From NCBI GenBank assembly GCA_029866965.1, contig CP123444.1, positions 62,001 to 126,000 on the forward strand: a DNA stretch of 64,000 nucleotides, given 5' to 3'. The first letter of the stretch is position 1. Each line of letters begins with the position of its first letter. Below are positions 1-64,000 of this stretch, piece by piece. The notes beneath the pieces were generated by a model. That model had not been told where the DNA came from. It saw nothing but the letters and a program-made list of their open reading frames with translations, and searched no databases. The stretch comes from Flavobacteriaceae bacterium YJPT1-3. Lineage in GTDB: Bacteria; Bacteroidota; Bacteroidia; Flavobacteriales; Flavobacteriaceae. The position numbers and the translations under genes are program-made.

Positions 1-126
1 ACACGCATAAAATAATTCCCACAAATATCGGGTATTTTGGGCGCAATAACGAAAGGTTCAGGCAGCGCTTTTTTGTAAATTCGTAGCGGTATTGCCCGTG
101 GCAATGGCTAAAGACTCGAGAGACTT

Positions 127-1755
127 ATGGATATCAAATTCAACAAGAACGAAGATCACAACAAATTATTGGTGTCAGATTTACGCCAGCGCTTATCCAA
201 GATCAAGCTGGGAGGGGGCGAAAAGCGCATCGAAAAACATAAAGCCAAGGGCAAGATGACCGCCCGGGAGCGCATTGAATATTTGGTGGATGATCCGGAG
301 GCCTGTATCGAGATCGGTGCACTGGCCGGTGATGGCATGTATAAAGAGCACGGTGGCTGCCCGGGTGGTGGTGTCGTGGTGAAGATCGGCAAGGTCTCGG
401 GTAAACAGTGTATCGTGGTAGCGAACGACGCAACCGTAAAAGCGGGAGCCTGGTTCCCCATTACAGGGAAGAAAAATTTGCGTGCGCAAGAGATCGCCAT
501 TGAAAATCGGCTACCCATCATTTATCTGGTGGACAGTGCCGGAGTCTATCTGCCCATGCAGGATGAGATCTTTCCGGACAAAGAGCATTTTGGACGCATC
601 TTCCGCAATAACGCAGTCATGAGTAGTATGGGGATCACCCAGATCGCGGCAGTCATGGGGAGTTGCGTAGCTGGAGGCGCCTATCTGCCTATCATGAGTG
701 ATGAGGCCTTGATTGTCGAAAAAACCGGTAGTATTTTCCTGGCGGGAAGCTATTTGGTCAAAGCAGCCATTGGTGAACAAATCGACAATGAAACCCTGGG
801 CGGAGCTACCACCCACTCGGAGATTTCCGGGGTGACTGACTACAAAGCTAAGGACGACGCCGATGCCCTCGATACCATTAAAGGCTTAATGGATAAATTG
901 GGCGCTTTCGCGAAAGCGGGATACGACAAAAAAGAGGCTAAGGCCCCGGCCAAGGATCCGGCAGAGATCTACGGACACTTACCGGCGGCGCGAAGTGACC
1001 AGTACGATATGAACGAATTGATCGGTCGACTGGTAGATGCTGATTCTATGCAAGAGTACAAAGCCGGATACGGACAGACCATCATCACGGCCTACGCACG
1101 CATTGAAGGCTGGGCTGTAGGTATTGTGGCCAACCAGCGTAAGGTCGTCAAGACCAAAAAAGGAGAAATGCAATTTGGCGGCGTCATTTACAGTGACAGT
1201 GCTGATAAGGCCACCCGCTTTATCGCCAATTGTAATCAAAAGAAAATCCCTTTGGTATTCCTACAAGATGTCACCGGTTTTATGGTGGGATCCAAAAGTG
1301 AGCATGGGGGCATCATCAAAGACGGTGCAAAAATGGTTAATGCCGTGAGCAATTCTGTCGTGCCCAAATTCACCATTGTTATTGGAAACAGTTACGGAGC
1401 CGGAAATTATGCCATGTGTGGCAAGGCCTATGACCCGCGCTTGATCGCTGCCTGGCCCAGTGCAGAATTGGCGGTGATGAGCGGGAAAAGCGCCGCCACT
1501 GTGCTTCTTCAGATCGAAACCGCCTCCTTAAAGAAAAAGGGAGAAACCATCACGCCTGAAAAGGAAGCAGAACTCTTTGACAGGATCAAAGCCCGCTACG
1601 ACGAGCAAATATCGCCTTATTACGCCGCTGCACGCCTATGGACCGATGCCATTATCGATCCGTTGGATACCCGCAAATGGATCGCCACCGGTATAGAAGC
1701 CGCTGATCATGCTCCTTTGGAAAAAGACTTCAATATGGGAGTCCTCCAGGTTTGA
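127..1755 (+). CDS. Acyl-CoA carboxylase, carboxyltransferase beta subunit (methylcrotonyl-CoA type)
   Basis: Biotin-dependent acyl-CoA carboxyltransferase beta subunit of 542 aa. It moves the carboxyl group from carboxybiotin to an acyl-CoA, probably 3-methylcrotonyl-CoA in leucine breakdown or a related short acyl-CoA. Two crotonase-like halves are visible. The N half has LRAQEIAIENRLP, YLVDSAG and the oxyanion stretch MGSCVAGGAYLP near residues 178-189. The C half has TGFMVG near 380 and SYGAGNYAMCGKAYDPR near 425-440. The FMVG and GAGNY(A/G)MCG(K/R)AY motifs resemble methylcrotonyl-CoA carboxylase beta more than propionyl-CoA carboxylase beta. Length is normal for the family. No biotin carboxylase/BCCP subunit gene lies next to it in the window, so the partner must be elsewhere or upstream. 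A palindrome GCTTTCGCGAAAGC is embedded in the coding sequence, read as AFAKA. Family assignment is firm; the exact substrate is inferred. Confidence 0.9.
   Translation: MDIKFNKNEDHNKLLVSDLRQRLSKIKLGGGEKRIEKHKAKGKMTARERIEYLVDDPEACIEIGALAGDGMYKEHGGCPGGGVVVKIGKVSGKQCIVVANDATVKAGAWFPITGKKNLRAQEIAIENRLPIIYLVDSAGVYLPMQDEIFPDKEHFGRIFRNNAVMSSMGITQIAAVMGSCVAGGAYLPIMSDEALIVEKTGSIFLAGSYLVKAAIGEQIDNETLGGATTHSEISGVTDYKAKDDADALDTIKGLMDKLGAFAKAGYDKKEAKAPAKDPAEIYGHLPAARSDQYDMNELIGRLVDADSMQEYKAGYGQTIITAYARIEGWAVGIVANQRKVVKTKKGEMQFGGVIYSDSADKATRFIANCNQKKIPLVFLQDVTGFMVGSKSEHGGIIKDGAKMVNAVSNSVVPKFTIVIGNSYGAGNYAMCGKAYDPRLIAAWPSAELAVMSGKSAATVLLQIETASLKKKGETITPEKEAELFDRIKARYDEQISPYYAAARLWTDAIIDPLDTRKWIATGIEAADHAPLEKDFNMGVLQV
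904..917. repeat. Palindromic repeat GCTTTCGCGAAAGC, copy 1
   Basis: Perfect 14-bp palindrome (16 bp with the outer C/G pair) inside the acyl-CoA carboxylase gene, read in the frame giving Ala-Phe-Ala-Lys-Ala. One of eight perfect copies in the window. Confidence 0.9.
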
Positions 1756-1834
1756 TTGGAATACCCATCCTAAGCGTTCACTGACTTAAGGTTCTACGGA
1801 CAGAATTGCGTAAATTCCGTAAAACTTTACTTCC

Positions 1835-4288
1835 ATGAAAACTATCTATACATTCCTCTTGGCCTTGCTGGTTATACAGTTCTCAGCGGCACAGGAAAAC
1901 CTGGACTATCAAAAGCCACCACAAGAAATTCTTGAATTAGTCGATGTCCCTAGAGCACCCTGGGTGGTCATGAACTCCGCGGGCGATACCATGCTTTTGG
2001 TTTATAGGGACGCTTATAAGGATATCGCCACTTTATCGGAGCAGGAATTACGGCTGGCCGGTTTGCGCATCAATCCCAAGACCAATATTGGCAGCAGGAC
2101 CACCTACTACAACAATGTCAAGATCAAGGCGGTTGACAGTGACAATGCTCGTCAGGTTCAAGGGCTTCCTGATAATCCCAAACTGAGTAACTTCAGCTGG
2201 TCGCCTGACGAGACTAAAATGGCCCTCACCAATACGGTCGAGAACGGCGTGGAAATCTGGGTACTGGATATTCCCTCAGCTACAGTTCAAAAAATTTCAG
2301 CGGCCACCGTCAATGCCAATATGGGCAATCCGATTTCGTGGTTTAAAGACGGAGATGCCTTGCTCGTGAAAATGTTGCCCGATTCTCGGCAACCTCTGAT
2401 CAATACGGATGAGGCTGTTCCCACCGGGCCTACCGTTTCCATCAGTACGGGTTCCAAAGCCCAGAACAGGACCTATCAGGACCTGCTTCAAAATCCGAAT
2501 GATGCCTTTAATTTTGAACAACTGGCCACTTCAAGCCTGGTTCGATTAGACCTCAACGGAAACACCACTCCATTTTTAGGAGCGGCCATGTACGATGAAG
2601 TAGACGCCTCCCCTGATGGAACTTACTGGATGATCTCAGCCTTACAGAAACCTTTCTCCTATCTGGTACCCTACTACCGCTTCCCGCAAACCACGACCAT
2701 CTACACCACCAATGGAGACCTGGTCAAGGTGGTGAATGAAGTTCCCTTGATCGAAGAACTACCTAAAGGATTTATGGCAGCACGCAAAGGTAAGCGCAGC
2801 ATGAGCTGGCGGGCCGATTCAGCGGCCACCCTGGTCTGGGCAGAAGTGCTTGATGAAGGAGATCCGGAAGTAGAGGTGCCCTTTCGCGATCAGGTCTATA
2901 TGCAAAAGGCACCTTTTACGTCAGCCCCTCAAAAGCTTCTCAAAACGATCAATCGCTTTAGCGGCATTACCTGGGGCGATGAGCATCATGCCATCGCCAA
3001 CGATTACTGGTGGAACACTCGTAATACCAAACGCTATCTTTTCGATCCCTCCTCAACGAAAAATACCGGAACGGTGATCACTGATCGCAATTATCAGGAT
3101 GTGTACAGCGATCCCGGAAATTTCGTCACTCACGAGAACGACTATGGGAAAGAGGTACTTACCCTGGTCAATGGGAAGGCCTTCCTGATTGGAGACGGTT
3201 ATAGCGATAAAGGGCAATTCCCCTTTGTTGATGAATTCGATCTTAAATCCAACAAGTCAGCCCGAATTTATGAATCGGAGTATACAGACAAGCTGGAAGA
3301 CATTCAGAAAGCGCTGGACATGCGTAAAGGGACTTTGTTGGTGCGCATAGAAGCGCCCACAGAATACCCCAATTACTACATCCGAAATATCAAACAGAAG
3401 CGTTTAGATCAGATCACCGACTTTGAGAATCCCTTCAAAAGTATTCAGGATGTTCATAAAGAAGTGATCACCTACGAGCGCGAAGATGGGCTTGAACTGA
3501 CCGGTACGCTTTACCTGCCGGTAGGCTATGATCAAGAGCAAAAAGAAAAGAAACCCATGATCCTGTGGGCCTACCCCAGAGAATATAAAGACAAGAACAG
3601 CGCATCCCAATCTACGGCCAATCCTAACGAATTCACCTATCCCTATTACGGATCGATGATCTATTGGGTTACTCGTGGATACGTGGTGCTGGATGATGCT
3701 TCATTCCCGATCGTGGGGGAAGGCGATGAAGAACCCAACGATACCTTCAGAACGCAGCTGGTCGCCAATGCCAAGGCCGCCATTGATGCGGTGGACGAGA
3801 TGGGCTATATTGACCGTGATCGCGTGGCCGTGGGGGGACACTCCTATGGAGCCTTTATGACGGCCAATCTACTGTCTCACTCTGATCTGTTTGCCGCGGG
3901 AATAGCGCGTAGCGGGGCCTATAACCGCACCCTTACTCCATTTGGCTTTCAAAGCGAAGAACGAAGCTACTGGGAAGCCCCGGAGGTGTATTACACCATG
4001 TCTCCCTTCATGCATGCCGACAAGATGAAGACGCCGTTACTGCTCATTCACGGGGTGGCTGATAACAATTCAGGGACCTATCCGCTGCAAAGCGAACGTT
4101 ATTTCAATGCTTTAAAAGGCCTGGGCGCTCAAGCTCGATTGGTCATGCTTCCCAAAGAGAGTCATGGCTATGCGGCTAAAGAATCCATCCTGCACATGTT
4201 GTGGGAACAGGATCAATGGCTGGAAACCTATGTTAAGAATAAAGATCAGGAAGCAACCATTTCAGACGAAACAGAAATGCGCAACTAA
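1835..4288 (+). CDS. Secreted S9 family peptidase (prolyl oligopeptidase/glutamyl endopeptidase-like)
   Basis: 817-aa serine peptidase. A signal peptide (MKTIYTFLLALLVIQFSAAQ) is followed by a long N-terminal beta-propeller region and a C-terminal alpha/beta-hydrolase domain. The nucleophile elbow is GGHSYGAF with Ser670. The other triad residues fit Asp743 (GVADNNSG) and His777 (ESHGY). The overall layout resembles the S9D branch (glutamyl endopeptidase-like), so cleavage after acidic residues is possible but not proven. The protein is probably periplasmic or outer-surface and used for peptide scavenging. It converges on the M24 peptidase gene downstream, with a shared hairpin terminator between them. 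There is no type IX C-terminal sorting domain at the end. Confidence 0.9.
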   Translation: MKTIYTFLLALLVIQFSAAQENLDYQKPPQEILELVDVPRAPWVVMNSAGDTMLLVYRDAYKDIATLSEQELRLAGLRINPKTNIGSRTTYYNNVKIKAVDSDNARQVQGLPDNPKLSNFSWSPDETKMALTNTVENGVEIWVLDIPSATVQKISAATVNANMGNPISWFKDGDALLVKMLPDSRQPLINTDEAVPTGPTVSISTGSKAQNRTYQDLLQNPNDAFNFEQLATSSLVRLDLNGNTTPFLGAAMYDEVDASPDGTYWMISALQKPFSYLVPYYRFPQTTTIYTTNGDLVKVVNEVPLIEELPKGFMAARKGKRSMSWRADSAATLVWAEVLDEGDPEVEVPFRDQVYMQKAPFTSAPQKLLKTINRFSGITWGDEHHAIANDYWWNTRNTKRYLFDPSSTKNTGTVITDRNYQDVYSDPGNFVTHENDYGKEVLTLVNGKAFLIGDGYSDKGQFPFVDEFDLKSNKSARIYESEYTDKLEDIQKALDMRKGTLLVRIEAPTEYPNYYIRNIKQKRLDQITDFENPFKSIQDVHKEVITYEREDGLELTGTLYLPVGYDQEQKEKKPMILWAYPREYKDKNSASQSTANPNEFTYPYYGSMIYWVTRGYVVLDDASFPIVGEGDEEPNDTFRTQLVANAKAAIDAVDEMGYIDRDRVAVGGHSYGAFMTANLLSHSDLFAAGIARSGAYNRTLTPFGFQSEERSYWEAPEVYYTMSPFMHADKMKTPLLLIHGVADNNSGTYPLQSERYFNALKGLGAQARLVMLPKESHGYAAKESILHMLWEQDQWLETYVKNKDQEATISDETEMRN

Positions 4289-4306
4289 CCTTCCTCATTA
4301 AAAGAG

Positions 4307-4337
4307 AAAGCCACTCTGGAAAGAGTGGCTTTTTTTA
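4307..4337. terminator. Intrinsic terminator between convergent peptidase genes
   Basis: AAAGCCACTCT, a GGAA loop, AGAGTGGCT, then a run of seven T on the + strand. The minus-strand read-out is also T-rich (TTTCTCTTTT), so it may serve both the S9 gene and the convergent M24 gene, whose stop codon lies inside it. Confidence 0.85.
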
Positions 4338-5660
4338 TGGCTTTCGCGAAAGCGTAATCAGTTTGGTTTGCCGACCGTCGATATAATTAAAACTGTCTTC
4401 TCCCCAGTACCCCGGTTCTTCCAGCATGATGCGGATGTCTTTATTCCAGGCGGGAATGTTCACGGTGGTATTCAGTTCGATGGCGTAGGCCGTGTTTTTG
4501 TGTAGAGGATAGTCGCCACTGCCGGGCACACCATCCTGACTGTCCCACATGCCTAAGGTAGTTCCGGCCGAGTGACCGTAATACCCCAAAGGATGGGTGT
4601 AGATACTGGGCACCAATCCTTCCGCTCTACCCTCTTTCAATGCGGTCAGAAAAATAGCATTTCCGGTCCTACCGGTCTTGAAATTTTTGATGAAAAGATC
4701 CTGAACCCTATTGCCTTTAGCCAAAGCTTCTTGCAAAAAGGCAGGAGCTTCCGTTTCGCCTGGCTTCAGCACATAAGCGTGCCGCTGGCAGTCTGTATTC
4801 AGTCGTAAGTAGGTGATCCCAAAATCACAGTGCAAGAGGTCACCGGGTTGAATCACTTGTCCTTCGGGTCGGTTGGAGAAGGAGGTAATATGGCTTTCCA
4901 GCTTTTCATCTGTTCGCTGGATATCCACGGTGGGGTGAAACCAGGTCTCGAGACCGAGATCAGTCACCCGCTGACGAAAGAACCAGACCACATCGTCCGT
5001 TGTAGTGAGACCGGGGGTGATCACCTTATCACTAAACGCCTCATCGATGATTTGATGCGTTAATTTGGTCAGGAATTTGAAGTGCTTCATTTCCTTGGCC
5101 GTTCGTGTTTCGATCCAGGCGACCGCCAACTGTTCTGCAGAAATGACTCTAGACTCATAGGTAGGCGGAAGCACTTCCATAAAGGCTTCATAATCGGTTT
5201 TCACCAAGCCATCTGCAATGCCCCAGTCATCGGAGTAGTTCACTCCAATGTATCTCGGATTGCGCTCTTCGATCAATTCGACCAGTCGCGCCCATTGATC
5301 CGGTTGCTTTTCTTTATCCCAGGCAGAAGTAATATTCTTTCCAACATTATAGCGGGCTACCGCCAAACGCTCAATGGTATTCTTTGCCTTATCACGATAA
5401 AAGACGAGGATGGTTCTTCGTCTTGCATTCAGCCAGGTAGCCGGAAGCATGGTACGGAGCACAGGATCTTCATTGTATTCACGGGCAATGATGACCCACA
5501 TGTCAATACCACTTTGATCCATTAATTTAGGGAGTAGATTCTCAAAGCGGTCGGCCAGGAGTTCATCAATGATTTGAGCGCGTTCGCGCTCCGGGGCGAC
5601 CTGGGCGCTAATGGTCCAGATGGTCATTAAAGAGACCAGAATAGTCAAGGTTTTTCTCAT
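4335..5660 (-). CDS. Secreted M24 family metallopeptidase (Xaa-Pro aminopeptidase-like)
   Basis: 441-aa pita-bread-fold metallopeptidase with an N-terminal signal peptide (MRKTLTILVSLMTIWTISAQ). The metal-binding set of M24 enzymes is visible in order: Asp279 in HCDFGI, Asp290 in LNTDCQRH, His in THPLGYYGHSAG, Glu in YAIELN and Glu in MLEEPGY. The N-terminal creatinase-like domain covers roughly residues 25-200. Expected reaction is removal of N-terminal residues from peptides, typically next to proline, with two divalent metals, in the periplasm. It is convergent with the S9 peptidase. The last codons (LSRKP) contain one copy of the GCTTTCGCGAAAGC palindrome. Start is ATG at 5660, set by the signal peptide. 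Confidence 0.88.
   Translation of the reverse strand: MRKTLTILVSLMTIWTISAQVAPERERAQIIDELLADRFENLLPKLMDQSGIDMWVIIAREYNEDPVLRTMLPATWLNARRRTILVFYRDKAKNTIERLAVARYNVGKNITSAWDKEKQPDQWARLVELIEERNPRYIGVNYSDDWGIADGLVKTDYEAFMEVLPPTYESRVISAEQLAVAWIETRTAKEMKHFKFLTKLTHQIIDEAFSDKVITPGLTTTDDVVWFFRQRVTDLGLETWFHPTVDIQRTDEKLESHITSFSNRPEGQVIQPGDLLHCDFGITYLRLNTDCQRHAYVLKPGETEAPAFLQEALAKGNRVQDLFIKNFKTGRTGNAIFLTALKEGRAEGLVPSIYTHPLGYYGHSAGTTLGMWDSQDGVPGSGDYPLHKNTAYAIELNTTVNIPAWNKDIRIMLEEPGYWGEDSFNYIDGRQTKLITLSRKP
4340..4353. repeat. Palindromic repeat GCTTTCGCGAAAGC, copy 2
   Basis: Perfect copy at the 3' end of the M24 peptidase gene, read there as Leu-Ser-Arg-Lys, a different frame from copy 1. Confidence 0.9.
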
Positions 5661-5685
5661 GCTTGAAAATTACTAATTTCAGAAA

Positions 5686-5712
5686 ACAAAAAAGAGCATC
5701 TTTCGATGCTCT
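5686..5712 (-). terminator. Intrinsic terminator of the small exported-protein gene
   Basis: On the minus strand AAGAGCATC, loop GAAA, GATGCTCTT, followed by six T. It lies just after the stop codon of the gene at 5720. Confidence 0.85.
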
Positions 5713-5719
5713 TCAAGAA

Positions 5720-6163
5720 TTATCCATCCTTATTTTTCTTTTTTCGTTTCTTCTTCTTGTCGAAATCCATATTGAAGAAGGTGGTCGCTTCTTCTTCAGT
5801 CAGAATGACCAAAAGTTCCTTTCTGGTTTTTTCACGCTGCTTATCGATCAAGGCCATTTTATCCTCGTAGTTCAAATCCGTATTGTTGGAGATGGAAGCC
5901 TGCTCTTCGTAACTGGCCGAAAGTATATTCTTCATGACCTCGTACTCAAAATTATCCAGATCAAAAGTTTCTTTGAACACCGGCATACGTTCGGCCAGGA
6001 TCTCTTGCGGATCCACAGGTTCACCGGCATATTGAGTATATGGCCGCGGTGGCGGACTGTAGCCGCGTTGACCACGCTGAATGTTCGATATATTTTGTGC
6101 GTAACTTAGATGGGACAATCCCAAGAAAAGAATAGCTAGAAGTACGGGTCTTAATATGTTCAC
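5720..6163 (-). CDS. Small exported protein of unknown function
   Basis: About 147 aa from a GTG at 6163 (MNILRPVLLAILFLGLSHLSYAQ...). A TTG six codons further up (6181) is also possible and would only lengthen the n-region. A clear signal peptide is followed by a Pro/Arg-rich stretch (YSPPPRPY), an acidic helical section and a very lysine-rich C-terminal tail (DFDKKKKRKKKNKDG). The LNYEDKMALIDKQREKTRKELLVILTEEE-like helix pair recalls small periplasmic stress proteins with Spy/CpxP-type helices, but I cannot assign it to a family. It lies directly downstream of the VWA-like exported protein, 35 bp away from this start, so they are probably co-transcribed. Function unknown. Confidence 0.7.
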   Translation of the reverse strand: MNILRPVLLAILFLGLSHLSYAQNISNIQRGQRGYSPPPRPYTQYAGEPVDPQEILAERMPVFKETFDLDNFEYEVMKNILSASYEEQASISNNTDLNYEDKMALIDKQREKTRKELLVILTEEEATTFFNMDFDKKKKRKKKNKDG

Positions 6164-6198
6164 AACAATTTCTTTTTGCAAAGATGAGTATAATTTAC

Positions 6199-6795
6199 TT
6201 AATCTTTTATAATCGCGAGCACCTCTGGTAATATCCCTAGAGCGGTTACCGCCAGAGTTCCTCCCAGTGATTTTTTAGGAGCCCGACCTTCACCTACGGA
6301 TTTTATTGGCGGCGGCTTAGCTGCCAAAGGGGTTACATCATTACGAATCAATAGCACTTTGGACTGATAATCCGCTCGACGCTGATTTTCCGCCACGGTA
6401 AAGGCAATATCTATGCCATCTCCGCGAGCGCCAGAAACCGGCCGATTTAATATACGACCCAGATCATCAAGAACCTGCTTGACGACCACAGACCGGCTTA
6501 AAGAAAGTACTTCTTGATTATAGCTGCCATATAGAATCAAAGCCAGCTCGTCTTCGGGTTTCATTCGTTTCTGAATCAATTGTAAACTTTGAGAGAGGTA
6601 GAATTGATGCTCCATGGTCCAGGTATTGGATGGTGCTTCCACTAAAAGAAGGAGCTGACTAGGCTCATCCATAGGAAGTTGGTCGGCTACATAGGTAATG
6701 AGTTCACTCAATTTTAGCGAAACAGTCTCCACAGACTGACTCCAGCTAAAAAGGGAGAGACTACACGTGATCAGGCATGCAAAAATAGTTTTCAT
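6199..6795 (-). CDS. Exported protein with a degenerate von Willebrand factor A-like fold
   Basis: 198 aa with a signal peptide (MKTIFACLITCSLSLFSWSQ). The order of elements resembles a VWA domain: hydrophobic strand LLLLVEAPSNTW, amphipathic helix, then KPEDELALILYGSYNQEVLSLS, a helix VKQVLDDLGRIL, and SGARGDGIDIAFTVAENQ followed by SKVLLIRND. The metal-site motif DxSxS expected after the first strand is replaced by VEAPSNTW, so metal binding by a classical MIDAS is unlikely. The C-terminus ends in a hydrophobic segment (LGGTLAVTALGILPEVLAII). The downstream neighbour is another small exported protein. The VWA relationship is my inference from pattern, not from a search. Confidence 0.6.
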   Translation of the reverse strand: MKTIFACLITCSLSLFSWSQSVETVSLKLSELITYVADQLPMDEPSQLLLLVEAPSNTWTMEHQFYLSQSLQLIQKRMKPEDELALILYGSYNQEVLSLSRSVVVKQVLDDLGRILNRPVSGARGDGIDIAFTVAENQRRADYQSKVLLIRNDVTPLAAKPPPIKSVGEGRAPKKSLGGTLAVTALGILPEVLAIIKD

Positions 6796-6895
6796 AAGGT
6801 TGATTTTTTAGTTCAACCTCAACTTCGCGAATACGGAAAAAACAAAAAAGGACCATTGAGTAAAGCCCCTATAGCAGTGAGGCAAATAGGCAATT

Positions 6896-8007
6896 TCAGC
6901 TTTCGGACACTTCCTGATCAATAATCTTACGTAAAGTAGCCCCTCGTTTTAATTTGCCGTTATCGGTTCGTTCGAAGTGATGAATGGCATAAACCTCTTT
7001 AGGGATTTGATAGCGGGACAATTCAGGAAAATTCTTTTTCACCACTAATTGAGCCTTCAACTGCTCAACGACTTCAGGTTCTTCTGTTTCCAGAATGATG
7101 ACCAGGCGTTCTCCAGTGCTATCGTCTGCCTTTCCGGCCACAAAGAAGGGTACATCGATATGGCGAGCCATTTTAGCTTCGATCTGTTCCGGATGCAGTT
7201 TGATGCCTCCACTGTTGATCACGTTATCGGTACGGCCCAACCAAATGAACTTTTTATAGCTTAGCAGTTCGACCAGATCGTTAGTTACCACCGGATCAGT
7301 AGACACCAACGGTGCTTTCACGATCAGGCAACCCCGCTCATCCTGGGCCACACTGACCTTAGACAAGGTCTTGAACGGAATGACTCCGTTTTTTTCTTTT
7401 TCGGATTGATGCGTCGAGCGGCAATATGCGAAATGGTCTCTGTCATCCCGTAGGTTTCATACACCTTAGTACTGATACCGGCCACTAACTCCTTTATTTT
7501 TTCAGAGACTTTTCCGCCACCAACAATCAGTTTCTTGATCAGATGCAGACGCCCCAGGGAGTTGTCCAGTTGGAAGGGGGTCATGGCACAAAAATCATAA
7601 CGACGATACACATTATCAAGGGGATTGGATTTAGGCTGTGTCATGTCTAAATGCCAGCCCAGCACCATCGCTCTCACCAGCATCATTTTCCCGGCAATAT
7701 AATCGCCGGGTAAGCAAAGTAAAGCTGTGGTTTTCTCCGGCAGTTTAAAATGCTTGGCTGTAGCCTTAGCACTGTTCACCATGAATTCTTTGCGCAGTTT
7801 AATGGACTTGGGAGCTCCGGTAGAACCGGAAGTGCTTACTTCCACATATTCTTTGGCATTCAGCCAATCCAAGAGGAAGCTTCCTACCTCCTGCTCAAAA
7901 GGTTCTCCCTCCTTGACAAAACTGTAAGCGACCTCCTTCAGCTCGCTGGCCGAATAGCTCACTCCATTGAGTTTAAAACTGGGATGTACCTGCTCTTTGG
8001 CGGTCAT
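6896..8007 (-). pseudogene. menE: menE, o-succinylbenzoate-CoA ligase, with an apparent frameshift
   Basis: AMP-forming ligase that activates o-succinylbenzoate to its CoA thioester in menaquinone synthesis. The gene is split over two frames. The 5' part (start 8007) carries the ATP motif STSGSTGAPKS and YETYGMTETISH. The 3' part, reading to 6896, carries GRTDNVINSGGIKL and the C-terminal lysine motif RTDNGKLKRG. The two frames join at a run of seven A on the coding strand (7389-7395). A run of eight, or a -1 slip there, restores ...KKK-NGVIPFKTLSKV... across the join. Together the parts give a normal short MenE of about 370 aa. The gene is last in the menA-menC-CPBP-menE operon. It could be a real mutation, a sequencing error in a homopolymer, or recoding by slippage; menaquinone is normally the only respiratory quinone in this family, which argues against simple loss. 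Confidence 0.85.
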
Positions 8008-8010
8008 GAC

Positions 8011-9015
8011 TTAGTCTTCATTTTGTTTTAAATCTACTTCATTTTCAGGGATTTCGCCAGCTAATTTATCGGCTAAACCACTTTGTTCCCGGATTACCGG
8101 AACAGGCTCGTCTACCTTCCCGAATAACTTGTGTTTCCAATCAGACCAGCCGTATTTTCGGGCCATCACGATCAGGATAAGCGGATAGACCACCAGTACG
8201 GGCAATAATACCTCCAGTCCCAGGGAGGGCTCAGAGATATCTTTTAAAATACTGTGCGTTTGAAAGACGGTCCAATCGGTGGTGACGAGTAGGGCAGCGA
8301 TTAGATTATTTCCGGCGTGGAAACCCAGTGCTAACTCCATACCTTCATCCATCAAGGTCATGATACCCAGCAAGAACCCGGTACCAATGTAGCTGATCAT
8401 GACTAAATTGCCCAGTTTGCCAACTTCCGGATTGAAAAAGTGCAAGCCCCCGAAAATGAGTGAGGTTAAAATCAATGCAAATCCCCGATTTTTGGCTAAA
8501 ATCCCAAAGCCTTGCATCAGATAACCTCGAAATACCAATTCTTCCACACTGGTTTGAATGGGAACCAGAATGATTGCAATCACACATAAGATCAAAAAGG
8601 GAATCGGCTTAAAATTCACCACATAATCTTCGGGATTCGCCACATAATCGCTTACCGTTAAACTGATCGTCAGTATAGCCACGATCAGAAACCCAAATCC
8701 AAAACGATTCCAGTCTACTTTTGATCGGGTGGTCGTAATATCTTTCAGGGTCAAATCGTGTAAAAATTTGACCACAAACCACAAACCGACACCAGCAATC
8801 AAAAAACTGATCAGTAATAAGAACAGACCAAGATTAGGCTCCAGAGCGCCCATCAATTCTGCCTCATCCATTGTACCTGCGTTCATCCCTTCCTTCATGA
8901 ACACGGCAATACCAAAGGGCAGCTGACCAATCACTGAGGCAATGATAATAATGATAGAGCCTACGATATACCTCCAGAATGAAGTTCGTCCTTTATACGC
9001 TTGTTTTATAAACAT
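8011..9015 (-). CDS. CPBP family intramembrane glutamic endopeptidase
   Basis: 334-aa membrane protein of the CPBP (Abi/CAAX-protease-like) family. About eight hydrophobic segments are visible. The family motifs are present: EELVFRG with Glu158, Glu159 and Arg163; FGGLH with His192; and a third motif around HAGNN near residue 230. These residues form the proposed glutamate/histidine active site in the membrane. The substrate is unknown. The gene overlaps menC by 10 bp and stops 3 bp before menE, so it is embedded in the menaquinone operon. That suggests co-expression, not necessarily a role in quinone synthesis. The C-terminal tail after the last membrane segment is acidic and probably cytoplasmic. 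Confidence 0.88.
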   Translation of the reverse strand: MFIKQAYKGRTSFWRYIVGSIIIIIASVIGQLPFGIAVFMKEGMNAGTMDEAELMGALEPNLGLFLLLISFLIAGVGLWFVVKFLHDLTLKDITTTRSKVDWNRFGFGFLIVAILTISLTVSDYVANPEDYVVNFKPIPFLILCVIAIILVPIQTSVEELVFRGYLMQGFGILAKNRGFALILTSLIFGGLHFFNPEVGKLGNLVMISYIGTGFLLGIMTLMDEGMELALGFHAGNNLIAALLVTTDWTVFQTHSILKDISEPSLGLEVLLPVLVVYPLILIVMARKYGWSDWKHKLFGKVDEPVPVIREQSGLADKLAGEIPENEVDLKQNED

Positions 9016-10052
9016 GAGTTGAAATTAAATTCCCATTCCGATTTGGGGTTATACTTGATTTTTCCTTGTTGAATTTGCAATGGGGAAGATACATTATTTG
9101 TATACAATGATCCGGTGCCCAGGCCTTGATGCAGGTTCGTATCCAAGGTATGGGTCCATTGTGCGATTGCATTGAGTCCTACGTTGCTTTCCAGAGCAGA
9201 GGTCACCCACCATCCTATTCCGCGTTCCTCAGCTAATTGGATCCAATGTTCGCTTTCGCGAAAGCCTCCAACCAGACTTGGTTTAAGGATAATGTACTGC
9301 GGTTGGATCTCATCGAGCACCAATCGGCGCGTATCCTGATCGAACACCCCAATTAATTCTTCATCCAGTGCAATGGGTACCGGCGTGCTTTTACACAATT
9401 GGGCCATGGCCTCCCACTGCTTGACCGCCAGAGGTTGTTCGATACTGTGCAGTGCGAATTCCGCCAGACGCTCCAGCTTATCCAGGGCTTCTTCCGGAGA
9501 AAAAGCGCCATTCGCATCCACGCGTAAGATCAATTCCTCTGCAGTATACCGATCGCGTATCCCCTTAAGCAAGCTTAGTTCTTTTTCAAAATCTATAGCG
9601 CCGATCTTCATTTTGATACAGCGATATCCGGCAGACAGTTTCTGCCTGATCTGCTCCTGCATAAAATCGGGGTCTCCCATCCAGATCAGACCGTTGATCG
9701 GAATGCCCGTCTTGCCCTCAGTAAAGTCTGATGGATATAGGATAAAAGGATGATCTCTCTGAAGCGATCGCAGCCCCATTTCTACCCCCATCTGAATACT
9801 GGGGTAGGCTTGCAGCTTCTCGTGCAAATCGCGATTCCCGGCTTCCAATTGATCGCACACCCACTTCAACTGCTCTTCATAATCTGGAGTATCGTCTACG
9901 CTCAAACCACGAAGAATTCCACATTCCCCGATACCTCGCCGGCCGTTCTCCTCCATTACAAGAAACCAGGTTTCTTTGGTATTCATCACCCCGCGGGAAG
10001 TCCCACTGGGTCGTTTAAATTCTAGTATATGTTGGTGATAGGTGGCTTGCAT
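9006..10052 (-). CDS. menC: o-Succinylbenzoate synthase (MenC), enolase superfamily
   Basis: 348-aa enolase-superfamily enzyme that dehydrates SHCHC to o-succinylbenzoate in menaquinone synthesis. The capping domain is residues 1-115 and the barrel follows. Catalytic elements are all visible: KMK with Lys147 and Lys149, metal ligands Asp179 (VDANG), Glu205 (IEQP) and Asp230 (ALDEE), and Lys257 in ILKPSLVGG. The family also contains dipeptide epimerases, but the position between menA and menE decides for MenC. It overlaps the CPBP gene by 10 bp and lies 62 bp after menA. A copy of the GCTTTCGCGAAAGC palindrome lies in the coding sequence, read here as FRES (GGFRESEHW). Confidence 0.92.
   Translation of the reverse strand: MQATYHQHILEFKRPSGTSRGVMNTKETWFLVMEENGRRGIGECGILRGLSVDDTPDYEEQLKWVCDQLEAGNRDLHEKLQAYPSIQMGVEMGLRSLQRDHPFILYPSDFTEGKTGIPINGLIWMGDPDFMQEQIRQKLSAGYRCIKMKIGAIDFEKELSLLKGIRDRYTAEELILRVDANGAFSPEEALDKLERLAEFALHSIEQPLAVKQWEAMAQLCKSTPVPIALDEELIGVFDQDTRRLVLDEIQPQYIILKPSLVGGFRESEHWIQLAEERGIGWWVTSALESNVGLNAIAQWTHTLDTNLHQGLGTGSLYTNNVSSPLQIQQGKIKYNPKSEWEFNFNSCL
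9252..9265. repeat. Palindromic repeat GCTTTCGCGAAAGC, copy 3
   Basis: Perfect copy inside menC, read as Phe-Arg-Glu-Ser, the third reading frame of the palindrome. Confidence 0.9.
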
Positions 10053-10114
10053 CTAGCGGGTATCGCATGCTATTTGGCGCGAAATTTAACGTATTCTGAA
10101 GCCTTTCCTGTTAA

Positions 10115-11014
10115 CTAAAAATTAAAGTATGCATAGCCTACAAAAAATAGGGCAATGGCAAAGGTGTGCAAGGCTACCTTTTTAAGCTCCGGATCGAGCA
10201 AGGCAGGTTGCTCATTATTCCAGACCCGCATCAAATGAAATACCATGGGCAAATATAAAAGAATAAACACCAATCGGGCCCATAGCCCGGAGATGTAGAG
10301 CAGCAGACTAATAAAAGCCATAAAGAGCAATCCGCTGTGGTACCACTTGGCTTTGTAGGGACCCAGCATGACGGCAAGGGTGTTCTTGCCTGCGCGAACA
10401 TCGGACATCGCATCGCGCATGTTATTCAAATGGAGTACCGCCACACTCAGGCAACCGATGGCCGTTGCCGGGAGAAAAATGTGAAGCGGGAGCCGTTGGG
10501 TGTATAGAAAATAACTCCCCACCACCCCAACGAGACCAAAAAAGATAAACACGAAGAAATCACCCAGCCCTCGATATCCATAGGCTGATCGACCCACCGT
10601 GTATTTAATGGCCGCAAGTATGGCACTCAATCCCAGCAAAAAGAAGATCAGTGAGAGTATGAATTGGTCCTCACCAAAAGCGACATAAATGGTGGCCAGC
10701 GAACTCAGGAGGGTCAGCAGCGCAGTGACTATGATGCCCATTTTCAATTCAGCGGCGGATAGCAGTCCACTTTGTAAGGTTCGCGCCGGACCGATACGCT
10801 CGGCGTTATCTGTGCCTTTTACCCCGTCACCGTAATCATTGGCAAAATTGGATAGAATTTGAAATCCGAGGGTGGTCAATAAGGCCAGCAGAAACAGGTC
10901 CCATTGAAATTGTCCTGTTTCGTAGGCTTTGGCACTTCCTACCAAAATTCCACTGATCGACAGGGGTAATGTGCGAAGCCTTGCAGCAGCTATCCAGACT
11001 TTGATTTTGGCCAT
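10115..11014 (-). CDS. menA: 1,4-Dihydroxy-2-naphthoate polyprenyltransferase (MenA)
   Basis: 299-aa UbiA-family membrane prenyltransferase. It attaches the polyprenyl tail to dihydroxynaphthoate, giving demethylmenaquinone. Eight to nine membrane segments are visible. The two aspartate-rich motifs for Mg-diphosphate binding are NDYGDGVKGTD (from residue 59) and the NNMRDAMSDVRAGK stretch near 195-210, which also carries the AGKNTLAV signature of MenA. Length is typical. It is the first gene of the minus-strand operon menA-menC-CPBP-menE and is divergent from the GH13 gene, so both promoters must lie in the 134-bp gap 11015-11148. ATG at 11014 starts the family-conserved N-terminus (WIAAARLRTLPLSISGI). 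Confidence 0.93.
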   Translation of the reverse strand: MAKIKVWIAAARLRTLPLSISGILVGSAKAYETGQFQWDLFLLALLTTLGFQILSNFANDYGDGVKGTDNAERIGPARTLQSGLLSAAELKMGIIVTALLTLLSSLATIYVAFGEDQFILSLIFFLLGLSAILAAIKYTVGRSAYGYRGLGDFFVFIFFGLVGVVGSYFLYTQRLPLHIFLPATAIGCLSVAVLHLNNMRDAMSDVRAGKNTLAVMLGPYKAKWYHSGLLFMAFISLLLYISGLWARLVFILLYLPMVFHLMRVWNNEQPALLDPELKKVALHTFAIALFFVGYAYFNF

Positions 11015-11148
11015 GGGTACAATTGTGGGATAAAAGTAACCTTAATTCGGTAGGAAAAAAAAGAGAAGAACCGACAAGCAATCTTCCTGCCTTCCGCTAA
11101 AATTCCCGCAGGTTTTTTAGTAGTTTAGTCCACTCATTCCAAAGCTTT

Positions 11149-12816
11149 ATGAATACGATGAAAATAATTTTGGGCTTCTTACTGCTCGCCCTGCTGTCTT
11201 TACTTATTTATTCCTGCCAACCCGAGCAGCGCAAACTCAGTCTAAAAGAAGCTCCCTTTGTTTGGGAAGGAGCCAACACCTACTTCCTGCTTACTGATCG
11301 CTTTCTGGACGGTAACGACAGTACGGAAGTTTATTTTGACCGCACTCAACCCACCGCTAAGCTCAGAGGATTTGAAGGAGGGAATATCCGAGGCGTTATT
11401 CAAAAAATAGAAGAGGGTTATTTTGACGAACTGGGCGTAAATGCCATTTGGATGACCCCACTTTTTGAACAAATTCACGGAGGTGTAGACGAAGGAACCG
11501 GATTCACCTATCCCTATCATGGGTACTGGCCCAAAGACTGGACGGCGCTGGACCCCAATTTTGGTAGCTATGCTGATCTGCAGGAATTGGTCCAAGTAGC
11601 CCATAAACACGGTATCCGTCTGCTTATGGATGTGGTGTTGAACCATACCGGCCCGGTGACTGAAAAGGATCCTCAATATCCGGACAACTGGGTACGTACC
11701 GGTCCGCGATGTACCTATGAAAACCAGGCGACTGCCGTAACCTGCACCCTGGTCGATAACTTACCCGACATCAAAACAGAAGCCGACTACGAGGTGGAAC
11801 TTCCTCCTCAGCTGGTTGAAAAATGGAGAGCGGAAGGCCGATTGGAGGAAGAGCAACAAGAATTGAATCAGTTTTTTCAGGAAACCGGTCTTGCACGAAC
11901 CCCCGCTAACTATATCATCAAATGGCTCACCGATTATGTTAGAGAATTGGGTATTGATGGGTATCGCGTGGATACCGTGAAACATGTGGAAGAAGAAATA
12001 TGGAAGGAGCTGGCCCAACAGGCTCAACGCGCTTTTAAGGAATGGAAATCAGCCCATCCCGATGCCGTTCTAGACCAAGCCGATTTTTATATGTTGGGAG
12101 AAATCTATGGCTATAGCATAGGCAATGGACGTATCTACGATTTTGGGGATACTCAGGTGGATTTCTTTGATCATGGTTTTGACAATTTGATCAACTTTCA
12201 ATTCAAATACGACGCAGAAGGTGACTATGAGGCCATGTTTTCGACCTATGATTCCCTGCTCCAGGGCCCGTTAAAGGGTAAAAGCGTTATGAATTACGGC
12301 ACCTCCCATGACGACGGCCAGCCCTTTGACGCCAAACGGGAGCGCACCTATGAATTGGGCACCAAACTCCTATTGACTCCCGGGGTTTCCCAAATTTATT
12401 ACGGAGATGAGTCCGGCCGCTCTCTGATCATTCCGGGCACTTCGGGAGATGCCACACTGCGCTCTCCCATGAATTGGGATGCTTTCGCGAAAGCAGAAAC
12501 TCAAGAATTATTGGCCCACTGGCAAAAACTCGGACAGTTTAGACGTGACCACCCTGCGGTGGGTGCCGGTAAACATCGATTGCTCTCTAAGGCTCCTTAT
12601 CTTTTTTCTAGAATCTATACCAAAGAAGATTTTGAGGATCGGGTACTTATAGGGCTCGACTTGGACGAAGGATTAAAAACAATTCCTGTAGCGGGGGTAT
12701 TTGAAGACGGCACCGTGCTAAGAGATCGCTACAGCGATAGCCGGGCTACGGTGAGTGGTGGTGAGCTCATTATGGATACTCCCCACGGGATCCTGTTGCT
12801 GGAAGTCCTGGAGTAA
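11149..12816 (+). CDS. GH13 alpha-amylase family lipoprotein
   Basis: 555-aa glycoside hydrolase family 13 protein, likely an alpha-amylase or cyclomaltodextrinase-like enzyme acting on alpha-glucans at the cell envelope. The N-terminus is a lipoprotein signal (LLSLLIYSC, Cys at about residue 23). GH13 regions are visible in order: DVVLNHTG (region I), DGYRVDTVKH with nucleophile Asp275, GEIYG with acid/base Glu318, and TSHDDG with Asp388 as the third carboxylate, where the usual NHD is SHD. A long acidic/Gln-rich insertion at about 215-255 lies between regions I and II. Start may be ATG at 11149 or 11158. A palindrome copy is read here as DAFAKAE. No susC/susD genes are nearby, so it is not part of a visible utilisation locus. 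Confidence 0.9.
   Translation: MNTMKIILGFLLLALLSLLIYSCQPEQRKLSLKEAPFVWEGANTYFLLTDRFLDGNDSTEVYFDRTQPTAKLRGFEGGNIRGVIQKIEEGYFDELGVNAIWMTPLFEQIHGGVDEGTGFTYPYHGYWPKDWTALDPNFGSYADLQELVQVAHKHGIRLLMDVVLNHTGPVTEKDPQYPDNWVRTGPRCTYENQATAVTCTLVDNLPDIKTEADYEVELPPQLVEKWRAEGRLEEEQQELNQFFQETGLARTPANYIIKWLTDYVRELGIDGYRVDTVKHVEEEIWKELAQQAQRAFKEWKSAHPDAVLDQADFYMLGEIYGYSIGNGRIYDFGDTQVDFFDHGFDNLINFQFKYDAEGDYEAMFSTYDSLLQGPLKGKSVMNYGTSHDDGQPFDAKRERTYELGTKLLLTPGVSQIYYGDESGRSLIIPGTSGDATLRSPMNWDAFAKAETQELLAHWQKLGQFRRDHPAVGAGKHRLLSKAPYLFSRIYTKEDFEDRVLIGLDLDEGLKTIPVAGVFEDGTVLRDRYSDSRATVSGGELIMDTPHGILLLEVLE
12481..12494. repeat. Palindromic repeat GCTTTCGCGAAAGC, copy 4
   Basis: Perfect copy inside the GH13 gene, in the Ala-Phe-Ala-Lys-Ala frame, on a likely surface loop in the C-terminal part of the barrel. 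Confidence 0.9.
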
Positions 12817-12864
12817 AGAAGGGCTCCAATTTATAATGACGTATATTCAACAAAAATCGGGCTT

Positions 12865-13239
12865 ATGATCTATCCCTGGCATTTATATCTGATGGGCGGC
12901 ATGTATATTTTTGCAGGAGTGATGCATTTTGTTAAGCCGAAAGCCTATATGCGCATCATGCCCCGCTCCATCCCCAGACCCAAGGTATTCGTACTGTTAA
13001 GCGGACTGGCGGAAATTCTATTGGGAGCCCTGGTCTGTCTACCCGAAACCAAAGATTTTGCCATCTGGGCGATCATTCTCATGTTGGCCATCTTCCTTTG
13101 GGTGCACTTCTACATGCTCAGTTCCAAAAAGGCCGGATTGAACCTGCCTAAGTGGGTGCTGATAGGACGTATCTTTCTACAATTTGGCCTGATGTATTGG
13201 GCTTATTGGTACCTTGATCATGGCCCCTTCCCTGTTTGA
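12865..13239 (+). CDS. DoxX-like small integral membrane protein
   Basis: 124 aa with four predicted membrane helices, the size and pattern of the DoxX/DoxD-like family (GGMYIFAGVMHFVKPKAY in helix 1, LLSGLAEILLGALVCLP in helix 2). Family members are poorly defined and are linked to redox or detoxification functions in some bacteria. The gene overlaps the next gene, alkB, by 20 bp, so the two are probably translated as a coupled pair. Molecular role unknown. Confidence 0.8.
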   Translation: MIYPWHLYLMGGMYIFAGVMHFVKPKAYMRIMPRSIPRPKVFVLLSGLAEILLGALVCLPETKDFAIWAIILMLAIFLWVHFYMLSSKKAGLNLPKWVLIGRIFLQFGLMYWAYWYLDHGPFPV

Positions 13240-13825
13240 TTCTCCATGGATCCATTTTCCTCTGGCTGAGGCTGAAGTCAGCTACCTTCCGGGATTCTTA
13301 AGTGCTGAGGAGGCGGACCGCTATTTTAAATCCCTAAGAAGGACAGTCGATTGGCAGCAAGACGATATTACCGTCTTCGGGAAAACCTACGCGCAACCTC
13401 GACTGACGGCCCTGTATGCGCAAAATAGTCTTCCCTACCGTTATTCCAACCTGACCCTCTACCCAAAACCGTTTACCGCTGATTTGATACGACTAAAAGC
13501 ACGTATAGAATTGGAGACCCCACACACCTTTACCACCTGTCTTTGCAATCTTTATCGGAATGGTCAGGACAGCAATGGCTGGCACAGTGATGATGAAAAA
13601 GAGCTGGGAATGCAACCGGTGATCGCTTCTGTGAGTCTTGGGGCTGAACGTCGATTCCATTTAAAACACAAGACCAGAAAAGAAGAGCGACTATCGCTTG
13701 TTCTGGAGCATGGTAGCCTGCTGATCATGGCCGGAAACACGCAGCATTTCTGGAAACACCAGCTTCCTAAAACAAAGAAACCCGTGGGAGAACGCATCAA
13801 TCTCACCTTTCGCAAAATCGCATAA
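13220..13825 (+). CDS. alkB: AlkB-like 2-oxoglutarate/Fe(II)-dependent dioxygenase
   Basis: 201 aa from ATG 13220 (a TTG at 13214 is also in frame). AlkB-family oxygenase that removes alkyl groups from damaged nucleic acid bases by oxidation. Visible features: the Fe ligand motif WHSDDE with His122 and Asp124, the distal His in NTQHFWKH, and 2-oxoglutarate-binding arginines in ERINLTFRK at the C-terminus. The N-terminal part (YLPGFLSAEEADRYFKSL) and the nucleotide-recognition lid (YAQPRLTALYA) are also typical. It overlaps the upstream DoxX-like gene by 20 bp. It is likely a DNA repair enzyme; an RNA or tRNA substrate cannot be excluded. Confidence 0.9.
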   Translation: MAPSLFDSPWIHFPLAEAEVSYLPGFLSAEEADRYFKSLRRTVDWQQDDITVFGKTYAQPRLTALYAQNSLPYRYSNLTLYPKPFTADLIRLKARIELETPHTFTTCLCNLYRNGQDSNGWHSDDEKELGMQPVIASVSLGAERRFHLKHKTRKEERLSLVLEHGSLLIMAGNTQHFWKHQLPKTKKPVGERINLTFRKIA

Positions 13826-13851
13826 AAAAACCTGCTTTGGGGTAGAGCAGG
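13825..13851 (-). terminator. Second of two tandem minus-strand terminators
   Basis: On the minus strand CCTGCT, loop of nine, AGCAGG, followed by seven T. It lies behind the alkB stop codon but has the T-run only in the minus direction, so it ends transcription coming from the region near 14.0 kb. Confidence 0.65.
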
Positions 13852-13869
13852 ATAAGTAGGGGTGAAAAC

Positions 13870-14037
13870 AAAAAAAAGTCCCGTAGCGGTTTGTTTGGTA
13901 ATTTTAGGGGTGAACAGCGTAATGCACATTCGATTACCAAGACTACGGGACCATAATTCAAGAAACCGTTTAATCGGGCGCCATATGGGGGCATGGATCC
14001 CAGTATGTAGAGCTTCTTGAAGTGGATCACTTTAAAA
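13870..14037 (-). ncRNA. Candidate structured small RNA with intrinsic terminator
   Basis: The 373-bp gap between alkB and the AraC gene holds no convincing protein gene, but the minus strand has the layout of a small RNA gene. A -7-like element TAGCTTTG lies at 14051-14044. The predicted transcript of about 170 nt contains a stem TTCAAGAA/TTCTTGAA and ends in a nested hairpin: GTCCCGTAG (13951-13943) with CTACGGGAC (13886-13878), and inside it TTGGTAAT (13940-13933) with ATTACCAA (13902-13895). Eight T follow directly. A second terminator backs it up at 13825-13851. It may be a flavobacterial 6S-type RNA or an unrelated sRNA; I could not identify the family. No -33 TTG is visible at the usual distance, so the 5' end is approximate. 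Confidence 0.5.
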
Positions 14038-14198
14038 CCGCCGCAAAGCTATGCATGCATAGGGTATTAAAGCTTGTAAAAAATCAAAAAAAGATGGTAT
14101 AATTTCGTAACTTGTTGAATGCTAGTTGCTAATTATGTAGCACAACAAGCAATCCCTTTTCCCCGGACCTGAGCATCAACCACTGAAATGCCGTCCTC

Positions 14199-15062
14199 AT
14201 GTTACGATTTAGTTTACAAGAGACCTTTTTATTGCACTCCTGGAGTGCAAAGCGCTGGGAGCCCGATCCTACAGCGCGCAATTACTTTGAAATCTACTTC
14301 ATTGAAGAAGGCAAAGGCAAACACTACATCAACGAATTCATCATCTACTACCAGACCGGCGATATTTTCTTAATCGCTCCCCAAGACGAGCATCGTTTTG
14401 AGATTGAAGAAGAAACTCAATTTTGTGTATTTCAGTTTACCGAATTACTGTTTTCCGGGAAGATGAACTTACCGGATCGCTCTTATTGGATGCGTCGTAT
14501 TGAGCACATCATCAACCATCCCAACTTAATGCCCGGTGACATCATTAAGAATGAAGATGATCGGGAGTTGATCTGGGATATTCACGATGTAATTGCGAAA
14601 GAGTATCAGGAAAAAAAAGAGTACTACCATCATAACATTTCCAATATGGTGAGCACCATATTGAGCATCATTGCCCGAAATATCAGCGATAGTTACACAC
14701 GTGGTGCCCTACCTAAAAAAGACAGTCATACCGTGGTGGATGACATTTTGGGTTATATCCGGCAGTATGTTCACGATCCGGCTAAAATGAAGATCAGCGC
14801 ACTGGCCAAACAATTTAACATGACCAGCAGTAAGATCAGCAGTGTTTTTAAAAAACAGATGGGAGAACCTTTACATCATTATATCCTCATGTATAAGATG
14901 GACCTGGTCAAATTCCGTTTAAAAAATACAGACTTCACGGTATCAGAAATTGCATTTCAATTAGGATTTACGGACGAGAGTCACCTAACTCGCATCTTTA
15001 AAAAATACGAAAACAGTACCCCTAAGCAATACAAAGAGGCAAAGAGCATAGCTTCTCCCTAA
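14199..15062 (+). CDS. AraC family transcriptional regulator
   Basis: 287-aa regulator. The N-terminal half is a cupin-like sensing domain (about residues 15-130: NYFEIYFIEEGKGKHYI, TGDIFLIAPQDEHRFE). The C-terminal half is the double helix-turn-helix DNA-binding domain (about 180-282: KISALAKQFNMTSSKISSVFKK, FTVSEIAFQLGFTDESHLTRIFKKY). The ligand and targets are unknown. Upstream, a TTG at 14074-14076 and TATAATTTCG at 14098 form a weak promoter candidate. The stop codon overlaps the convergent S1/P1 nuclease gene by 4 bp. ATG 14199 is taken because the next in-frame Met comes too late to keep the cupin domain whole. Confidence 0.88.
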   Translation: MLRFSLQETFLLHSWSAKRWEPDPTARNYFEIYFIEEGKGKHYINEFIIYYQTGDIFLIAPQDEHRFEIEEETQFCVFQFTELLFSGKMNLPDRSYWMRRIEHIINHPNLMPGDIIKNEDDRELIWDIHDVIAKEYQEKKEYYHHNISNMVSTILSIIARNISDSYTRGALPKKDSHTVVDDILGYIRQYVHDPAKMKISALAKQFNMTSSKISSVFKKQMGEPLHHYILMYKMDLVKFRLKNTDFTVSEIAFQLGFTDESHLTRIFKKYENSTPKQYKEAKSIASP

Positions 15063-15832
15063 CCAAACGCCTGATTCAACAGAGCGGCCAATCGAACGCC
15101 TCCTTTCAGCAATTGCTCTTTGACCGTGGCAAAATGATCGTACATATAGCGGTAACCTAATTTTGCACCGGGCTGGGCTGAGCCATAGACCTTTTTGACC
15201 AGTTGTTGACTTTCATACATCCAGCTCAGTGGAGTACCCTGCATCATGGTTTCCTCTTCTTTTTTAGTAAGAGCGCGCGATGTTTCCGCCAATTCGGTAT
15301 ACGACATTCCGTAATGATCGATCATTCGACTGTCCCAAACCGCATGTAAATTGGTTCCGTTATCGAACCAACGTACTTGAATATCGTTACCGCCTTTATC
15401 CGCAGCACGACCCACATGCAAGGGCTGATGGAGATCTCCGATGAAATGTACCAGGAGCTTCAAATAAAATACACGGTCCTTTTTGGGAGCGGATTCGTCC
15501 TGGATCACCGTCAATGCCTTTCGAATTCCCTGGATGATGTCTCCCTGCTCCGGCACCGGATGATCTTCGTATTTGGAGTCAAAGGGAAAATTGACATAGT
15601 GCCAGGGTCCGTATTTACGATATAGCGTATCGCTTTTGATCTCATCCGCATAAGTGCTGACCACGGCAAGCGATTGACCGTCTAACAACTCCTGGATGGC
15701 TCGCCGTGCTTTCTTGGTCAAATACTTATCGGCAATTTCGCCGGTAGCCCGATGACCGGTTTTGCCCCAATCATAGGGTGTGGCAAAGCTGAAGCTCGTG
15801 ATCAGTAAAAAGAGTGCTAGTAAACGTGTCAT
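15059..15832 (-). CDS. Secreted S1/P1-type nuclease
   Basis: 257 aa. Start ATG 15832 gives a proper signal peptide (MTRLLALFLLITSFSFATPYDW); the open frame extends further upstream without support. S1/P1 nucleases use three zinc ions, with the mature N-terminal Trp as a ligand: the sequence YDWGKTGHRATGEIA fits cleavage just before or near this Trp. Further ligands lie in HFIGDLHQPLHVG and in NLHAVWDSRMI. The expected activity is cleavage of single-stranded DNA/RNA and 3'-phosphate removal outside the cytoplasm, probably to scavenge phosphate and nucleosides. It is convergent with the AraC gene (4-bp overlap) and divergent from the SPFH operon. Confidence 0.9.
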   Translation of the reverse strand: MTRLLALFLLITSFSFATPYDWGKTGHRATGEIADKYLTKKARRAIQELLDGQSLAVVSTYADEIKSDTLYRKYGPWHYVNFPFDSKYEDHPVPEQGDIIQGIRKALTVIQDESAPKKDRVFYLKLLVHFIGDLHQPLHVGRAADKGGNDIQVRWFDNGTNLHAVWDSRMIDHYGMSYTELAETSRALTKKEEETMMQGTPLSWMYESQQLVKKVYGSAQPGAKLGYRYMYDHFATVKEQLLKGGVRLAALLNQAFG

Positions 15833-15904
15833 GGATTCATTTTGTAACAAAAGTAAAACACCTGCTACTAATAGCGTAATGAGGGCAACCTCAACTTTTT
15901 TTAC

Positions 15905-15912
15905 TAACTTTG
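15905..15912 (+). promoter_or_regulatory. Candidate -7 element of the SPFH operon
   Basis: TAACTTTG matches the Bacteroidota -7 consensus TAnnTTTG and lies 34 bp before the SPFH start codon. No TTG is seen 19 bp upstream, so the match is half of the consensus only. Confidence 0.35.
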
Positions 15913-15946
15913 ATATCAATTTGATATTATTTTAAATTAAACGACC

Positions 15947-16807
15947 ATGACACAAGAAAAAACAATTACTCCAGCCAGCGGTTATCTGATGCTGTTCTTA
16001 TTATTTATCGTGTTTGTAGGCAGCATAGTTGCCGCCATTCTGCTTCAAAGTCCATTGTTTGCGATCGTTACCGTACTCGCCCTTTTTCTCATGTTTGGGC
16101 TGGTCATGGTCAATCCAAACTCCTCACGAGTTTTAGTTCTTTTTGGGAAGTACAAGGGGACCATCAAGAAGAACGGACTGTTTTGGGTCAATCCGTTATA
16201 CGCTAAAAAGAAGATTTCCTTACGTGCCAGCAACTTTGATAGCGAACGGTTGAAGGTGAATGACAAACTGGGCAATCCGGTCATGATCAGTACCATTTTG
16301 GTCTGGCGGGTGCAGAATACCTTTAAGGCCGCCTTCGATGTAGACAATTATGAAAACTTCGTGCGGGTTCAAACCGACGCTGCTGTACGTAAATTAGCGA
16401 GCATGTATCCCTACGATAACTTTGCTGATGAAGGCCTGGAAGAGGATATCACCTTACGTTCGAGCGTGAATGAAGTCAGTGAAGCCCTGGAGAAAGAATT
16501 AGAAGAGCGATTGGCTATTGCCGGTATTGAAGTACTGGAAGCACGCATTGGTTATTTGGCGTACGCCCAGGAGATCGCCAACGCCATGCTTAAACGGCAG
16601 CAAGCCACGGCCATCGTAGCTGCCCGTCATAAGATCGTAGAAGGTGCAGTGAGCATGGTCGAAATGGCCATCAATGATCTGAGCAAACGCAAGATCGTAG
16701 ACCTGGATGATGAACGCAAAGTGGCCATGGTGAGCAACCTTATGGTTATCCTTTGTGGGGATCGCGATGCCACCCCGGTGGTGAACGCAGGAACCTTAAA
16801 TCATTAA
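15947..16807 (+). CDS. SPFH/band 7 domain membrane protein
   Basis: 286 aa. Two hydrophobic segments near the N-terminus (residues 13-35 and 38-55) are followed by an SPFH (stomatin/prohibitin/flotillin) domain from about 60 to 230: RVLVLFGKYKGTIKKNGLFWVNP, FDVDNYENFVRVQTDAAVRKLAS, and the long amphipathic helix EVSEALEKELEERLAIAGIEVLEARIGYLAYAQ. Such proteins form oligomeric membrane platforms that hold or regulate partner proteins. It is followed at 55 bp by a DUF4177-like small gene, a hydrolase gene 2 bp later, and a ribbon-helix-helix gene 1 bp after that. The tight packing suggests a functional unit; the partner function is not known. Confidence 0.88.
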   Translation: MTQEKTITPASGYLMLFLLFIVFVGSIVAAILLQSPLFAIVTVLALFLMFGLVMVNPNSSRVLVLFGKYKGTIKKNGLFWVNPLYAKKKISLRASNFDSERLKVNDKLGNPVMISTILVWRVQNTFKAAFDVDNYENFVRVQTDAAVRKLASMYPYDNFADEGLEEDITLRSSVNEVSEALEKELEERLAIAGIEVLEARIGYLAYAQEIANAMLKRQQATAIVAARHKIVEGAVSMVEMAINDLSKRKIVDLDDERKVAMVSNLMVILCGDRDATPVVNAGTLNH

Positions 16808-16862
16808 TGGGGACCGATGCCGCTCACCAGTACTCAAGTTCAATGATTAAAACCCGGATACG

Positions 16863-17021
16863 ATGAAAGAATATAAGGTCGTTAGCTATAAAATGCGTTT
16901 GAGCAAGAATAATCAACACCTGGAAGACTTTTTAAACAGTCATGCCATTTCCGGATGGTCGCTAAAGGCCATTGATGATTCCTGGACGCGAATAATTTTA
17001 GAACGCAACAAAAACAGATAA
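16863..17021 (+). CDS. Small DUF4177-like protein
   Basis: 52 aa, too short for most gene callers: MKEYKVVSYKMRLSKNNQ, then a helix, and GWSLKAIDDSWTRIILERN. The pattern of an initial strand (YKVV), a helix with LEDFLNSHA, then GW and two strands is that of DUF4177-like small proteins. It is packed between the SPFH gene (55 bp) and the hydrolase gene (2 bp), and codon use looks normal. Function unknown. Confidence 0.7.
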   Translation: MKEYKVVSYKMRLSKNNQHLEDFLNSHAISGWSLKAIDDSWTRIILERNKNR

Positions 17022-17023
17022 TT

Positions 17024-17989
17024 ATGATTCCTACCCTCACCACACTTTCGTGGAAGAATACCCGCAACACTTTTCTTTTGCTATTAAGCATGTGGTGCGC
17101 TGTCACCTTTGCTCAGGAAAGCACTTCGGTAGCTACCGAATTACAAATCAATCCGTTAATTCGTGGGACTTTATTAAGTCCGAAACAGGGATCCAACCAA
17201 TTGGCCATTCTCATCGCAGGTTCTGGCCCTACCGATCGCAACGGAAATCAGCGTATGGCGCAAAACAACGCCTTAAAATTGCTGGCCGAAGCCCTGGCTC
17301 AGCAAGGAATTGCCTCTTTTCGCTATGACAAACGCATATTTACTTTATTGCAACAGGGCAACTTGAAAGAAGAAGACCTGCGCTTTGAGGATTTCGTTGA
17401 AGATGCTGTTGCTGTAGTAGAACATTTTAACAGGGATGAGAATTATACCGACCTCATCCTGATAGGCCACAGCCAGGGCTCCTTAGTCGCCCTCCTGGCT
17501 GCTCAGAAAGCGGAGGTGGATAAACTGGTATCACTAGCCGGTGCCGGAAAATCAATCGATAAAGTCATCGTAGATCAAATTGGATCTCAAATGCCCGAAC
17601 TTCGACCTCAAGCTGAAGTAGCCATGAATACTCTGGCAGAACAAGGAAAAGTAGCAGATTACAGTCCGGCACTCCAGTCCATTTTACGTCCGGCGGTACA
17701 ACCGTTCATCTATAGTTGGCTGCAATACGATCCGGCACAAATCATTGCTGAGTTGGACCTGCCCCTACTGATCATCAATGGGACCAAAGACTTACAAGTT
17801 GCCGTGGAAGAAGCAGAGCGTCTCAAGGAAGCAGCTCCAATGGCTCAATTAAAGGTGTTGGAAAACATGAACCATGTGCTTAAAGATATTCCGGGTAAAT
17901 CACTGGAAAATGCCAAATCGTACAACGAGCCCCACCGGCCTTTGGCACCAGAGTTAGTCCAGACCATCGTTGATTTTATTAAAGCTTAG
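17024..17989 (+). CDS. Exported alpha/beta-hydrolase (esterase/lipase-like)
   Basis: 321 aa. An extended n-region and hydrophobic segment (NTFLLLLSMWCAVTFAQ) act as signal peptide. The alpha/beta-hydrolase fold shows LIAGSGPTDRNGN near residue 64 (a motif of the DUF3887/acyl-hydrolase subgroup), the nucleophile elbow GHSQGS near 150, acid Asp in INGTKDLQV, and His in ENMNHVLKD. The likely activity is hydrolysis of an ester or thioester in the periplasm. It starts 2 bp after the DUF4177-like gene and ends 1 bp before the ribbon-helix-helix gene. Confidence 0.85.
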   Translation: MIPTLTTLSWKNTRNTFLLLLSMWCAVTFAQESTSVATELQINPLIRGTLLSPKQGSNQLAILIAGSGPTDRNGNQRMAQNNALKLLAEALAQQGIASFRYDKRIFTLLQQGNLKEEDLRFEDFVEDAVAVVEHFNRDENYTDLILIGHSQGSLVALLAAQKAEVDKLVSLAGAGKSIDKVIVDQIGSQMPELRPQAEVAMNTLAEQGKVADYSPALQSILRPAVQPFIYSWLQYDPAQIIAELDLPLLIINGTKDLQVAVEEAERLKEAAPMAQLKVLENMNHVLKDIPGKSLENAKSYNEPHRPLAPELVQTIVDFIKA

Positions 17990-17990
17990 C

Positions 17991-18146
17991 ATGTCTAAAA
18001 AGAAAGCCTTTGCATTGCGGATTAATGAAGACATCATGAAAGCCATAGAGAAATGGGCCAGTGATGAATTTCGCAGCACCAATGGCCAAATTGAATATTT
18101 ACTTAACGAAGCCTTAAAAAAAGCCAATCGTAAAAAAAGAGCATAG
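17991..18146 (+). CDS. Arc-type ribbon-helix-helix DNA-binding protein
   Basis: 51 aa: a basic start MSKKKAF, a strand ALRI, then helices NEDIMKAIEKWASDEF and STNGQIEYLLNEALKKA, ending in a basic tail. This is the ribbon-helix-helix fold of Arc/MetJ-type repressors: the ALRIN strand would contact the DNA and STNGQIEYLL is the typical second helix start. It is the last gene of the SPFH cluster, 1 bp after the hydrolase stop. It may autoregulate the cluster. Too short for standard ORF thresholds but well supported by composition and family pattern. Confidence 0.8.
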   Translation: MSKKKAFALRINEDIMKAIEKWASDEFRSTNGQIEYLLNEALKKANRKKRA

Positions 18147-18205
18147 TGCTGGCGTTTCAGTATCCTGTGAAATATCCTATTTTAGTGCGCCGATAGCTCT
18201 TGGGA

Positions 18206-20401
18206 ATGAAAAAACGCTTTTTACTAGGTCTCTGCACATTGTTTACCCTCTCCTTTTGGGCACAAAAAAAGGAAGTAACCGTTTACTACACAGAGTTTCC
18301 GGTACAAGTGGATGGTATATTGGATGAAAAAGCCTGGGAAGAAGCCCTCCCGGCCACCGATTTCTATCAGTACTTCCCGACCGATTCTCTGCTCGCCGAG
18401 CAGCAGTCTGAGATTTATTTTCTCTACGATGCCCTTACCCTATACGTTGGGATCAAAGTCTACACCTCAGGAGCGGAATACGTGATTCCCTCCTTACGGC
18501 GGGATTTCCGTGCCGGGGGAAGCGATAACATCACCTTGATGTTTGACACCTTTAATGACGGTACCAATGCCTTTCTATTTGGGAGCAATCCGGCTGGGGT
18601 GCGCAGAGAAGCCCTGGTTTCGGGCGGGGGTGCCGAATTACGGGGATTTACAACGAGCTGGGACACCAAGTGGCGGGGAGAAACGCGCCAATATGACGGC
18701 TATTATATTTGCGAATGGGCCATTCCCTTCTCCGCATTTAAATTTCGCGAAGGCGAAACGCGCTGGCGCATGAACAGTTATCGTTTTGATACGATGACCA
18801 ATGAATCGAGCACCTGGAACAACATTCCTCAAAACCAGAATATTTTCAGCCTGGCTTATATGGGCGATATGGTCTTTGAACGGCCACTCGGCAATAGCAA
18901 ATCACCCATCTCGGTCATTCCCTATGTCAACGCCCTCGCCATCGAGGATTTTGAGAACGACGACCAAATTTTCGATTTTAAAGTGGGGGGTGATGCCCGA
19001 ATGACCATCGGCAACAGCCTTAATTTGGATCTGACTATCAATCCTGACTTTTCTCAGGTGGAGGTAGACCGGGCCATTACTAACCTGACCCGCTTTGAAG
19101 TGGGATTGCCGGAACGGAGACAATTCTTTATCGAAAACAGTGATCTCTTTGCTGATTTTGGTGACGACCGGGACGCTAATCCTTTTTTCTCCCGTCGTAT
19201 TGGAATTGCCACCAACGAAGATGGTACGACAGTTCAAAATGATATAATAGCCGGAGCCCGACTCAGCGGAAAACTAAACAATCGCTTCCGCATCGGCCTG
19301 CTCAATATGCAAACCGCTGAAGATGCTCAAGCCGGCATTGCCGGGGCCAATAATGCCGTAGTGGCTCTACAGCATCAGGTATTTAGCAGATCGAACATCA
19401 GTTTTCTCTTTGTCAATCGCCAAACTACCGGAGACCCTGAATTTGAAACCATGGCAACCGACTACAACCGGGTGATCGGATTGGATTACAATCTGGCTTC
19501 TATCGACAACACCTGGAACGGAAAATTTTATCTCCACAAATCCTTCACCCCGGGCGTCGACAGCAATGATTATTCTACCGGTGCCGGTACAGAATACAAC
19601 AGCCGCAATTTCCGGATATACTTAGGCGGCCTTTATATTGGGGAGAATTTTAATTCTGACCTGGGCTTTATTCGGCGTAAAGACATTTTCAAGGTCAACC
19701 CGCGGTTTGAACGCTTGGTCTGGCCCAAAAAGGGTAAGATCAATAGGCATATTTTTAGTGTACTTCCCGAAGTCATTTGGAGACCCGGCCTTGATTTTGA
19801 ATATGCCGACCACACCTTTGTTGGACAGTGGGATGCTGAATTCAAGAATCAGGCGCAAATGACCGCACGGGTAGTCAACCGGTACACCTTACTGTTCGAC
19901 GACTTTGATCCAACGCGCAGTCAGGACGCCGTGCCTTTAGCCGCCGGAACGGACTATAATTATACCTCCTTCGAGGCCCAATTTCGTTCGGACCGCCGAC
20001 AAACCTTTTCCTATCGGGTACAACCCAGCCTGGGTCAATTCTTTAACGGTTCGATCTATTCTATGGAACTCGACCTCAACCTGCGCATCCAGCCTTTTTT
20101 GGTCGCCAGCATGGAAGGCCGGTATGACCGTATCGATCTGCCGGAACCCTTTGCCAGCAACAACTTGTGGTTGGTTGGACCTCGCTTTGACATCACCTTC
20201 AATCGATCGCTCTTCTGGGCTACCCTAATCCAATACAGCTCGCAACAAAATAACTTTGGGATCAATAGCCGATTGCAGTGGCGTTTCGCTCCGCTTTCCG
20301 ATCTGTTTCTCGTGTACAATGACAACTATGCCACAGCCGATCTCTTCGTTCCTCGACAGCGATCGATCAACCTAAAGGTCACCTATTGGCTTTACCTCTA
20401 A
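18206..20401 (+). CDS. Outer-membrane protein with CBM9-like and DUF5916 domains
   Basis: 731 aa from ATG 18206; a TTG two codons upstream is less likely because MKKRFLLGLCTLFTLSFWAQ is a complete signal peptide. The N-terminal part (residues 25-215) resembles carbohydrate-binding module family 9: VDGILDEKAWEEALPATDFYQ and EIYFLYDALTLYVGIKV. The rest, DUF5916, is a long beta-strand-rich region starting with LNLDLTINPDFSQVEVD and ERRQFFIENSDLF, probably an outer-membrane barrel. It ends in an aromatic-terminated strand (INLKVTYWLYL) as barrels do. Ligand unknown. Gene distance to the DUF819 gene is 9 bp, so they may be co-transcribed. Confidence 0.82.
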   Translation: MKKRFLLGLCTLFTLSFWAQKKEVTVYYTEFPVQVDGILDEKAWEEALPATDFYQYFPTDSLLAEQQSEIYFLYDALTLYVGIKVYTSGAEYVIPSLRRDFRAGGSDNITLMFDTFNDGTNAFLFGSNPAGVRREALVSGGGAELRGFTTSWDTKWRGETRQYDGYYICEWAIPFSAFKFREGETRWRMNSYRFDTMTNESSTWNNIPQNQNIFSLAYMGDMVFERPLGNSKSPISVIPYVNALAIEDFENDDQIFDFKVGGDARMTIGNSLNLDLTINPDFSQVEVDRAITNLTRFEVGLPERRQFFIENSDLFADFGDDRDANPFFSRRIGIATNEDGTTVQNDIIAGARLSGKLNNRFRIGLLNMQTAEDAQAGIAGANNAVVALQHQVFSRSNISFLFVNRQTTGDPEFETMATDYNRVIGLDYNLASIDNTWNGKFYLHKSFTPGVDSNDYSTGAGTEYNSRNFRIYLGGLYIGENFNSDLGFIRRKDIFKVNPRFERLVWPKKGKINRHIFSVLPEVIWRPGLDFEYADHTFVGQWDAEFKNQAQMTARVVNRYTLLFDDFDPTRSQDAVPLAAGTDYNYTSFEAQFRSDRRQTFSYRVQPSLGQFFNGSIYSMELDLNLRIQPFLVASMEGRYDRIDLPEPFASNNLWLVGPRFDITFNRSLFWATLIQYSSQQNNFGINSRLQWRFAPLSDLFLVYNDNYATADLFVPRQRSINLKVTYWLYL

Positions 20402-20410
20402 ATTAATGAT

Positions 20411-21685
20411 ATGCTCAACGCGTTACAGAATCCCGTTTTCGAATCTGATACTGTAGTCTTTGGCTTGCTTATGTTGGCTCTGGCTGCAATCTTCTACACC
20501 TCATCGATCGATCGCGGCTTTTGGAAACAGTTTTATCGTTTTGTTCCTGTTTTACTCCTCTGCTATCTTATCCCGGCCGTTTTTACCTCCCTCGGATTGA
20601 TAGACGACGATGTTTCCCAACTCTATTATGTGGCCAGCAGGTATCTATTGCCGGCAGCATTGGTCTTGATGACCTTAAGTATCGACCTGAAAGCGATCTA
20701 CAATTTAGGCCCTAAGGCATTGATCTTATTTTTCGCAGGTACCCTGGGTATCGTATTGGGCGGTCCGCTGGCGCTCCTATTGGTTTCCTGGATCGCTCCG
20801 GAATTATTGGGCGGAGCAGGTCCCGATGCGATCTGGCGCGGACTTTCCACCATTGCCGGGAGTTGGATTGGCGGCGGTGCTAATCAGGCCGCCATGCTGG
20901 AAATCTATAAGTACAATCCCGATAAGTACGGTGGGATGGTTTTGGTAGACATTGTGGTGGCCAACATCTGGATGGCCATTATCCTGTTGGGGATCGAAAA
21001 GAACAAACGCATTGATCGCTGGTTACAAGCAGATACTTCGGCTATTGAAGCCTTAAAGGAGAAGGTGTCCGCTTTCGCGAAAAGCATCACACGTACGCCT
21101 ACGCTCACCGATTACATGATTATGCTGGGTCTCGCTTTTGGTGCGGTGGGGCTTTCCCACTGGTTTGCCGAAGCCATTGCGTCCTTTCTGAATGAACGGG
21201 TAGCAGCTATTCAGGAACCCGGCAGTCCGTTGGCTTCCTTCAGCTCCACTTTCTTTTGGATGGTGACCATGGCAACCGCGATAGGCATTGTCCTATCCTA
21301 CACCCCCGCCCGTAATCTGGAGGGAGCCGGAGCCAGTAAAATTGGAGGGATCTTTATCTACATTCTGGTCGCCACCATTGGAATGAAAATGGATCTTACC
21401 CAGATCTTTGAGAATCCGGCGCTGATCGTTATCGGTCTGGTTTGGATGACCTTTCACGCCCTCTTGTTAATTGGTGTGGCTAAGTGGATCAAAGCCCCTT
21501 TCTTCTTTTTGGCCGTGGGGAGTCAAGCGAATGTAGGCGGAGCTGCTTCAGCCCCGGTGATCGCCGCGGCATTTCACCCCTCATTGGCCACCGTTGGTGT
21601 GCTGCTCGCTGTTTTAGGCTATGTGGTGGGAACCTATGGTGCCATTTTATGTACAATTTTAATGCAAATGGTCACCCAGGGCTAG
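20411..21685 (+). CDS. DUF819 family integral membrane protein
   Basis: 424 aa with about eleven hydrophobic segments, a pattern of the DUF819 (YjcL-like) family that is thought to consist of transporters. Characteristic glycine-rich segments: TIAGSWIGGGANQAAMLEI near residue 150 and SQANVGGAASAPVIAAAF near 370. The substrate is unknown. It follows the DUF5916 gene at 9 bp. The cytoplasmic loop (around 210-225) contains a near-copy of the palindrome with one extra A (GCTTTCGCGAAAAGC), read as SAFAKS. Confidence 0.82.
   Translation: MLNALQNPVFESDTVVFGLLMLALAAIFYTSSIDRGFWKQFYRFVPVLLLCYLIPAVFTSLGLIDDDVSQLYYVASRYLLPAALVLMTLSIDLKAIYNLGPKALILFFAGTLGIVLGGPLALLLVSWIAPELLGGAGPDAIWRGLSTIAGSWIGGGANQAAMLEIYKYNPDKYGGMVLVDIVVANIWMAIILLGIEKNKRIDRWLQADTSAIEALKEKVSAFAKSITRTPTLTDYMIMLGLAFGAVGLSHWFAEAIASFLNERVAAIQEPGSPLASFSSTFFWMVTMATAIGIVLSYTPARNLEGAGASKIGGIFIYILVATIGMKMDLTQIFENPALIVIGLVWMTFHALLLIGVAKWIKAPFFFLAVGSQANVGGAASAPVIAAAFHPSLATVGVLLAVLGYVVGTYGAILCTILMQMVTQG
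21071..21085. repeat. Imperfect GCTTTCGCGAAAGC palindrome (one extra A)
   Basis: GCTTTCGCGAAAAGC inside the DUF819 gene. The 10-bp core TTTCGCGAAA is intact; the right arm has an extra A. Confidence 0.7.
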
Positions 21686-21732
21686 CATTTATACGTCAGA
21701 AAACGCATCTTTGTAACCCATAAAAAGTATCT

Positions 21733-22434
21733 ATGAAACGGCCCCTCCTTTCTTTATTTATTCTCATTTTAATCGTTTCCTGTTCCCAAAAAAAGGACTT
21801 TACGCTGAGCGGAACCGTTAGCGGACTGAAAAAGGGAACCTTGTATTTAGAAAAACTTCAAGACACCCTACTCGTCCGTTTGGATTCGGTGGTCATTGAT
21901 GGAGATCCTGCTTTTGAATTAGCTACAGAACTCAAAGAACCGGAAGTGCTCTACCTTCATCTCGAGAAAAAAGACGCCTCTGATTACGATGATCGCATTC
22001 TCTTTTTTGCAGAGCCCGGGGAAATGACACTAACGACTTCTTTAGAGAACTTTGAACGTCAGGCCGCCATCACCGGCTCTGAAAATCAAGCGAAATTGGA
22101 AGAATATACAGCGATGATCATGCGATTTAATGATCGCAATCTGGATTTGCTCAAAGCGAGTTTTGAAGCCCAGCAAAAGGACGAAAATGAAGCGATCCTG
22201 GCAGCAGATCAACAAATGCAGGCCTTGACCAAGCGTAGGTACCTGTACACCGTAAACTATGCCCTCAATAATAAAAACCTGGAGATTGCACCTTATCTGG
22301 CGCTTTCGGAGATCTTTGACGCTAACGTGACCTATCTGGACACTATCTATAAATCGTTAGCGCCTAAGGTACAGCGATCCCGGTATGGAAAGGAATTGAA
22401 AGATTTTATTAAGGATCGCAAAGCACAAGAATAA
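21733..22434 (+). CDS. DUF4369-like lipoprotein
   Basis: 233 aa. Lipoprotein signal MKRPLLSLFILILIVSCSQ, with the lipid-carrying Cys at residue 17. The first half is a small beta-domain (FTLSGTVSGLKKGTLYLEKLQD, LDSVVIDGD, FELATELKEPEVLYLHLEK, FFAEPGEMTLTT), which is the DUF4369 pattern found in front of many Bacteroidota thioredoxin-like proteins. No thioredoxin domain follows; the second half is a helical region (about 115-230). It is probably anchored in the envelope. Function unknown. It ends on a bidirectional terminator. Confidence 0.85.
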   Translation: MKRPLLSLFILILIVSCSQKKDFTLSGTVSGLKKGTLYLEKLQDTLLVRLDSVVIDGDPAFELATELKEPEVLYLHLEKKDASDYDDRILFFAEPGEMTLTTSLENFERQAAITGSENQAKLEEYTAMIMRFNDRNLDLLKASFEAQQKDENEAILAADQQMQALTKRRYLYTVNYALNNKNLEIAPYLALSEIFDANVTYLDTIYKSLAPKVQRSRYGKELKDFIKDRKAQE

Positions 22435-22463
22435 AAAAAAGCTCCATGAAGGAGCTTTTTTTA
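22433..22463. terminator. Bidirectional intrinsic terminator
   Basis: AAAAAAAAGCTCC, loop ATGAA, GGAGCTTTTTTT: A-run on one side, T-run on the other. It serves the lipoprotein gene on + and the small unknown gene on -, with both stop codons at its edges. Confidence 0.92.
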
Positions 22464-22727
22464 GAGTTTATTGACCCGATCAATTAGCTTTCGTGCTTCC
22501 GTTTCCAGATCAGCACGAACACCTTTAAGGTGTTGCGGACGATTCTCCACCCGGGTATCGTTCACCCTGGCGATCAAGGCGTCAAAAGTAGTGATCGCAT
22601 CATCAATGATGGCTTCTGCCTCTTTATTATCTTCTTTGGGATTTAAAGCCTCCCAGATCAATACGGCGTCGATGATATCTCCCAACACATTATTGATGTC
22701 TTTTTTCAAGTTTCTAATACTTGCCAT
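22461..22727 (-). CDS. Small conserved-looking helical protein of unknown function
   Basis: 88 aa from ATG 22727 (MASIRNLKKDINNVLGDIIDAVL). Upstream in-frame codons overlap the peroxiredoxin gene and look non-coding. The protein is all-helical and charged, with DAVLIWEALNPKEDNKEAEAIIDDAITTFDALIARVND and a C-terminal helix DLETEARKLIDRVNKL. No signal peptide or membrane segment. It is the last gene of the idi / pterin synthase / peroxiredoxin / unknown series. I do not recognise the family. Confidence 0.75.
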   Translation of the reverse strand: MASIRNLKKDINNVLGDIIDAVLIWEALNPKEDNKEAEAIIDDAITTFDALIARVNDTRVENRPQHLKGVRADLETEARKLIDRVNKL

Positions 22728-22779
22728 GTTTCGTTCTTTTAGGCGGCAAAAATAGCTGTTTTTTCTGAATCTGAGGGAC

Positions 22780-23229
22780 TTAATTTCCTCCTTCCACAAG
22801 TTCTTTGACCGCTTCAAACGCTTTTTTGCGATGCCGCTTGGCATTCATGTTCTTGTAGCGCAGAACAATCTCGCCTGACCGATCGATCACGAAGGTCTCT
22901 CGCCCCGGCAACAGGCCAAATAGCTCGGATTGAACGCCAAAAGCTTTTCGAAGACTACCCTGAGTATCGGTTAGAATGGGAAAGGGTAGATCGTGCTTCT
23001 TAGCAAAACGCTCGTGGCTCTTTACAGAATCGCTACTCACACCAAAGATTTGAGCCCCCAAGGTTTTGAATTCGGGCATAGCGTCTCTAAAATCACAGAC
23101 CTCTGACGTACACCCGGGAGTGAAGTCTTTGGGATAAAAAAATAGTACCGTTGGGCCCTCAGGGTAGATCTCCTTGGCCTCCTGCCAATCGCCGTTTTGA
23201 TCCTGTAATCGAAATAGTGGTGCTTTCAT
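22780..23229 (-). CDS. Peroxiredoxin, BCP type
   Basis: 149-aa thiol peroxidase of the AhpC/TSA superfamily, BCP/PrxQ branch. The peroxidatic Cys40 in DFTPGCTSEVC has its partner Cys45 five residues later, which is the CxxxxC arrangement of BCP enzymes. Further family features: FYPKDFTPGC, GVSSDSVKSHERFAKKHDLPFPILTD and GLLPGRETFVID. It reduces hydrogen peroxide and organic peroxides in the cytoplasm using thioredoxin. The gene lies 10 bp after the pterin synthase gene in the same operon. Confidence 0.92.
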   Translation of the reverse strand: MKAPLFRLQDQNGDWQEAKEIYPEGPTVLFFYPKDFTPGCTSEVCDFRDAMPEFKTLGAQIFGVSSDSVKSHERFAKKHDLPFPILTDTQGSLRKAFGVQSELFGLLPGRETFVIDRSGEIVLRYKNMNAKRHRKKAFEAVKELVEGGN

Positions 23230-23239
23230 GAGTGGAGGA

Positions 23240-23650
23240 TTAGCCGGAATAGGTGACGAAATTCCGGGGCGTTTCGTACAAAGTAACCTCGAGGTCCAGA
23301 GACGCTTTTAAATGCGGTCGGAGTCGGTTGTGGATCTCCACCGCGATATTCTCTGCGGTAGGATTCACTTGCTTAAAGACCTCTACCTCTTCATTCAAGT
23401 TCTTATGATCAAAGGCCTGTTCGACCTGTTCCTCAATAAGATCTTTCACCACTTTTAGATCGACCACAAAACCGGTTTCTGGATCGATCTCCCCTGTTAT
23501 ACTCACGATAAGTTCGTAGTTATGGCCGTGATAATGTGGATTGCTGCATTTCCCAAAGACCGCGCTGTTCTTTTCATCATCCCAATCTTTGCGATAGAGT
23601 CGATGGGCTGCGTTGAAATGTGCTTTGCGATGAACCGTTACCTTTTTCAT
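23240..23650 (-). CDS. 6-Pyruvoyl/6-carboxytetrahydropterin synthase family protein (QueD/PTPS)
   Basis: 136-aa tunnelling-fold enzyme acting on dihydroneopterin triphosphate. Zinc ligands His16 (NAAHRL), His41 and His43 (HGHNYEL), and the catalytic Cys35 are visible. The spacing CSNPHYHGHNY (five residues between Cys and HGH) matches classical 6-pyruvoyltetrahydropterin synthase, whereas typical QueD has three. So the product could be a biopterin-type compound or, as usually annotated in this group, the queuosine precursor 6-carboxytetrahydropterin. Start codon overlaps the idi stop (ATGA), so translation is probably coupled. Confidence 0.87.
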   Translation of the reverse strand: MKKVTVHRKAHFNAAHRLYRKDWDDEKNSAVFGKCSNPHYHGHNYELIVSITGEIDPETGFVVDLKVVKDLIEEQVEQAFDHKNLNEEVEVFKQVNPTAENIAVEIHNRLRPHLKASLDLEVTLYETPRNFVTYSG

Positions 23651-24165
23651 AGATCGAAGTGCGAATAAAATTTATCAAAGATGATCTTGAACCAGGCGGT
23701 ATAACGCTCCGGATGTGCTTTCATATCGGCTTTCACTTCCTGTAAAGGCATCCATTTCCAATCGGCTACCTCTTCCGGATTGATCTGGGGCTCCTCATTG
23801 TAGTAGCCCAACAGTACATGATCGTATTCATGTTCTGTCAATCCGTTGTCAAAGGGCGCTTTATAAATGAAGGACAGTACATCTCTCAGCGGGGTGGTAA
23901 ATCCCATCTCCTCCTGAAGTCTGCGCTTACCGGCTTCAATATTACCCTCTCCTTCCCGTTGATGACTGCAGCAGGTATTGGTCCACAATCCCGGACTGTG
24001 GTATTTCTCCAGGGCACGCTGTTGCAGCATAAGTTCCTTTTTGTCGTTCAGAACAAAGACCGAAAAAGCGCGGTGAAGCAAGGCTTTTTCGTGGGCTTCC
24101 ATTTTAGGCATGAGACCGATTTGCTCGTCGTTCTCATCGACCAGAATTACTTTTTCTTCTTTCAT
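23647..24165 (-). CDS. idi: Isopentenyl-diphosphate delta-isomerase, type 1
   Basis: 172 aa from ATG 24165 (MKEEKVILVDENDEQIG); the longer open frame would run through the promoter and is rejected. Nudix-fold enzyme that interconverts isopentenyl and dimethylallyl diphosphate for isoprenoid (including menaquinone tail) synthesis. The catalytic Cys lies in LWTNTCCSHQ; the Nudix-like metal helix is GEGNIEAGKRRLQEEMGF, and the acid pair sits in FDNGLTEHEYDHVLLG. First gene of the four-gene operon idi / pterin synthase / peroxiredoxin / unknown. Its promoter region is overlapped by a GCTTTCGCGAAAGC palindrome. Confidence 0.94.
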   Translation of the reverse strand: MKEEKVILVDENDEQIGLMPKMEAHEKALLHRAFSVFVLNDKKELMLQQRALEKYHSPGLWTNTCCSHQREGEGNIEAGKRRLQEEMGFTTPLRDVLSFIYKAPFDNGLTEHEYDHVLLGYYNEEPQINPEEVADWKWMPLQEVKADMKAHPERYTAWFKIIFDKFYSHFDL

Positions 24166-24170
24166 AGTTA

Positions 24171-24184
24171 GCTTTCGCGAAAGC
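24171..24184. repeat. Palindromic repeat GCTTTCGCGAAAGC, copy 5 (at idi promoter)
   Basis: Perfect intergenic copy. It begins where the idi -7 element ends and would cover the expected transcription start, with its other edge 6 bp from the idi start codon. Confidence 0.9.
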
Positions 24185-24191
24185 AAATTTA
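24184..24191 (-). promoter_or_regulatory. Candidate -7 element of the idi operon
   Basis: TAAATTTG on the minus strand, a perfect match to TAnnTTTG, ending 18 bp before the idi ATG. The -33 position has T-rich sequence but no TTG. Confidence 0.5.
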
Positions 24192-24223
24192 CAAAATAGG
24201 AACTGCTAAAAAACGAGAACCAC

Positions 24224-24250
24224 AAAAAAGCGCCCTCCTGAGAGGGCGCT
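24224..24250 (-). terminator. Intrinsic terminator of the adhesin/PorP/OmpA operon
   Basis: On the minus strand AGCGCCCTC, loop TCAG-like, GAGGGCGCT, then five T. It lies 31 bp after the OmpA-protein stop codon. Confidence 0.88.
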
Positions 24251-24281
24251 CCGAATAACTCAGTTATCCGTTGGGTAAAGA

Positions 24282-26231
24282 TTAGTACTCGACAACGATA
24301 AACTCGCTGCGTCTGTTATCTTCATGCTTCTCTGCTGAACACGGAACACCATTAGCACAATCGTTGATCAATTGGGTTTCTCCATAACCACGACCAGTCA
24401 GACGGTCAGGAGAGATTCCTTTACTAATGATCCAATTGATGGTAGATTTGTTTCGTCGTTCCGATAAAGCCAAATTATAGTCATCATCGCCACGGCTGTC
24501 TGTATGTGAGCGCACATCGATTTTTAAACTGGGGTATTCTTCCATGATGGCTACGACCTTAGCCAGCTCAAGCGCGGCTTCTGGGCGAATATTCGATTTA
24601 TCAAAGGCAAAGTAAATTGGATTGATCTCAAACGGAAGCTCTTCTCCCGGAGTGAACGGACTGTCCTTTTTGAGTTGCAAAGTAATGTCTACCTGCTGGG
24701 TCGTATCGGGTAGGGAGACCGACTGTTCTGACGGGAAGTACTTGTCTTTGGTGGCGCGCACCATCAAATTCTGTTCACACTCCAGTTCTGGAATCATGAA
24801 CTTCCCGACGGCATCAGCCTCCATAGCAAAAAGCTGAGCTCCATCAAGAGTGGTCACACTGATTTTTGCGTTCGGAATGGGTTCTCCTGAATCTTCATCC
24901 ACTACGGTGCCTGCAAGAACAATGGCGCAGGGCTCTTTGTAGTCTTCCAATTCAACAAAACTGTAAATATCATCATTATTCCCTCCCCCCATACGGTTGG
25001 AAGCAAAGAATCCGCGTTTGGTGGATTCGTTAATTACAAAGGTGAAATCATCTTCTGAACTATTGATGGGAGAACCGATGTTCTTCACCAAAGCCTCCGT
25101 CTCATCGGCATCCAGGTCGTAGCGGAAGACATCTAAGCCTCCCAATCCAACGTGTCCATCAGAAGCGAAATACATGCGATTGCTTTCGGTAATGAAGGGG
25201 AAGCTTTCCCGTCCTTCGGTATTGACCACCGGGCCTAAATTCACCATATCCCCATACGTACCGTCCTCTCGAATGTCCACATACCAGATGTCAGAAAGAC
25301 CTTTAGTGCCTTCTTTATCAGAAGCAAAATAGAGTCGGCTTTCATCGGCATTAAGCGCCGGATGCGCTACGCTATAGGCATCACTGGTAAACGGTAAGGC
25401 TACCGGATTGGTCCAACCTGAATTGGTTTTCGTTGCTTTAAAAATCTTTAGCTTGTTAGTCAGCTCTTCATCCCGACCGTATTCACCACTGTTGGTATAA
25501 TTGTTTCGGGTAAAATAGATCGTTTGACCATCTTTCGTAAATACAGCTGTACTTTCGTGAAATTTAGAATTGAGATCACCATCCATGAGCTCAATGTCCT
25601 TACCGGTCGTATATACACTTTCCAGAGGTACCTTATACAGATCTAGAAAAGGCTCCACATTCCAGTCATGTACCCGTTTGGCAACCGTCCCGGTGTCACG
25701 ATTGGAGGCAAAAATGAGTTGGTCTTCGTACACCACGGGACCAAAGTCCTGGTAGGGCGAATTAATGGTGGTCGTATTGATGTCGTAGCGACCGCTCTGA
25801 TATTCGATTTCCTTGAGGTAATCTCTCTTTTTATCGAAGGATTCTCCTCGGGAGTCCGATCCTTTTTTGCTTCGGAAGTCATCCATGGCCCGATCCGCAG
25901 CACCGTATTCCTTCAAGGCTCTTAGGGATTGGGCGTAACGGAAATAATATTCAGAAGGAGTATCCCCTGGATATTCCTCTACCAGTCTTCCATACCATAC
26001 TTTGGCCTCATCATACTCCGCATTAAAGTAATAGGAATCTCCCAACTTCTGGAATAGATCGGCTGAAGCATAGCCTTCCTCAGCTACCTTGAGATAGATT
26101 TTCTGAGCATCGATATAGGCATAGCGATTGAACTTCTTGTCCGCACGCTCCAAGTCCTTTTCTTGCGACCAGGACAAGGCACTCGCTAAAACCATAATCA
26201 TTGCAATCGTAGTACGTAAATAAGTCTTCAT
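24282..26231 (-). CDS. OmpA family protein with TPR and propeller repeats (type IX-associated)
   Basis: 649 aa from ATG 26231 (another ATG two codons upstream is possible). Signal peptide MKTYLRTTIAMIMVLASALSWSQ, then TPR-like helices (about 25-130: YLKVAEEGYASADLFQKLGDSYYF), a WD40-like PD40 propeller (about 150-420: LIFASNRDTGT, TIYFTRNNYTN, RLYFASDKEGTKGLSDIW, RMYFASDGHVGLGGLDVF), a carboxypeptidase-regulatory-like beta-sandwich (about 437-515) and a C-terminal OmpA domain (about 535-648: YFAFDKSNIRPEA, SHTDSRGDDDYN, LSERRNKST) that binds peptidoglycan. Such proteins are encoded with PorP/SprF proteins and large secreted adhesins and help anchor or secrete them. Third gene of the operon, 43 bp after porP. 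Confidence 0.93.
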   Translation of the reverse strand: MKTYLRTTIAMIMVLASALSWSQEKDLERADKKFNRYAYIDAQKIYLKVAEEGYASADLFQKLGDSYYFNAEYDEAKVWYGRLVEEYPGDTPSEYYFRYAQSLRALKEYGAADRAMDDFRSKKGSDSRGESFDKKRDYLKEIEYQSGRYDINTTTINSPYQDFGPVVYEDQLIFASNRDTGTVAKRVHDWNVEPFLDLYKVPLESVYTTGKDIELMDGDLNSKFHESTAVFTKDGQTIYFTRNNYTNSGEYGRDEELTNKLKIFKATKTNSGWTNPVALPFTSDAYSVAHPALNADESRLYFASDKEGTKGLSDIWYVDIREDGTYGDMVNLGPVVNTEGRESFPFITESNRMYFASDGHVGLGGLDVFRYDLDADETEALVKNIGSPINSSEDDFTFVINESTKRGFFASNRMGGGNNDDIYSFVELEDYKEPCAIVLAGTVVDEDSGEPIPNAKISVTTLDGAQLFAMEADAVGKFMIPELECEQNLMVRATKDKYFPSEQSVSLPDTTQQVDITLQLKKDSPFTPGEELPFEINPIYFAFDKSNIRPEAALELAKVVAIMEEYPSLKIDVRSHTDSRGDDDYNLALSERRNKSTINWIISKGISPDRLTGRGYGETQLINDCANGVPCSAEKHEDNRRSEFIVVEY

Positions 26232-26274
26232 ACTCATATAGTTGTAATTCGTAATAGGTTGTAATTCTTCATTA

Positions 26275-27222
26275 TTAGAAGAATCTTGGGGTCAACATGC
26301 GATCGTATTCTCTAAAGAGCTCAAATCGTAAAAACACCTCATAACTTCCGTCGTTGTATATGGTCTCTCCCAGTTCAGTGGTCTCCCGATCATAGGCAAA
26401 GCCAATCATCAAACCATCAGACACCTGAAATCCTACCATCCCGCTCAAAGCAGCACTCCAGCGATAAGCCGCACCCAGGGTAAGTTTCTGATACAACAGA
26501 AAGTTGGCGCTGACATCCACCTGTAGAGGCGCTCCGGCCACCAACTTGACCATAGTCGAGGGCTTGAACTTGACATCACTCGACAGATCGAAAGTGTATC
26601 CTGCGATCCCGTAGTAATGCAGACGCTCCTCGGCCACAAAACTGGTGGAGTTGCTGTTCAGGCTTTCATCAAAATGCTCAGTGGTCAGTAAATTGGGTAC
26701 CGATACCCCCAGGTAGAAGCGATCCGTATGATAATAGGCTCCGGCTCCAATGTTGGGGGAGAATTTGTTATCGATGTTGTTTTGAAAACGAGGATCCCCC
26801 GGATTGAAAATATTCAATCGCGAAAAGTCCACATCCAGAATATGTCCGCCGGCTTTAACTCCAAAGCTCAATCGGCCCTCTGCCGAGGTATTGACCGTAT
26901 AGCTGAAATCAACGTTAACGTAGGTTTCCTGTGCCGGGCCCAGAGCGTCATTAACAATCGATAGACCCAGTCCCATATTGCTTAAGCCTATTGGTGAGTG
27001 TACACTCAGACTCTGGGTGCGAGGCGCTCCTTCCAGTCCTACCCATTGACTGCGGTGCAGTCCAACAATGCTCAACACGCCCCTGTTTCCGGCGTAGGCC
27101 GGATTGATGGCTACCGTATTGTACATGTACTGGGTGTACTGCGCATCCTGCTGTGCGACAGCGGAAAATAATCCGCAGCAAAGCAGCATGAGAACAACGA
27201 TCGATATACTGAAATTTCTCAT
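26275..27222 (-). CDS. PorP/SprF family outer-membrane protein (type IX secretion)
   Basis: 315 aa from ATG 27222 (MRNFSISIVVLMLLCCGLFSAVAQ, a signal peptide). The open frame continues upstream into the adhesin's 3' end and is not needed. Family signature right after the signal: QQDAQYTQYMYNTVAINPAYAG, then LHRSQWVGLEGAPRTQ and GLGLSIVNDALGP; a beta-barrel of about fourteen strands follows, ending with VFLRFELFREYDRMLTPRFF. SprF of F. johnsoniae is needed for export of the adhesin SprB, which is encoded next to it. Here the gene lies 40 bp after the giant adhesin gene, so it is probably that adhesin's dedicated outer-membrane partner. Confidence 0.94.
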   Translation of the reverse strand: MRNFSISIVVLMLLCCGLFSAVAQQDAQYTQYMYNTVAINPAYAGNRGVLSIVGLHRSQWVGLEGAPRTQSLSVHSPIGLSNMGLGLSIVNDALGPAQETYVNVDFSYTVNTSAEGRLSFGVKAGGHILDVDFSRLNIFNPGDPRFQNNIDNKFSPNIGAGAYYHTDRFYLGVSVPNLLTTEHFDESLNSNSTSFVAEERLHYYGIAGYTFDLSSDVKFKPSTMVKLVAGAPLQVDVSANFLLYQKLTLGAAYRWSAALSGMVGFQVSDGLMIGFAYDRETTELGETIYNDGSYEVFLRFELFREYDRMLTPRFF

Positions 27223-27262
27223 AGTAGTATCACTTTTTAAAGGCCTTCTTATCTCTTTCATC

Positions 27263-30200
27263 TTATCTGTTGATATATAGGAATCCGGATCGATGTACCA
27301 CATTGCCGGGTGCACGTTCATAATTCAGGATGTAGTAATAGGTACCCGTCGGAAGTTGTTCTCCCTGTCGAACGGTTACACGCCCATCCGATTCCCCTCT
27401 AAAGGCAGGGACTCCTGATTGTCCGTAGCCGTCTGCATTAAAGACTTCCACTCCCCAACGGTTAAAGATCTGTAGCGTATTCTCCGGGAAGTTCTCTAGA
27501 CCTTCAATTACCAATACATCGTTAAGACCATCATCATTCGGTGAGATACCATCATAGATGATGATGTTGTCGTCGTCCTCCGGAAGCACGCCCTGGAAGA
27601 TAACCACGGTAGGATCGTCGGGTTCTCCATCATCCTCCAGATCAATATTCTCGTTATCAAAAGGATCATCGGAAAGATCTTCCACTTCTCCTCCACTCAT
27701 ATCAAAACCGAATACAGTGGCCTGATTCTCTACAAATCCGCGATCGATGTCTTCTGCTGTGATTTGATACTCTGCGGTAAAGGTGGTACTGTCCGTCGCA
27801 TCGGCCTCCAGATCAATTGGACCCCCAGAAACGGTCACTAACGGATCCTCAATGGTAATATCGAATAAATCAACATCAGAGGTGTTTCTTACCGTGAATC
27901 TATACGCTATTGTTTCTCCAACTTGCGGAAGACCGTCCTGATTATCGTCTCTGAAAGAAGCGATCTTATCCAGTTCTATCGCGAGTACGGGTGGTGCCGG
28001 ACTTGGAGCAGGCAGATCAGTGATGGTTGGATCATCGGTTGGATCATCGCCTTCATCCGGACCGTCCACCGTTTCATCTCCGTCATCAGATACATCGGTC
28101 ACATCATCCCCATTGATATCCTGTCCGGTAGCCAACGCGGAGTTGACGAACTGCTCTGCCTGTACATCCGCATCAGTGATCACGTAAGTTGCTGTAGCCG
28201 TACCGGTCTCCCCTGGAGCCAAAGTACTTGGCGTAATAGCGAGGTCAGTAATTCCAATTAGCGGATCACTTATCACAATATTTTCAATGGTTACGCCACC
28301 AACGTTCGTAACGGTGAACGTAAAGGTAATGGTCTCACCAACTTCAGCAAAGAAATCAAAGTTCTCATCATTGAAGACACTCGTTTTGATCAGACTTAGC
28401 GCGCCAGCACCAGGCAGGTCAGTGATGGTCGGATCATCCGTTGGATCATCACCCTCATCAGGACCGTCTGTGGTCTCATCGCCATCGTCAGAGATGTCTT
28501 CTACATCATCCCCGTTAGGATCTTGTCCGGTAGCCAGTGCCGAGTTGACAATACTTCCAGCATCGATATCCGCCTGAGTGATCGTATAGGTCGCCGTAGC
28601 AGTTCCCACTGCACCCGGAACCAATGGATCTGGAGTTACCGCCAGATCAGTGATCCCGATCAAGGCATCGTTGATCACCGTACCTGAGATGGTCACATCT
28701 CCGGTGTTGGTTACCGTGAAGGTATAGGTGATCGTCTCGCCTTCCTGAGCGAAGCCGTCCCCATTCTCATCGTTCCATACGCTGGTCTTGATCAGGCTGA
28801 TGGTTCCCTCTCCAGGCAGGTCAGTGATGGTTGGATCATCCGTCGGATCATCGCCCTCATCAGGACCGTCTGTGGTCTCATCGCCATCGTCAGAGATGTC
28901 TTCTACATCATCCCCATTGGGATCTTGTCCGGTAGCCAGTGCCGAGTTGACAATACTTCCGGCATCGATATCCGCCTGAGTGATCGTATAGGTCGCCGTA
29001 GCAGTTCCTACTGCACCCGGAGCCAATGGATCTGGAGTTACCGCCAGATCAGTGATCCCGATCAAGGCATCATTGATCACCGTACCTGAGATGGTCACAT
29101 CTCCGGTGTTGGTTACCGTGAAGGTATAGGTGATCGTCTCGCCTTCCTGAGCGAAGCCGTCTCCATTCTCATCGTTCCATACGCTGGTCTTGATCAGGCT
29201 GATGGTTCCCTCTCCAGGCAGGTCAGTGATGGTCGGATCATCCGTTGGATCATCGCCCTCATCAGGACCGTCTGTGGTCTCATCGCCATCGTCAGAGATG
29301 TCTTCTACATCATCCCCATTGGGATCTTGTCCGGTAGCCAGTGCCGAGTTGACAATACTTCCAGCATCGATATCCGCCTGAGTGATCGTATAGGTCGCCG
29401 TAGCAGTTCCCACTGCACCCGGAGCCAATGGATCTGGAGTTACCGCCAGATCAGTGATCCCGATCAAGGCATCATTGATCACCGTACCTGAGATAGTCAC
29501 ATCTCCGGTGTTGGTTACCGTGAAGGTATAGGTGATCGTCTCGCCTTCCTGAGCGAAGCCGTCTCCATTCTCATCGTTCCATACGCTGGTCTTGATCAGG
29601 CTGATGGTTCCCTCTCCAGGCAGGTCAGTGATGGTTGGATCATCCGTCGGATCATCGCCCTCATCAGGACCGTCTGTGGTCTCATCGCCATCGTCAGAGA
29701 TGTCTTCTACATCATCCCCATTGGGATCTTGTCCGGTAGCCAGTGCCGAGTTAACGATACTTCCGGCATCGATATCCGCCTGAGTGATCGTATAGGTCGC
29801 CGTAGCAGTTCCCACTGCACCCGGAGCCAATGGATCTGGAGTTACCGCCAGATCAGTGATCCCGATCAAGGCATCATTGATCACCGTACCTGAGATGGTC
29901 ACATCTCCGGTGTTGGTTACCGTGAAGGTATAGGTGATCGTCTCGCCTTCCTGAGCGAAGCCGTCTCCATTCTCATCGTTCCATACGCTGGTTTTCACCA
30001 ACTGTATACCAGTTCCGACTACGGTGATCGTCACCGTAGCTGTTTCCGTATTTGTCGTCCCATCCGGGTGAGTTACTGTAACGGTGTATTCAAACGTATC
30101 GACACCAACAAAATCCGGATCAGGCGTATAGGTAATGGTACCATCCGCATTGATCACTACACTTCCATTGGTCGGATCTGTAGTTGAAGTCACCTCAAAA

Positions 30201-33200
30201 TCACTGTTAGCAAAAGTATCGTTGTCCAATACATTTACAGTGATGGGTGTATTGACTATGGTTGACTCTTCATCATCAAAAGCATCTTGTACCGGAGTAA
30301 CCGTTACGGTCACCGTTGCTGTTTCTTCCGATGTCGTACCGTCGGCATTGGTCACAGTCACCGTGTAGGTGAAGGTTACCTCACCCACGAAGTCCGGTGC
30401 CGGAATAATGTCTACCGTACCGTCCGCATTGAGTACTACTTCAGCATTACCGCTATCCGGCTGGGTCACACCAGTAACTGCAGCATCAGTGTCTGCACCA
30501 AAGGTGTCATTAGCCAGCAGATCAACGTTGGTCAAGGTAGTGTCCTCTTCCGTGGTCAATACATCATCCACTGCATCCGGTGAGCCAGAACCATCCACCA
30601 CTATAGTAACTGTAGCCGTCTCTGTATTGGTTGTCCCATCAGGATGGGTTACGGTCACGGTATAGGTAAAGGTATCTGTACCGTTAAAGTCATCATTCGG
30701 CGTGTAGGTAATGGTACCATCCGCATTGATCACTACGCTTCCATTGGTCGGATCCGTAGTAGAAGTCACCTCAAAATCACTGTTCGCAAAAGTATCGTTG
30801 TCCAATACACTTACAGTGATCGGTGTGTCTTCAGGAGTTGTATCCTGATCATCAAAAGCATCTTGTACCGGAGTAACCGTTACGGTCACCGTTGCTGTTT
30901 CTTCCGATGTCGTACCGTCGGCATTGGTCACAGTCACCGTGTAGGTGAAGGTTACCTCGCCCACAAAGTCCGGTGCCGGAATAATGTCTACCGTACCGTC
31001 AGCATTGAGTACTACTTCCGCATTACCGCTATCCGGCTGGGTCACACCAGTAACTGCAGCATCAGTGTCTGCACCAAAAGTGTCATTAGCCAGCAGATCA
31101 ACGTTGGTCAAGGTAGTGTCCTCTTCCGTGGTCAATTCGTCATCCACTGCATCCGGGGAGCCAGAACCATCCACTACTATAGTAACTGTAGCCGTCTCTG
31201 TATTGGTTGTCCCATCAGGATGGGTTACGGTCACGGTATAGGTAAAGGTATCTGTACCGTTAAAGTCATCATTCGGCGTGTAGGTAATGGTACCATCCGC
31301 ATTGATCACTACGCTTCCATTGGTCGGATCCGTAGTAGAAGTCACCTCAAAATCACTGTTCGCAAAAGTATCGTTGTCCAATACACTTACAGTGATCGGT
31401 GTGTCTTCAGGAGTTGTATCCTGATCATCAAAAGCATCTTGTACCGGAGTAACCGTTACGGTCACCGTTGCTGTTTCTTCCGATGTCGTACCGTCGGCAT
31501 TAGTCACAGTCACCGTGTAGGTAAAGGTTACCTCACCCACGAAGTCCGGTGACGGAATAATGTCTACCGTACCGTCAGCATTGAGTACTACTTCAGCATT
31601 ACCGCTATCCGGCTGGGTCACACCAGTAACTGCAGCATCAGTGTCTGCACCAAAGGTGTCATTAGCCAGCAGATCAACGTTGGTCAAGGTAGTGTCCTCT
31701 TCCGTGGTCAATACATCATCCACTGCATCCGGTGAGCCAGAACCATCCACCACTATAGTAACTGTAGCCGTCTCTGTATTGGTTGTCCCATCAGCATGGG
31801 TTACGGTCACGGTATAGGTAAAGGTATCTGTACCATTAAAGTCATCATTCGGCGTGTAGGTAATGGTACCATCCGCATTGATCACTACGCTTCCATTGCT
31901 CGGGTCTGTAGTTGAAGTTACCTCAAAATCACTGTTTGCAAAAGTATCGTTGTCCAATACACTTACAGTGATCGGTGTGTCTTCAGGAGTTGTATCCTGA
32001 TCATCAAAAGCATCTTGTACCGGAGTAACCGTTACGGTCACTGTTGCTGTTTCTTCCGATGTCGTACCGTCGGCATTGGTCACAGTCACTGTGTAGGTGA
32101 AGGTTACCTCGCCCACAAAGTCCGGTGACGGAATAATGTCTACCGTACCGTCAGCATTGAGCACTACTTCAGCATTACCGCTATCTGGCTGGGTCACACC
32201 AGTAACTGCAGCATCAGTGTCTGCACCAAAAGTGTCATTAGCCAGCAGATCAACATTGGTCAAGGTAGTGTCCTCTTCCGTGGTCAATGCATCATCCACT
32301 GCATCATCCACAGGAGTAACGGTTACCGTTACTGTGGCCGTCTCCTCAGAGGTGGTGCCATCAGGATTAGTTACCGTGACGGTGTATTCAAAAGTGTCCT
32401 CGCCAACAAAGTCGGGGTCCGGAGTATAGGTGACCGTACCGTCGGCATTGATCACTACGCTTCCATTCTCAGGATCGGTCACTGAAGTAACCTCTACCTC
32501 CGTGTCAGGATCAAAGCCATCATTGGCCAGTACGTCGATCACTACCGGAGTGTCCTCAGGAGTCGTGGCCGTATCATCCATCACATCATCCACCGGAGTG
32601 ACGGTTACCGTTACCGTGGCCGTCTCCTCTGAGGTGGTGCCATCAGGGTTAGTTACCGTGACGGTGTATTCAAAAGTATCCTCACCAACAAAGTCGGGGT
32701 CCGGAGTATAGGTGACCGTACCATCGGCATTGATCACTACCGTTCCATTCTCAGGATCGGTCACTGAAGTAACCTCCACATCCGTGTCAGGATCAAAGCC
32801 ATCATTGGCCAGTACGTCGATCACTACCGGGGTGTCCTCAGGAGTCGTGGCCATATCGTCCATCACATCATCCACCGGAGTGACGGTTACCGTTACTGTG
32901 GCCGTCTCCTCAGAGGTGGTGCCATCAGGGTTAGTTACCGTGACGGTGTATTCAAAAGTATCCTCGCCAACAAAGTCGGGGTCCGGAGTATAGGTGACCG
33001 TACCATCGGCATTGATCACTACGCTTCCATTCTCAGGATCGGTCACTGAAGTAACCTCTACCTCCGTGTCAGGATCAAAGCCATCATTGGCCAGTACGTC
33101 GATCACTACCGGGGTGTCCTCAGGAGTCGTGGCCGTATCGTCCATCACATCATTCACCGGAGTGACGGTTACCGTTACTGTGGCCGTCTCCTCAGAGGTC

Positions 33201-36200
33201 GTTCCATCAGGGTTAGTTACCGTGACGGTGTATTCAAAAGTATCCTCGCCAACAAAGTCGGGGTCCGGAGTATAGGTGACCGTACCGTCGGCATTGATCA
33301 CTACGCTTCCATTCTCAGGATCGGTCACTGAAGTAACCTCTACCTCCGTGTCAGGATCAAAGCCATCATTGGCCAGTACGTCGATCACTACCGGGGTGTC
33401 CTCGGGAGTAGTGGCCGTATCGTCCATCACATCATCCACCGGAGTGACGGTTACCGTTACTGTGGCCGTCTCCTCAGAGGTGGTGCCATCAGGGTTAGTT
33501 ACCGTGACGGTGTATTCAAAAGTGTCCTCGCCAACAAAGTCGGGGTCCGGAGTATAGGTGACCGTACCATCGGCATTGATCACTACGCTTCCATTCTCAG
33601 GATCGGTCACTGAAGTAACCTCTACCTCCGTGTCAGGATCAAAGCCATCATTGGCCAGTACGTCGATCACTACCGGAGTGTCCTCAGGAGTCGTGGCCGT
33701 ATCATCCATCACATCATCCACCGGAGTGACAGTTACCGTTACTGTGGCCGTCTCCTCTGAGGTGGTGCCATCAGGGTTAGTTACCGTGACGGTGTATTCA
33801 AAAGTATCCTCACCAACAAAGTCGGGGTCCGGAGTATAGGTGACCGTACCATCGGCATTGATCACTACGCTTCCATTCTCAGGATCGGTCACTGAAGTAA
33901 CCTCTACCTCCGTGTCAGGATCAAAGCCATCATTGGCCAGTACGTCGATCACTACCGGAGTGTCCTCAGGAGTCGTGGCCGTATCATCCATCACATCATC
34001 CACCGGAGTGACGGTTACCGTTACTGTGGCCGTCTCCTCTGAGGTGGTGCCATCAGGGTTAGTTACCGTGACGGTGTATTCAAAAGTATCCTCACCAACA
34101 AAGTCGGGGTCCGGCGTATAGGTGACCGTACCATCGGCATTAATCACTACACTTCCATTCTCAGGATCGGTCACTGAAGTAACCTCCACATCCGTGTCAG
34201 GATCAAAGCCATCATTAGCCAGTACGTCGATCACTACCGGGGTGTCCTCAGGAGTCGTGGCCGTATCGTCCATCACATCATCCACCGGAGTGACGGTTAC
34301 CGTTACTGTGGCCGTCTCCTCAGAGGTGGTGCCATCAGGGTTAGTTACCGTGACGGTGTATTCAAAAGTATCCTCGCCAACAAAGTCGGGGTCCGGAGTA
34401 TAGGTGACCGTACCATCGGCATTGATCACTACGCTTCCATTCTCAGGATCGGTCACTGAAGTAACCTCTACCTCCGTGTCAGGATCAAAGCCATCATTGG
34501 CCAGTACGTCGATCACTACCGGGGTGTCCTCAGGAGTCGTGGCCGTATCGTCCATCACATCATTCACCGGAGTGACGGTTACCGTTACTGTGGCCGTCTC
34601 CTCTGAGGTGGTGCCATCAGGGTTAGTTACCGTGACGGTGTATTCAAAAGTGTCCTCACCAACAAAGTCGGGGTCCGGAGTATAGGTGACCGTACCGTCG
34701 GCATTGATCACTACACTTCCATTCTCAGGATCGGTCACTGAAGTAACCTCCACATCCGTGTCAGGATCAAAGCCATCATTAGCCAGTACGTCGATCACTA
34801 CCGGGGTGTCCTCAGGAGTCGTGGCCGTATCGTCCATCACATCATTCACCGGAGTGACGGTTACCGTTACTGTGGCCGTCTCCTCAGAGGTGGTGCCATC
34901 AGGGTTAGTTACCGTGACGGTGTATTCAAAAGTATCCTCACCAACAAAGTCGGGGTCCGGCGTATAGGTGACCGTACCATCGGCATTGATCACTACGCTT
35001 CCATTCTCAGGATCGGTCACTGAAGTAACCTCTACATCCGTGTCAGGATCAAAGCCATCATTGGCCAGTACGTCGATCACTACCGGGGTGTCCTCAGGAG
35101 TCGTGGCCGTATCGTCCATTACATCATTCACCGGAGTGACGGTAATTTCTACAAGAGCGACAGCAGTGTCGCCATCTGAATCTGTGATCACATACTCAAA
35201 ACTATCAACACCAGTAAAATCAGGACCAGGAGTGTAGGTGATTGTGTCGTCTGAAGGGTCATCATTCCCGTTAGTATTGACAACAACAGTTCCGTTTGCT
35301 GGCTGTGTGAAAATACCAATGCTTCCTGTACTTGGTCCGTCAGGACCAAAATCATCATTGTCCAATACGGCAACGGTCACAGCTATATCTTCATTGGTAG
35401 TTGCGGCATCCGGATTGGCTTCCGGTCTACCGTCATCTACATAGTCATTCCCACAGGATGATTGCAGATTGACCACGCGTGTAATGATATTGTCGTTAGC
35501 ACCGTCAACATCAGAAATAGAAACATAGCCCTCTTTGTCAGTTTCGGTTAGCGTATAGGTAACGTCTACAAGTGCTGAGGGAATGTTGGTGGTATAACGG
35601 AAGTCACCGTTGATATCCGTAAAGACATTGACATCTGTACCATCCGTACCGCTAATATTTACTTTTACATTGGCAATTGGATCTCCTCCTTCATCGGAAA
35701 CATTTCCGCAAATTACAGGAGCAGTAATTATGTTTGATTCCGGATTGATATAATCTGCATTATCCAACTGAAGAGAATAGAATCGATCATTATTCCCATT
35801 TTGCTTTCCAATGGTAAAGGTTAAAGAACTCTTATTTTCCCAATAGTTACTGAAGGTGTAACGTGGATCATCTGAAATGGTTCCTCCAGGAGCAGTGGTA
35901 GGGTTTACAGCAGTCCCTCGGATAGACATTTCCTTACGCTCAATACTGATCAGCGTATTGGCTGATTGGAAATAGGCATCCGGTAGACTCAGCTCTTGAT
36001 ACTCTACCGTGCTTACACTATCCCCGTCAATATCGAAAGGAGAACCGAAGAAGGAGATATTAACCTCGTCTCCAAAATTACCCCCGCCAGAAACAAAGGT
36101 GATTTCAAATTTAACACTCTGATCTCCATTATTTGTAGAATTGATTCGAGGTTGAAATGCACGGTCTATTCCTTGATTGGTTACATCGATATTCAAGAGG

Positions 36201-39200
36201 CTCGCACCATTCATAAATTCTTTAATCTCCACCAAAGCATCGATGGTGGTTCCAAAATCGTTATTCGGAAAAATATTGGAGAATCGATAGACTGCACCTA
36301 CCTGTAGTGCGGTTCCGCTTACCAGGCTGGGGTTGGTGAAATTAGAATTTTCATAAAAAGGACCACAGTCGCAAGTACGTTCTCCAGGAGGCACCACGAT
36401 AACATCTCGCACGGTAACAGTAACCGTTGCTTCGCTAGTATCCCCATCCGCATCTTCAATGAGATAAGTAAAGGTATCGGTACCATTAAAATCCGGATTT
36501 GGCGTATAAATAATCATGTCATCGGTAGGATCGTTAGGGGTTCCATCATCAGAAACTACTACAGTTCCGTTGGTTGGTTGATCTCCTAAGGCTATCGTAC
36601 CTGTGCTTGGTCCGTCAAGACCAAAGTCGTCATTATCGGTTACGTCGATAGTGATGAACGTATTTTCAGTAGTAGTTACCTCATCATCCTGTGCTTGTGG
36701 AACATTATTTTCCGCGCAAGCATCAATAATAAATTCTACACAGTCACTTCCAGCTCCTTCGACACCAATTCCGTTCCACTCAAATACCAGTTCCGTATAC
36801 TCACCACTCACTTGAACACTACCCGCAGCGGTTCCTTTGGAAGAATTTAGGGAAGCTTCATCATTATTTCTGCTTATCATTTCATCCGGTGTACGGAAAA
36901 AAGCATTGTCCTCAACATTGAAGTTGGGCGTACCTGCCAGTCGCTGCAGCACAGCGCCAGGCGTAATTAGTTTGAGTTTGGCCGAGTTAGAAAATCTCCA
37001 TTGCGGCTCGCTTGCACCATTCCCTCCCAGTCGATCGATATGAATTACAGGGTCGACAACTGGCCTACTGAAAACAAGGGTAAAGGTTCCACTCCCCTGG
37101 TCATCTCCAGGACCATCAATATCACTTCCTCCAGCCTCAGGACTACTATCCCAGGTAAAATACACTTCATACGAATTGGCGCCTTGTACCGCAGGATTTG
37201 ACCAGAATGTTGCGCTATCTTCATTATTTGCAAAGGTTCCATTCTTTGGAGTTCTTATCAGAGCAGCTCCAGAGGCCGCCATGGTTAGGGTGACATCTAC
37301 ACTATTATCTGCCGTAGTTGAAGAAGACGGATTTGCGGTCGTCCAAGAAGTGGTTGAATTTGTACAATCCGGATCGGTGGTGTCAAAAACACTAATCGTT
37401 ACCTGAGCACTAGCATTTTTGGATAGCACGCTACAGGCCCCATTGTCGCCTATGGTGTAAGAAAAGGTCGCAATCCCTACAAACCCTGGATCAGGAGTAA
37501 ATGTGAAAACCCCATTTCCATTATCGACCAGAGTACCCGCCGCAGGTTGGGTAAAGGAGGCAATAAATAAGGTATCACCGTCAGGATCGCTGTCTGCACC
37601 ATTCCCATTGTCATCAAATACGTTGAATGAAATGGCTGTATCCGCTTCGGTGGTCAATATATCATCTTCGGCGGTTGGTGCGTTATTCTCCTGCAAGCTT
37701 GGAGTAATTACCGTTACCTGACTGGTTTGGCCAATTTCACTGGACGTAATGTGTTTGCGAACGATAACCCGCTCCCCGTTGAGATAAGGATAGAAGACTT
37801 CAGCAATTATATCAGCACCGGTATTGTTGGGTATCCCAAAATGAACCCGTGGAACATCCTGCGTACCATGACCGTTTCCTCCGTTTACTTCACGAAGTCC
37901 AGAAATTACATTTCCCTCGCAATCTACCAAACGTACTGTCGCTCCATGGGCATAACGTCGTCGGCCATTTTGCATACCAGCTCCCGCACGGTCCTCCAAA
38001 ATATCAAGGAATACAAAATTTCCAGAAGAAGCATTGGAGAGGCCGTTAATATAGAGGTGATTATTTCCGTTGGCTTTATTACCATAAAGATCCAGATCGC
38101 CATCGTTGTCAATATCAATAAAGGTACACCCCTCTCCAAAGGTGGATCCACTATTGAAAAACTTATTGGTCGTATCCTGAACAAAAGTCATCGGGGATCC
38201 GGTATTGGCTCCCGAAGCAGAATTAATTTGGTTGATGAACAAAAGTCCCTTTTTACCAACGACGAAAATGTCAATATCTCCATCATTATCTACATCTCCA
38301 CATGCTAAACCTTCAATGGTATTGTTACTGAAGGAAGTAGGAATTCCCGTGGCGTTACCCAAAGGTACCCACACCCCATTCCTATTCTCATGAATTTGAT
38401 TCTGGCCATTTTCGGTCCAGAATAAATCAAAATCACCGTCATTGTCAAAGTCATAGAAAGCTACGGCTCCCTTGTTTCCATTTTGAGCCTGATCAATGTC
38501 AACACTTTCGGTAAAATAGCCGTTAACATTGCGGAAGAAATCGACTTGATCTCGCTTTCGCGAAATGATATCGACATAACCATCATTGTCGTAGTCTGTA
38601 GCTGACCCGTAATCTCCATCAGTGGCATCCTGTGCAAGTCCAAAGGGCCAAGTAGCCGGATTGTTTTCGTCATATCCGGGTCCTTTGGCAGTAGCATGGG
38701 AAAAGTGGCCCGTACCATCATTGATTAGGATGTCTATACCGTAATCATGATTATCAAAAAAGATGTCTAGATCACCATCACCATCAAAGTCAAAAGCTCC
38801 GGCACCTTCCGTATTGTTACCGTCAGCGATATTGGATTCCCCAAATATTTGGGGAGTTGTACCTCCCAATCCATCACCAAAAACATGGGTGGCGGGATGC
38901 TGCAGTCTAATTTCTATGGAATTCTTGGGTGAAGTCTTATCAAAACTCGTATTCCTAAAGAAATCGGGATAACCATCCCCGTTAAAATCAGCCCAGATCG
39001 CAGAACGCTCTCTGTTCTTGGTCATGCCGTCAGTCAGCGTATTGGTTACGTCGACAAACGTATTCCCATCGCGACGCAGCAAAACGGAATTTGTATTCAG
39101 TCTGTTGATCAAAAGATCGAGATCACCATCGAGATCAAAATCGGCCCAGGCATGCCCTCCGTCTTTATCACCTCCAATATTCAAACCGTAAGCGGCCGCA

Positions 39201-39322
39201 TTTTCGGTAAAGGTGGTCTGCGCTAGGAGTGGTGCAGAACCAAGAGCACACACAACCAAACACATCCATAAAGAAAGGATAGTGGCAGGTCGCGAATTGT
39301 TTAGAGTAAAAGTTTTCCCCAT
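27263..39322 (-). CDS. Giant repeat-rich surface adhesin with type B type IX sorting domain
   Basis: About 4,019 aa from ATG 39322 (MGKTFTLNNSRPATILSLW..., signal peptide ending ALGSAPLLAQ). Layout: FG-GAP/VCBS repeats with DxDxDG calcium loops (DFDLDGDLDLL, DFDGDGDLDIFFD; about 35-470); an UnbV/ASPIC-like domain (GLREVNGGNGHGTQDVPRVHFG; about 480-545); scattered cadherin-like/Ig-like modules (to about 1,400), ten 94-aa cadherin-like repeats, four 192-aa double modules, four near-identical plus two diverged 134-aa DUF11-like modules with DDGDETTDGPDEGDDPTDDP linkers; and a C-terminal CHU_C-type domain (GISPNDDGLNDVLVIEGLE, LQIFNRWGVEVFNADGY, LPTGTYYYILNY). Very acidic, calcium-dependent stiffening likely. 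It should be secreted by type IX with the help of the PorP/SprF gene downstream. Role probably in adhesion or gliding. ATG at 39391 in the same frame would put 23 residues before the signal peptide and is rejected. Confidence 0.93.
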   Translation of the reverse strand: MGKTFTLNNSRPATILSLWMCLVVCALGSAPLLAQTTFTENAAAYGLNIGGDKDGGHAWADFDLDGDLDLLINRLNTNSVLLRRDGNTFVDVTNTLTDGMTKNRERSAIWADFNGDGYPDFFRNTSFDKTSPKNSIEIRLQHPATHVFGDGLGGTTPQIFGESNIADGNNTEGAGAFDFDGDGDLDIFFDNHDYGIDILINDGTGHFSHATAKGPGYDENNPATWPFGLAQDATDGDYGSATDYDNDGYVDIISRKRDQVDFFRNVNGYFTESVDIDQAQNGNKGAVAFYDFDNDGDFDLFWTENGQNQIHENRNGVWVPLGNATGIPTSFSNNTIEGLACGDVDNDGDIDIFVVGKKGLLFINQINSASGANTGSPMTFVQDTTNKFFNSGSTFGEGCTFIDIDNDGDLDLYGNKANGNNHLYINGLSNASSGNFVFLDILEDRAGAGMQNGRRRYAHGATVRLVDCEGNVISGLREVNGGNGHGTQDVPRVHFGIPNNTGADIIAEVFYPYLNGERVIVRKHITSSEIGQTSQVTVITPSLQENNAPTAEDDILTTEADTAISFNVFDDNGNGADSDPDGDTLFIASFTQPAAGTLVDNGNGVFTFTPDPGFVGIATFSYTIGDNGACSVLSKNASAQVTISVFDTTDPDCTNSTTSWTTANPSSSTTADNSVDVTLTMAASGAALIRTPKNGTFANNEDSATFWSNPAVQGANSYEVYFTWDSSPEAGGSDIDGPGDDQGSGTFTLVFSRPVVDPVIHIDRLGGNGASEPQWRFSNSAKLKLITPGAVLQRLAGTPNFNVEDNAFFRTPDEMISRNNDEASLNSSKGTAAGSVQVSGEYTELVFEWNGIGVEGAGSDCVEFIIDACAENNVPQAQDDEVTTTENTFITIDVTDNDDFGLDGPSTGTIALGDQPTNGTVVVSDDGTPNDPTDDMIIYTPNPDFNGTDTFTYLIEDADGDTSEATVTVTVRDVIVVPPGERTCDCGPFYENSNFTNPSLVSGTALQVGAVYRFSNIFPNNDFGTTIDALVEIKEFMNGASLLNIDVTNQGIDRAFQPRINSTNNGDQSVKFEITFVSGGGNFGDEVNISFFGSPFDIDGDSVSTVEYQELSLPDAYFQSANTLISIERKEMSIRGTAVNPTTAPGGTISDDPRYTFSNYWENKSSLTFTIGKQNGNNDRFYSLQLDNADYINPESNIITAPVICGNVSDEGGDPIANVKVNISGTDGTDVNVFTDINGDFRYTTNIPSALVDVTYTLTETDKEGYVSISDVDGANDNIITRVVNLQSSCGNDYVDDGRPEANPDAATTNEDIAVTVAVLDNDDFGPDGPSTGSIGIFTQPANGTVVVNTNGNDDPSDDTITYTPGPDFTGVDSFEYVITDSDGDTAVALVEITVTPVNDVMDDTATTPEDTPVVIDVLANDGFDPDTDVEVTSVTDPENGSVVINADGTVTYTPDPDFVGEDTFEYTVTVTNPDGTTSEETATVTVTVTPVNDVMDDTATTPEDTPVVIDVLANDGFDPDTDVEVTSVTDPENGSVVINADGTVTYTPDPDFVGEDTFEYTVTVTNPDGTTSEETATVTVTVTPVNDVMDDTATTPEDTPVVIDVLANDGFDPDTEVEVTSVTDPENGSVVINADGTVTYTPDPDFVGEDTFEYTVTVTNPDGTTSEETATVTVTVTPVDDVMDDTATTPEDTPVVIDVLANDGFDPDTDVEVTSVTDPENGSVVINADGTVTYTPDPDFVGEDTFEYTVTVTNPDGTTSEETATVTVTVTPVDDVMDDTATTPEDTPVVIDVLANDGFDPDTEVEVTSVTDPENGSVVINADGTVTYTPDPDFVGEDTFEYTVTVTNPDGTTSEETATVTVTVTPVDDVMDDTATTPEDTPVVIDVLANDGFDPDTEVEVTSVTDPENGSVVINADGTVTYTPDPDFVGEDTFEYTVTVTNPDGTTSEETATVTVTVTPVDDVMDDTATTPEDTPVVIDVLANDGFDPDTEVEVTSVTDPENGSVVINADGTVTYTPDPDFVGEDTFEYTVTVTNPDGTTSEETATVTVTVTPVNDVMDDTATTPEDTPVVIDVLANDGFDPDTEVEVTSVTDPENGSVVINADGTVTYTPDPDFVGEDTFEYTVTVTNPDGTTSEETATVTVTVTPVDDVMDDMATTPEDTPVVIDVLANDGFDPDTDVEVTSVTDPENGTVVINADGTVTYTPDPDFVGEDTFEYTVTVTNPDGTTSEETATVTVTVTPVDDVMDDTATTPEDTPVVIDVLANDGFDPDTEVEVTSVTDPENGSVVINADGTVTYTPDPDFVGEDTFEYTVTVTNPDGTTSEETATVTVTVTPVDDAVDDALTTEEDTTLTNVDLLANDTFGADTDAAVTGVTQPDSGNAEVVLNADGTVDIIPSPDFVGEVTFTYTVTVTNADGTTSEETATVTVTVTPVQDAFDDQDTTPEDTPITVSVLDNDTFANSDFEVTSTTDPSNGSVVINADGTITYTPNDDFNGTDTFTYTVTVTHADGTTNTETATVTIVVDGSGSPDAVDDVLTTEEDTTLTNVDLLANDTFGADTDAAVTGVTQPDSGNAEVVLNADGTVDIIPSPDFVGEVTFTYTVTVTNADGTTSEETATVTVTVTPVQDAFDDQDTTPEDTPITVSVLDNDTFANSDFEVTSTTDPTNGSVVINADGTITYTPNDDFNGTDTFTYTVTVTHPDGTTNTETATVTIVVDGSGSPDAVDDELTTEEDTTLTNVDLLANDTFGADTDAAVTGVTQPDSGNAEVVLNADGTVDIIPAPDFVGEVTFTYTVTVTNADGTTSEETATVTVTVTPVQDAFDDQDTTPEDTPITVSVLDNDTFANSDFEVTSTTDPTNGSVVINADGTITYTPNDDFNGTDTFTYTVTVTHPDGTTNTETATVTIVVDGSGSPDAVDDVLTTEEDTTLTNVDLLANDTFGADTDAAVTGVTQPDSGNAEVVLNADGTVDIIPAPDFVGEVTFTYTVTVTNADGTTSEETATVTVTVTPVQDAFDDEESTIVNTPITVNVLDNDTFANSDFEVTSTTDPTNGSVVINADGTITYTPDPDFVGVDTFEYTVTVTHPDGTTNTETATVTITVVGTGIQLVKTSVWNDENGDGFAQEGETITYTFTVTNTGDVTISGTVINDALIGITDLAVTPDPLAPGAVGTATATYTITQADIDAGSIVNSALATGQDPNGDDVEDISDDGDETTDGPDEGDDPTDDPTITDLPGEGTISLIKTSVWNDENGDGFAQEGETITYTFTVTNTGDVTISGTVINDALIGITDLAVTPDPLAPGAVGTATATYTITQADIDAGSIVNSALATGQDPNGDDVEDISDDGDETTDGPDEGDDPTDDPTITDLPGEGTISLIKTSVWNDENGDGFAQEGETITYTFTVTNTGDVTISGTVINDALIGITDLAVTPDPLAPGAVGTATATYTITQADIDAGSIVNSALATGQDPNGDDVEDISDDGDETTDGPDEGDDPTDDPTITDLPGEGTISLIKTSVWNDENGDGFAQEGETITYTFTVTNTGDVTISGTVINDALIGITDLAVTPDPLVPGAVGTATATYTITQADIDAGSIVNSALATGQDPNGDDVEDISDDGDETTDGPDEGDDPTDDPTITDLPGAGALSLIKTSVFNDENFDFFAEVGETITFTFTVTNVGGVTIENIVISDPLIGITDLAITPSTLAPGETGTATATYVITDADVQAEQFVNSALATGQDINGDDVTDVSDDGDETVDGPDEGDDPTDDPTITDLPAPSPAPPVLAIELDKIASFRDDNQDGLPQVGETIAYRFTVRNTSDVDLFDITIEDPLVTVSGGPIDLEADATDSTTFTAEYQITAEDIDRGFVENQATVFGFDMSGGEVEDLSDDPFDNENIDLEDDGEPDDPTVVIFQGVLPEDDDNIIIYDGISPNDDGLNDVLVIEGLENFPENTLQIFNRWGVEVFNADGYGQSGVPAFRGESDGRVTVRQGEQLPTGTYYYILNYERAPGNVVHRSGFLYINR
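28391..29998 (-). repeat. Four near-identical 402-bp tandem repeats in the adhesin gene
   Basis: Period 402 bp = 134 aa, four copies differing at only scattered bases (for example C/T at Asp and Gly codons). Each encodes LVKTSVWNDENGDGFAQ-type start, a DUF11-like beta-sandwich and an Asp-rich linker. Two further diverged copies follow downstream (about 27590-28390). Boundaries are accurate to a few codons. Confidence 0.9.
29996..32299 (-). repeat. Four 576-bp tandem repeats (paired modules) in the adhesin gene
   Basis: Period 576 bp = 192 aa, four copies. Each copy is a pair: one module begins DDALTTEEDTTLTNVDLL, the other FDDQDTTPEDTPITVSVL. The last copy has a divergent second half (FDDEESTIVNTPITVNVL). 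Confidence 0.9.
32300..35119 (-). repeat. Ten 282-bp tandem repeats in the adhesin gene
   Basis: Exactly ten copies of 282 bp = 94 aa (MDDTATTPEDTPVVIDVLAN at the start of each). Variation is limited to a few sites: N/D before DV, D/E in DPDT(D/E)VEV, one MDDM copy and one ENGT copy, and synonymous third-position changes. Confidence 0.95.
38556..38565. repeat. TTTCGCGAAA core of the palindromic repeat
   Basis: Ten-bp core with an intact left arm (CGC before it) and a degraded right arm, inside the FG-GAP region of the adhesin gene. Confidence 0.6.
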
Positions 39323-39713
39323 AACGTGAACTTTAAATAAGGTCTTATAAATAAACAGCAGTAACCCCAAGCGATTACGGCTTAAAATCAATAATAAAAT
39401 CTAGGAGATAAATCGTACGGACTTAGATCGCACAGGGCCAATCTATAGGTACAAAGTGAGTAGAGTTATCCCAAACAAAAAATTTTATAGCGCCCTCGAA
39501 TTGATTTTCAGGCAGTTAAACGTAATTTCTAATTTTAAGTTGGGATGTCAAATATAACCGAATTTCCAGACCAAAATAAGTGGTCCTCAAGCTTTTAGAT
39601 GAAAGATAAATTAAACTCGTTGAACTACACATTGGAGTTTAAAAGGCTTAATTTTGTAGGTATTTTCAGCAGTTCTATCCCACAGTCTGAGTCAGCGAAT
39701 ACTACGAATTGAC
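39323..39713. other. Divergent intergenic region between adhesin operon and prfC
   Basis: AT-rich and without a credible gene. On the minus strand TATATTTG (39556-39549) matches TAnnTTTG, and a TTTTG lies about 15 bp further upstream, somewhat closer than the usual 19. If used, the adhesin mRNA would have a leader of about 220 nt. No hairpin or riboswitch-like structure is evident to me. Confidence 0.4.
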
Positions 39714-39721
39714 TATCTTTG
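39714..39721 (+). promoter_or_regulatory. Candidate -7 element of prfC
   Basis: TATCTTTG, a perfect TAnnTTTG match, 21 bp before the prfC ATG. The -33 region shows no clear TTG. The transcript leader would be about 15 nt. Confidence 0.5.
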
Positions 39722-39742
39722 CCACCGCATTTGTGACACCCT

Positions 39743-41341
39743 ATGAGTTTAGAAAAAGAGATTAAAAGACGTCGAACCTTTGGCATTATTTCCCATCCGG
39801 ATGCCGGTAAAACCACCCTTACTGAAAAGCTCTTGCTTTTTGGAGGGGCGATCCAGGAAGCCGGAGCCGTAAAATCCAATAAGATCAAGAAAGGAGCGAC
39901 CTCCGACTTTATGGAGATCGAGCGCCAGCGTGGGATCTCTGTCGCTACTTCGGTTTTGGCCTTTGAATACCAAGGCACCAAGATCAACATTCTCGATACT
40001 CCAGGTCATAAAGATTTTGCCGAGGATACTTTTAGGACTTTAACCGCTGTGGACAGCGTTATTGTCGTTATTGACGTCGCTAAAGGCGTAGAAGAGCAAA
40101 CCGAGAAATTGGTTGAGGTGTGTCGCATGCGCAACATCCCTATCATTGTCTTTATCAACAAACTGGACCGAGAGGGAAAAGATGCTTTCGATCTGTTGGA
40201 TGAGATCGAACAAAAATTACAATTAAAGGTCACTCCCCTCAGCTTCCCAATCGGGATGGGATACGATTTTAAGGGTATCTACAATTTGTGGGAAAAAAAT
40301 GTCAATCTGTTTAGCGGGAACAGCCGCAAAAACATCGAAGAAACCATAGAGATCTCTGATCTTTCCGATGAGAAATTAGACGGACTGATAGGTGAAAAAG
40401 CAGCCAATACGCTGCGTGAGGAGATCGAATTGGTCAAAGGTGTATATCCTGACTTCGACCGGGAGGCCTACCTTCATGGACAGCAACAACCGGTTTTCTT
40501 CGGGTCAGCCTTAAATAATTTTGGAGTACGCGAGTTGCTGGATTGCTTTGTGGCCATCGCACCACCCCCACGCCCCAAGCAAAGCGAGGAACGCGTAGTT
40601 AAACCGAATGAGAAGGATTTTACCGGCTTTGTCTTTAAAATTCATGCGAATATGGATCCGAGACACCGGGATCGCTTGGCCTTCGTCAAAATCGTATCTG
40701 GCGTATTTGAGCGCAACAAACCCTATCTGCACGTGCGCCACGGAAAAAACCTGAAATTTTCCAGTCCTAATGCCTTTTTCGCTGAGCGTAAAGAAATTGT
40801 AGATACCTCTTATGCAGGAGATATTGTCGGATTACACGATACGGGTAACTTTAAGATTGGAGATACCTTGACCTCCGGAGAAGAGATACACTATAAGGGC
40901 ATTCCCTCCTTCTCTCCAGAACATTTTAGGTACATCAACAATGCAGATCCCATGAAAGCCAAACAACTCTACAAAGGGATTGATCAATTGATGGATGAAG
41001 GAGTCGCTCAACTCTTTACCTTGGAGCTGAATGGCCGTAAAGTCATTGGAACCGTGGGTGCCCTGCAGTATGAGGTGATCCAGTACCGCTTAGAGCATGA
41101 ATACGGCGCTAAGTGCACCTACGAACCACTATCCGTACATAAGGCCTGCTGGGTGGATCCAGAAGATCCTAAAGGAGAACAATTCAAAGAATTCCTTCGC
41201 GTAAAACAACGCTTTATGGCTAAGGACAAACGAGGTCAACTCGTTTATCTGGCCGATTCTCCCTTTACCCTACAGATGACTCAACAAAAGTATCCCAAGG
41301 TCAAATTGCACTTCGTCAGTGAATTTGAGTCGGTGCACTAA
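39743..41341 (+). CDS. prfC: Peptide chain release factor 3
   Basis: 532-aa translational GTPase RF3, which recycles class-I release factors from the ribosome after termination. G-domain motifs: G1 HPDAGKTT near residue 18, G2 region RQRGISVATS, G3 DTPGHKDF, G4 INKLDREG. The insertion typical of RF3 versus EF-G (GATSDFMEIERQRG) is present, as are the C-terminal RF3 elements (GVAQLFTLELNGRKVIGTVGALQYEVIQYRLEHEYG). Length is normal. Convergent with the DUF3467 gene, whose stop codon overlaps the prfC stop. Confidence 0.96.
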   Translation: MSLEKEIKRRRTFGIISHPDAGKTTLTEKLLLFGGAIQEAGAVKSNKIKKGATSDFMEIERQRGISVATSVLAFEYQGTKINILDTPGHKDFAEDTFRTLTAVDSVIVVIDVAKGVEEQTEKLVEVCRMRNIPIIVFINKLDREGKDAFDLLDEIEQKLQLKVTPLSFPIGMGYDFKGIYNLWEKNVNLFSGNSRKNIEETIEISDLSDEKLDGLIGEKAANTLREEIELVKGVYPDFDREAYLHGQQQPVFFGSALNNFGVRELLDCFVAIAPPPRPKQSEERVVKPNEKDFTGFVFKIHANMDPRHRDRLAFVKIVSGVFERNKPYLHVRHGKNLKFSSPNAFFAERKEIVDTSYAGDIVGLHDTGNFKIGDTLTSGEEIHYKGIPSFSPEHFRYINNADPMKAKQLYKGIDQLMDEGVAQLFTLELNGRKVIGTVGALQYEVIQYRLEHEYGAKCTYEPLSVHKACWVDPEDPKGEQFKEFLRVKQRFMAKDKRGQLVYLADSPFTLQMTQQKYPKVKLHFVSEFESVH

Positions 41342-41652
41342 GCCTGACCGGTAGGCCCGAAATTAAGCGGCATGGGCTGTTTTTCGTAGTCCTTAATTTC
41401 GCCATGAGCTTGCTCAAAGCGCTTTACGTTTTCCTGTAAGGCTTTCGCCAAACGCTTCGCGTGCTGAGGCGTTAATATAATTCGCGATCGCACTTTACTC
41501 TTAGGTGCACCCGGCATGATATTCACAAAATCGACCACAAACTCCGATACGGAGTGATTGATGATGGCGAGGTTGGAGTAGATTCCCTGCGCCATAGCCT
41601 CATCCAATTCAATATTGATCTGGTGATTCTTATTTTTCTTTTCGTCTGCCAT
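41338..41652 (-). CDS. DUF3467 domain protein
   Basis: 104 aa from ATG 41652 (MADEKKNKNHQINIELDEAMAQG). The longer open frame would run into the rpoC terminator and is rejected. Visible DUF3467 features: GIYSNLAIINHSVSEFVVDFVNIMPG and KVRSRIILTPQHAKRLAKALQENVKRFE. Function is unknown in the family. It lies directly behind rpoC in the same direction but just after rpoC's terminator, so it is expressed by read-through or from a promoter in the 14-bp to 100-bp space between. It converges on prfC with a 4-bp overlap. Confidence 0.88.
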   Translation of the reverse strand: MADEKKNKNHQINIELDEAMAQGIYSNLAIINHSVSEFVVDFVNIMPGAPKSKVRSRIILTPQHAKRLAKALQENVKRFEQAHGEIKDYEKQPMPLNFGPTGQA

Positions 41653-41665
41653 TGTATTTAGTTTT

Positions 41666-41702
41666 AAAAAAAATCCCATCTCATTTTCAAAACGAGATGG
41701 GA
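41666..41702 (-). terminator. Intrinsic terminator after rpoC
   Basis: On the minus strand TCCCATCTC, loop GTTTTGAAAAT, GAGATGGGA, then eight T. It closes the rpoBC operon 55 bp after the rpoC stop codon. Confidence 0.92.
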
Positions 41703-41757
41703 CCTTTATGATTCTAAGCTTGATCGTCTGCCTTTGGACAGGCGGCAAAGCTTGCTT

Positions 41758-44700
41758 TTAATTAAAGTTGACTTCCTGCTTTTCAGCGGTCAGTTCTTCC
41801 AACTCTTCCTTGCTGCCTACGATGATGTGATCGTATCTGCGCATTCCGGTACCAGCCGGGATACGGTGTCCTACGATAACATTCTCCTTCAGACCTTCTA
41901 AGGTGTCGACTTTGGCGGCTACCGCTGCCTCGTTCAATACCTTGGTTGTTTCCTGGAAGGATGCAGCAGAAATAAACGACTTGGTTTGTAGTGATGCACG
42001 AGTGATCCCTTGCAAGACTGGAGTCGCTGTTGCCGGCACTACTTCACGAGCAGTGACCAGATTTTTGTCTTCGCGACGTAGGATGCTATTGGCATCTCTA
42101 AGCTCACGAGGAGAAATGATCTGACCCGCTTTAAGCGTTTCTGACTCACCAGCGTCCTCAACCACCATCATTCCAAAAATCGCATCGTTCTCTTCAATAA
42201 AGTCAGAGGTATGTACCAATTGATTTTCTAAGAAAATCGTATCACCCGGATCCTGAATACGCACTTTACGCATCATTTGACGAACGACCACCTCAAAGTG
42301 CTTGTCGTTGATCTTCACACCCTGCAAACGATAGACTTCCTGAACCTCATTCACCAGGTACTGCTGTACCGCTGATGGACCTTTGATCGAAAGGATATCA
42401 TTAGGGGTCACTGAACCATCAGATAATGGCATTCCCGCTCTCACATAATCATTTTCCTGTACCAGGATTTGATTAGAAAGTTTTACCAGGTATTTCTTGA
42501 CTTCACCCAATTTCGATTCTACGATGATCTCGCGATTACCTCGCTTGATTTTACCGAAAGAAACTACACCATCAATCTCACTAACCACAGCCGGGTTGGA
42601 TGGATTACGAGCCTCGAACAATTCGGTCACTCGTGGAAGACCTCCGGTAATATCCCCTGCTTTCGCAGACTTACGTGGAATCTTCACCAAGACTTTACCG
42701 ATCTTGATCTTATCTCCGTCATCTACCATCAAGTGGGCACCCACAGGTAGGTTATACGAACGAATAACTTCTCCTTTCTTCCCTTCGATATGCAGGGTTG
42801 GGATCAGCTTTTTATTTCTAGATTCAGAAATTACTTTTTCCTGGAAGCCGGTTTGTTCATCCGTTTCCACCTGATACGTAACTCCTTGCTCAATATTCTC
42901 ATACTTGATCTTACCGGCAAATTCTGAAATGATCACTCCGTTATAGGGATCCCATTGACAGATCACATCGCCTTTCTTGACCTTGGTACCTTCCTCCATA
43001 AAGAGTTGGGAACCGTAAGGAATGTTGTTGGTACTCAACACGATTCCGGTCTTAGCGTCGGTAATTTTGGCTTCTGAAGTACGTGAAATCACGATCTGAG
43101 CCTTATTTCCATCGCTATCCTCTCCATCTACGGTTTTCAGATCATCGATTTCAAGAACACCGTCAAATTTGGCGACCAATTTGTTCTCTTCAGAGATGTT
43201 ACCTGCAATACCTCCAACGTGGAAGGTACGTAGCGTAAGCTGAGTACCCGGTTCTCCAATGGACTGAGCCGCAACTACACCTACAGCCTCTCCAATCTGA
43301 ACCATCTTATTGGTGGCCAGATTACGACCGTAACATTTCACACAGATTCCCTTAGGCGCCTCGCAGGTCAAAGCGGAACGAACCTCTACGGTTTCAATGG
43401 GCGCTTTACTGATCTCAGCGGCGATCTTTTCATCAATCAGATCTCCTGCACTTACGATGACCTCATTGTTCAATGGGTTGATCACATCGTTTAGTGAAGT
43501 TCGACCAATGATTCGATCTTCCAGGGTCTCAATGACCTCTTCATTCTTTTTGAGTGCAGCGACTTCAATACCTCTTAAGGTATCACAATCTTCACTGTTC
43601 ACGATCACGTCTTGAGAAACATCTACCAGTCGACGGGTTAAGTATCCAGCATCTGCCGTTTTTAATGCGGTATCTGCAAGACCTTTACGCGCCCCGTGAG
43701 TAGAAATAAAGTACTCGAGAATCGAAAGACCTTCTTTAAAGTTCGCGAGAATCGGGTTCTCGATAATCGCTCCACCGCCATCGTTGGATTTTTTCGGCTT
43801 AGCCATCAATCCACGCATTCCAGTCAGCTGACGGATCTGTTCTTTAGATCCACGAGCTCCAGAATCCAACATCATGTATACCGAGTTGAATCCTTGCTGG
43901 TCCTCACGAATTCGCTTCATCGCCAATTCAGTAAGGGTAGCATTGGTAGAGGTCCATACATCAATAACCTGATTGTAACGCTCAGTGTTGGTGATGAGAC
44001 CCATGTTATAACTTGACATGATCTGCTCTACCTGTCCGTTGGCATCGTCAATCATCGCGCTCTTTTCTTCCGGGATGATAATATCTCCTAGGGAGAACGA
44101 AAGACCTCCTTTAAAGGCGTATCCGTATCCCATGGTTTTGATCATATCCAGGAAGTCAGCTGTACGAGGTACACTGGTCAATTTCAGTACGTTACCAATA
44201 ACATCACGCAGCGCCTTCTTCGTCAGTACTTCGTTGATGAAACCAGCTTCTTCCGGTACTGCTTCATTGAACAATACACGACCTACCGTGGTCTCGATGA
44301 TCTTATTGACGAGTTCACCTTCTTCATTGAAGTCCTTTGCACGAACCTTGATTATGGCGTTGATATCCACAATCCCTTCGTTGTAAGCGATGGTAACTTC
44401 CTCTGCAGAATAGAAGGTAATGCCTTCACCTTTCACCGGGTATTCCTTCGTACTCTTACGTGCCTTGGTCATGTAATACAGACCCAGAACCATATCCTGA
44501 GAAGGTACCGTTACCGGTGCCCCGTTGGCAGGGTTCAAAATATTATGAGAAGCCAGCATCAATAGCTGCGCTTCCAGAATAGCTTCCGGTCCTAAAGGCA
44601 GGTGTACCGCCATTTGATCCCCATCAAAGTCGGCGTTAAATGCCGTACAGACTAAGGGGTGTAACTGGATCGCTTTTCCTTCGATCAATTTGGGCTGGAA

Positions 44701-46059
44701 GGCCTGGATTCCTAAACGGTGCAAGGTAGGAGCACGGTTCAAGAGTACAGGATGTCCTTTCAAGACATTTTCTAGAATGTCCCAAACAACCGGTTCTTTT
44801 TTATCAATGATCTTTTTCGCCGACTTTACCGTCTTTACGATTCCGCGCTCAATGAGCTTACGGATCACAAAAGGCTTGTACAGCTCAGCGGCCATATCCT
44901 TAGGAAGACCACATTCAAATAATTTCAACTCCGGTCCAACAACGATCACCGAACGTGCTGAATAATCCACACGTTTACCCAATAGGTTTTGACGGAAACG
45001 TCCTTGCTTTCCTTTTAGGGAGTCAGAAAGTGACTTTAGTGGTCGGTTGCTGTCGGTCTTAACCGCAGAAGACTTACGTGTGTTATCAAACAAGGAGTCT
45101 ACTGACTCTTGCAACATACGCTTCTCATTACGCAAGATCACCTCCGGTGCTTTAATCTCCATCAATCGCTTTAAACGGTTGTTACGGATAATCACACGAC
45201 GATACAAGTCATTTAAGTCTGAAGTCGCAAAACGTCCTCCATCCAATGGCACCAAAGGGCGCAATTCTGGTGGGATGACGGGAACTACCTTCATGATCAT
45301 CCACTCCGGTAAGTTCTCTCTGTTCTTGTTGGAATCGCGTAAGGCCTCCACCACTTGCAAACGCTTCAACGCTTCCGTTTTACGCTGCTTAGAGGTTTCG
45401 TTGTTCGCCTTATGGCGCAATTCATAAGATAGATCGTTAAGATCGATGCGACGCAACAGCTCAATCAAGCATTCTGCACCCATCTTAGCGATAAATTTGT
45501 TTGGATCACTATCCTCCAGATACTGATTCTCCTGCGGTAGCGTTTCCATGATATTCAGGTACTCCTCCTCGGTCAGGAAGTCCATTTTCTGAACTTCTTC
45601 TCCATCTTCATTCTTGGCAATACCCGGCTGGATCACTACGTAACGCTCGTAGTAGATGATCATGTCTAATTTCTTAGACGGTAAGCCTAAAAGGTATCCA
45701 ATTTTGTTTGGAAGACTTCTGAAATACCAGATGTGCGCTACAGGAACCACCAGGTTGATATGTCCTACGCGGTCACGACGGACTTTCTTCTCAGTCACCT
45801 CTACACCACATCGGTCACAGACGATGCCCTTATATCGAATACGCTTGTATTTTCCACAGGCACACTCATAATCCTTTACTGGACCAAAAATGCGCTCACA
45901 GAATAAACCATCCCGTTCCGGCTTGTGCGTTCGGTAGTTGATGGTTTCTGGTTTAAGCACTTCCCCTCGAGATTCAGCCAAAATCGCTTCGGGAGACGCT
46001 AAGCCTATAGAGATTTTGTTAAATCGAGGCTGGGTATTTTTATCATTATGTCTTGTCAT
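41758..46059 (-). CDS. rpoC: DNA-directed RNA polymerase beta' subunit
   Basis: 1,433 aa, the normal length for this phylum. The catalytic Mg motif [12 protein letters not shown] is present (about residue 468). The N-terminal zinc finger [20 protein letters not shown] and the second zinc site with [14 protein letters not shown] are intact, as are the trigger-loop region ([28 protein letters not shown]) and the bridge helix. The gene follows rpoB at 63 bp; the spacer carries a perfect GCTTTCGCGAAAGC palindrome. ATG 46059 fits the conserved N-terminus. Confidence 0.98.
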
Positions 46060-46101
46060 GATACAAGTAATTCTATTAAAATATGTTTCTTGGGAGATTA
46101 C

Positions 46102-46115
46102 GCTTTCGCGAAAGC
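46102..46115. repeat. Palindromic repeat GCTTTCGCGAAAGC, copy 6 (rpoB-rpoC spacer)
   Basis: Perfect copy in the 63-bp rpoB-rpoC spacer, 7 bp after the rpoB stop codon. As RNA it can form a 5-bp or longer hairpin between two co-transcribed genes. Confidence 0.9.
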
Positions 46116-46122
46116 ATACTCC

Positions 46123-49100
46123 TTACTCCTCCAAACGAATATCGAGACCTAAACCTTTCAGTTCGTGCATCAATACGTTGAATGATTCCGGCAATCCGGG
46201 CTCTGGCATCGGCTCGCCTTTAACGATACTCTCGTACGTTTTGGCACGGCCTACGACATCATCTGATTTTACAGTCAAGATTTCACGCAAGGTGCTGGAC
46301 GCCCCATAGGCTTCCAGGGCCCATACCTCCATCTCACCAAATCGCTGTCCACCAAACTGCGCTTTACCTCCAAGGGGCTGCTGAGTGATGAGCGAGTAAG
46401 GTCCGATAGAACGCGCGTGCATCTTATCATCTACCATGTGGCCCAATTTCAGCATATAGATCACCCCTACAGTTGCCGGTTGATCAAAACGCTGTCCGGT
46501 TCCTCCGTCATACAGGTAGGTATGTCCAAAGCGAGGTACTCCGGCTTCATCGGTCAATTCATTGATCTGGTCCAATGTCGCTCCGTCAAAAATTGGCGTT
46601 GCAAAGGTTTTACCCAGTTTCTGACCGGCCCAGCCCAATACGGTTTCGTAGATCTGACCAATGTTCATTCGGGAAGGTACACCCAATGGATTCAATACGA
46701 TATCCACCGGTGTTCCATCTTCTAAGAATGGCATGTCTTCCTGACGAACGATACGAGCCACAATACCTTTGTTACCGTGACGTCCCGCCATCTTATCCCC
46801 AACTTTAAGCTTACGCTTTTTGGCGATGTAGACTTTAGCCAGTTTGATTACTCCTGCAGGAAGTTCATCTCCCACAGAGATCGTAAACTTCTCTCTACGT
46901 AGATTTCCCTGCAGATCATTCTCTTTGATCTTGTAGTTGTGCAACAACTCAGAGATCATCGCATTGGTGTCGTCATCTGTAGTCCACGTACCTTGGGTAA
47001 GGTGGGTGTAGTCATCCACAGAATTCAACATCTTTAAGGTGAATTTCTTTCCTTTTGGAAGAATTTCTTCGCCCAGATCATTCTTCACGCCCTGAGCGGT
47101 TTTACCATTCACTAATTTGAACAATTTCTCCACCAGGATCGCTTTCAGATCATCAAACTTTCCGTCGTATTCGGCCTCCAGTTTCGCGATGTCTTCTTTA
47201 TCCTGTGCGCGTTTCCGCTTGTCTTTGATAGCACGGGCGAACAATTTCTTGTCGATCACCACTCCGCGTAGGGATGGAGATGCTTTTAAGGAAGCATCCT
47301 TCACGTCACCGGCTTTATCTCCAAAGATCGCACGAAGTAATTTTTCTTCCGGCGTTGGATCAGATTCCCCTTTAGGCGTGATCTTACCAATAAGAATGTC
47401 TCCAGGCTTCACTTCTGCACCAATACGGATCATTCCGTACTCATCCAGATCTTTAGTCGCCTCTTCAGACACGTTAGGAATATCATTGGTCAACTCTTCG
47501 TTACCCAATTTGGTATCCCGAACATCTAAAGAATACTCATCTACGTGGATGGAAGTAAAGATATCCTCACGGACTACCTTTTCAGAGATTACGATCGCAT
47601 CCTCAAAGTTATACCCTTTCCAAGGCATAAAGGCCACTTTCATGTTACGTCCAAGGGCCAATTCGCCTTTTTCCGTAGCATAACCCTGACACAATACCTG
47701 GCCTTTTTTCACACGGTCTCCCTTGCTCACGATAGGCTTCAGGTTGATGGATGTACCCTGGTTGGTCTTTCTAAATTTGATCAGATCATACGACTTTTCA
47801 TCTTCATCAAAGCTCACCAGACGCTCATCATCGGTACGGTCGTACTTGATGATGATTTTTTCTGCATCCACATAATCTACTACTCCTTCTCCTTCTGCGT
47901 TGATCAAGACACGAGAATCAGAGGCCACCTGGCGCTCTAATCCGGTTCCAACGATAGGGGCGTCAGCACGCAATAAAGGCACGGCCTGGCGCATCATGTT
48001 TGATCCCATCAAAGCTCGGTTTGCATCATCATGCTCCAGGAATGGAATCAATGAAGCGGAGATCGACGCGATCTGGTTTGGAGAAACATCGGCATAGTGC
48101 ACGCTAGAGGATTCAACCACCGGGAAGTCACCTTCCATACGAGCAATTACTTTTTCCTCTTCAATGGTTCCGTCATCCGTCATGGGGTTGTTCGCCTGAG
48201 CGATCAACATGCCTTCTTCTTCTTCCGCACTCAGGTACTGAGGCGTTGATTTAAGGTCAATCTTTCCGTTTTCAACCTTGCGGTATGGCGTCTCAATGAA
48301 GCCCATATTATTCACTTTGGCGTAGACCGAAAGGGAAGAGATCAAACCAATGTTTGGTCCTTCAGGGGTTTCAATAGGACAAAGACGACCATAATGCGTG
48401 TAGTGTACGTCACGCACCTCGAATCCGGCACGCTCTCTGGATAAACCACCAGGCCCAAGAGCCGATAAACGGCGCTTGTGGGTGATCTCTGCTAATGGAT
48501 TGGTTTGATCCATAAACTGAGATAGCTGATTGGTACCAAAGAATGAATTGATCACCGAAGACAAGGTCTTGGCGTTAATCAAGTCGATGGGTGTAAATAC
48601 CTCATTGTCCCGTACGTTCATACGTTCGCGGATGGTTCTCGCCATACGGGCAAGACCCACGCCGAACTGAGAAGACAACTGCTCCCCAACGGTACGCACA
48701 CGACGGTTAGACAAGTGATCGATATCATCAATCTCCGCTTTAGAGTTGATCAATTCGATCAAATACTTCACGATGGTAATGATATCTTCTTTGGTAAGCA
48801 CCTGCTTATCCGCTCCAATATCAAGACCTAATTTTTTATTCATTCGATAACGCCCTACCTCACCCAGGTTATAACGCTGATCGGAGAAGAACAATTTATC
48901 GATAATTCCACGAGCCGTTTCCTCATCTGGCGGCTCTGCATTACGCAATTGACGATAGATATGCTCAACTGCTTCTTTTTCGGAATTTGTAGGATCCTTT
49001 TGAAGTGTATTGTGAATAATGGCGTAGTCAGCCATTTGGTTATCCTCTTTGTGTAGCAGGATCGTTTTTGCCCCTGCCTCCAGGATCTCTTCAACATGTT

Positions 49101-49941
49101 CCTTTTCCAGTACTGTATCTCGATCTAAGACGATCTCGTTACGCTCGATAGAAACAACCTCACCGGTATCTTCATCTACGAAGTCCTCATGCCAGGTATT
49201 CAATACACGGGCTGCTAATTTGCGACCCAGGTACTTCTTTAATCCGGTCTTAGACACCTTGACCTCTTCTGCAAGATCGAAGATCTCGAGGATATCCTTA
49301 TCGCGTTCAAAACCGATGGCTCGGAACAAGGTGGTTACCGGTAACTTTTTCTTACGGTCGATATAGGCGTACATAACGCTATTGATATCGGTGGCAAATT
49401 CGATCCAGGATCCTTTAAATGGAATCACTCGAGCCGAATACAATTTAGTCCCGTTAGCGTGGAAAGACTGTCCAAAGAATACGCCCGGTGAACGGTGTAG
49501 CTGAGAAACGACAACGCGCTCTGCACCGTTGATGACGAAGGTTCCACTAGGCGTCATATAGGGAATAGTCCCTAAGTAAACATCCTGTACAATGGTTTCA
49601 AAGTCTTCGTGCTCTTCATCAGTACAGTAAAGTTTCAATCGTGCTTTAAGCGGCACACTATAGGTGAGTCCTCGCTCAATACACTCTTGAATGGTATATC
49701 GTGGTGGATCAACAAAGTAATCCAAGAATTCTAGTACAAAGTTGTTACGGGTATCCGTAATGGGAAAATTCTCCAGAAAAGTATTGTAGAGTCCCTCATT
49801 ACCGCGCTCTTCAGATTTAGTTTCCAACTGGAAAAAGTCTTGGAAAGACTTGATCTGGATATCTAAAAAGTCAGGGTATTCGGGTCTGTTCTTTACCGAT
49901 GAGAAATTGATTCTTTCAGCCTGTTTTGCTTGCATCTTCAA
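46123..49941 (-). CDS. rpoB: DNA-directed RNA polymerase beta subunit
   Basis: 1,272 aa, normal for Flavobacteriia. The rifampicin region reads [32 protein letters not shown], with the sensitive-type residues at the main resistance positions (Asp in FMDQ, His in THKRR, Ser in LSALG). The C-terminal region with [26 protein letters not shown] is intact. ATG 49941 or 49935 ([11 protein letters not shown]) may be the start. It lies 195 bp after rplL, with a large hairpin in between, and 63 bp before rpoC. Confidence 0.98.
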
Positions 49942-50067
49942 CGAACGGAATTAAATTAAAATTGGAACACTCTACCTTTGAGAGCGCCTTGTACGATTCT
50001 ATTTTTAAGTGTTTAATCGTCAGTCCACTAAGGGGTCGCAATAAGGGAATTCTTATATACGACAAAT

Positions 50068-50114
50068 GGTTTAGGTCGAAATAGACTCTTTTGAGAAGCC
50101 TATTGACCTAAACC
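50068..50114 (-). promoter_or_regulatory. Large hairpin in the rplL-rpoB spacer
   Basis: GGTTTAGGTC (50114-50105) pairs with GACCTAAACC (50077-50068); an inner 5-bp stem CTATT/AATAG continues after a 2-nt bulge, with a loop of about 15 nt. No T-run follows in the rpoB direction, so it is not a full intrinsic terminator. The position is the same as the E. coli rplL-rpoB attenuator and RNase III site. Role inferred. Confidence 0.6.
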
Positions 50115-50136
50115 TTTGTATAATTATAGATGGAGC

Positions 50137-50511
50137 TTACTTAAGCTCAACCTCAGCACCTGCTTCTTCTAATTGAGCTTTAAGCGCTTCAGCCTCATCT
50201 TTTGCAATTCCTTCTTTAATTGGAGAAGGAGCGTTGTCTACTAGTTCTTTAGCATCCTTAAGACCAGCTCCGGTTAATTCCTTCACTAGTTTTACAACTG
50301 CAAGTTTAGAAGCTCCAGCTGCTTTTAGGATTACGTCAAACTCAGTTTGAGCTTCACCAGCATCTTCACCACCGGCTGCAGGTCCTGCAACGGCTACAGC
50401 TGCTGCTGCGGGCTCAATACCGTATTCATCTTTTAAAATTGTAGCTAATTCGTTTACCTCTTTTACGGTAAGATTAACCAGTTGTTCTGCGAATTCTTTC
50501 AAATCTGCCAT
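50137..50511 (-). CDS. rplL: 50S ribosomal protein L7/L12
   Basis: 124 aa. The stalk protein: an N-terminal dimerisation helix pair ([26 protein letters not shown]), an Ala/Gly-rich hinge ([18 protein letters not shown]) and the C-terminal factor-binding domain ([35 protein letters not shown]). It recruits translation factors such as the EF-Tu encoded in the same block. It lies 47 bp after rplJ. Confidence 0.98.
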
Positions 50512-50558
50512 TTCTATCGTTTTAATTTAATTATATAAAAAATTGTGTGCGTACTTGT

Positions 50559-51080
50559 TTAGCCTTCCTTTTCGGAAAGGGTCTTGATGATTCCAGCCAG
50601 GGTTCCACCTCCTGATTTAAGAGCGCTGATAACGTTCTTAGCAGGCGATTGAAGCAATCCAACGATCTCTCCAATAAGCTCTTCACGAGACTTGATATCG
50701 ACCAGGGTATCCAATTGATTATCACCTACGAAAATCGCTTCTTCAATAAAAGCTCCTTTCAATAAAGGACGCTCTGATTTCTTGCGAAAATCTTTGATGA
50801 TCTTAGCCGGTGCATTACCGGTCTCAGACAACATCAGGGAAGTGTTTCCTTTCAGCGTTTCCGGAAGGGCTCCAAAATCTTTGTCTGATTTTTGCATTGC
50901 TTTTTCAAGCAAGGTGTTCTTAACCACTGCCAACTTTACTCCGGCTTTAAAGCAAGATCTTCTTAGTTTAGAAGTCTCTTCTGCATTCAAACCTGAGATG
51001 TCTGCTAAATAAATGTTGGAGCTTTCTCCTAACTGAGCAGTGATATCTTCTATTACTTGTGCTTTTTCTTCTCTTGTCAT
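50559..51080 (-). CDS. rplJ: 50S ribosomal protein L10
   Basis: 173 aa. Base of the ribosomal stalk; binds 23S rRNA through its N-terminal domain (YLADISGLNAEETSKLRRSCFKAGVKLAVVKNTLLEKA) and L7/L12 dimers through the C-terminal helix. In many bacteria the L10-L12 complex represses its own mRNA leader; here the gap to rplA is only 11 bp, so a leader site would have to lie inside rplA. Confidence 0.97.
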   Translation of the reverse strand: MTREEKAQVIEDITAQLGESSNIYLADISGLNAEETSKLRRSCFKAGVKLAVVKNTLLEKAMQKSDKDFGALPETLKGNTSLMLSETGNAPAKIIKDFRKKSERPLLKGAFIEEAIFVGDNQLDTLVDIKSREELIGEIVGLLQSPAKNVISALKSGGGTLAGIIKTLSEKEG

Positions 51081-51091
51081 GATCTTAAAGT

Positions 51092-51790
51092 TTACTCCTC
51101 AGCAAATCGTTTTGAATCTACTTCCACACTCGGACTCATGGTGCTGGACATAAAGATGCTCTTGATGTACACCCCTTTGGCCGCTTGTGGTTTCAACTTC
51201 ACTAACGTGGTTATTAATTCTCTTGCATTACCGGCGATCTTCGCAGCATCAAAAGATGCTTTTCCAATTGCGGCGTGAATGATACCGGTCTTATCCACTT
51301 TAAAATCAATCTTACCTGCTTTAACGTCAGATACAGCCTTCGCTACATCCATGGTTACCGTTCCCGTCTTCGGGTTAGGCATTAAGCCTCGTGGACCTAA
51401 TACACGTCCTAGTGGGCCTAATTTTCCCATTACGCTAGGCATGGTAATGATGACGTCTACATCAGTCCATCCGCCTTTGATTTTATCCAAATATTCGTCT
51501 AGACCCACATAGTCAGCTCCTGCTTCTTTCGCTTCAGCTTCTTTGTCTGGAGTCACCAACGCTAAAACTTTTACATCTTTACCGGTTCCATGAGGAAGGG
51601 TAACCACGCCGCGCACCATTTGATTGGCTTTACGTGGATCGACATTCAATCGAACCGCCAAATCAACAGAGGCGTCAAAGTTCTCGTTGCTTATTTCCTT
51701 GATCAAAGCTGAGGCTTCCGCTAAAGTATAGGCTTTTCCGTCCTCGATCTTTAGTTGAGCTTCCTTTTGCTTCTTTGTTACTTTTGCCAT
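51092..51790 (-). CDS. rplA: 50S ribosomal protein L1
   Basis: 232 aa, normal length. Forms the L1 stalk next to the E site. Conserved stretches: [51 protein letters not shown] and [22 protein letters not shown]. It lies 21 bp after rplK. L1 is the usual repressor of the L11-L1 mRNA; I did not find an obvious L1-binding mimic in the leader of rplK. Confidence 0.98.
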
Positions 51791-51811
51791 TTTTACTTTT
51801 CTTTTTGGGTG

Positions 51812-52249
51812 TTAAAAAGGAGCATTTCCTCGTACGGTGATTCCCATTGAACGAGCCGTTCCTGCTACCATCTTCATTGCGCTCTCCAGAGTAAAGGCAT
51901 TTAGATCTACCATTTTATCCTCTGCGATCGCCTGAACTTGTTCCCAGGTTACTTTGGCTACTTTCTTACGGTTAGGCTCACCAGAACCGCTCTTCACTTT
52001 AGCTGCTTCCAACAATTGAACTGCTGCAGGAGGAGTCTTGATTACAAAGTCAAAAGACTTATCTCCATAGACAGTAATAACAACAGGAAGTACTTTACCG
52101 GCCTTATCCTGAGTTCGAGCATTGAATTGCTTACAGAACTCCATGATGTTTACACCGGCTGCACCTAAAGCAGGTCCTACTGGAGGGGAAGGGTTAGCCG
52201 CTCCTCCGCGTACTTGTAATTTAACAACCTTACTTACTTCTTTTGCCAT
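51812..52249 (-). CDS. rplK: 50S ribosomal protein L11
   Basis: 145 aa. Binds the GTPase-associated centre of 23S rRNA. Typical sequence: [21 protein letters not shown] near the N-terminus, [11 protein letters not shown], and a C-terminal RNA-binding domain with [16 protein letters not shown]. It follows nusG after 73 bp. The start context is A-rich (TTTTAAGAAATGGC-like) without a Shine-Dalgarno sequence. Confidence 0.98.
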
Positions 52250-52322
52250 TTCTTAAAATTTAGTTTGATATGTTCTCAAGTGGAAGCAGAAGAACCTATC
52301 CAAAAATATATGCGTAACAATT

Positions 52323-52883
52323 TTAAATTTTCTCTACTTGCATGTAGCTGAGTTCTAATGGCGTCTTTCTACCAAAGATCTTCACCATCACTTCCAGCTT
52401 ACGCTTGTCTTCGTTGATCTTTTCAACCGTTCCGTTAAATCCGTTGAATGGACCGTCTATTACTTTGATCGTCTCTCCGGTAGTAAACGGAATAGCCACA
52501 CCATCACTCTTCACTGCCAATTCGTCTACTTTACCAAGCATACGATTGACTTCACTTTTTCGGAGCGGTACAGGATCTCCTCCTTTAACCTCTCCTAAGA
52601 AACCGATCACGCCATTGATAGACTTGATCGTATGAGGGATCTCACCTCCTAAATGAGCTTTGATCATTACATACCCCGGAAAATACACACGCTCCTTGTT
52701 CACCTTTTTTCCGTTACGGATTTGGATGACCTTTTCAGTAGGCACAAGAACTTCTTCAATAAAATCTTCCAGGTTCAAACGAGCGATTTCCTGCTCAATA
52801 TACCCTTTGATCTTATTTTCTTGACCACTGACTGCGCGTACAACGTACCAGTGTTTTTTCGGACTATTTTTAACTTTTGCCAT
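52323..52883 (-). CDS. nusG: Transcription termination/antitermination protein NusG
   Basis: 186 aa. NGN domain (KHWYVVRAVSGQENKIKGYIEQEIA, VYFPGYVMIKAHLGGEIPHTIKSI) and C-terminal KOW domain (GETIKVIDGPFNGFNGTVEKINEDKRKLEVMVKIFGRKTPLELSYMQVEKI). It joins RNA polymerase to Rho or the ribosome and suppresses pausing. The gene lies 9 bp after secE. Confidence 0.97.
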   Translation of the reverse strand: MAKVKNSPKKHWYVVRAVSGQENKIKGYIEQEIARLNLEDFIEEVLVPTEKVIQIRNGKKVNKERVYFPGYVMIKAHLGGEIPHTIKSINGVIGFLGEVKGGDPVPLRKSEVNRMLGKVDELAVKSDGVAIPFTTGETIKVIDGPFNGFNGTVEKINEDKRKLEVMVKIFGRKTPLELSYMQVEKI

Positions 52884-52892
52884 GATTTAAGA

Positions 52893-53090
52893 TTACGCTC
52901 CTACCAATTCGAAGTATCCAGTGATAACTCGACTAAATACAGTATCGACTCCCCAGATCGCCAGGGAAAAAATAATGGAAAAGACCGCCACCGTTAACGT
53001 CAGACGTTGCGCTTCAGGAAGCGGAGTCCAGGTAACGTGGTTTCTCAATTCATTGTACGATTCTGATATGTAATTGATAAATCCAGCCAT
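52893..53090 (-). CDS. secE: Preprotein translocase subunit SecE
   Basis: 65 aa from ATG 53090 (MAGFINYISESYNELRNHVTWTP). An amphipathic N-terminal helix is followed by one membrane segment (LTVAVFSIIFSLAIWGVDTVF), the minimal SecE. It clamps SecY in the Sec translocon. The longer open frame runs back towards the tRNA-Trp gene and is not used. Located between tRNA-Trp and nusG as in many bacteria. Confidence 0.96.
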   Translation of the reverse strand: MAGFINYISESYNELRNHVTWTPLPEAQRLTLTVAVFSIIFSLAIWGVDTVFSRVITGYFELVGA

Positions 53091-53228
53091 AATTTTGTAT
53101 TCGCAACAGGATTTCCTGTTTTCTATTAGTTTTAAACTTCCAGAGTTTACCCTTAAGAAGTTCATACTGCCAGACTTTGAAGTGATCCCCTTGCGTTAAG
53201 GACATGCTTCTAGTCTCATTATTTGTTG

Positions 53229-53301
53229 CACGGGTTGAGAGGCTCGAACTCCCGACACCTGGTTTTGGAGACCAGTGCTCTACCAACTGAGCTAAACCCG
53301 T
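53229..53301 (-). tRNA. tRNA-Trp (CCA)
   Basis: 73 nt, anticodon CCA in loop CTCCAAA. Acceptor stem ACGGGTT/AACCCGT, T-loop GTTCGAG. Discriminator G; CCA is not encoded. Between tuf and secE. Confidence 0.97.
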
Positions 53302-53383
53302 AATTAAAATAAAAGAAAGCAGATCTTGTCGACGCTACACTTTTATTCTCTACCCGGTCTCCCTGTACGCCCAGTTCTGAGCT

Positions 53384-53401
53384 CTGCCTGCCGGCAGGCA
53401 G
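53384..53401. repeat. GC-rich palindrome CTGCCTGCCGGCAGGCAG
   Basis: Perfect 18-bp palindrome in the tuf/tRNA-Trp spacer, followed by small hairpins AACCC-GGGTT and CTACC-GGTAG. The same element is inserted twice in tRNA-Thr-tail repeats near 54.9 kb. Confidence 0.85.
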
Positions 53402-53490
53402 GTAAACCCGCAGATGGGTTAGCAGTGATTTTGCATCCCTACCAACAGGTAGCATAAAGCAAAACTACAGTCACCCCTTTTTTATAAGTC

Positions 53491-53521
53491 AAGGCGTCCC
53501 GCGACAAGCGCAGGACACCTT
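53491..53521 (-). other. Hairpin after tuf
   Basis: AAGGTGTCCTGCG pairs with CGCGGGACGCCTT on the minus strand (13 bp, two wobbles), 23 bp after the tuf stop codon. No T-run follows, so it may be an mRNA-stabilising or processing structure and not a terminator. Confidence 0.5.
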
Positions 53522-53543
53522 AAACCTATAAGCTAAACTTTAA

Positions 53544-54731
53544 TTAGTCTAGAATTTCAGTCACCTGACCAGCTCCAACAGTACGACCACCTTCACGGAT
53601 TGCGAAACGAAGTCCTACGTTCAAAGCGATAGGCTGAATAAGATCTACAGTGATCGTTAGGTTATCACCTGGCATTACCATCTCTACTCCATCAGGAAGT
53701 ACAATGTTACCCGTTACGTCAGTAGTACGTACGTAGAACTGAGGACGGTAATTGTTGTGGAATGGAGTGTGACGTCCACCTTCTTCTTTTTTCAAGATAT
53801 AAACCTCCGCTTTAAACTTAGCGTGTGGCTTCACAGAACCTGGCTTACAGATTACCATACCACGTGAAATTTGAGATTTCTCGATACCTCTCAAAAGGAT
53901 ACCTACGTTATCTCCAGCTTCACCGCGGTCTAATATTTTACGGAACATCTCAACTCCAGTAATGGTAGAAGTCAATTTCTCAGCACCCATACCGATGATC
54001 TCAACAGGATCTCCAGTGTTAGCAACACCAGTCTCGATACGACCAGTAGCTACAGTACCACGTCCAGTAATTGAGAATACATCCTCCACTGGCATCAAGA
54101 AGTCTTTCTCGACATCACGCTTAGGAAGCTCGATCCAGTTATCAACAGCATCCATCAATTCCATTACAGTGTCCACCCATTTTTGCTCACCGTTCAATGC
54201 ACCAAGTGCAGAACCAGCAATTACAGGCCCGTTGTCTCCATCATACTCGTAGAAAGAAAGCAATTCTCTGATTTCCATCTCAACAAGCTCAAGAAGCTCT
54301 TCGTCATCAACCATATCCACTTTGTTCATGAATACAACGATACGTGGAATACCTACCTGACGTCCAAGAAGGATGTGCTCACGAGTCTGAGGCATAGGAC
54401 CATCAGTTGCAGCAACCACAAGAATAGCACCGTCCATTTGAGCGGCACCAGTTACCATGTTCTTTACGTAGTCAGCGTGACCTGGACAGTCAACGTGTGC
54501 GTAGTGACGATTAGCGGTTTGATACTCTACGTGAGAGGTATTAATAGTAATACCACGCTCTTTTTCTTCCGGTGCGTTGTCGATAGAGTCAAAGCTTCTC
54601 AATTCAGAAAGTCCTGCGTTAGCAAGAACTGTAGTAATTGCAGCAGTAAGAGTAGTTTTACCGTGATCTACGTGACCAATGGTACCGATGTTCAAGTGTG
54701 GTTTCGAACGATCAAAAGTTTCCTTTGCCAT
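53544..54731 (-). CDS. tuf: Elongation factor Tu
   Basis: 395 aa. Delivers aminoacyl-tRNA to the ribosome. GTPase motifs [15 protein letters not shown] (G1), [12 protein letters not shown] (G3) and [17 protein letters not shown] (G4) are intact; domain II starts with [22 protein letters not shown] and domain III ends [13 protein letters not shown]. It is preceded by four tRNA genes and followed by tRNA-Trp, secE and nusG, the conserved tufB-type neighbourhood. The start is AT-rich (TTAAATCATGGC-like). Confidence 0.98.
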
Positions 54732-54826
54732 GATTTAATTTATTTTAATCTAGTTATATATTAGTGTTACCCTTAAATTCTTCACCCGCAGGTACTCCAT
54801 CAGGCTTTCGAATTGTTTCTTTTATT

Positions 54827-55050
54827 GAGCCAACGACGGGAATTGAACCCCTGCCTGCCGGCAGGCAGGCGTGACCCCGGTCACGGCATTTCGCGACACG
54901 ATGATCAACTCATTAACTCCAATCTTTCAAATATCTTTGAGCCAACGACGGGAATTGAACCCCTGCCTGCCGGCAGGCAGGCGTGACCCCGGTCACGGCT
55001 TTTCGCGAAACGATGGTCAACTCATCAACTCCAATCTTTCAAATATCTTT
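54827..55050 (-). repeat. Two 112-bp direct repeats starting with the tRNA-Thr 3' tail
   Basis: Units 54827-54938 and 54939-55050 are 112 bp each and nearly identical. Each begins (plus strand) with the 24 bp that form the 3' end of the adjacent tRNA-Thr (GGGTTCAATTCCCGTCGTTGG plus TC on the minus strand is split over the T-arm and acceptor). Then a 20-bp palindromic element is inserted exactly between GAACCC and GTGACC of the tRNA sequence. A hairpin GTGACC-CC-GGTCAC and, in the second unit, a TTTCGCGAAA palindrome (55001-55010) follow. The intact tRNA-Thr gene continues the series at 55051. Confidence 0.9.
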
Positions 55051-55051
55051 G

Positions 55052-55123
55052 AGCCAACGACGGGAATTGAACCCGTGACCTCTTCCTTACCAAGGAAACG
55101 CTCTACCCCTGAGCTACGTCGGC
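55052..55123 (-). tRNA. tRNA-Thr (GGT)
   Basis: 72 nt, anticodon GGT in loop TTGGTAA. Acceptor GCCGACG/CGTTGGC, T-loop GTTCAAT. CCA not encoded. Last tRNA before tuf; its 3' end is duplicated twice downstream. Confidence 0.97.
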
Positions 55124-55137
55124 TTATGATTTTATAC

Positions 55138-55151
55138 GCTTTCGCGAAAGC
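55138..55151. repeat. Palindromic repeat GCTTTCGCGAAAGC, copy 7
   Basis: Perfect copy (16 bp with outer C/G) between tRNA-Gly and tRNA-Thr(GGT), 14 bp upstream of the tRNA-Thr 5' end. Confidence 0.9.
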
Positions 55152-55224
55152 GCACTAGCCAAAGGCATCTACTCATTTCCTCGCTCACTTAGGAAGACGA
55201 AGATCTCTGCCGAAGCAGATTTAG

Positions 55225-55297
55225 AGCGGGAGACCGGGTTCGAACCGGCGACATTCAGCTTGGAAGGCTGACGCTCTACCAACTGAGCTACTCCCGC
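55225..55297 (-). tRNA. tRNA-Gly (TCC)
   Basis: 73 nt, anticodon TCC in loop CTTCCAA. Acceptor GCGGGAG/CTCCCGC, T-loop GTTCGAA. CCA not encoded. Confidence 0.97.
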
Positions 55298-55382
55298 ATT
55301 TATAATTAAGTACGACTTAATTAATGGTAAACAATATGTCAATACTATTCAAAGCCATTTCTAATAATCACCCCACTTTCAC

Positions 55383-55488
55383 TCGGTGATTCTTAATCTC
55401 CTGATTCAGGCTGGATTACCTCGCCTCCGCTCGGTGATCCCTCATCTCCTGATTCGGGTTGGATTACCTCGCCTCCGCTCGGTGATCC
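55383..55488. repeat. 48-bp direct repeats between tRNA-Tyr and tRNA-Gly
   Basis: Two full copies (55383, 55431) and a 10-bp start of a third (55479) of a unit beginning TCGGTGAT and containing CTCCTGATTC and GGATTACCTCGCCTCCGC. Copies differ at a few positions. Part of a 274-bp spacer without a gene. Confidence 0.85.
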
Positions 55489-55569
55489 GTGAAGGGGGAC
55501 CCTTCACTACATTTTTCAGATCTCCGACTTACAAAAGCAAGCTTTTGACTCCTGCTCCCTGAAAAATGT
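55489..55569. repeat. Cluster of inverted repeats before tRNA-Tyr 3' end
   Basis: GTGAAGGG-GGA-CCCTTCAC (55489-55507), then ACATTTTTCAG (55509-55519) paired with CTGAAAAATGT (55559-55569), with an inner CAAAAGC-AA-GCTTTTG (55532-55547). Three nested or adjacent perfect inverted repeats in 81 bp. Confidence 0.8.
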
Positions 55570-55571
55570 TG

Positions 55572-55653
55572 TGGGGAGAGCAGGATTCGAACCTGCGAAG
55601 TTAAAAACAACTGAGTTACAGTCAGTCCTCGTTGGCCGCTTGAGTATCTCCCC
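55572..55653 (-). tRNA. tRNA-Tyr (GTA)
   Basis: 82 nt with a long variable arm, anticodon GTA in loop CTGTAAC. Acceptor GGGGAGA/TCTCCCC, T-loop GTTCGAA. CCA not encoded. Confidence 0.96.
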
Positions 55654-55684
55654 AAAATAAAGCTTTCAATATGTCAATCTAAAG

Positions 55685-55758
55685 AGCCGATGGAGGGACT
55701 CGAACCCACGACCTGCTGATTACAAATCAGCTGCTCTAGCCAGCTGAGCTACATCGGC
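55685..55758 (-). tRNA. tRNA-Thr (TGT)
   Basis: 74 nt, anticodon TGT in loop TTTGTAA. Acceptor GCCGATG/CATCGGC, T-loop GTTCGAG. First tRNA of the four-tRNA series. CCA not encoded. Confidence 0.97.
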
Positions 55759-55838
55759 CTTTAAAACTCCTCTACCGCTCTGTAAAACTCAGCATTTAAG
55801 CCTGTTTTTTGAGGTTTTGACCACCCCCATCGAGACCA

Positions 55839-55866
55839 TAAAAAAGTCCGCTATTTCTAACGGACT
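55839..55866 (-). terminator. Intrinsic terminator after hpf
   Basis: AGTCCG, loop of ten, CGGACT, then six T on the minus strand. It separates hpf from the tRNA series, which must have its own promoter in 55759-55840; I could not find a consensus one. Confidence 0.85.
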
Positions 55867-55918
55867 GCAAATGTAGATAATTTTTTATAGCTACAAAACT
55901 TTTTTGAGTAAATTTTAG

Positions 55919-56221
55919 TCAGGCGCGCGCTCGAATTTTATGCTTGCGCTTTAAGAGCAATCGCTCTAGTGACTGTGCGCATTCATCAGTACCTCCCTCG
56001 AAGGTTTTCGCCTGTTTTTTTACAACCAATTCATCCCCCGGAACACTGAGTAAAACTTCAACAATCTTGTTATCCCGAGCACTCGTTTTTTGCACCTTAA
56101 GAAATACATCTGCATAAATGATTTTGTCATAGTATTTCTCCAACTTATCCATCTTCTTCTGAATGAAGGCGATCAATTTGCCATCGGCATCAAAATTGGG
56201 GGTTTCTACATGTACTTTCAT
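55919..56221 (-). CDS. hpf: Ribosome hibernation-promoting factor, short HPF/RaiA family
   Basis: 100 aa. Short hibernation-factor fold: MKVHVETPNFDADGKLIAFIQKKMDKLEKYYDKI, then VEVLLSVPGDELVVKKQAKTFEGGTDECAQSLERLLLKRKHK with the basic C-terminal helix that sits in the mRNA/tRNA channel. It inactivates and protects idle 70S ribosomes. There is no long-form C-terminal domain. It lies 33 bp after the recombinase gene and is probably co-transcribed with it. Confidence 0.92.
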   Translation of the reverse strand: MKVHVETPNFDADGKLIAFIQKKMDKLEKYYDKIIYADVFLKVQKTSARDNKIVEVLLSVPGDELVVKKQAKTFEGGTDECAQSLERLLLKRKHKIRARA

Positions 56222-56254
56222 AGGTAAACCATTTAAAGGTTAGCACTGTGCTGC

Positions 56255-57139
56255 TTAGCTACGAGGATGTGCTTTCTTATACGCCTTTGCCAATTCTGCG
56301 ATCCCGCTGTGGGTATAAATTTGGGTAGAGGCTAAGGAAGCATGACCCAAGAGCTCTTTTACAGCATTTAAATCGGCCCCGCCATTCAACAAGTGTGTCG
56401 CGAACGAATGTCGGATCACATGTGGACTTGTTTTGATCTTTTGGGACACCTCACTAAAGTACTGATTTATAATTCGGTAAACAAGGGTGGGATAAATTTT
56501 AACGCCACGTCTGGTGATCAGCAAATGGGCTTCCTGAGCGGCTCCCTCGATCTCGCTGCGTTTGCCCAAATAAAGCGTCAGCGTTTCCCTGACTTGAGGC
56601 AATAAGGGAATGATGCGTTCTTTTTTGCGCTTTCCCAGTACACGCAACATCCCCTCCTCCAAACGAAGGTCAGACAAGCGCAAACCAATCAGCTCTGCGC
56701 GGCGCATTCCGGTACTGTATAGCAACTCTACAATCAATCGGTCTCTCACTCCCTCAAAATCCACCAGGTCCTGTAATTGAGCCATGACGTCAGCCACCTC
56801 TTTTTCAGAAAAAGGGACCTGTACTTTCTTTTCGGTTTTCAAAGAACGGTGCTTGCTTAGCGGATTGGCTTTGATCGCTCCGATTTTCAGCAAATAGGTA
56901 TAGTAGGTCCGCAAGGCAGATATCTTCCGATTGACCGAACGATTGCTCACCCCTTCCTCTACCAGATGAACGATCCAGCTACGGATGAAGGGATAGATCA
57001 CTTCCTCCGGGCGATCGATCGCGTACTCCCTGCTCGCAAAATCCAAAAAGTCTTCCAGGTCTTTGCGATAGGCTTTGACCGTGAGCGGACTGTAATTCTT
57101 TTCCAGCAATAAATAGTCAAAAAAGGGCTTCAGATTCAT
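56255..57139 (-). CDS. Tyrosine recombinase, XerC/XerD-like
   Basis: 294 aa, the size of Xer recombinases. N-terminal core-binding SAM-like domain (FFDYLLLEKNYSPLTVKAYRKDLEDFLDFA) and a C-terminal catalytic domain with Arg in GMRRAELIGLRLSDL, a Lys in the GKRKKERIIPL hairpin, HVIRHSFATHLL (His-x-x-Arg), LGHAS (His) and nucleophile Tyr in STQIYTHSG. It resolves chromosome dimers at dif together with a partner. Its place between rpsU and hpf and full-length catalytic set point to a housekeeping Xer and not a phage integrase. Which of XerC or XerD it is cannot be decided here. Confidence 0.92.
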   Translation of the reverse strand: MNLKPFFDYLLLEKNYSPLTVKAYRKDLEDFLDFASREYAIDRPEEVIYPFIRSWIVHLVEEGVSNRSVNRKISALRTYYTYLLKIGAIKANPLSKHRSLKTEKKVQVPFSEKEVADVMAQLQDLVDFEGVRDRLIVELLYSTGMRRAELIGLRLSDLRLEEGMLRVLGKRKKERIIPLLPQVRETLTLYLGKRSEIEGAAQEAHLLITRRGVKIYPTLVYRIINQYFSEVSQKIKTSPHVIRHSFATHLLNGGADLNAVKELLGHASLASTQIYTHSGIAELAKAYKKAHPRS

Positions 57140-57177
57140 AGGGAAATGGGCTTGGACACAAGGTAAGCAATACCCAT

Positions 57178-57213
57178 AAAAAAACTGTTACCTGATCAAT
57201 GATCAGGTAACAG
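57178..57213 (-). terminator. Intrinsic terminator after rpsU
   Basis: Perfect inverted repeat CTGTTACCTGATCA / TGATCAGGTAACAG on the minus strand followed by seven T, 72 bp after the rpsU stop. Confidence 0.93.
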
Positions 57214-57284
57214 CTCTGTATGTTGAAAGAGGATAAGTCTTTCTGTTGAATCTTCCATTAACCTACCCTAGGGTAGTCGACGGA

Positions 57285-57479
57285 TTAGATATTCTCCTCA
57301 TCTCTGAGACTCTGAATGTACTGAGCCTTTTGCACTTCTTTTCTTCTTCTTACAGAAGGTTTTGTGAACTGCTGGCGATCACGCAACTTGCGCATAGTAC
57401 CGGTGCGGTCAAATTTTCGTTTGAAACGCTTCAGCGCTCGATCAATGTTTTCTCCGTCTTTTACTGGTATTATCAACAT
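57285..57479 (-). CDS. rpsU: 30S ribosomal protein S21
   Basis: 64 aa: MLIIPVKDGENIDRALKRFKRKFDRTGTMRKLRDRQ and a basic C-terminal part with KPSVRRRKEVQKAQ. S21 sits by the 3' end of 16S rRNA; in Flavobacteriia it helps hide the anti-Shine-Dalgarno sequence. This is the only gene in the window with a strong Shine-Dalgarno sequence (see the separate entry), plus a perfect consensus promoter and a strong terminator, so it forms a single-gene unit. Confidence 0.97.
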   Translation of the reverse strand: MLIIPVKDGENIDRALKRFKRKFDRTGTMRKLRDRQQFTKPSVRRRKEVQKAQYIQSLRDEENI

Positions 57480-57485
57480 AGATGT

Positions 57486-57496
57486 ACCTCCTTTCT
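57486..57496 (-). promoter_or_regulatory. Extended Shine-Dalgarno sequence of rpsU
   Basis: AGAAAGGAGGT on the minus strand, followed by ACATCT and the start ATG. It can pair over 11 nt with the 16S rRNA tail ACCUCCUUUCU usual in this phylum. Neighbouring ribosomal genes have only A-rich leaders. Matches the known bS21 autoregulation in Flavobacterium. Confidence 0.92.
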
Positions 57497-57521
57497 TTAT
57501 TTAGTTCTTACTTTAGGGCTG

Positions 57522-57551
57522 CAAAGATAAGCTATCTTGTCAATCTGACAA
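57522..57551 (-). promoter_or_regulatory. rpsU promoter, full Bacteroidota consensus
   Basis: TTG (57551-57549), exactly 19 bp, TATCTTTG (57529-57522) on the minus strand: a perfect TTG-N19-TAnnTTTG. Expected start near 57515, leaving a leader of about 35 nt that holds the Shine-Dalgarno sequence. An inverted repeat TTGTCA-ATC-TGACAA (57537-57551) overlaps the -33 element. Confidence 0.85.
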
Positions 57552-57569
57552 CCCTTTTAAAAATTATTT

Positions 57570-58754
57570 TTACTTGCTTAAGACTTCCTTGGTGGCCGGC
57601 CGATACTCTTTCTTATCGATCACCATCTTAGCGATAATTTCGCGAAGGATTTCTGAAGTCCCTCCTCCAATGGGACCCAAACGACTATCGCGGAATAGGC
57701 GAGCCAGAGGATATTCTTCCATATAGCCGTATCCTCCAAGCAGCTGCAAACACTGGTAGGCCACTTTATCGGCCACTTTTGTAGAAGTGAGTTTAGACAT
57801 AGTCGCTTCTTTAACCACGTATTCTCCCATATCCAAACGCTTAGCTGTGGTATAATTGAAGGTCTTGATGATCTCTACTTCACTGGACAGCTCTGCTACC
57901 TGGTGACGCAAGGCTTGAAATTTATCTAACGTCTTTCCAAAGGCCATACGGTCTTTCATATAGTCCAAGGTATACTCAATAGCAAATTCGGATCGTGCAT
58001 GGGCATTGATCCCCATGATCAGACGTTCCAGCGCAAAATGCTGCATGATGTAGGGAAAGCCTTCATTTTCTTCGCCTAAGCGGTTTTCAACCGGCACTTT
58101 CACGTCTGCGAATGCTATTTCACCGGTATCAGAAGCTCGCCAACCTAATTTGTCCAATTTAGTGGCTGAAATCCCATCCATTTTTCGATCGACCACAAAA
58201 AGAGACATCCCTTTGTTTCCCGCATCGGGATCTGTTTTTGCGGCCACGACCAGATAATCGCTGTACACTCCATTGGTGATAAAGGTCTTGGAGCCGTTTA
58301 GCACATAATGATCGCCCTCGCGAACTGCTGTGGATTTCATTCCGGCAACATCAGACCCACCAAAAGGCTCAGTGATACACAAACAACCGATCATCTCTCC
58401 GCTAACGCTGGGCGCTAAATACTTCTCTTTGATCATCGCAGAACCTTCTGCATTCAAATGGGTCATGGCCAGATACGCATGCGCCCACATGGCGGCTGCA
58501 AATCCGCCAGAGTTGACTCGTTGCAATTCTTCCAAAAATATGACGGTATAGAACATGTCCAGATCGAGTCCGCCATACTCCTCAGGATAAGGCAATCCAA
58601 AATACCCCATCTCTCCCATTTTGGTCCAGATAAAGCGCTCAATATGCCCGGTTTCTTCCCATTTATCGATGTGCGGTACCACCTCTTTCTGAAGAAAGTC
58701 TCGCAGACTCGCTCTGAAAAGTCGGTGCTCTTCGCTAAAATACAAGTGTTCCAT
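57570..58754 (-). CDS. Acyl-CoA dehydrogenase
   Basis: 394 aa from ATG 58754 (MEHLYFSEEHRLFRASLRDF); in-frame ATG/GTG codons at 58778/58781 would add eight or nine residues. FAD enzyme oxidising an acyl-CoA at the alpha-beta bond. Visible: CLCITEPFGGSDVAGMKSTA (substrate/FAD signature 1), FITNGVYSDYLVVAAKTD, DKLGWRASDTGEIAFADVKVP, ALERLIMGINAHA, and LQLLGGYGYMEEYPLARLFRDSRLGPIGGGTSEI. The glutamate in GYMEEYP fits the catalytic base position of short/branched-chain enzymes. Substrate chain not predictable. It could feed an acyl-CoA into the same pathway class as the carboxylase at the left end. Confidence 0.93.
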   Translation of the reverse strand: MEHLYFSEEHRLFRASLRDFLQKEVVPHIDKWEETGHIERFIWTKMGEMGYFGLPYPEEYGGLDLDMFYTVIFLEELQRVNSGGFAAAMWAHAYLAMTHLNAEGSAMIKEKYLAPSVSGEMIGCLCITEPFGGSDVAGMKSTAVREGDHYVLNGSKTFITNGVYSDYLVVAAKTDPDAGNKGMSLFVVDRKMDGISATKLDKLGWRASDTGEIAFADVKVPVENRLGEENEGFPYIMQHFALERLIMGINAHARSEFAIEYTLDYMKDRMAFGKTLDKFQALRHQVAELSSEVEIIKTFNYTTAKRLDMGEYVVKEATMSKLTSTKVADKVAYQCLQLLGGYGYMEEYPLARLFRDSRLGPIGGGTSEILREIIAKMVIDKKEYRPATKEVLSK

Positions 58755-58844
58755 AGTGATCGGTGCGTTAGGGGACATCACCCGCGTTGAACCTGGTACA
58801 GCTTAGCGCTGTGACCCCGGGGTGGTCGAAAACGATTTAGCAAT

Positions 58845-59720
58845 TTATTTTAGGTACAAATATAACTGAATTCTACCGATTTTATCCGACTCCAGTCCGT
58901 CGATCTGTCGCAGCTCTTCCAGGCTGGAAAAGCCGCCCTGCTGCTTGCGGTAATTGACCAGGCTTACGGCCTGATCAAACGTGAGATAAGGAATGGTCGC
59001 CAGGTCAGAAGCCGTAGCCGTATTGAGGTCCCAGCGCTCTCTTATGGCCGGGGTTTGGACGGTAAAGAAATCCAGCGCACGAGCCACAACCTCGGGTTTT
59101 AGCCCATAGACCTCTCCCAATTGCTCGTCCACAACAAAGCCGCCCAGACGTTTGCGATAGCTAATGATCCGCCGTGCCAAAACCTCCCCGATCCCATTCA
59201 CTAGTCTAAGCTCTTCTTCTGTAGCCCTATTTAAATCCCTCTTCTTATCGCGCTTTAGAGGAGTGCCTTTGGCCCTCTCCAATGTCTTTTTGGGTCGATC
59301 GAGCCATTCCGGAAACTTAAAATAGGGAATGACCAGGCTGAGCAGTGAATCATTGATGCCACTGACTTCCTGAAATTGCCTGGCAGAATTGATCCATTGT
59401 CCGCTTTCGCGAAAGCGATACACCAGATCAACCTGCTCGGGAGCGATACCCAGTACATAGGCCCTGTAATCCGTAATGAAATTCGGATTGAACGGCTGGA
59501 TTTTAGGCAAGGTGTCGGCCTCCTGCAACTGTTTGACCGAGTCGATGCGTTGCTGTATGGCCTCTACCCGAGCCAACTGTTCGGCATTGAGTTGAAAGGC
59601 CTGAGGCCGACTGTCAATCACAACAGTAACAATCAAGCTAAGGACGAGTATCAGGCACAAAAGAAAAATCCCATTCCGTTGTTGTTTACCAAAAACGAAA
59701 TGGGATTTAAAGTTATTCAC
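58845..59720 (-). CDS. Membrane-anchored helix-hairpin-helix (ComEA-like) protein
   Basis: 291 aa, starting with GTG 59720. One N-terminal membrane segment (GIFLLCLILVLSLIVTVVI), a helical linker, then three to four helix-hairpin-helix units: IAPEQVDLVYRFRESG (about 92), DLNRATEEELRLVNGIGEVLARRIISYRKRLGGF (about 164), the part with YGLKPEVVARAL, and LNTATASDLATIPYLTFDQAVSLVNYRKQQGGF (about 232) with LRQIDGLESDKIGRI. Such proteins bind DNA non-specifically; ComEA is the receptor in DNA uptake. No other competence gene is nearby, so uptake is only a suggestion. Contains palindrome copy 8 (read as RFRESG). Confidence 0.87.
   Translation of the reverse strand: MNNFKSHFVFGKQQRNGIFLLCLILVLSLIVTVVIDSRPQAFQLNAEQLARVEAIQQRIDSVKQLQEADTLPKIQPFNPNFITDYRAYVLGIAPEQVDLVYRFRESGQWINSARQFQEVSGINDSLLSLVIPYFKFPEWLDRPKKTLERAKGTPLKRDKKRDLNRATEEELRLVNGIGEVLARRIISYRKRLGGFVVDEQLGEVYGLKPEVVARALDFFTVQTPAIRERWDLNTATASDLATIPYLTFDQAVSLVNYRKQQGGFSSLEELRQIDGLESDKIGRIQLYLYLK
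59403..59416. repeat. Palindromic repeat GCTTTCGCGAAAGC, copy 8
   Basis: Perfect copy (16 bp with outer C/G) inside the helix-hairpin-helix protein gene, read as Arg-Phe-Arg-Glu-Ser-Gly. Confidence 0.9.
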
Positions 59721-59730
59721 AGTGCTTGAT

Positions 59731-61425
59731 TTAATCGATCGCCTCCGTCTTTTTTCGAATGGCTCCTAAATAACGGTTCAATTGCTTTTTCACTACCGGG
59801 AATAAGAAATAGAGACCCACCATGTTCGGGAATACCATGGCAAAGATCATGGCGTCTGAGAAGGCCCAGATGCTATCCATACTCGCTGCAGCACCAATAA
59901 CCACAAAGGTGAGAAAGAGTAATTTGTACACCAAATCTGCGGTCTTACCCCGTCCGAATAAGAATTTCCAGGATTGCAATCCGTAGTAGGACCAGGAGAT
60001 CATCGTAGATACCGCAAAAAGTACCACGGCGATCGTCAGGAAGACTTTAGAATACGGGATATATTCCGCGAAAGCGATAGAAGTAATTCCCGCACCTTCG
60101 TAGGACTCCCCATTGATAAGTACGGCTCCTGTTCCATCTCCTCCGTATTCAAAGAAACCACCAAAGTTAAAGATGATGATAACCAAGGCGGTCATGGTAC
60201 AGATGAGTACCGTATCGATGAAGGGCTCCAATAAGGCCACAAGACCCTCACTGGCTGAATACTTGGTTCGCACTGCCGAGTGGGCAATTGACGCTGAACC
60301 GGCTCCAGCTTCGTTTGAGAAGGCTGCACGTTGGAAACCAACCAGCAATACACCGATCACTCCACCAACACCAATCGCTTTTGGGTTAAAGGCTTCGGTA
60401 ACGATCAATCCAAAGGCATCGTCAATAAGACTAAAATTGCTGAGGATGATGTATAAACAACAGATCACATAAAGTACAGCCATAAAGGGCACCACCTTTT
60501 CGGTTACTGAAGCGATACGCTTAATCCCTCCAATGATGATGATTCCCACCAATATTGCAAGCACCACACCTACGATAGCTCCGGCTGCCGTGCTTTCCCA
60601 ATTGAATAATTCTTTAAGTACAATCGTAGCCTGATTACTTTGTGCAGCATTTCCGCCACCAAAGGATCCTCCAATACAGAAGATGGCAAAGATCACAGCC
60701 GCTATTTTTCCAAGCGTTTTGAAACCACGTTCCTTTAGTCCTTTGGTCAAGTAATACATGGGGCCGCCATAGACCGTTCCATCCGGTCCTACATCCCGGT
60801 ATTGAACTCCAAGTGTACATTCTACAAACTTGGTTGACATACCCAACAACCCACAGATGATCATCCAGAAAGTTGCTCCGGGCCCACCTAGAGCGATGGC
60901 TAAAGCGACTCCGGCAATATTTCCATTACCTACGGTACCGGAAACTGCAGTCGCTAATGCCTGGAAGTGAGATACCTCTCCATCTGAACTCTCATCGCGG
61001 ATGGTATCAACAATATCGCCGTCCACGGCCAGGTCGTCATCTACTTTTTCAATGTGCTCTTCGATATCCACCTTAGTCAGGTCCTGACCCATAGCGATGC
61101 CATCTTCACCGTAGAGGACATCCACCCCGTGCTTTTCGATATCTTCGTATTTACCGCGTACGGTATTGATCGCTTTTCCGAAAAAGCGAATGTTCGGAAA
61201 TCCAAAATACAGGGTAAAGAATGCGGCACTTCCAACAAGGAGAACTAAAACAAATGGAATATCAGGATCTTCCCAGACCAGGAAGAAGATAACTTCGGTA
61301 AAAAAGTCGGATATCGGCGCGAATGCCTGATCGATTTTTTGATCGAGCCCTACTTCTTGAGTTTCTTGTGCAACTGCACCAAATGTAGTAATTAGACCCA
61401 TGAGAGAAAGAAGAAATTTCTTCAT
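59731..61425 (-). CDS. Alanine/glycine:cation symporter (AGCS) family protein
   Basis: 564 aa, longer than the usual 450-480. Sodium-coupled uptake of alanine, glycine or a similar amino acid. Family signature: FQALATAVSGTVGNGNIAGVALAIALGGPGATFWM near residues 155-190, GVQYRDVGPDGTVYGGPMYYLTKGL, and GFQRAAFSNEAGAGSASIAHSAV near 365-390. The extra length is an N-terminal part: a signal-like start (MKKFLLSLMGLITTFGAVAQ), then one helix and an acidic stretch of about 60 residues (DIEEHIEKVDDDLAVDGDI) inserted before the signature. About eleven membrane helices in all. No regulator or enzyme for amino acids lies next to it. Confidence 0.9.
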   Translation of the reverse strand: MKKFLLSLMGLITTFGAVAQETQEVGLDQKIDQAFAPISDFFTEVIFFLVWEDPDIPFVLVLLVGSAAFFTLYFGFPNIRFFGKAINTVRGKYEDIEKHGVDVLYGEDGIAMGQDLTKVDIEEHIEKVDDDLAVDGDIVDTIRDESSDGEVSHFQALATAVSGTVGNGNIAGVALAIALGGPGATFWMIICGLLGMSTKFVECTLGVQYRDVGPDGTVYGGPMYYLTKGLKERGFKTLGKIAAVIFAIFCIGGSFGGGNAAQSNQATIVLKELFNWESTAAGAIVGVVLAILVGIIIIGGIKRIASVTEKVVPFMAVLYVICCLYIILSNFSLIDDAFGLIVTEAFNPKAIGVGGVIGVLLVGFQRAAFSNEAGAGSASIAHSAVRTKYSASEGLVALLEPFIDTVLICTMTALVIIIFNFGGFFEYGGDGTGAVLINGESYEGAGITSIAFAEYIPYSKVFLTIAVVLFAVSTMISWSYYGLQSWKFLFGRGKTADLVYKLLFLTFVVIGAAASMDSIWAFSDAMIFAMVFPNMVGLYFLFPVVKKQLNRYLGAIRKKTEAID

Positions 61426-61534
61426 AATGCTTAGCTGTTAATTATAGGGATTTAAAAATTTCGAATTTGCGGTCAGCAAGATGCAAAAAAATCACCTACC
61501 TACAAAGATTGCCCGGCTAAATAGATTCCCAAAT

Positions 61535-62545
61535 CTAAATACGGAACTCTTTTTCTAAAGCGGCGATTTGATCCGGTCTGCCAATGACGATCAATTTAGA
61601 ACCTTCTTCGATCACCAGGGAAGCCTCGGGATTGATCAAATATTCACCGGTGGGCGATTTATACCCGATGATGGTACAGCCCGTGCGACGGCGGAGATCA
61701 ATATCGATAATCGAGCGGTCCTTGCGATCGGGACAGACATTGATGTAAGGGATCTCTTGTACATTAGGATTCCCTCCGTCAGTCACGGCAATATTGTCTA
61801 AGAACTCCACCAGATCGGGCACTACGACCAAAGAAGCCATGTGTTCACCACCAATCCGGTCGGGCATGATCACATTGTCAGCTCCGGCCAGCTTTAATTT
61901 CTGATAGGTCGTCTCTTCAGAAGCTCTGCTGATGATCTTTAAATTCGCATTGAGCTGTCGCGCAGACAGCACCACAAAGAGATTGTTGGCATCGCTGGGC
62001 AAAGCACAGATCACGCAGGCGGCACGCTCCACTCCGGCTTGAATAAGCACCTCATCTTCATTGGCATTCCCTTGTATGAACGGAAAATCTTCCGTTTCAT
62101 AACGACTGATGACATCTTCCTCCATTTCGATCACAACAAAGGGCTTCTCGTAAGACAGCAGTTTTTGAGCCGCCTGTTTTCCATTTCTTCCGTAACCCAC
62201 AATGATCACGTGATTTTCCAATTGGTCGACTTTCTTTTGCACTTTTTTCCGCTTTAATAATTCATAATTACTTCTGCTTAATAAAAACTCAGTGATGATC
62301 GATATGGCATAACCCAGAGCAATCACACTGATGAGAATGAGCACCATGGTAAAGATCTTCCCCAGAGGCCCCATGGGTTCCACTTCGCTGAAACCCACCG
62401 TGGTAATGGTGATCACTGTCATGTACAGTGCATCGGTCCAGTTGAAGCCCGCAAAATAGCGATAGCCAAACACCCCTACCAGTAGTACAAACAGGATCAT
62501 GGCCAAGGCCAGATAAATCTTAGAACGAAACAGCCGGAACATCAT
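61535..62545 (-). CDS. Potassium channel with RCK (TrkA-N/TrkA-C) domains
   Basis: 336 aa. Two membrane helices with a pore loop between them (about 10-95), then a Rossmann RCK domain (NHVIIVGYGRNGKQAAQKLL, about 112-235) and a TrkA-C domain (about 255-335: DIDLRRRTGCTIIGYKSPTGEYLINP). The pore loop reads TITTVGFSEVEPMG where classical channels have TVGYGD: GFSE instead of GYGD. The RCK part normally senses nucleotides or calcium and gates ion flow. Overlaps the PspC-like gene by 4 bp. Ion selectivity is therefore uncertain. Confidence 0.88.
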   Translation of the reverse strand: MMFRLFRSKIYLALAMILFVLLVGVFGYRYFAGFNWTDALYMTVITITTVGFSEVEPMGPLGKIFTMVLILISVIALGYAISIITEFLLSRSNYELLKRKKVQKKVDQLENHVIIVGYGRNGKQAAQKLLSYEKPFVVIEMEEDVISRYETEDFPFIQGNANEDEVLIQAGVERAACVICALPSDANNLFVVLSARQLNANLKIISRASEETTYQKLKLAGADNVIMPDRIGGEHMASLVVVPDLVEFLDNIAVTDGGNPNVQEIPYINVCPDRKDRSIIDIDLRRRTGCTIIGYKSPTGEYLINPEASLVIEEGSKLIVIGRPDQIAALEKEFRI

Positions 62546-62772
62546 AGGTCAAATACAGAACTTCGTTTAGTGTACACCAAGTCTTTTAAACGCAGCCAAA
62601 AAGCCAGGGTCAGATAGATCGCAAAGCCCAAACCCAAGGTAGCAAAGGAAACATAGATAAAAAACAAGCGGACATTCTTGGCGCGCATACCTAAGCGGTC
62701 TGCCAACCGACTCGACACATAAAAGCCGTGCTTTTCTAAATAATGCCTCAATTGATAAATACCCTGCAACAT
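62542..62772 (-). CDS. PspC domain small membrane protein
   Basis: 76 aa. One PspC-type unit: basic N-terminus (YYVSSRLADRLGMRAKNVRLFFIY-like, starting at residue 16) followed by a hydrophobic segment (VSFATLGLGFAIYLTLAFWL) and a short basic tail. The PspC family are small envelope proteins linked to membrane stress. It overlaps the channel gene by 4 bp (ATGA) and lies 18 bp after the DUF2851 gene, so all three look co-transcribed. Confidence 0.8.
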   Translation of the reverse strand: MLQGIYQLRHYLEKHGFYVSSRLADRLGMRAKNVRLFFIYVSFATLGLGFAIYLTLAFWLRLKDLVYTKRSSVFDL

Positions 62773-62790
62773 AGCTGCAAATTAAAACTT

Positions 62791-64000
62791 TTACGGCTGA
62801 ATTGGACGTTGAAGCAAGCTATTTCCTACTCTACAGTGCAAACAGCGAAAGCGATCGCAATAGTGTAGCTTGAGCTGTACCAGCGCCTGGGTATGCAAGG
62901 CATTTTGAGTGGCGGGGATGCGCTTGGCAAATTCCCGGACCACGCGATTCGACTCGGCCGGAAGCTTTGCCATCCAACTCAACACCTCTGAATCCTGATT
63001 CAGTCGTCGTTTGCGATGATAGGCAAAATGCAAGGGTAGAACGGTATTGATCAAGAGCAGGTCTATAAATGACCGACTCAGTTTCTTTTCTTTTCTGGGA
63101 TGGGCTTTTGTGAACGTATAGTGCTTTTGCCAAAAAGCGGAAGGGGTGGTTTGAAACAGGGGAAGCATCGCTTCTAGAGTATCGGCCTGCATCAAAGTAT
63201 TAAAAAGTGACTGCGATTGAGCATAAACCGCAGCAAATTGAGAAAGCCGAACGGTCGGAAAATTTGGGGGGCGAAGGCGATAGAATTGGACGACCGGGAG
63301 TTGCGCCGGAGCTAAGGAGAATTTGTGCTCCAAATATTTAAATTGTCGCAACCACTGCTCTTGGAAGGGATGATTTAAGGGTGGATCGAGCAATCCGGCC
63401 CTCCCCAACAACACGATTTCTAAGGTGGATTGATCCTGTGCAAGCTTTCGAATGATCGGAAAAGGAATGGATTTAGCCAGCTGTTCAAAGGCCTCTGCAT
63501 TGATCTGCGTACCGAAAGATCGCAGCAACATGCTAAATAACACAGCCTCCCAATCGTTCTTAGATTCCGCCAAAAGTTGTTCGATTCGCATGACTTTCTG
63601 CTCCAGACGCTCCAAATACAACGACTCCAACCAAGCCTCCACCAGACCGGGATCCACCTGGTCAATTTCCTGTTCACACAAGATGAACTTATACTTCTTG
63701 TTTCGAAATAACGATTGATAATTAGCCAGTACAGAAGGGAGTACCCAATCCTTTAATTGCAGTGTTGGCAAGGGATTGTTATTTAAATCGTAAACGTCTA
63801 CATCATGCTCCCAGACCACATGAAGGATCACATTGGCGTAAGCCTCATCGGTCTCATGATGATGCGCATACCAGTCGGAGGCTTTCAAATGAACCTCAAC
63901 ATTACCCACCCAGTGCTGTCCGTCAATGCGTACCTGCGCATTGAAAAAATCAGGCCCCGCCAGCTGGTTATGCTGACCACTGTCGAGCAGCTCAAATGCT
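62791..64000 (-). CDS. DUF2851 family protein (5' end outside window)
   Basis: At least 403 codons are visible. The GTG at 63909 is not the true start: the frame continues upstream with sequence typical of the family (LAGPDFFNAQVRIDGQHWVG) and runs off the window. Conserved features: GNVEVHLKASDWYAHHHETDEAYANVILHVVWEHD, then long helical sections, and a C-terminal cysteine cluster (HYCDRFRCLHCRVGNSLL) which could bind a metal. The family occurs widely in Bacteroidota; function unknown. It heads the DUF2851 / PspC / channel series. Confidence 0.88.
   Translation of the reverse strand, partial: AFELLDSGQHNQLAGPDFFNAQVRIDGQHWVGNVEVHLKASDWYAHHHETDEAYANVILHVVWEHDVDVYDLNNNPLPTLQLKDWVLPSVLANYQSLFRNKKYKFILCEQEIDQVDPGLVEAWLESLYLERLEQKVMRIEQLLAESKNDWEAVLFSMLLRSFGTQINAEAFEQLAKSIPFPIIRKLAQDQSTLEIVLLGRAGLLDPPLNHPFQEQWLRQFKYLEHKFSLAPAQLPVVQFYRLRPPNFPTVRLSQFAAVYAQSQSLFNTLMQADTLEAMLPLFQTTPSAFWQKHYTFTKAHPRKEKKLSRSFIDLLLINTVLPLHFAYHRKRRLNQDSEVLSWMAKLPAESNRVVREFAKRIPATQNALHTQALVQLKLHYCDRFRCLHCRVGNSLLQRPIQP

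Follow-up and report, generated by a model that had tools for sequence, protein, structure and literature searches.

Downstream of tRNA-Thr(GGT), on the minus strand of a 64,000-nt stretch of the genome of Flavobacteriaceae bacterium YJPT1-3 (hereafter the window), lie two 112-bp direct repeats (54825-54936 and 54937-55048), as an earlier note made from the sequence alone had claimed; they are 96% identical. Along the transcript, each unit is composed of a spacer of ~53 nt, the hairpin CGTGACC-CC-GGTCACG, the palindrome CCTGCCTGCCGGCAGGCAGG (hereafter PAL) and the last 23 nt of tRNA-Thr, or 24 nt counting a shared C (Table 1). The sequences that flank PAL are contiguous in the intact tRNA-Thr. 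The 20-bp insertion between adjacent tRNA hexamers described in the earlier note was recovered, its frame CTGCC...CAGGC being the same insertion shifted by one base. We assign the break to the T-stem, at 51|52 in standard numbering (50|51 by plain count). The further hairpin reported for each unit is likewise present, as a 7-bp stem flush with PAL; the tRNA sequence immediately 5' of the break forms one arm, and an inverted copy of that sequence the other. The two units differ at four positions, all of them in the spacer (54888, 54897, 54904 and 54914), and are duplicates with PAL already inside. Judging from the minus-strand gene order, the units presumably lie within a tRNA-tuf transcript; the downstream gene was named tuf (EF-Tu) by recognition of its translation. 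Rfam searches of window positions 53000-55800 returned tRNAs alone above the cut-off and no other known RNA family.

Table 1 Features around tRNA-Thr(GGT), tuf and tRNA-Trp in the window
Feature	Position	Strand	Basis or remark
Intact tRNA-Trp(CCA)	53228..53301	-	ARAGORN
AGCTCAG-AA-CTGGGC, remaining tRNA-Trp head copy with imperfect inverted copy, flush hairpin	53369..53383	-	Form as in tRNA-Asn and tRNA-Ile head copies
PAL, 19 of 20 bases, splitting tRNA-Trp head copy near 9|10	53384..53402	.	
Displaced tRNA-Trp head, outer part (tRNA positions 2-9)	53403..53410	-	
Downstream gene, presumably tuf (EF-Tu)	53544..54731	-	ORF list
Displaced tRNA-Thr tail, distal copy, then tuf leader	54827..54849	-	
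PAL, distal unit (unit 1)	54850..54869	.	
Flush hairpin CGTGACC-CC-GGTCACG, distal unit	54870..54885	-	
Spacer, distal unit	54886..54938	-	Holds the 4 inter-unit differences
Displaced tRNA-Thr tail, tRNA-proximal copy	54939..54961	-	Identical to the last 23 nt of the tRNA
PAL, perfect 20-bp palindrome, tRNA-proximal unit (unit 2)	54962..54981	.	
7-bp hairpin CGTGACC-CC-GGTCACG flush with PAL, unit 2	54982..54997	-	
Spacer, tRNA to first displaced tail	54998..55050	-	
Intact tRNA-Thr(GGT)	55051..55123	-	ARAGORN; Rfam tRNA 69.3 bits

Tandem units downstream of a tRNA gene, each starting with the tRNA 3' end, are familiar from E. coli tyrT, and the window holds the same type of feature in that each tandem unit contains a tRNA 3' end. 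No palindrome insertion or GIY-YIG unit is known in the tyrT repeats.

A displaced end of another tRNA lies across tuf from the Thr units, downstream of tuf and upstream of tRNA-Trp. This stub is a tRNA-Trp head copy split by PAL, and its hairpin, flush with PAL, is made of one strand of the tRNA D-stem and an imperfect inverted copy. Although short (8 nt + 7 nt of tRNA sequence), the copy was accepted because it has the same form as the tRNA-Ile and tRNA-Asn heads of relatives.

Other palindromes and repeats occur nearby. The extra palindrome TTTCGCGAAA that the earlier note had singled out is present in unit 2, but it is a common palindrome here: CTTTCGCGAAAG is found at eight places in the window (e.g. 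55139-55150). Elsewhere in the genome, PAL itself sits inside imperfect CTTTCGCGAAAG copies (L003, L006 and L013). Between tRNA-Gly and tRNA-Tyr (55367-55486), there are three 24-nt repeats at a spacing of 48 nt (ATYACC...CTCGGTGAT).

Split tRNA copies elsewhere in the genome

In the frame used by the earlier note, the 20-mer occurs seven times in the genome and its backward-read control not once, so that its recurrence is not due to chance. The PAL core CCTGCCGGCAGG is found 13 times in the 3.16-Mb genome, and the full perfect 20-mer 11 times. Downstream of tRNA-Gly(GCC) is a pair of 108-bp units (two tails) with PAL at the equivalent point of the T-stem. Upstream of tRNA-Arg(TCG) is a pair of 301-bp units in which a head copy is split by PAL between the D-loop and the D-stem; the order is PAL-split head and GIY-YIG gene, both twice, followed by the intact tRNA. 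Exact 18-nt partial tRNA copies were sought near 30 of 40 tRNA hits, a scan that misses copies broken into shorter pieces (as found at Met, Leu, Asn and Trp). Six copies were returned, at Thr, Gly and Arg only, and all six carry PAL. The copies at Met, Leu and Asn hold palindromes other than PAL. In the Met units, imperfect CCTGCC...GGCAGG hairpins break the tRNA head copy at two points, one near 9|10 and one near 21|22; the Leu copy likewise has two splits; and at Asn, parts of the arms of a tail copy are replaced by TCCCG...CGGGA hairpins.

Occupied and empty tRNA loci

A survey of tRNA-Thr(GGT) that was unbiased for PAL covered 120 genomes from 120 genera. The locus was found in 112 of these, and 90 places were read, one per genome, a tail copy being called within the next 420 nt, or up to the end of the stretch, on the basis of at most 5 mismatches in 22 or a shared 12-mer. 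Within those limits, 87 of the 90 genomes have no tail copy. The three occupied loci are those of this genome (two units, PAL), G018 (one unit, PAL) and G143 (two units), where the slot is filled by another palindrome, CCTGCCCGCCCTAGGCGGG; the joint is the same in all three. Comparison of the locus among relatives, as proposed in the earlier note, thus gave states of zero, one and two units, but no palindrome-free copy (3/3 carry one). The tRNA-Gly(GCC) locus was located in 40 of 70 genomes and read at 30 places; tail copies are present in this genome only, 29 of the 30 places have none, and the other ten matches are the neighbouring tRNA-Leu. Given 87/90 empty Thr and 29/30 empty Gly places, the empty state is normal and the gain of units sporadic. 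By eye, the Thr spacers of different genera show no clear alignment, which leaves common descent of the units unproven. Among 60 relatives considered, none was of the same genus as this bacterium.

At the tRNA-linked loci examined here, displaced tails lie downstream and displaced heads upstream of the intact tRNA. The exceptions are confined to one locus (L322), where one unit lies between two tRNA-Val genes, making its side ambiguous, and a decayed piece (9-28) lies downstream. Isolated tRNA matches of 8-10 nt elsewhere in GIY-YIG loci were taken as chance.

PAL in relatives

PAL is present in 56 of 299 genomes of the family, at 0 to 19 copies each, and splits displaced ends of Thr, Gly, Ala, Ile, Asn, Val and Arg tRNAs in relatives. 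The tRNA-Ile, Asn and Val copies are heads, split at 9|10 and located upstream of the tRNA, and two tail copies (L116 and L119) are preceded by a GIY-YIG gene. A scan of public genomes for PAL directly adjoining GAACCC yielded 36 stretches, which by eye comprise 18 tRNA stubs (L076, L077, L080-L083, L086-L089, L091, L095-L097, L103 and L106-L108) and 18 others. By type, the stubs are Thr(GGT) in seven cases, Gly(GCC) in four, Gly(TCC) in one, Ala in four and Pro-like in two; L080, at a contig end, and L089 belong to one genome. Hosts include Flavobacteriaceae, a Flavobacteriia MAG, Saprospiraceae, Lewinellaceae, Chitinophagaceae, Cyclobacteriaceae and a Cryomorphaceae MAG. The Pro-like pair (L076 and L086) comes from a Margulisbacterium, and its tails differ from the neighbouring tRNA-Pro. 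The Thr and Gly stubs among the 36 stretches have the inverted hairpin, perfect or imperfect. Because GAACCC was fixed beside PAL, the scan is no argument for the 51|52 joint, the position of which follows from the sites in this genome and the survey of Thr loci.

Under a strict test (at least 20 nt matched, with 7 on each side), 24 of 142 unique PAL sites split a tRNA, compared with 0, 1 and 1 in swapped-flank controls; short heads of Ile, Asn and Val tRNAs escape this test, and the 142 sites include loci selected for GAACCC beside PAL. The remaining 118 fail it, i.e. PAL lies mostly outside tRNAs, so we do not claim specificity of PAL for tRNAs, only its recurrence in displaced tRNA ends. 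These counts bear out the earlier view of PAL as a dispersed palindrome of mobile type, with 13 cores here, a presence in 56/299 family genomes and insertions into sequences whose uninterrupted form exists (24/142). The earlier note had named the element's presence at unrelated boundaries as a finding that would refute it, and such boundaries do occur, 118/142 sites falling outside the strict test. Of 99 unique PAL sites, 15 are at hairpins; when the points were shifted, 20 draws gave 6.65 on average and 10 at most. The excess lies in flush hairpins, mainly tRNA copies, with spanning hairpins at 5 versus 4.25. Since it is modest and consists mostly of tRNA copies, general targeting of hairpins by PAL is not claimed.

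PAL also occurs within larger repeats. In three genomes (L005, L134 and L173), it is found at one point of a larger repeat (GTGTGTA, PAL, CTTGCAAAGTTAAGTGC), where it seems to travel within a bigger element. In G270 (L153-L158), a dispersed GTCATTCAGA...GAATCT repeat is split by PAL at several points, with no obvious target duplication by eye. Viral contigs contributed 33 stretches with PAL, two of them of tRNA type by eye (L351, variable loop; L358, head copy). In the first, a viral tRNA-Met called by ARAGORN (L351, 2239-2330) has PAL inserted in its variable region. Three of the viral loci (L347, L354 and L355) belong to one 29.5-kb contig, where PAL is found in several places and some of these have matching contexts in inverted orientation. 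A viral origin of the window units was considered and rejected; despite PAL in 33 viral stretches, the units show no sign of being phage-borne.

GIY-YIG genes beside tRNA genes

A GIY-YIG search of this genome returned nine matches, leaving seven small genes after frames of 600 and 487 codons were omitted. Six of the seven adjoin a tRNA (Met twice, Leu, Arg twice and Asn, at four loci), and the seventh (L277) has no tRNA in its locus. All four tRNA-linked loci contain a palindrome-split tRNA copy, and the gene lies between the tRNA and the fragment. The ORF of the tRNA-Arg units (MYFVYVIES...) matches PF01541 at 51.4 bits. No GIY-YIG match was found in the Thr and Trp units of the window, and no GIY-YIG gene was seen in Thr or Gly units of any genome examined. 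Among PAL loci searched by homology, such a gene is present in three places only, namely Arg of this genome, L116 and L119.

PF01541 matches occur in all 60 relatives' genomes searched, UvrC-like ones included. Four of the 29 best GIY-YIG loci of relatives lie near a tRNA (L281, L293, L299 and L303). Ten tandem pairs and ten further single genes were then picked by eye among the matches listed; an intact tRNA accompanies 7/10 of the pairs and 1/10 of the single genes. As L309 is the same place as L303, there are 11 distinct places in relatives (L281, L293, L299, L309, L310, L311, L313, L315, L316, L318 and L322). With the four of this genome, this gives 15 tRNA-linked GIY-YIG places, two of which (Arg here and L318) were already known to hold PAL. 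In 15/15, the displaced pieces are interrupted by hairpins or have arms replaced by them. Folding of 21 inserted segments, chosen by eye, was compared with that of segments of equal length from the same locus; 20 rank in the best 5%, the lone exception being one Leu segment (0.088). At tRNA-Arg(TCT) in two genera (L310 and L315), gene-less tandem head units of 78-80 nt lie upstream and GIY-YIG tail units downstream, an arrangement that ties gene-less units, like those of the window, to coding ones.

Two further loci deserve description. At L322 (G031), a gene-less unit separates two intact tRNA-Val(TAC) genes, a GIY-YIG tail unit follows downstream, and one displaced copy there bears a hairpin in its anticodon arm and another in its T-loop. 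At L311 (893-969, minus strand), a palindrome-carrying displaced piece of tRNA-Val is called a selenocysteine tRNA by ARAGORN, which is likely an annotation artefact.

Discussion

Mobile DNA classically enters genomes at tRNA genes. We propose, with a probability of about 0.6, that very short insertion units with tRNA genes as their targets left the Thr units behind as displaced 3' ends of tRNA-Thr, the displaced end being interrupted by a palindrome and the unit duplicated in tandem. Such a unit would land inside a tRNA gene and bring the missing part of the tRNA with it, so that a complete tRNA would be re-formed on one side and the end split from it would come to lie on the far side, with tails downstream and heads upstream. 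A small GIY-YIG endonuclease is encoded in some units (tandem units of ~300-360 bp), and others, like those of the window, contain only a spacer of 50-60 nt. A GC-rich palindromic repeat breaks the displaced end at an arm joint (here T-stem 51|52), and the unit as a whole is present in tandem duplicate. The units share an anatomy and a geometry, recur at many tRNAs, hold different palindromes at one joint, and occur in coding and gene-less forms of the same build.

How such units arise is suggested by a phage enzyme. The GIY-YIG enzyme SegB makes its cuts within tRNA genes, and tandem amplification of a tRNA segment depends on it (PMC13096335). It cuts better at RAWTSGAAC, although the motif is not strictly required (PMC13096335), and we read this motif as the complement of the T-loop region. 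The recurring GIY-YIG gene, taken together with these properties of SegB, suggests that insertion and tandem duplication are both driven by a GIY-YIG nuclease which cuts the tRNA gene. The same kind of nuclease may have made the gene-less units of the window, which would then be derivatives or satellites of coding units. As in the phage case, the gene adjoins a tRNA; SegB differs in that it is a phage enzyme and a full-length tRNA is amplified, and the available text of that report describes no displaced, palindrome-bearing tRNA ends (PMC13096335). The units of the window, moreover, are without the gene. Also against this reading, a GIY-YIG gene is present in just three places among the PAL loci searched by homology, and few of the best GIY-YIG loci of relatives adjoin a tRNA (4/29).

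The palindrome possibly serves to keep the displaced end from re-cutting, from recombination with the intact tRNA or from misfolding. In a single predicted structure of the window array, the 5' acceptor strand of the tRNA pairs with the last tail copy, and interference of a displaced tail with tRNA folding is conceivable. Since most PAL sites lie outside tRNAs (118/142), palindrome insertion may be a separate process. Different palindromes at one joint in different genera point to repeated capture or selection and not to descent from one event. The earlier note had supposed that PAL landed once in a tail copy before the unit was duplicated. Duplication with PAL inside stands; a single chance landing does not, because the same joint is used at tRNA-Gly here and at tRNA-Thr in other genera (once by another palindrome), because mirror-image heads exist, and because some units contain a GIY-YIG gene.

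The alternative that survives best, which we nonetheless consider unlikely, is that replication slippage duplicated the tRNA tail and that a mobile palindrome then inserted independently, surviving only in the non-functional copy, which is the view of the earlier note in a more general form. PAL is indeed dispersed, its insertions in an intact essential tRNA would be lost, and the tail together with downstream sequence looks duplicated at two loci (L095 and L119). However, all six exact partial copies in the genome carry PAL, and all three occupied loci of the Thr survey carry a palindrome. One joint is used in different genera, and the GIY-YIG genes between tRNA and fragment are left unexplained.

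It is less probable still, by a clear margin, that the displaced end and its two hairpins form a functional RNA kept for a role in cis, for instance in processing the 3' end of the tRNA-tuf transcript, in protecting that transcript, or in mimicking a tRNA. All four differences between the window's Thr units fall in the spacer, and the Thr tails read equal or nearly equal the tail of the local tRNA; yet in G143, two of four differences between units, counted by eye, are in hairpins. The transcript folds far better than shuffled sequences (z -6.81), which is probably due to the palindromes themselves, and the Rfam match of the units to mascRNA is below threshold (23.4 bits, cut-off 42.5, E 0.11). 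Moreover, Thr units occur in only 3/90 genomes, units are also found at tRNAs without tuf behind them, and mirror-image head copies exist.

REP/RAYT repeats are dispersed short palindromes, as is PAL. A REP-type nature of PAL, with a Y1 (RAYT/TnpA) transposase as its mobiliser, is hardly credible: PF01797 genes do occur in some PAL-rich genomes, but this genome has no Y1 transposase match (PF01797: 0) despite 11 perfect PAL copies, and PF01797 shows no clear link with PAL, occurring in 10 of 18 genomes with at least three PAL copies (hand count) and in 116/299 overall.

The displaced-end reading, to which we return, invites comparison with other elements near tRNA genes. Mobile GC-rich palindromes reportedly flank tRNA genes in Neurospora. 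The RHE of sponge mitochondria are also short, scattered hairpins, sometimes in tandem with another hairpin and some near tRNA genes; they are mitochondrial, and the text available of that work reports none at a fixed arm joint within a displaced tRNA end (PMC2800124). The geometry is that of the tDNA islands found by Islander, where the incoming element makes good the tRNA gene that its integration has split and the former end is left as the far boundary (PMC4383910). As far as that account describes them, the islands likewise lie between an intact tRNA and its split-off end, with 3' fragments downstream, 5' fragments upstream and tandem arrays (PMC4383910). They differ in scale and content, the tandem units here being ~80-360 bp, with palindromes interrupting the fragment, and those of the window being without an integrase. 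Candidates that lack a tyrosine integrase or are shorter than 2 kb are dropped by Islander (PMC4383910). The 112-bp units of the window are too short for a tyrosine integrase gene and fall outside both limits, so that such short units would be discarded. Displaced tRNA fragments and GIY-YIG genes beside tRNAs are known, and palindrome-split displaced tRNA ends are apparently undescribed: word searches of the open-access literature found no title or abstract on them, and a search with four spellings found no PAL sequence in print there.

More tentatively, and with the odds somewhat against so broad a claim, these loci may represent a class of ultra-short, integrase-free 'mini-islands' (~80-360 bp) mobilised by small GIY-YIG nucleases. 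Host palindromes would be captured at arm joints as a scar that blocks re-cutting, gene-less members like those around tuf would spread as satellites of the coding ones, and the class would span Bacteroidota and perhaps more distant phyla.

Conclusions

Units of ~100 bp with a displaced tRNA end would be overlooked by island searches based on integrases and kilobase lengths, such as Islander. They offer a testable model of how a nuclease alone could insert beside an essential gene without killing it, of how short palindromic repeats without coding capacity spread, and of how tRNA-like fragments arrive in leaders such as that of tuf. A palindrome at one fixed joint across lineages provides a direct handle on the chemistry of insertion.
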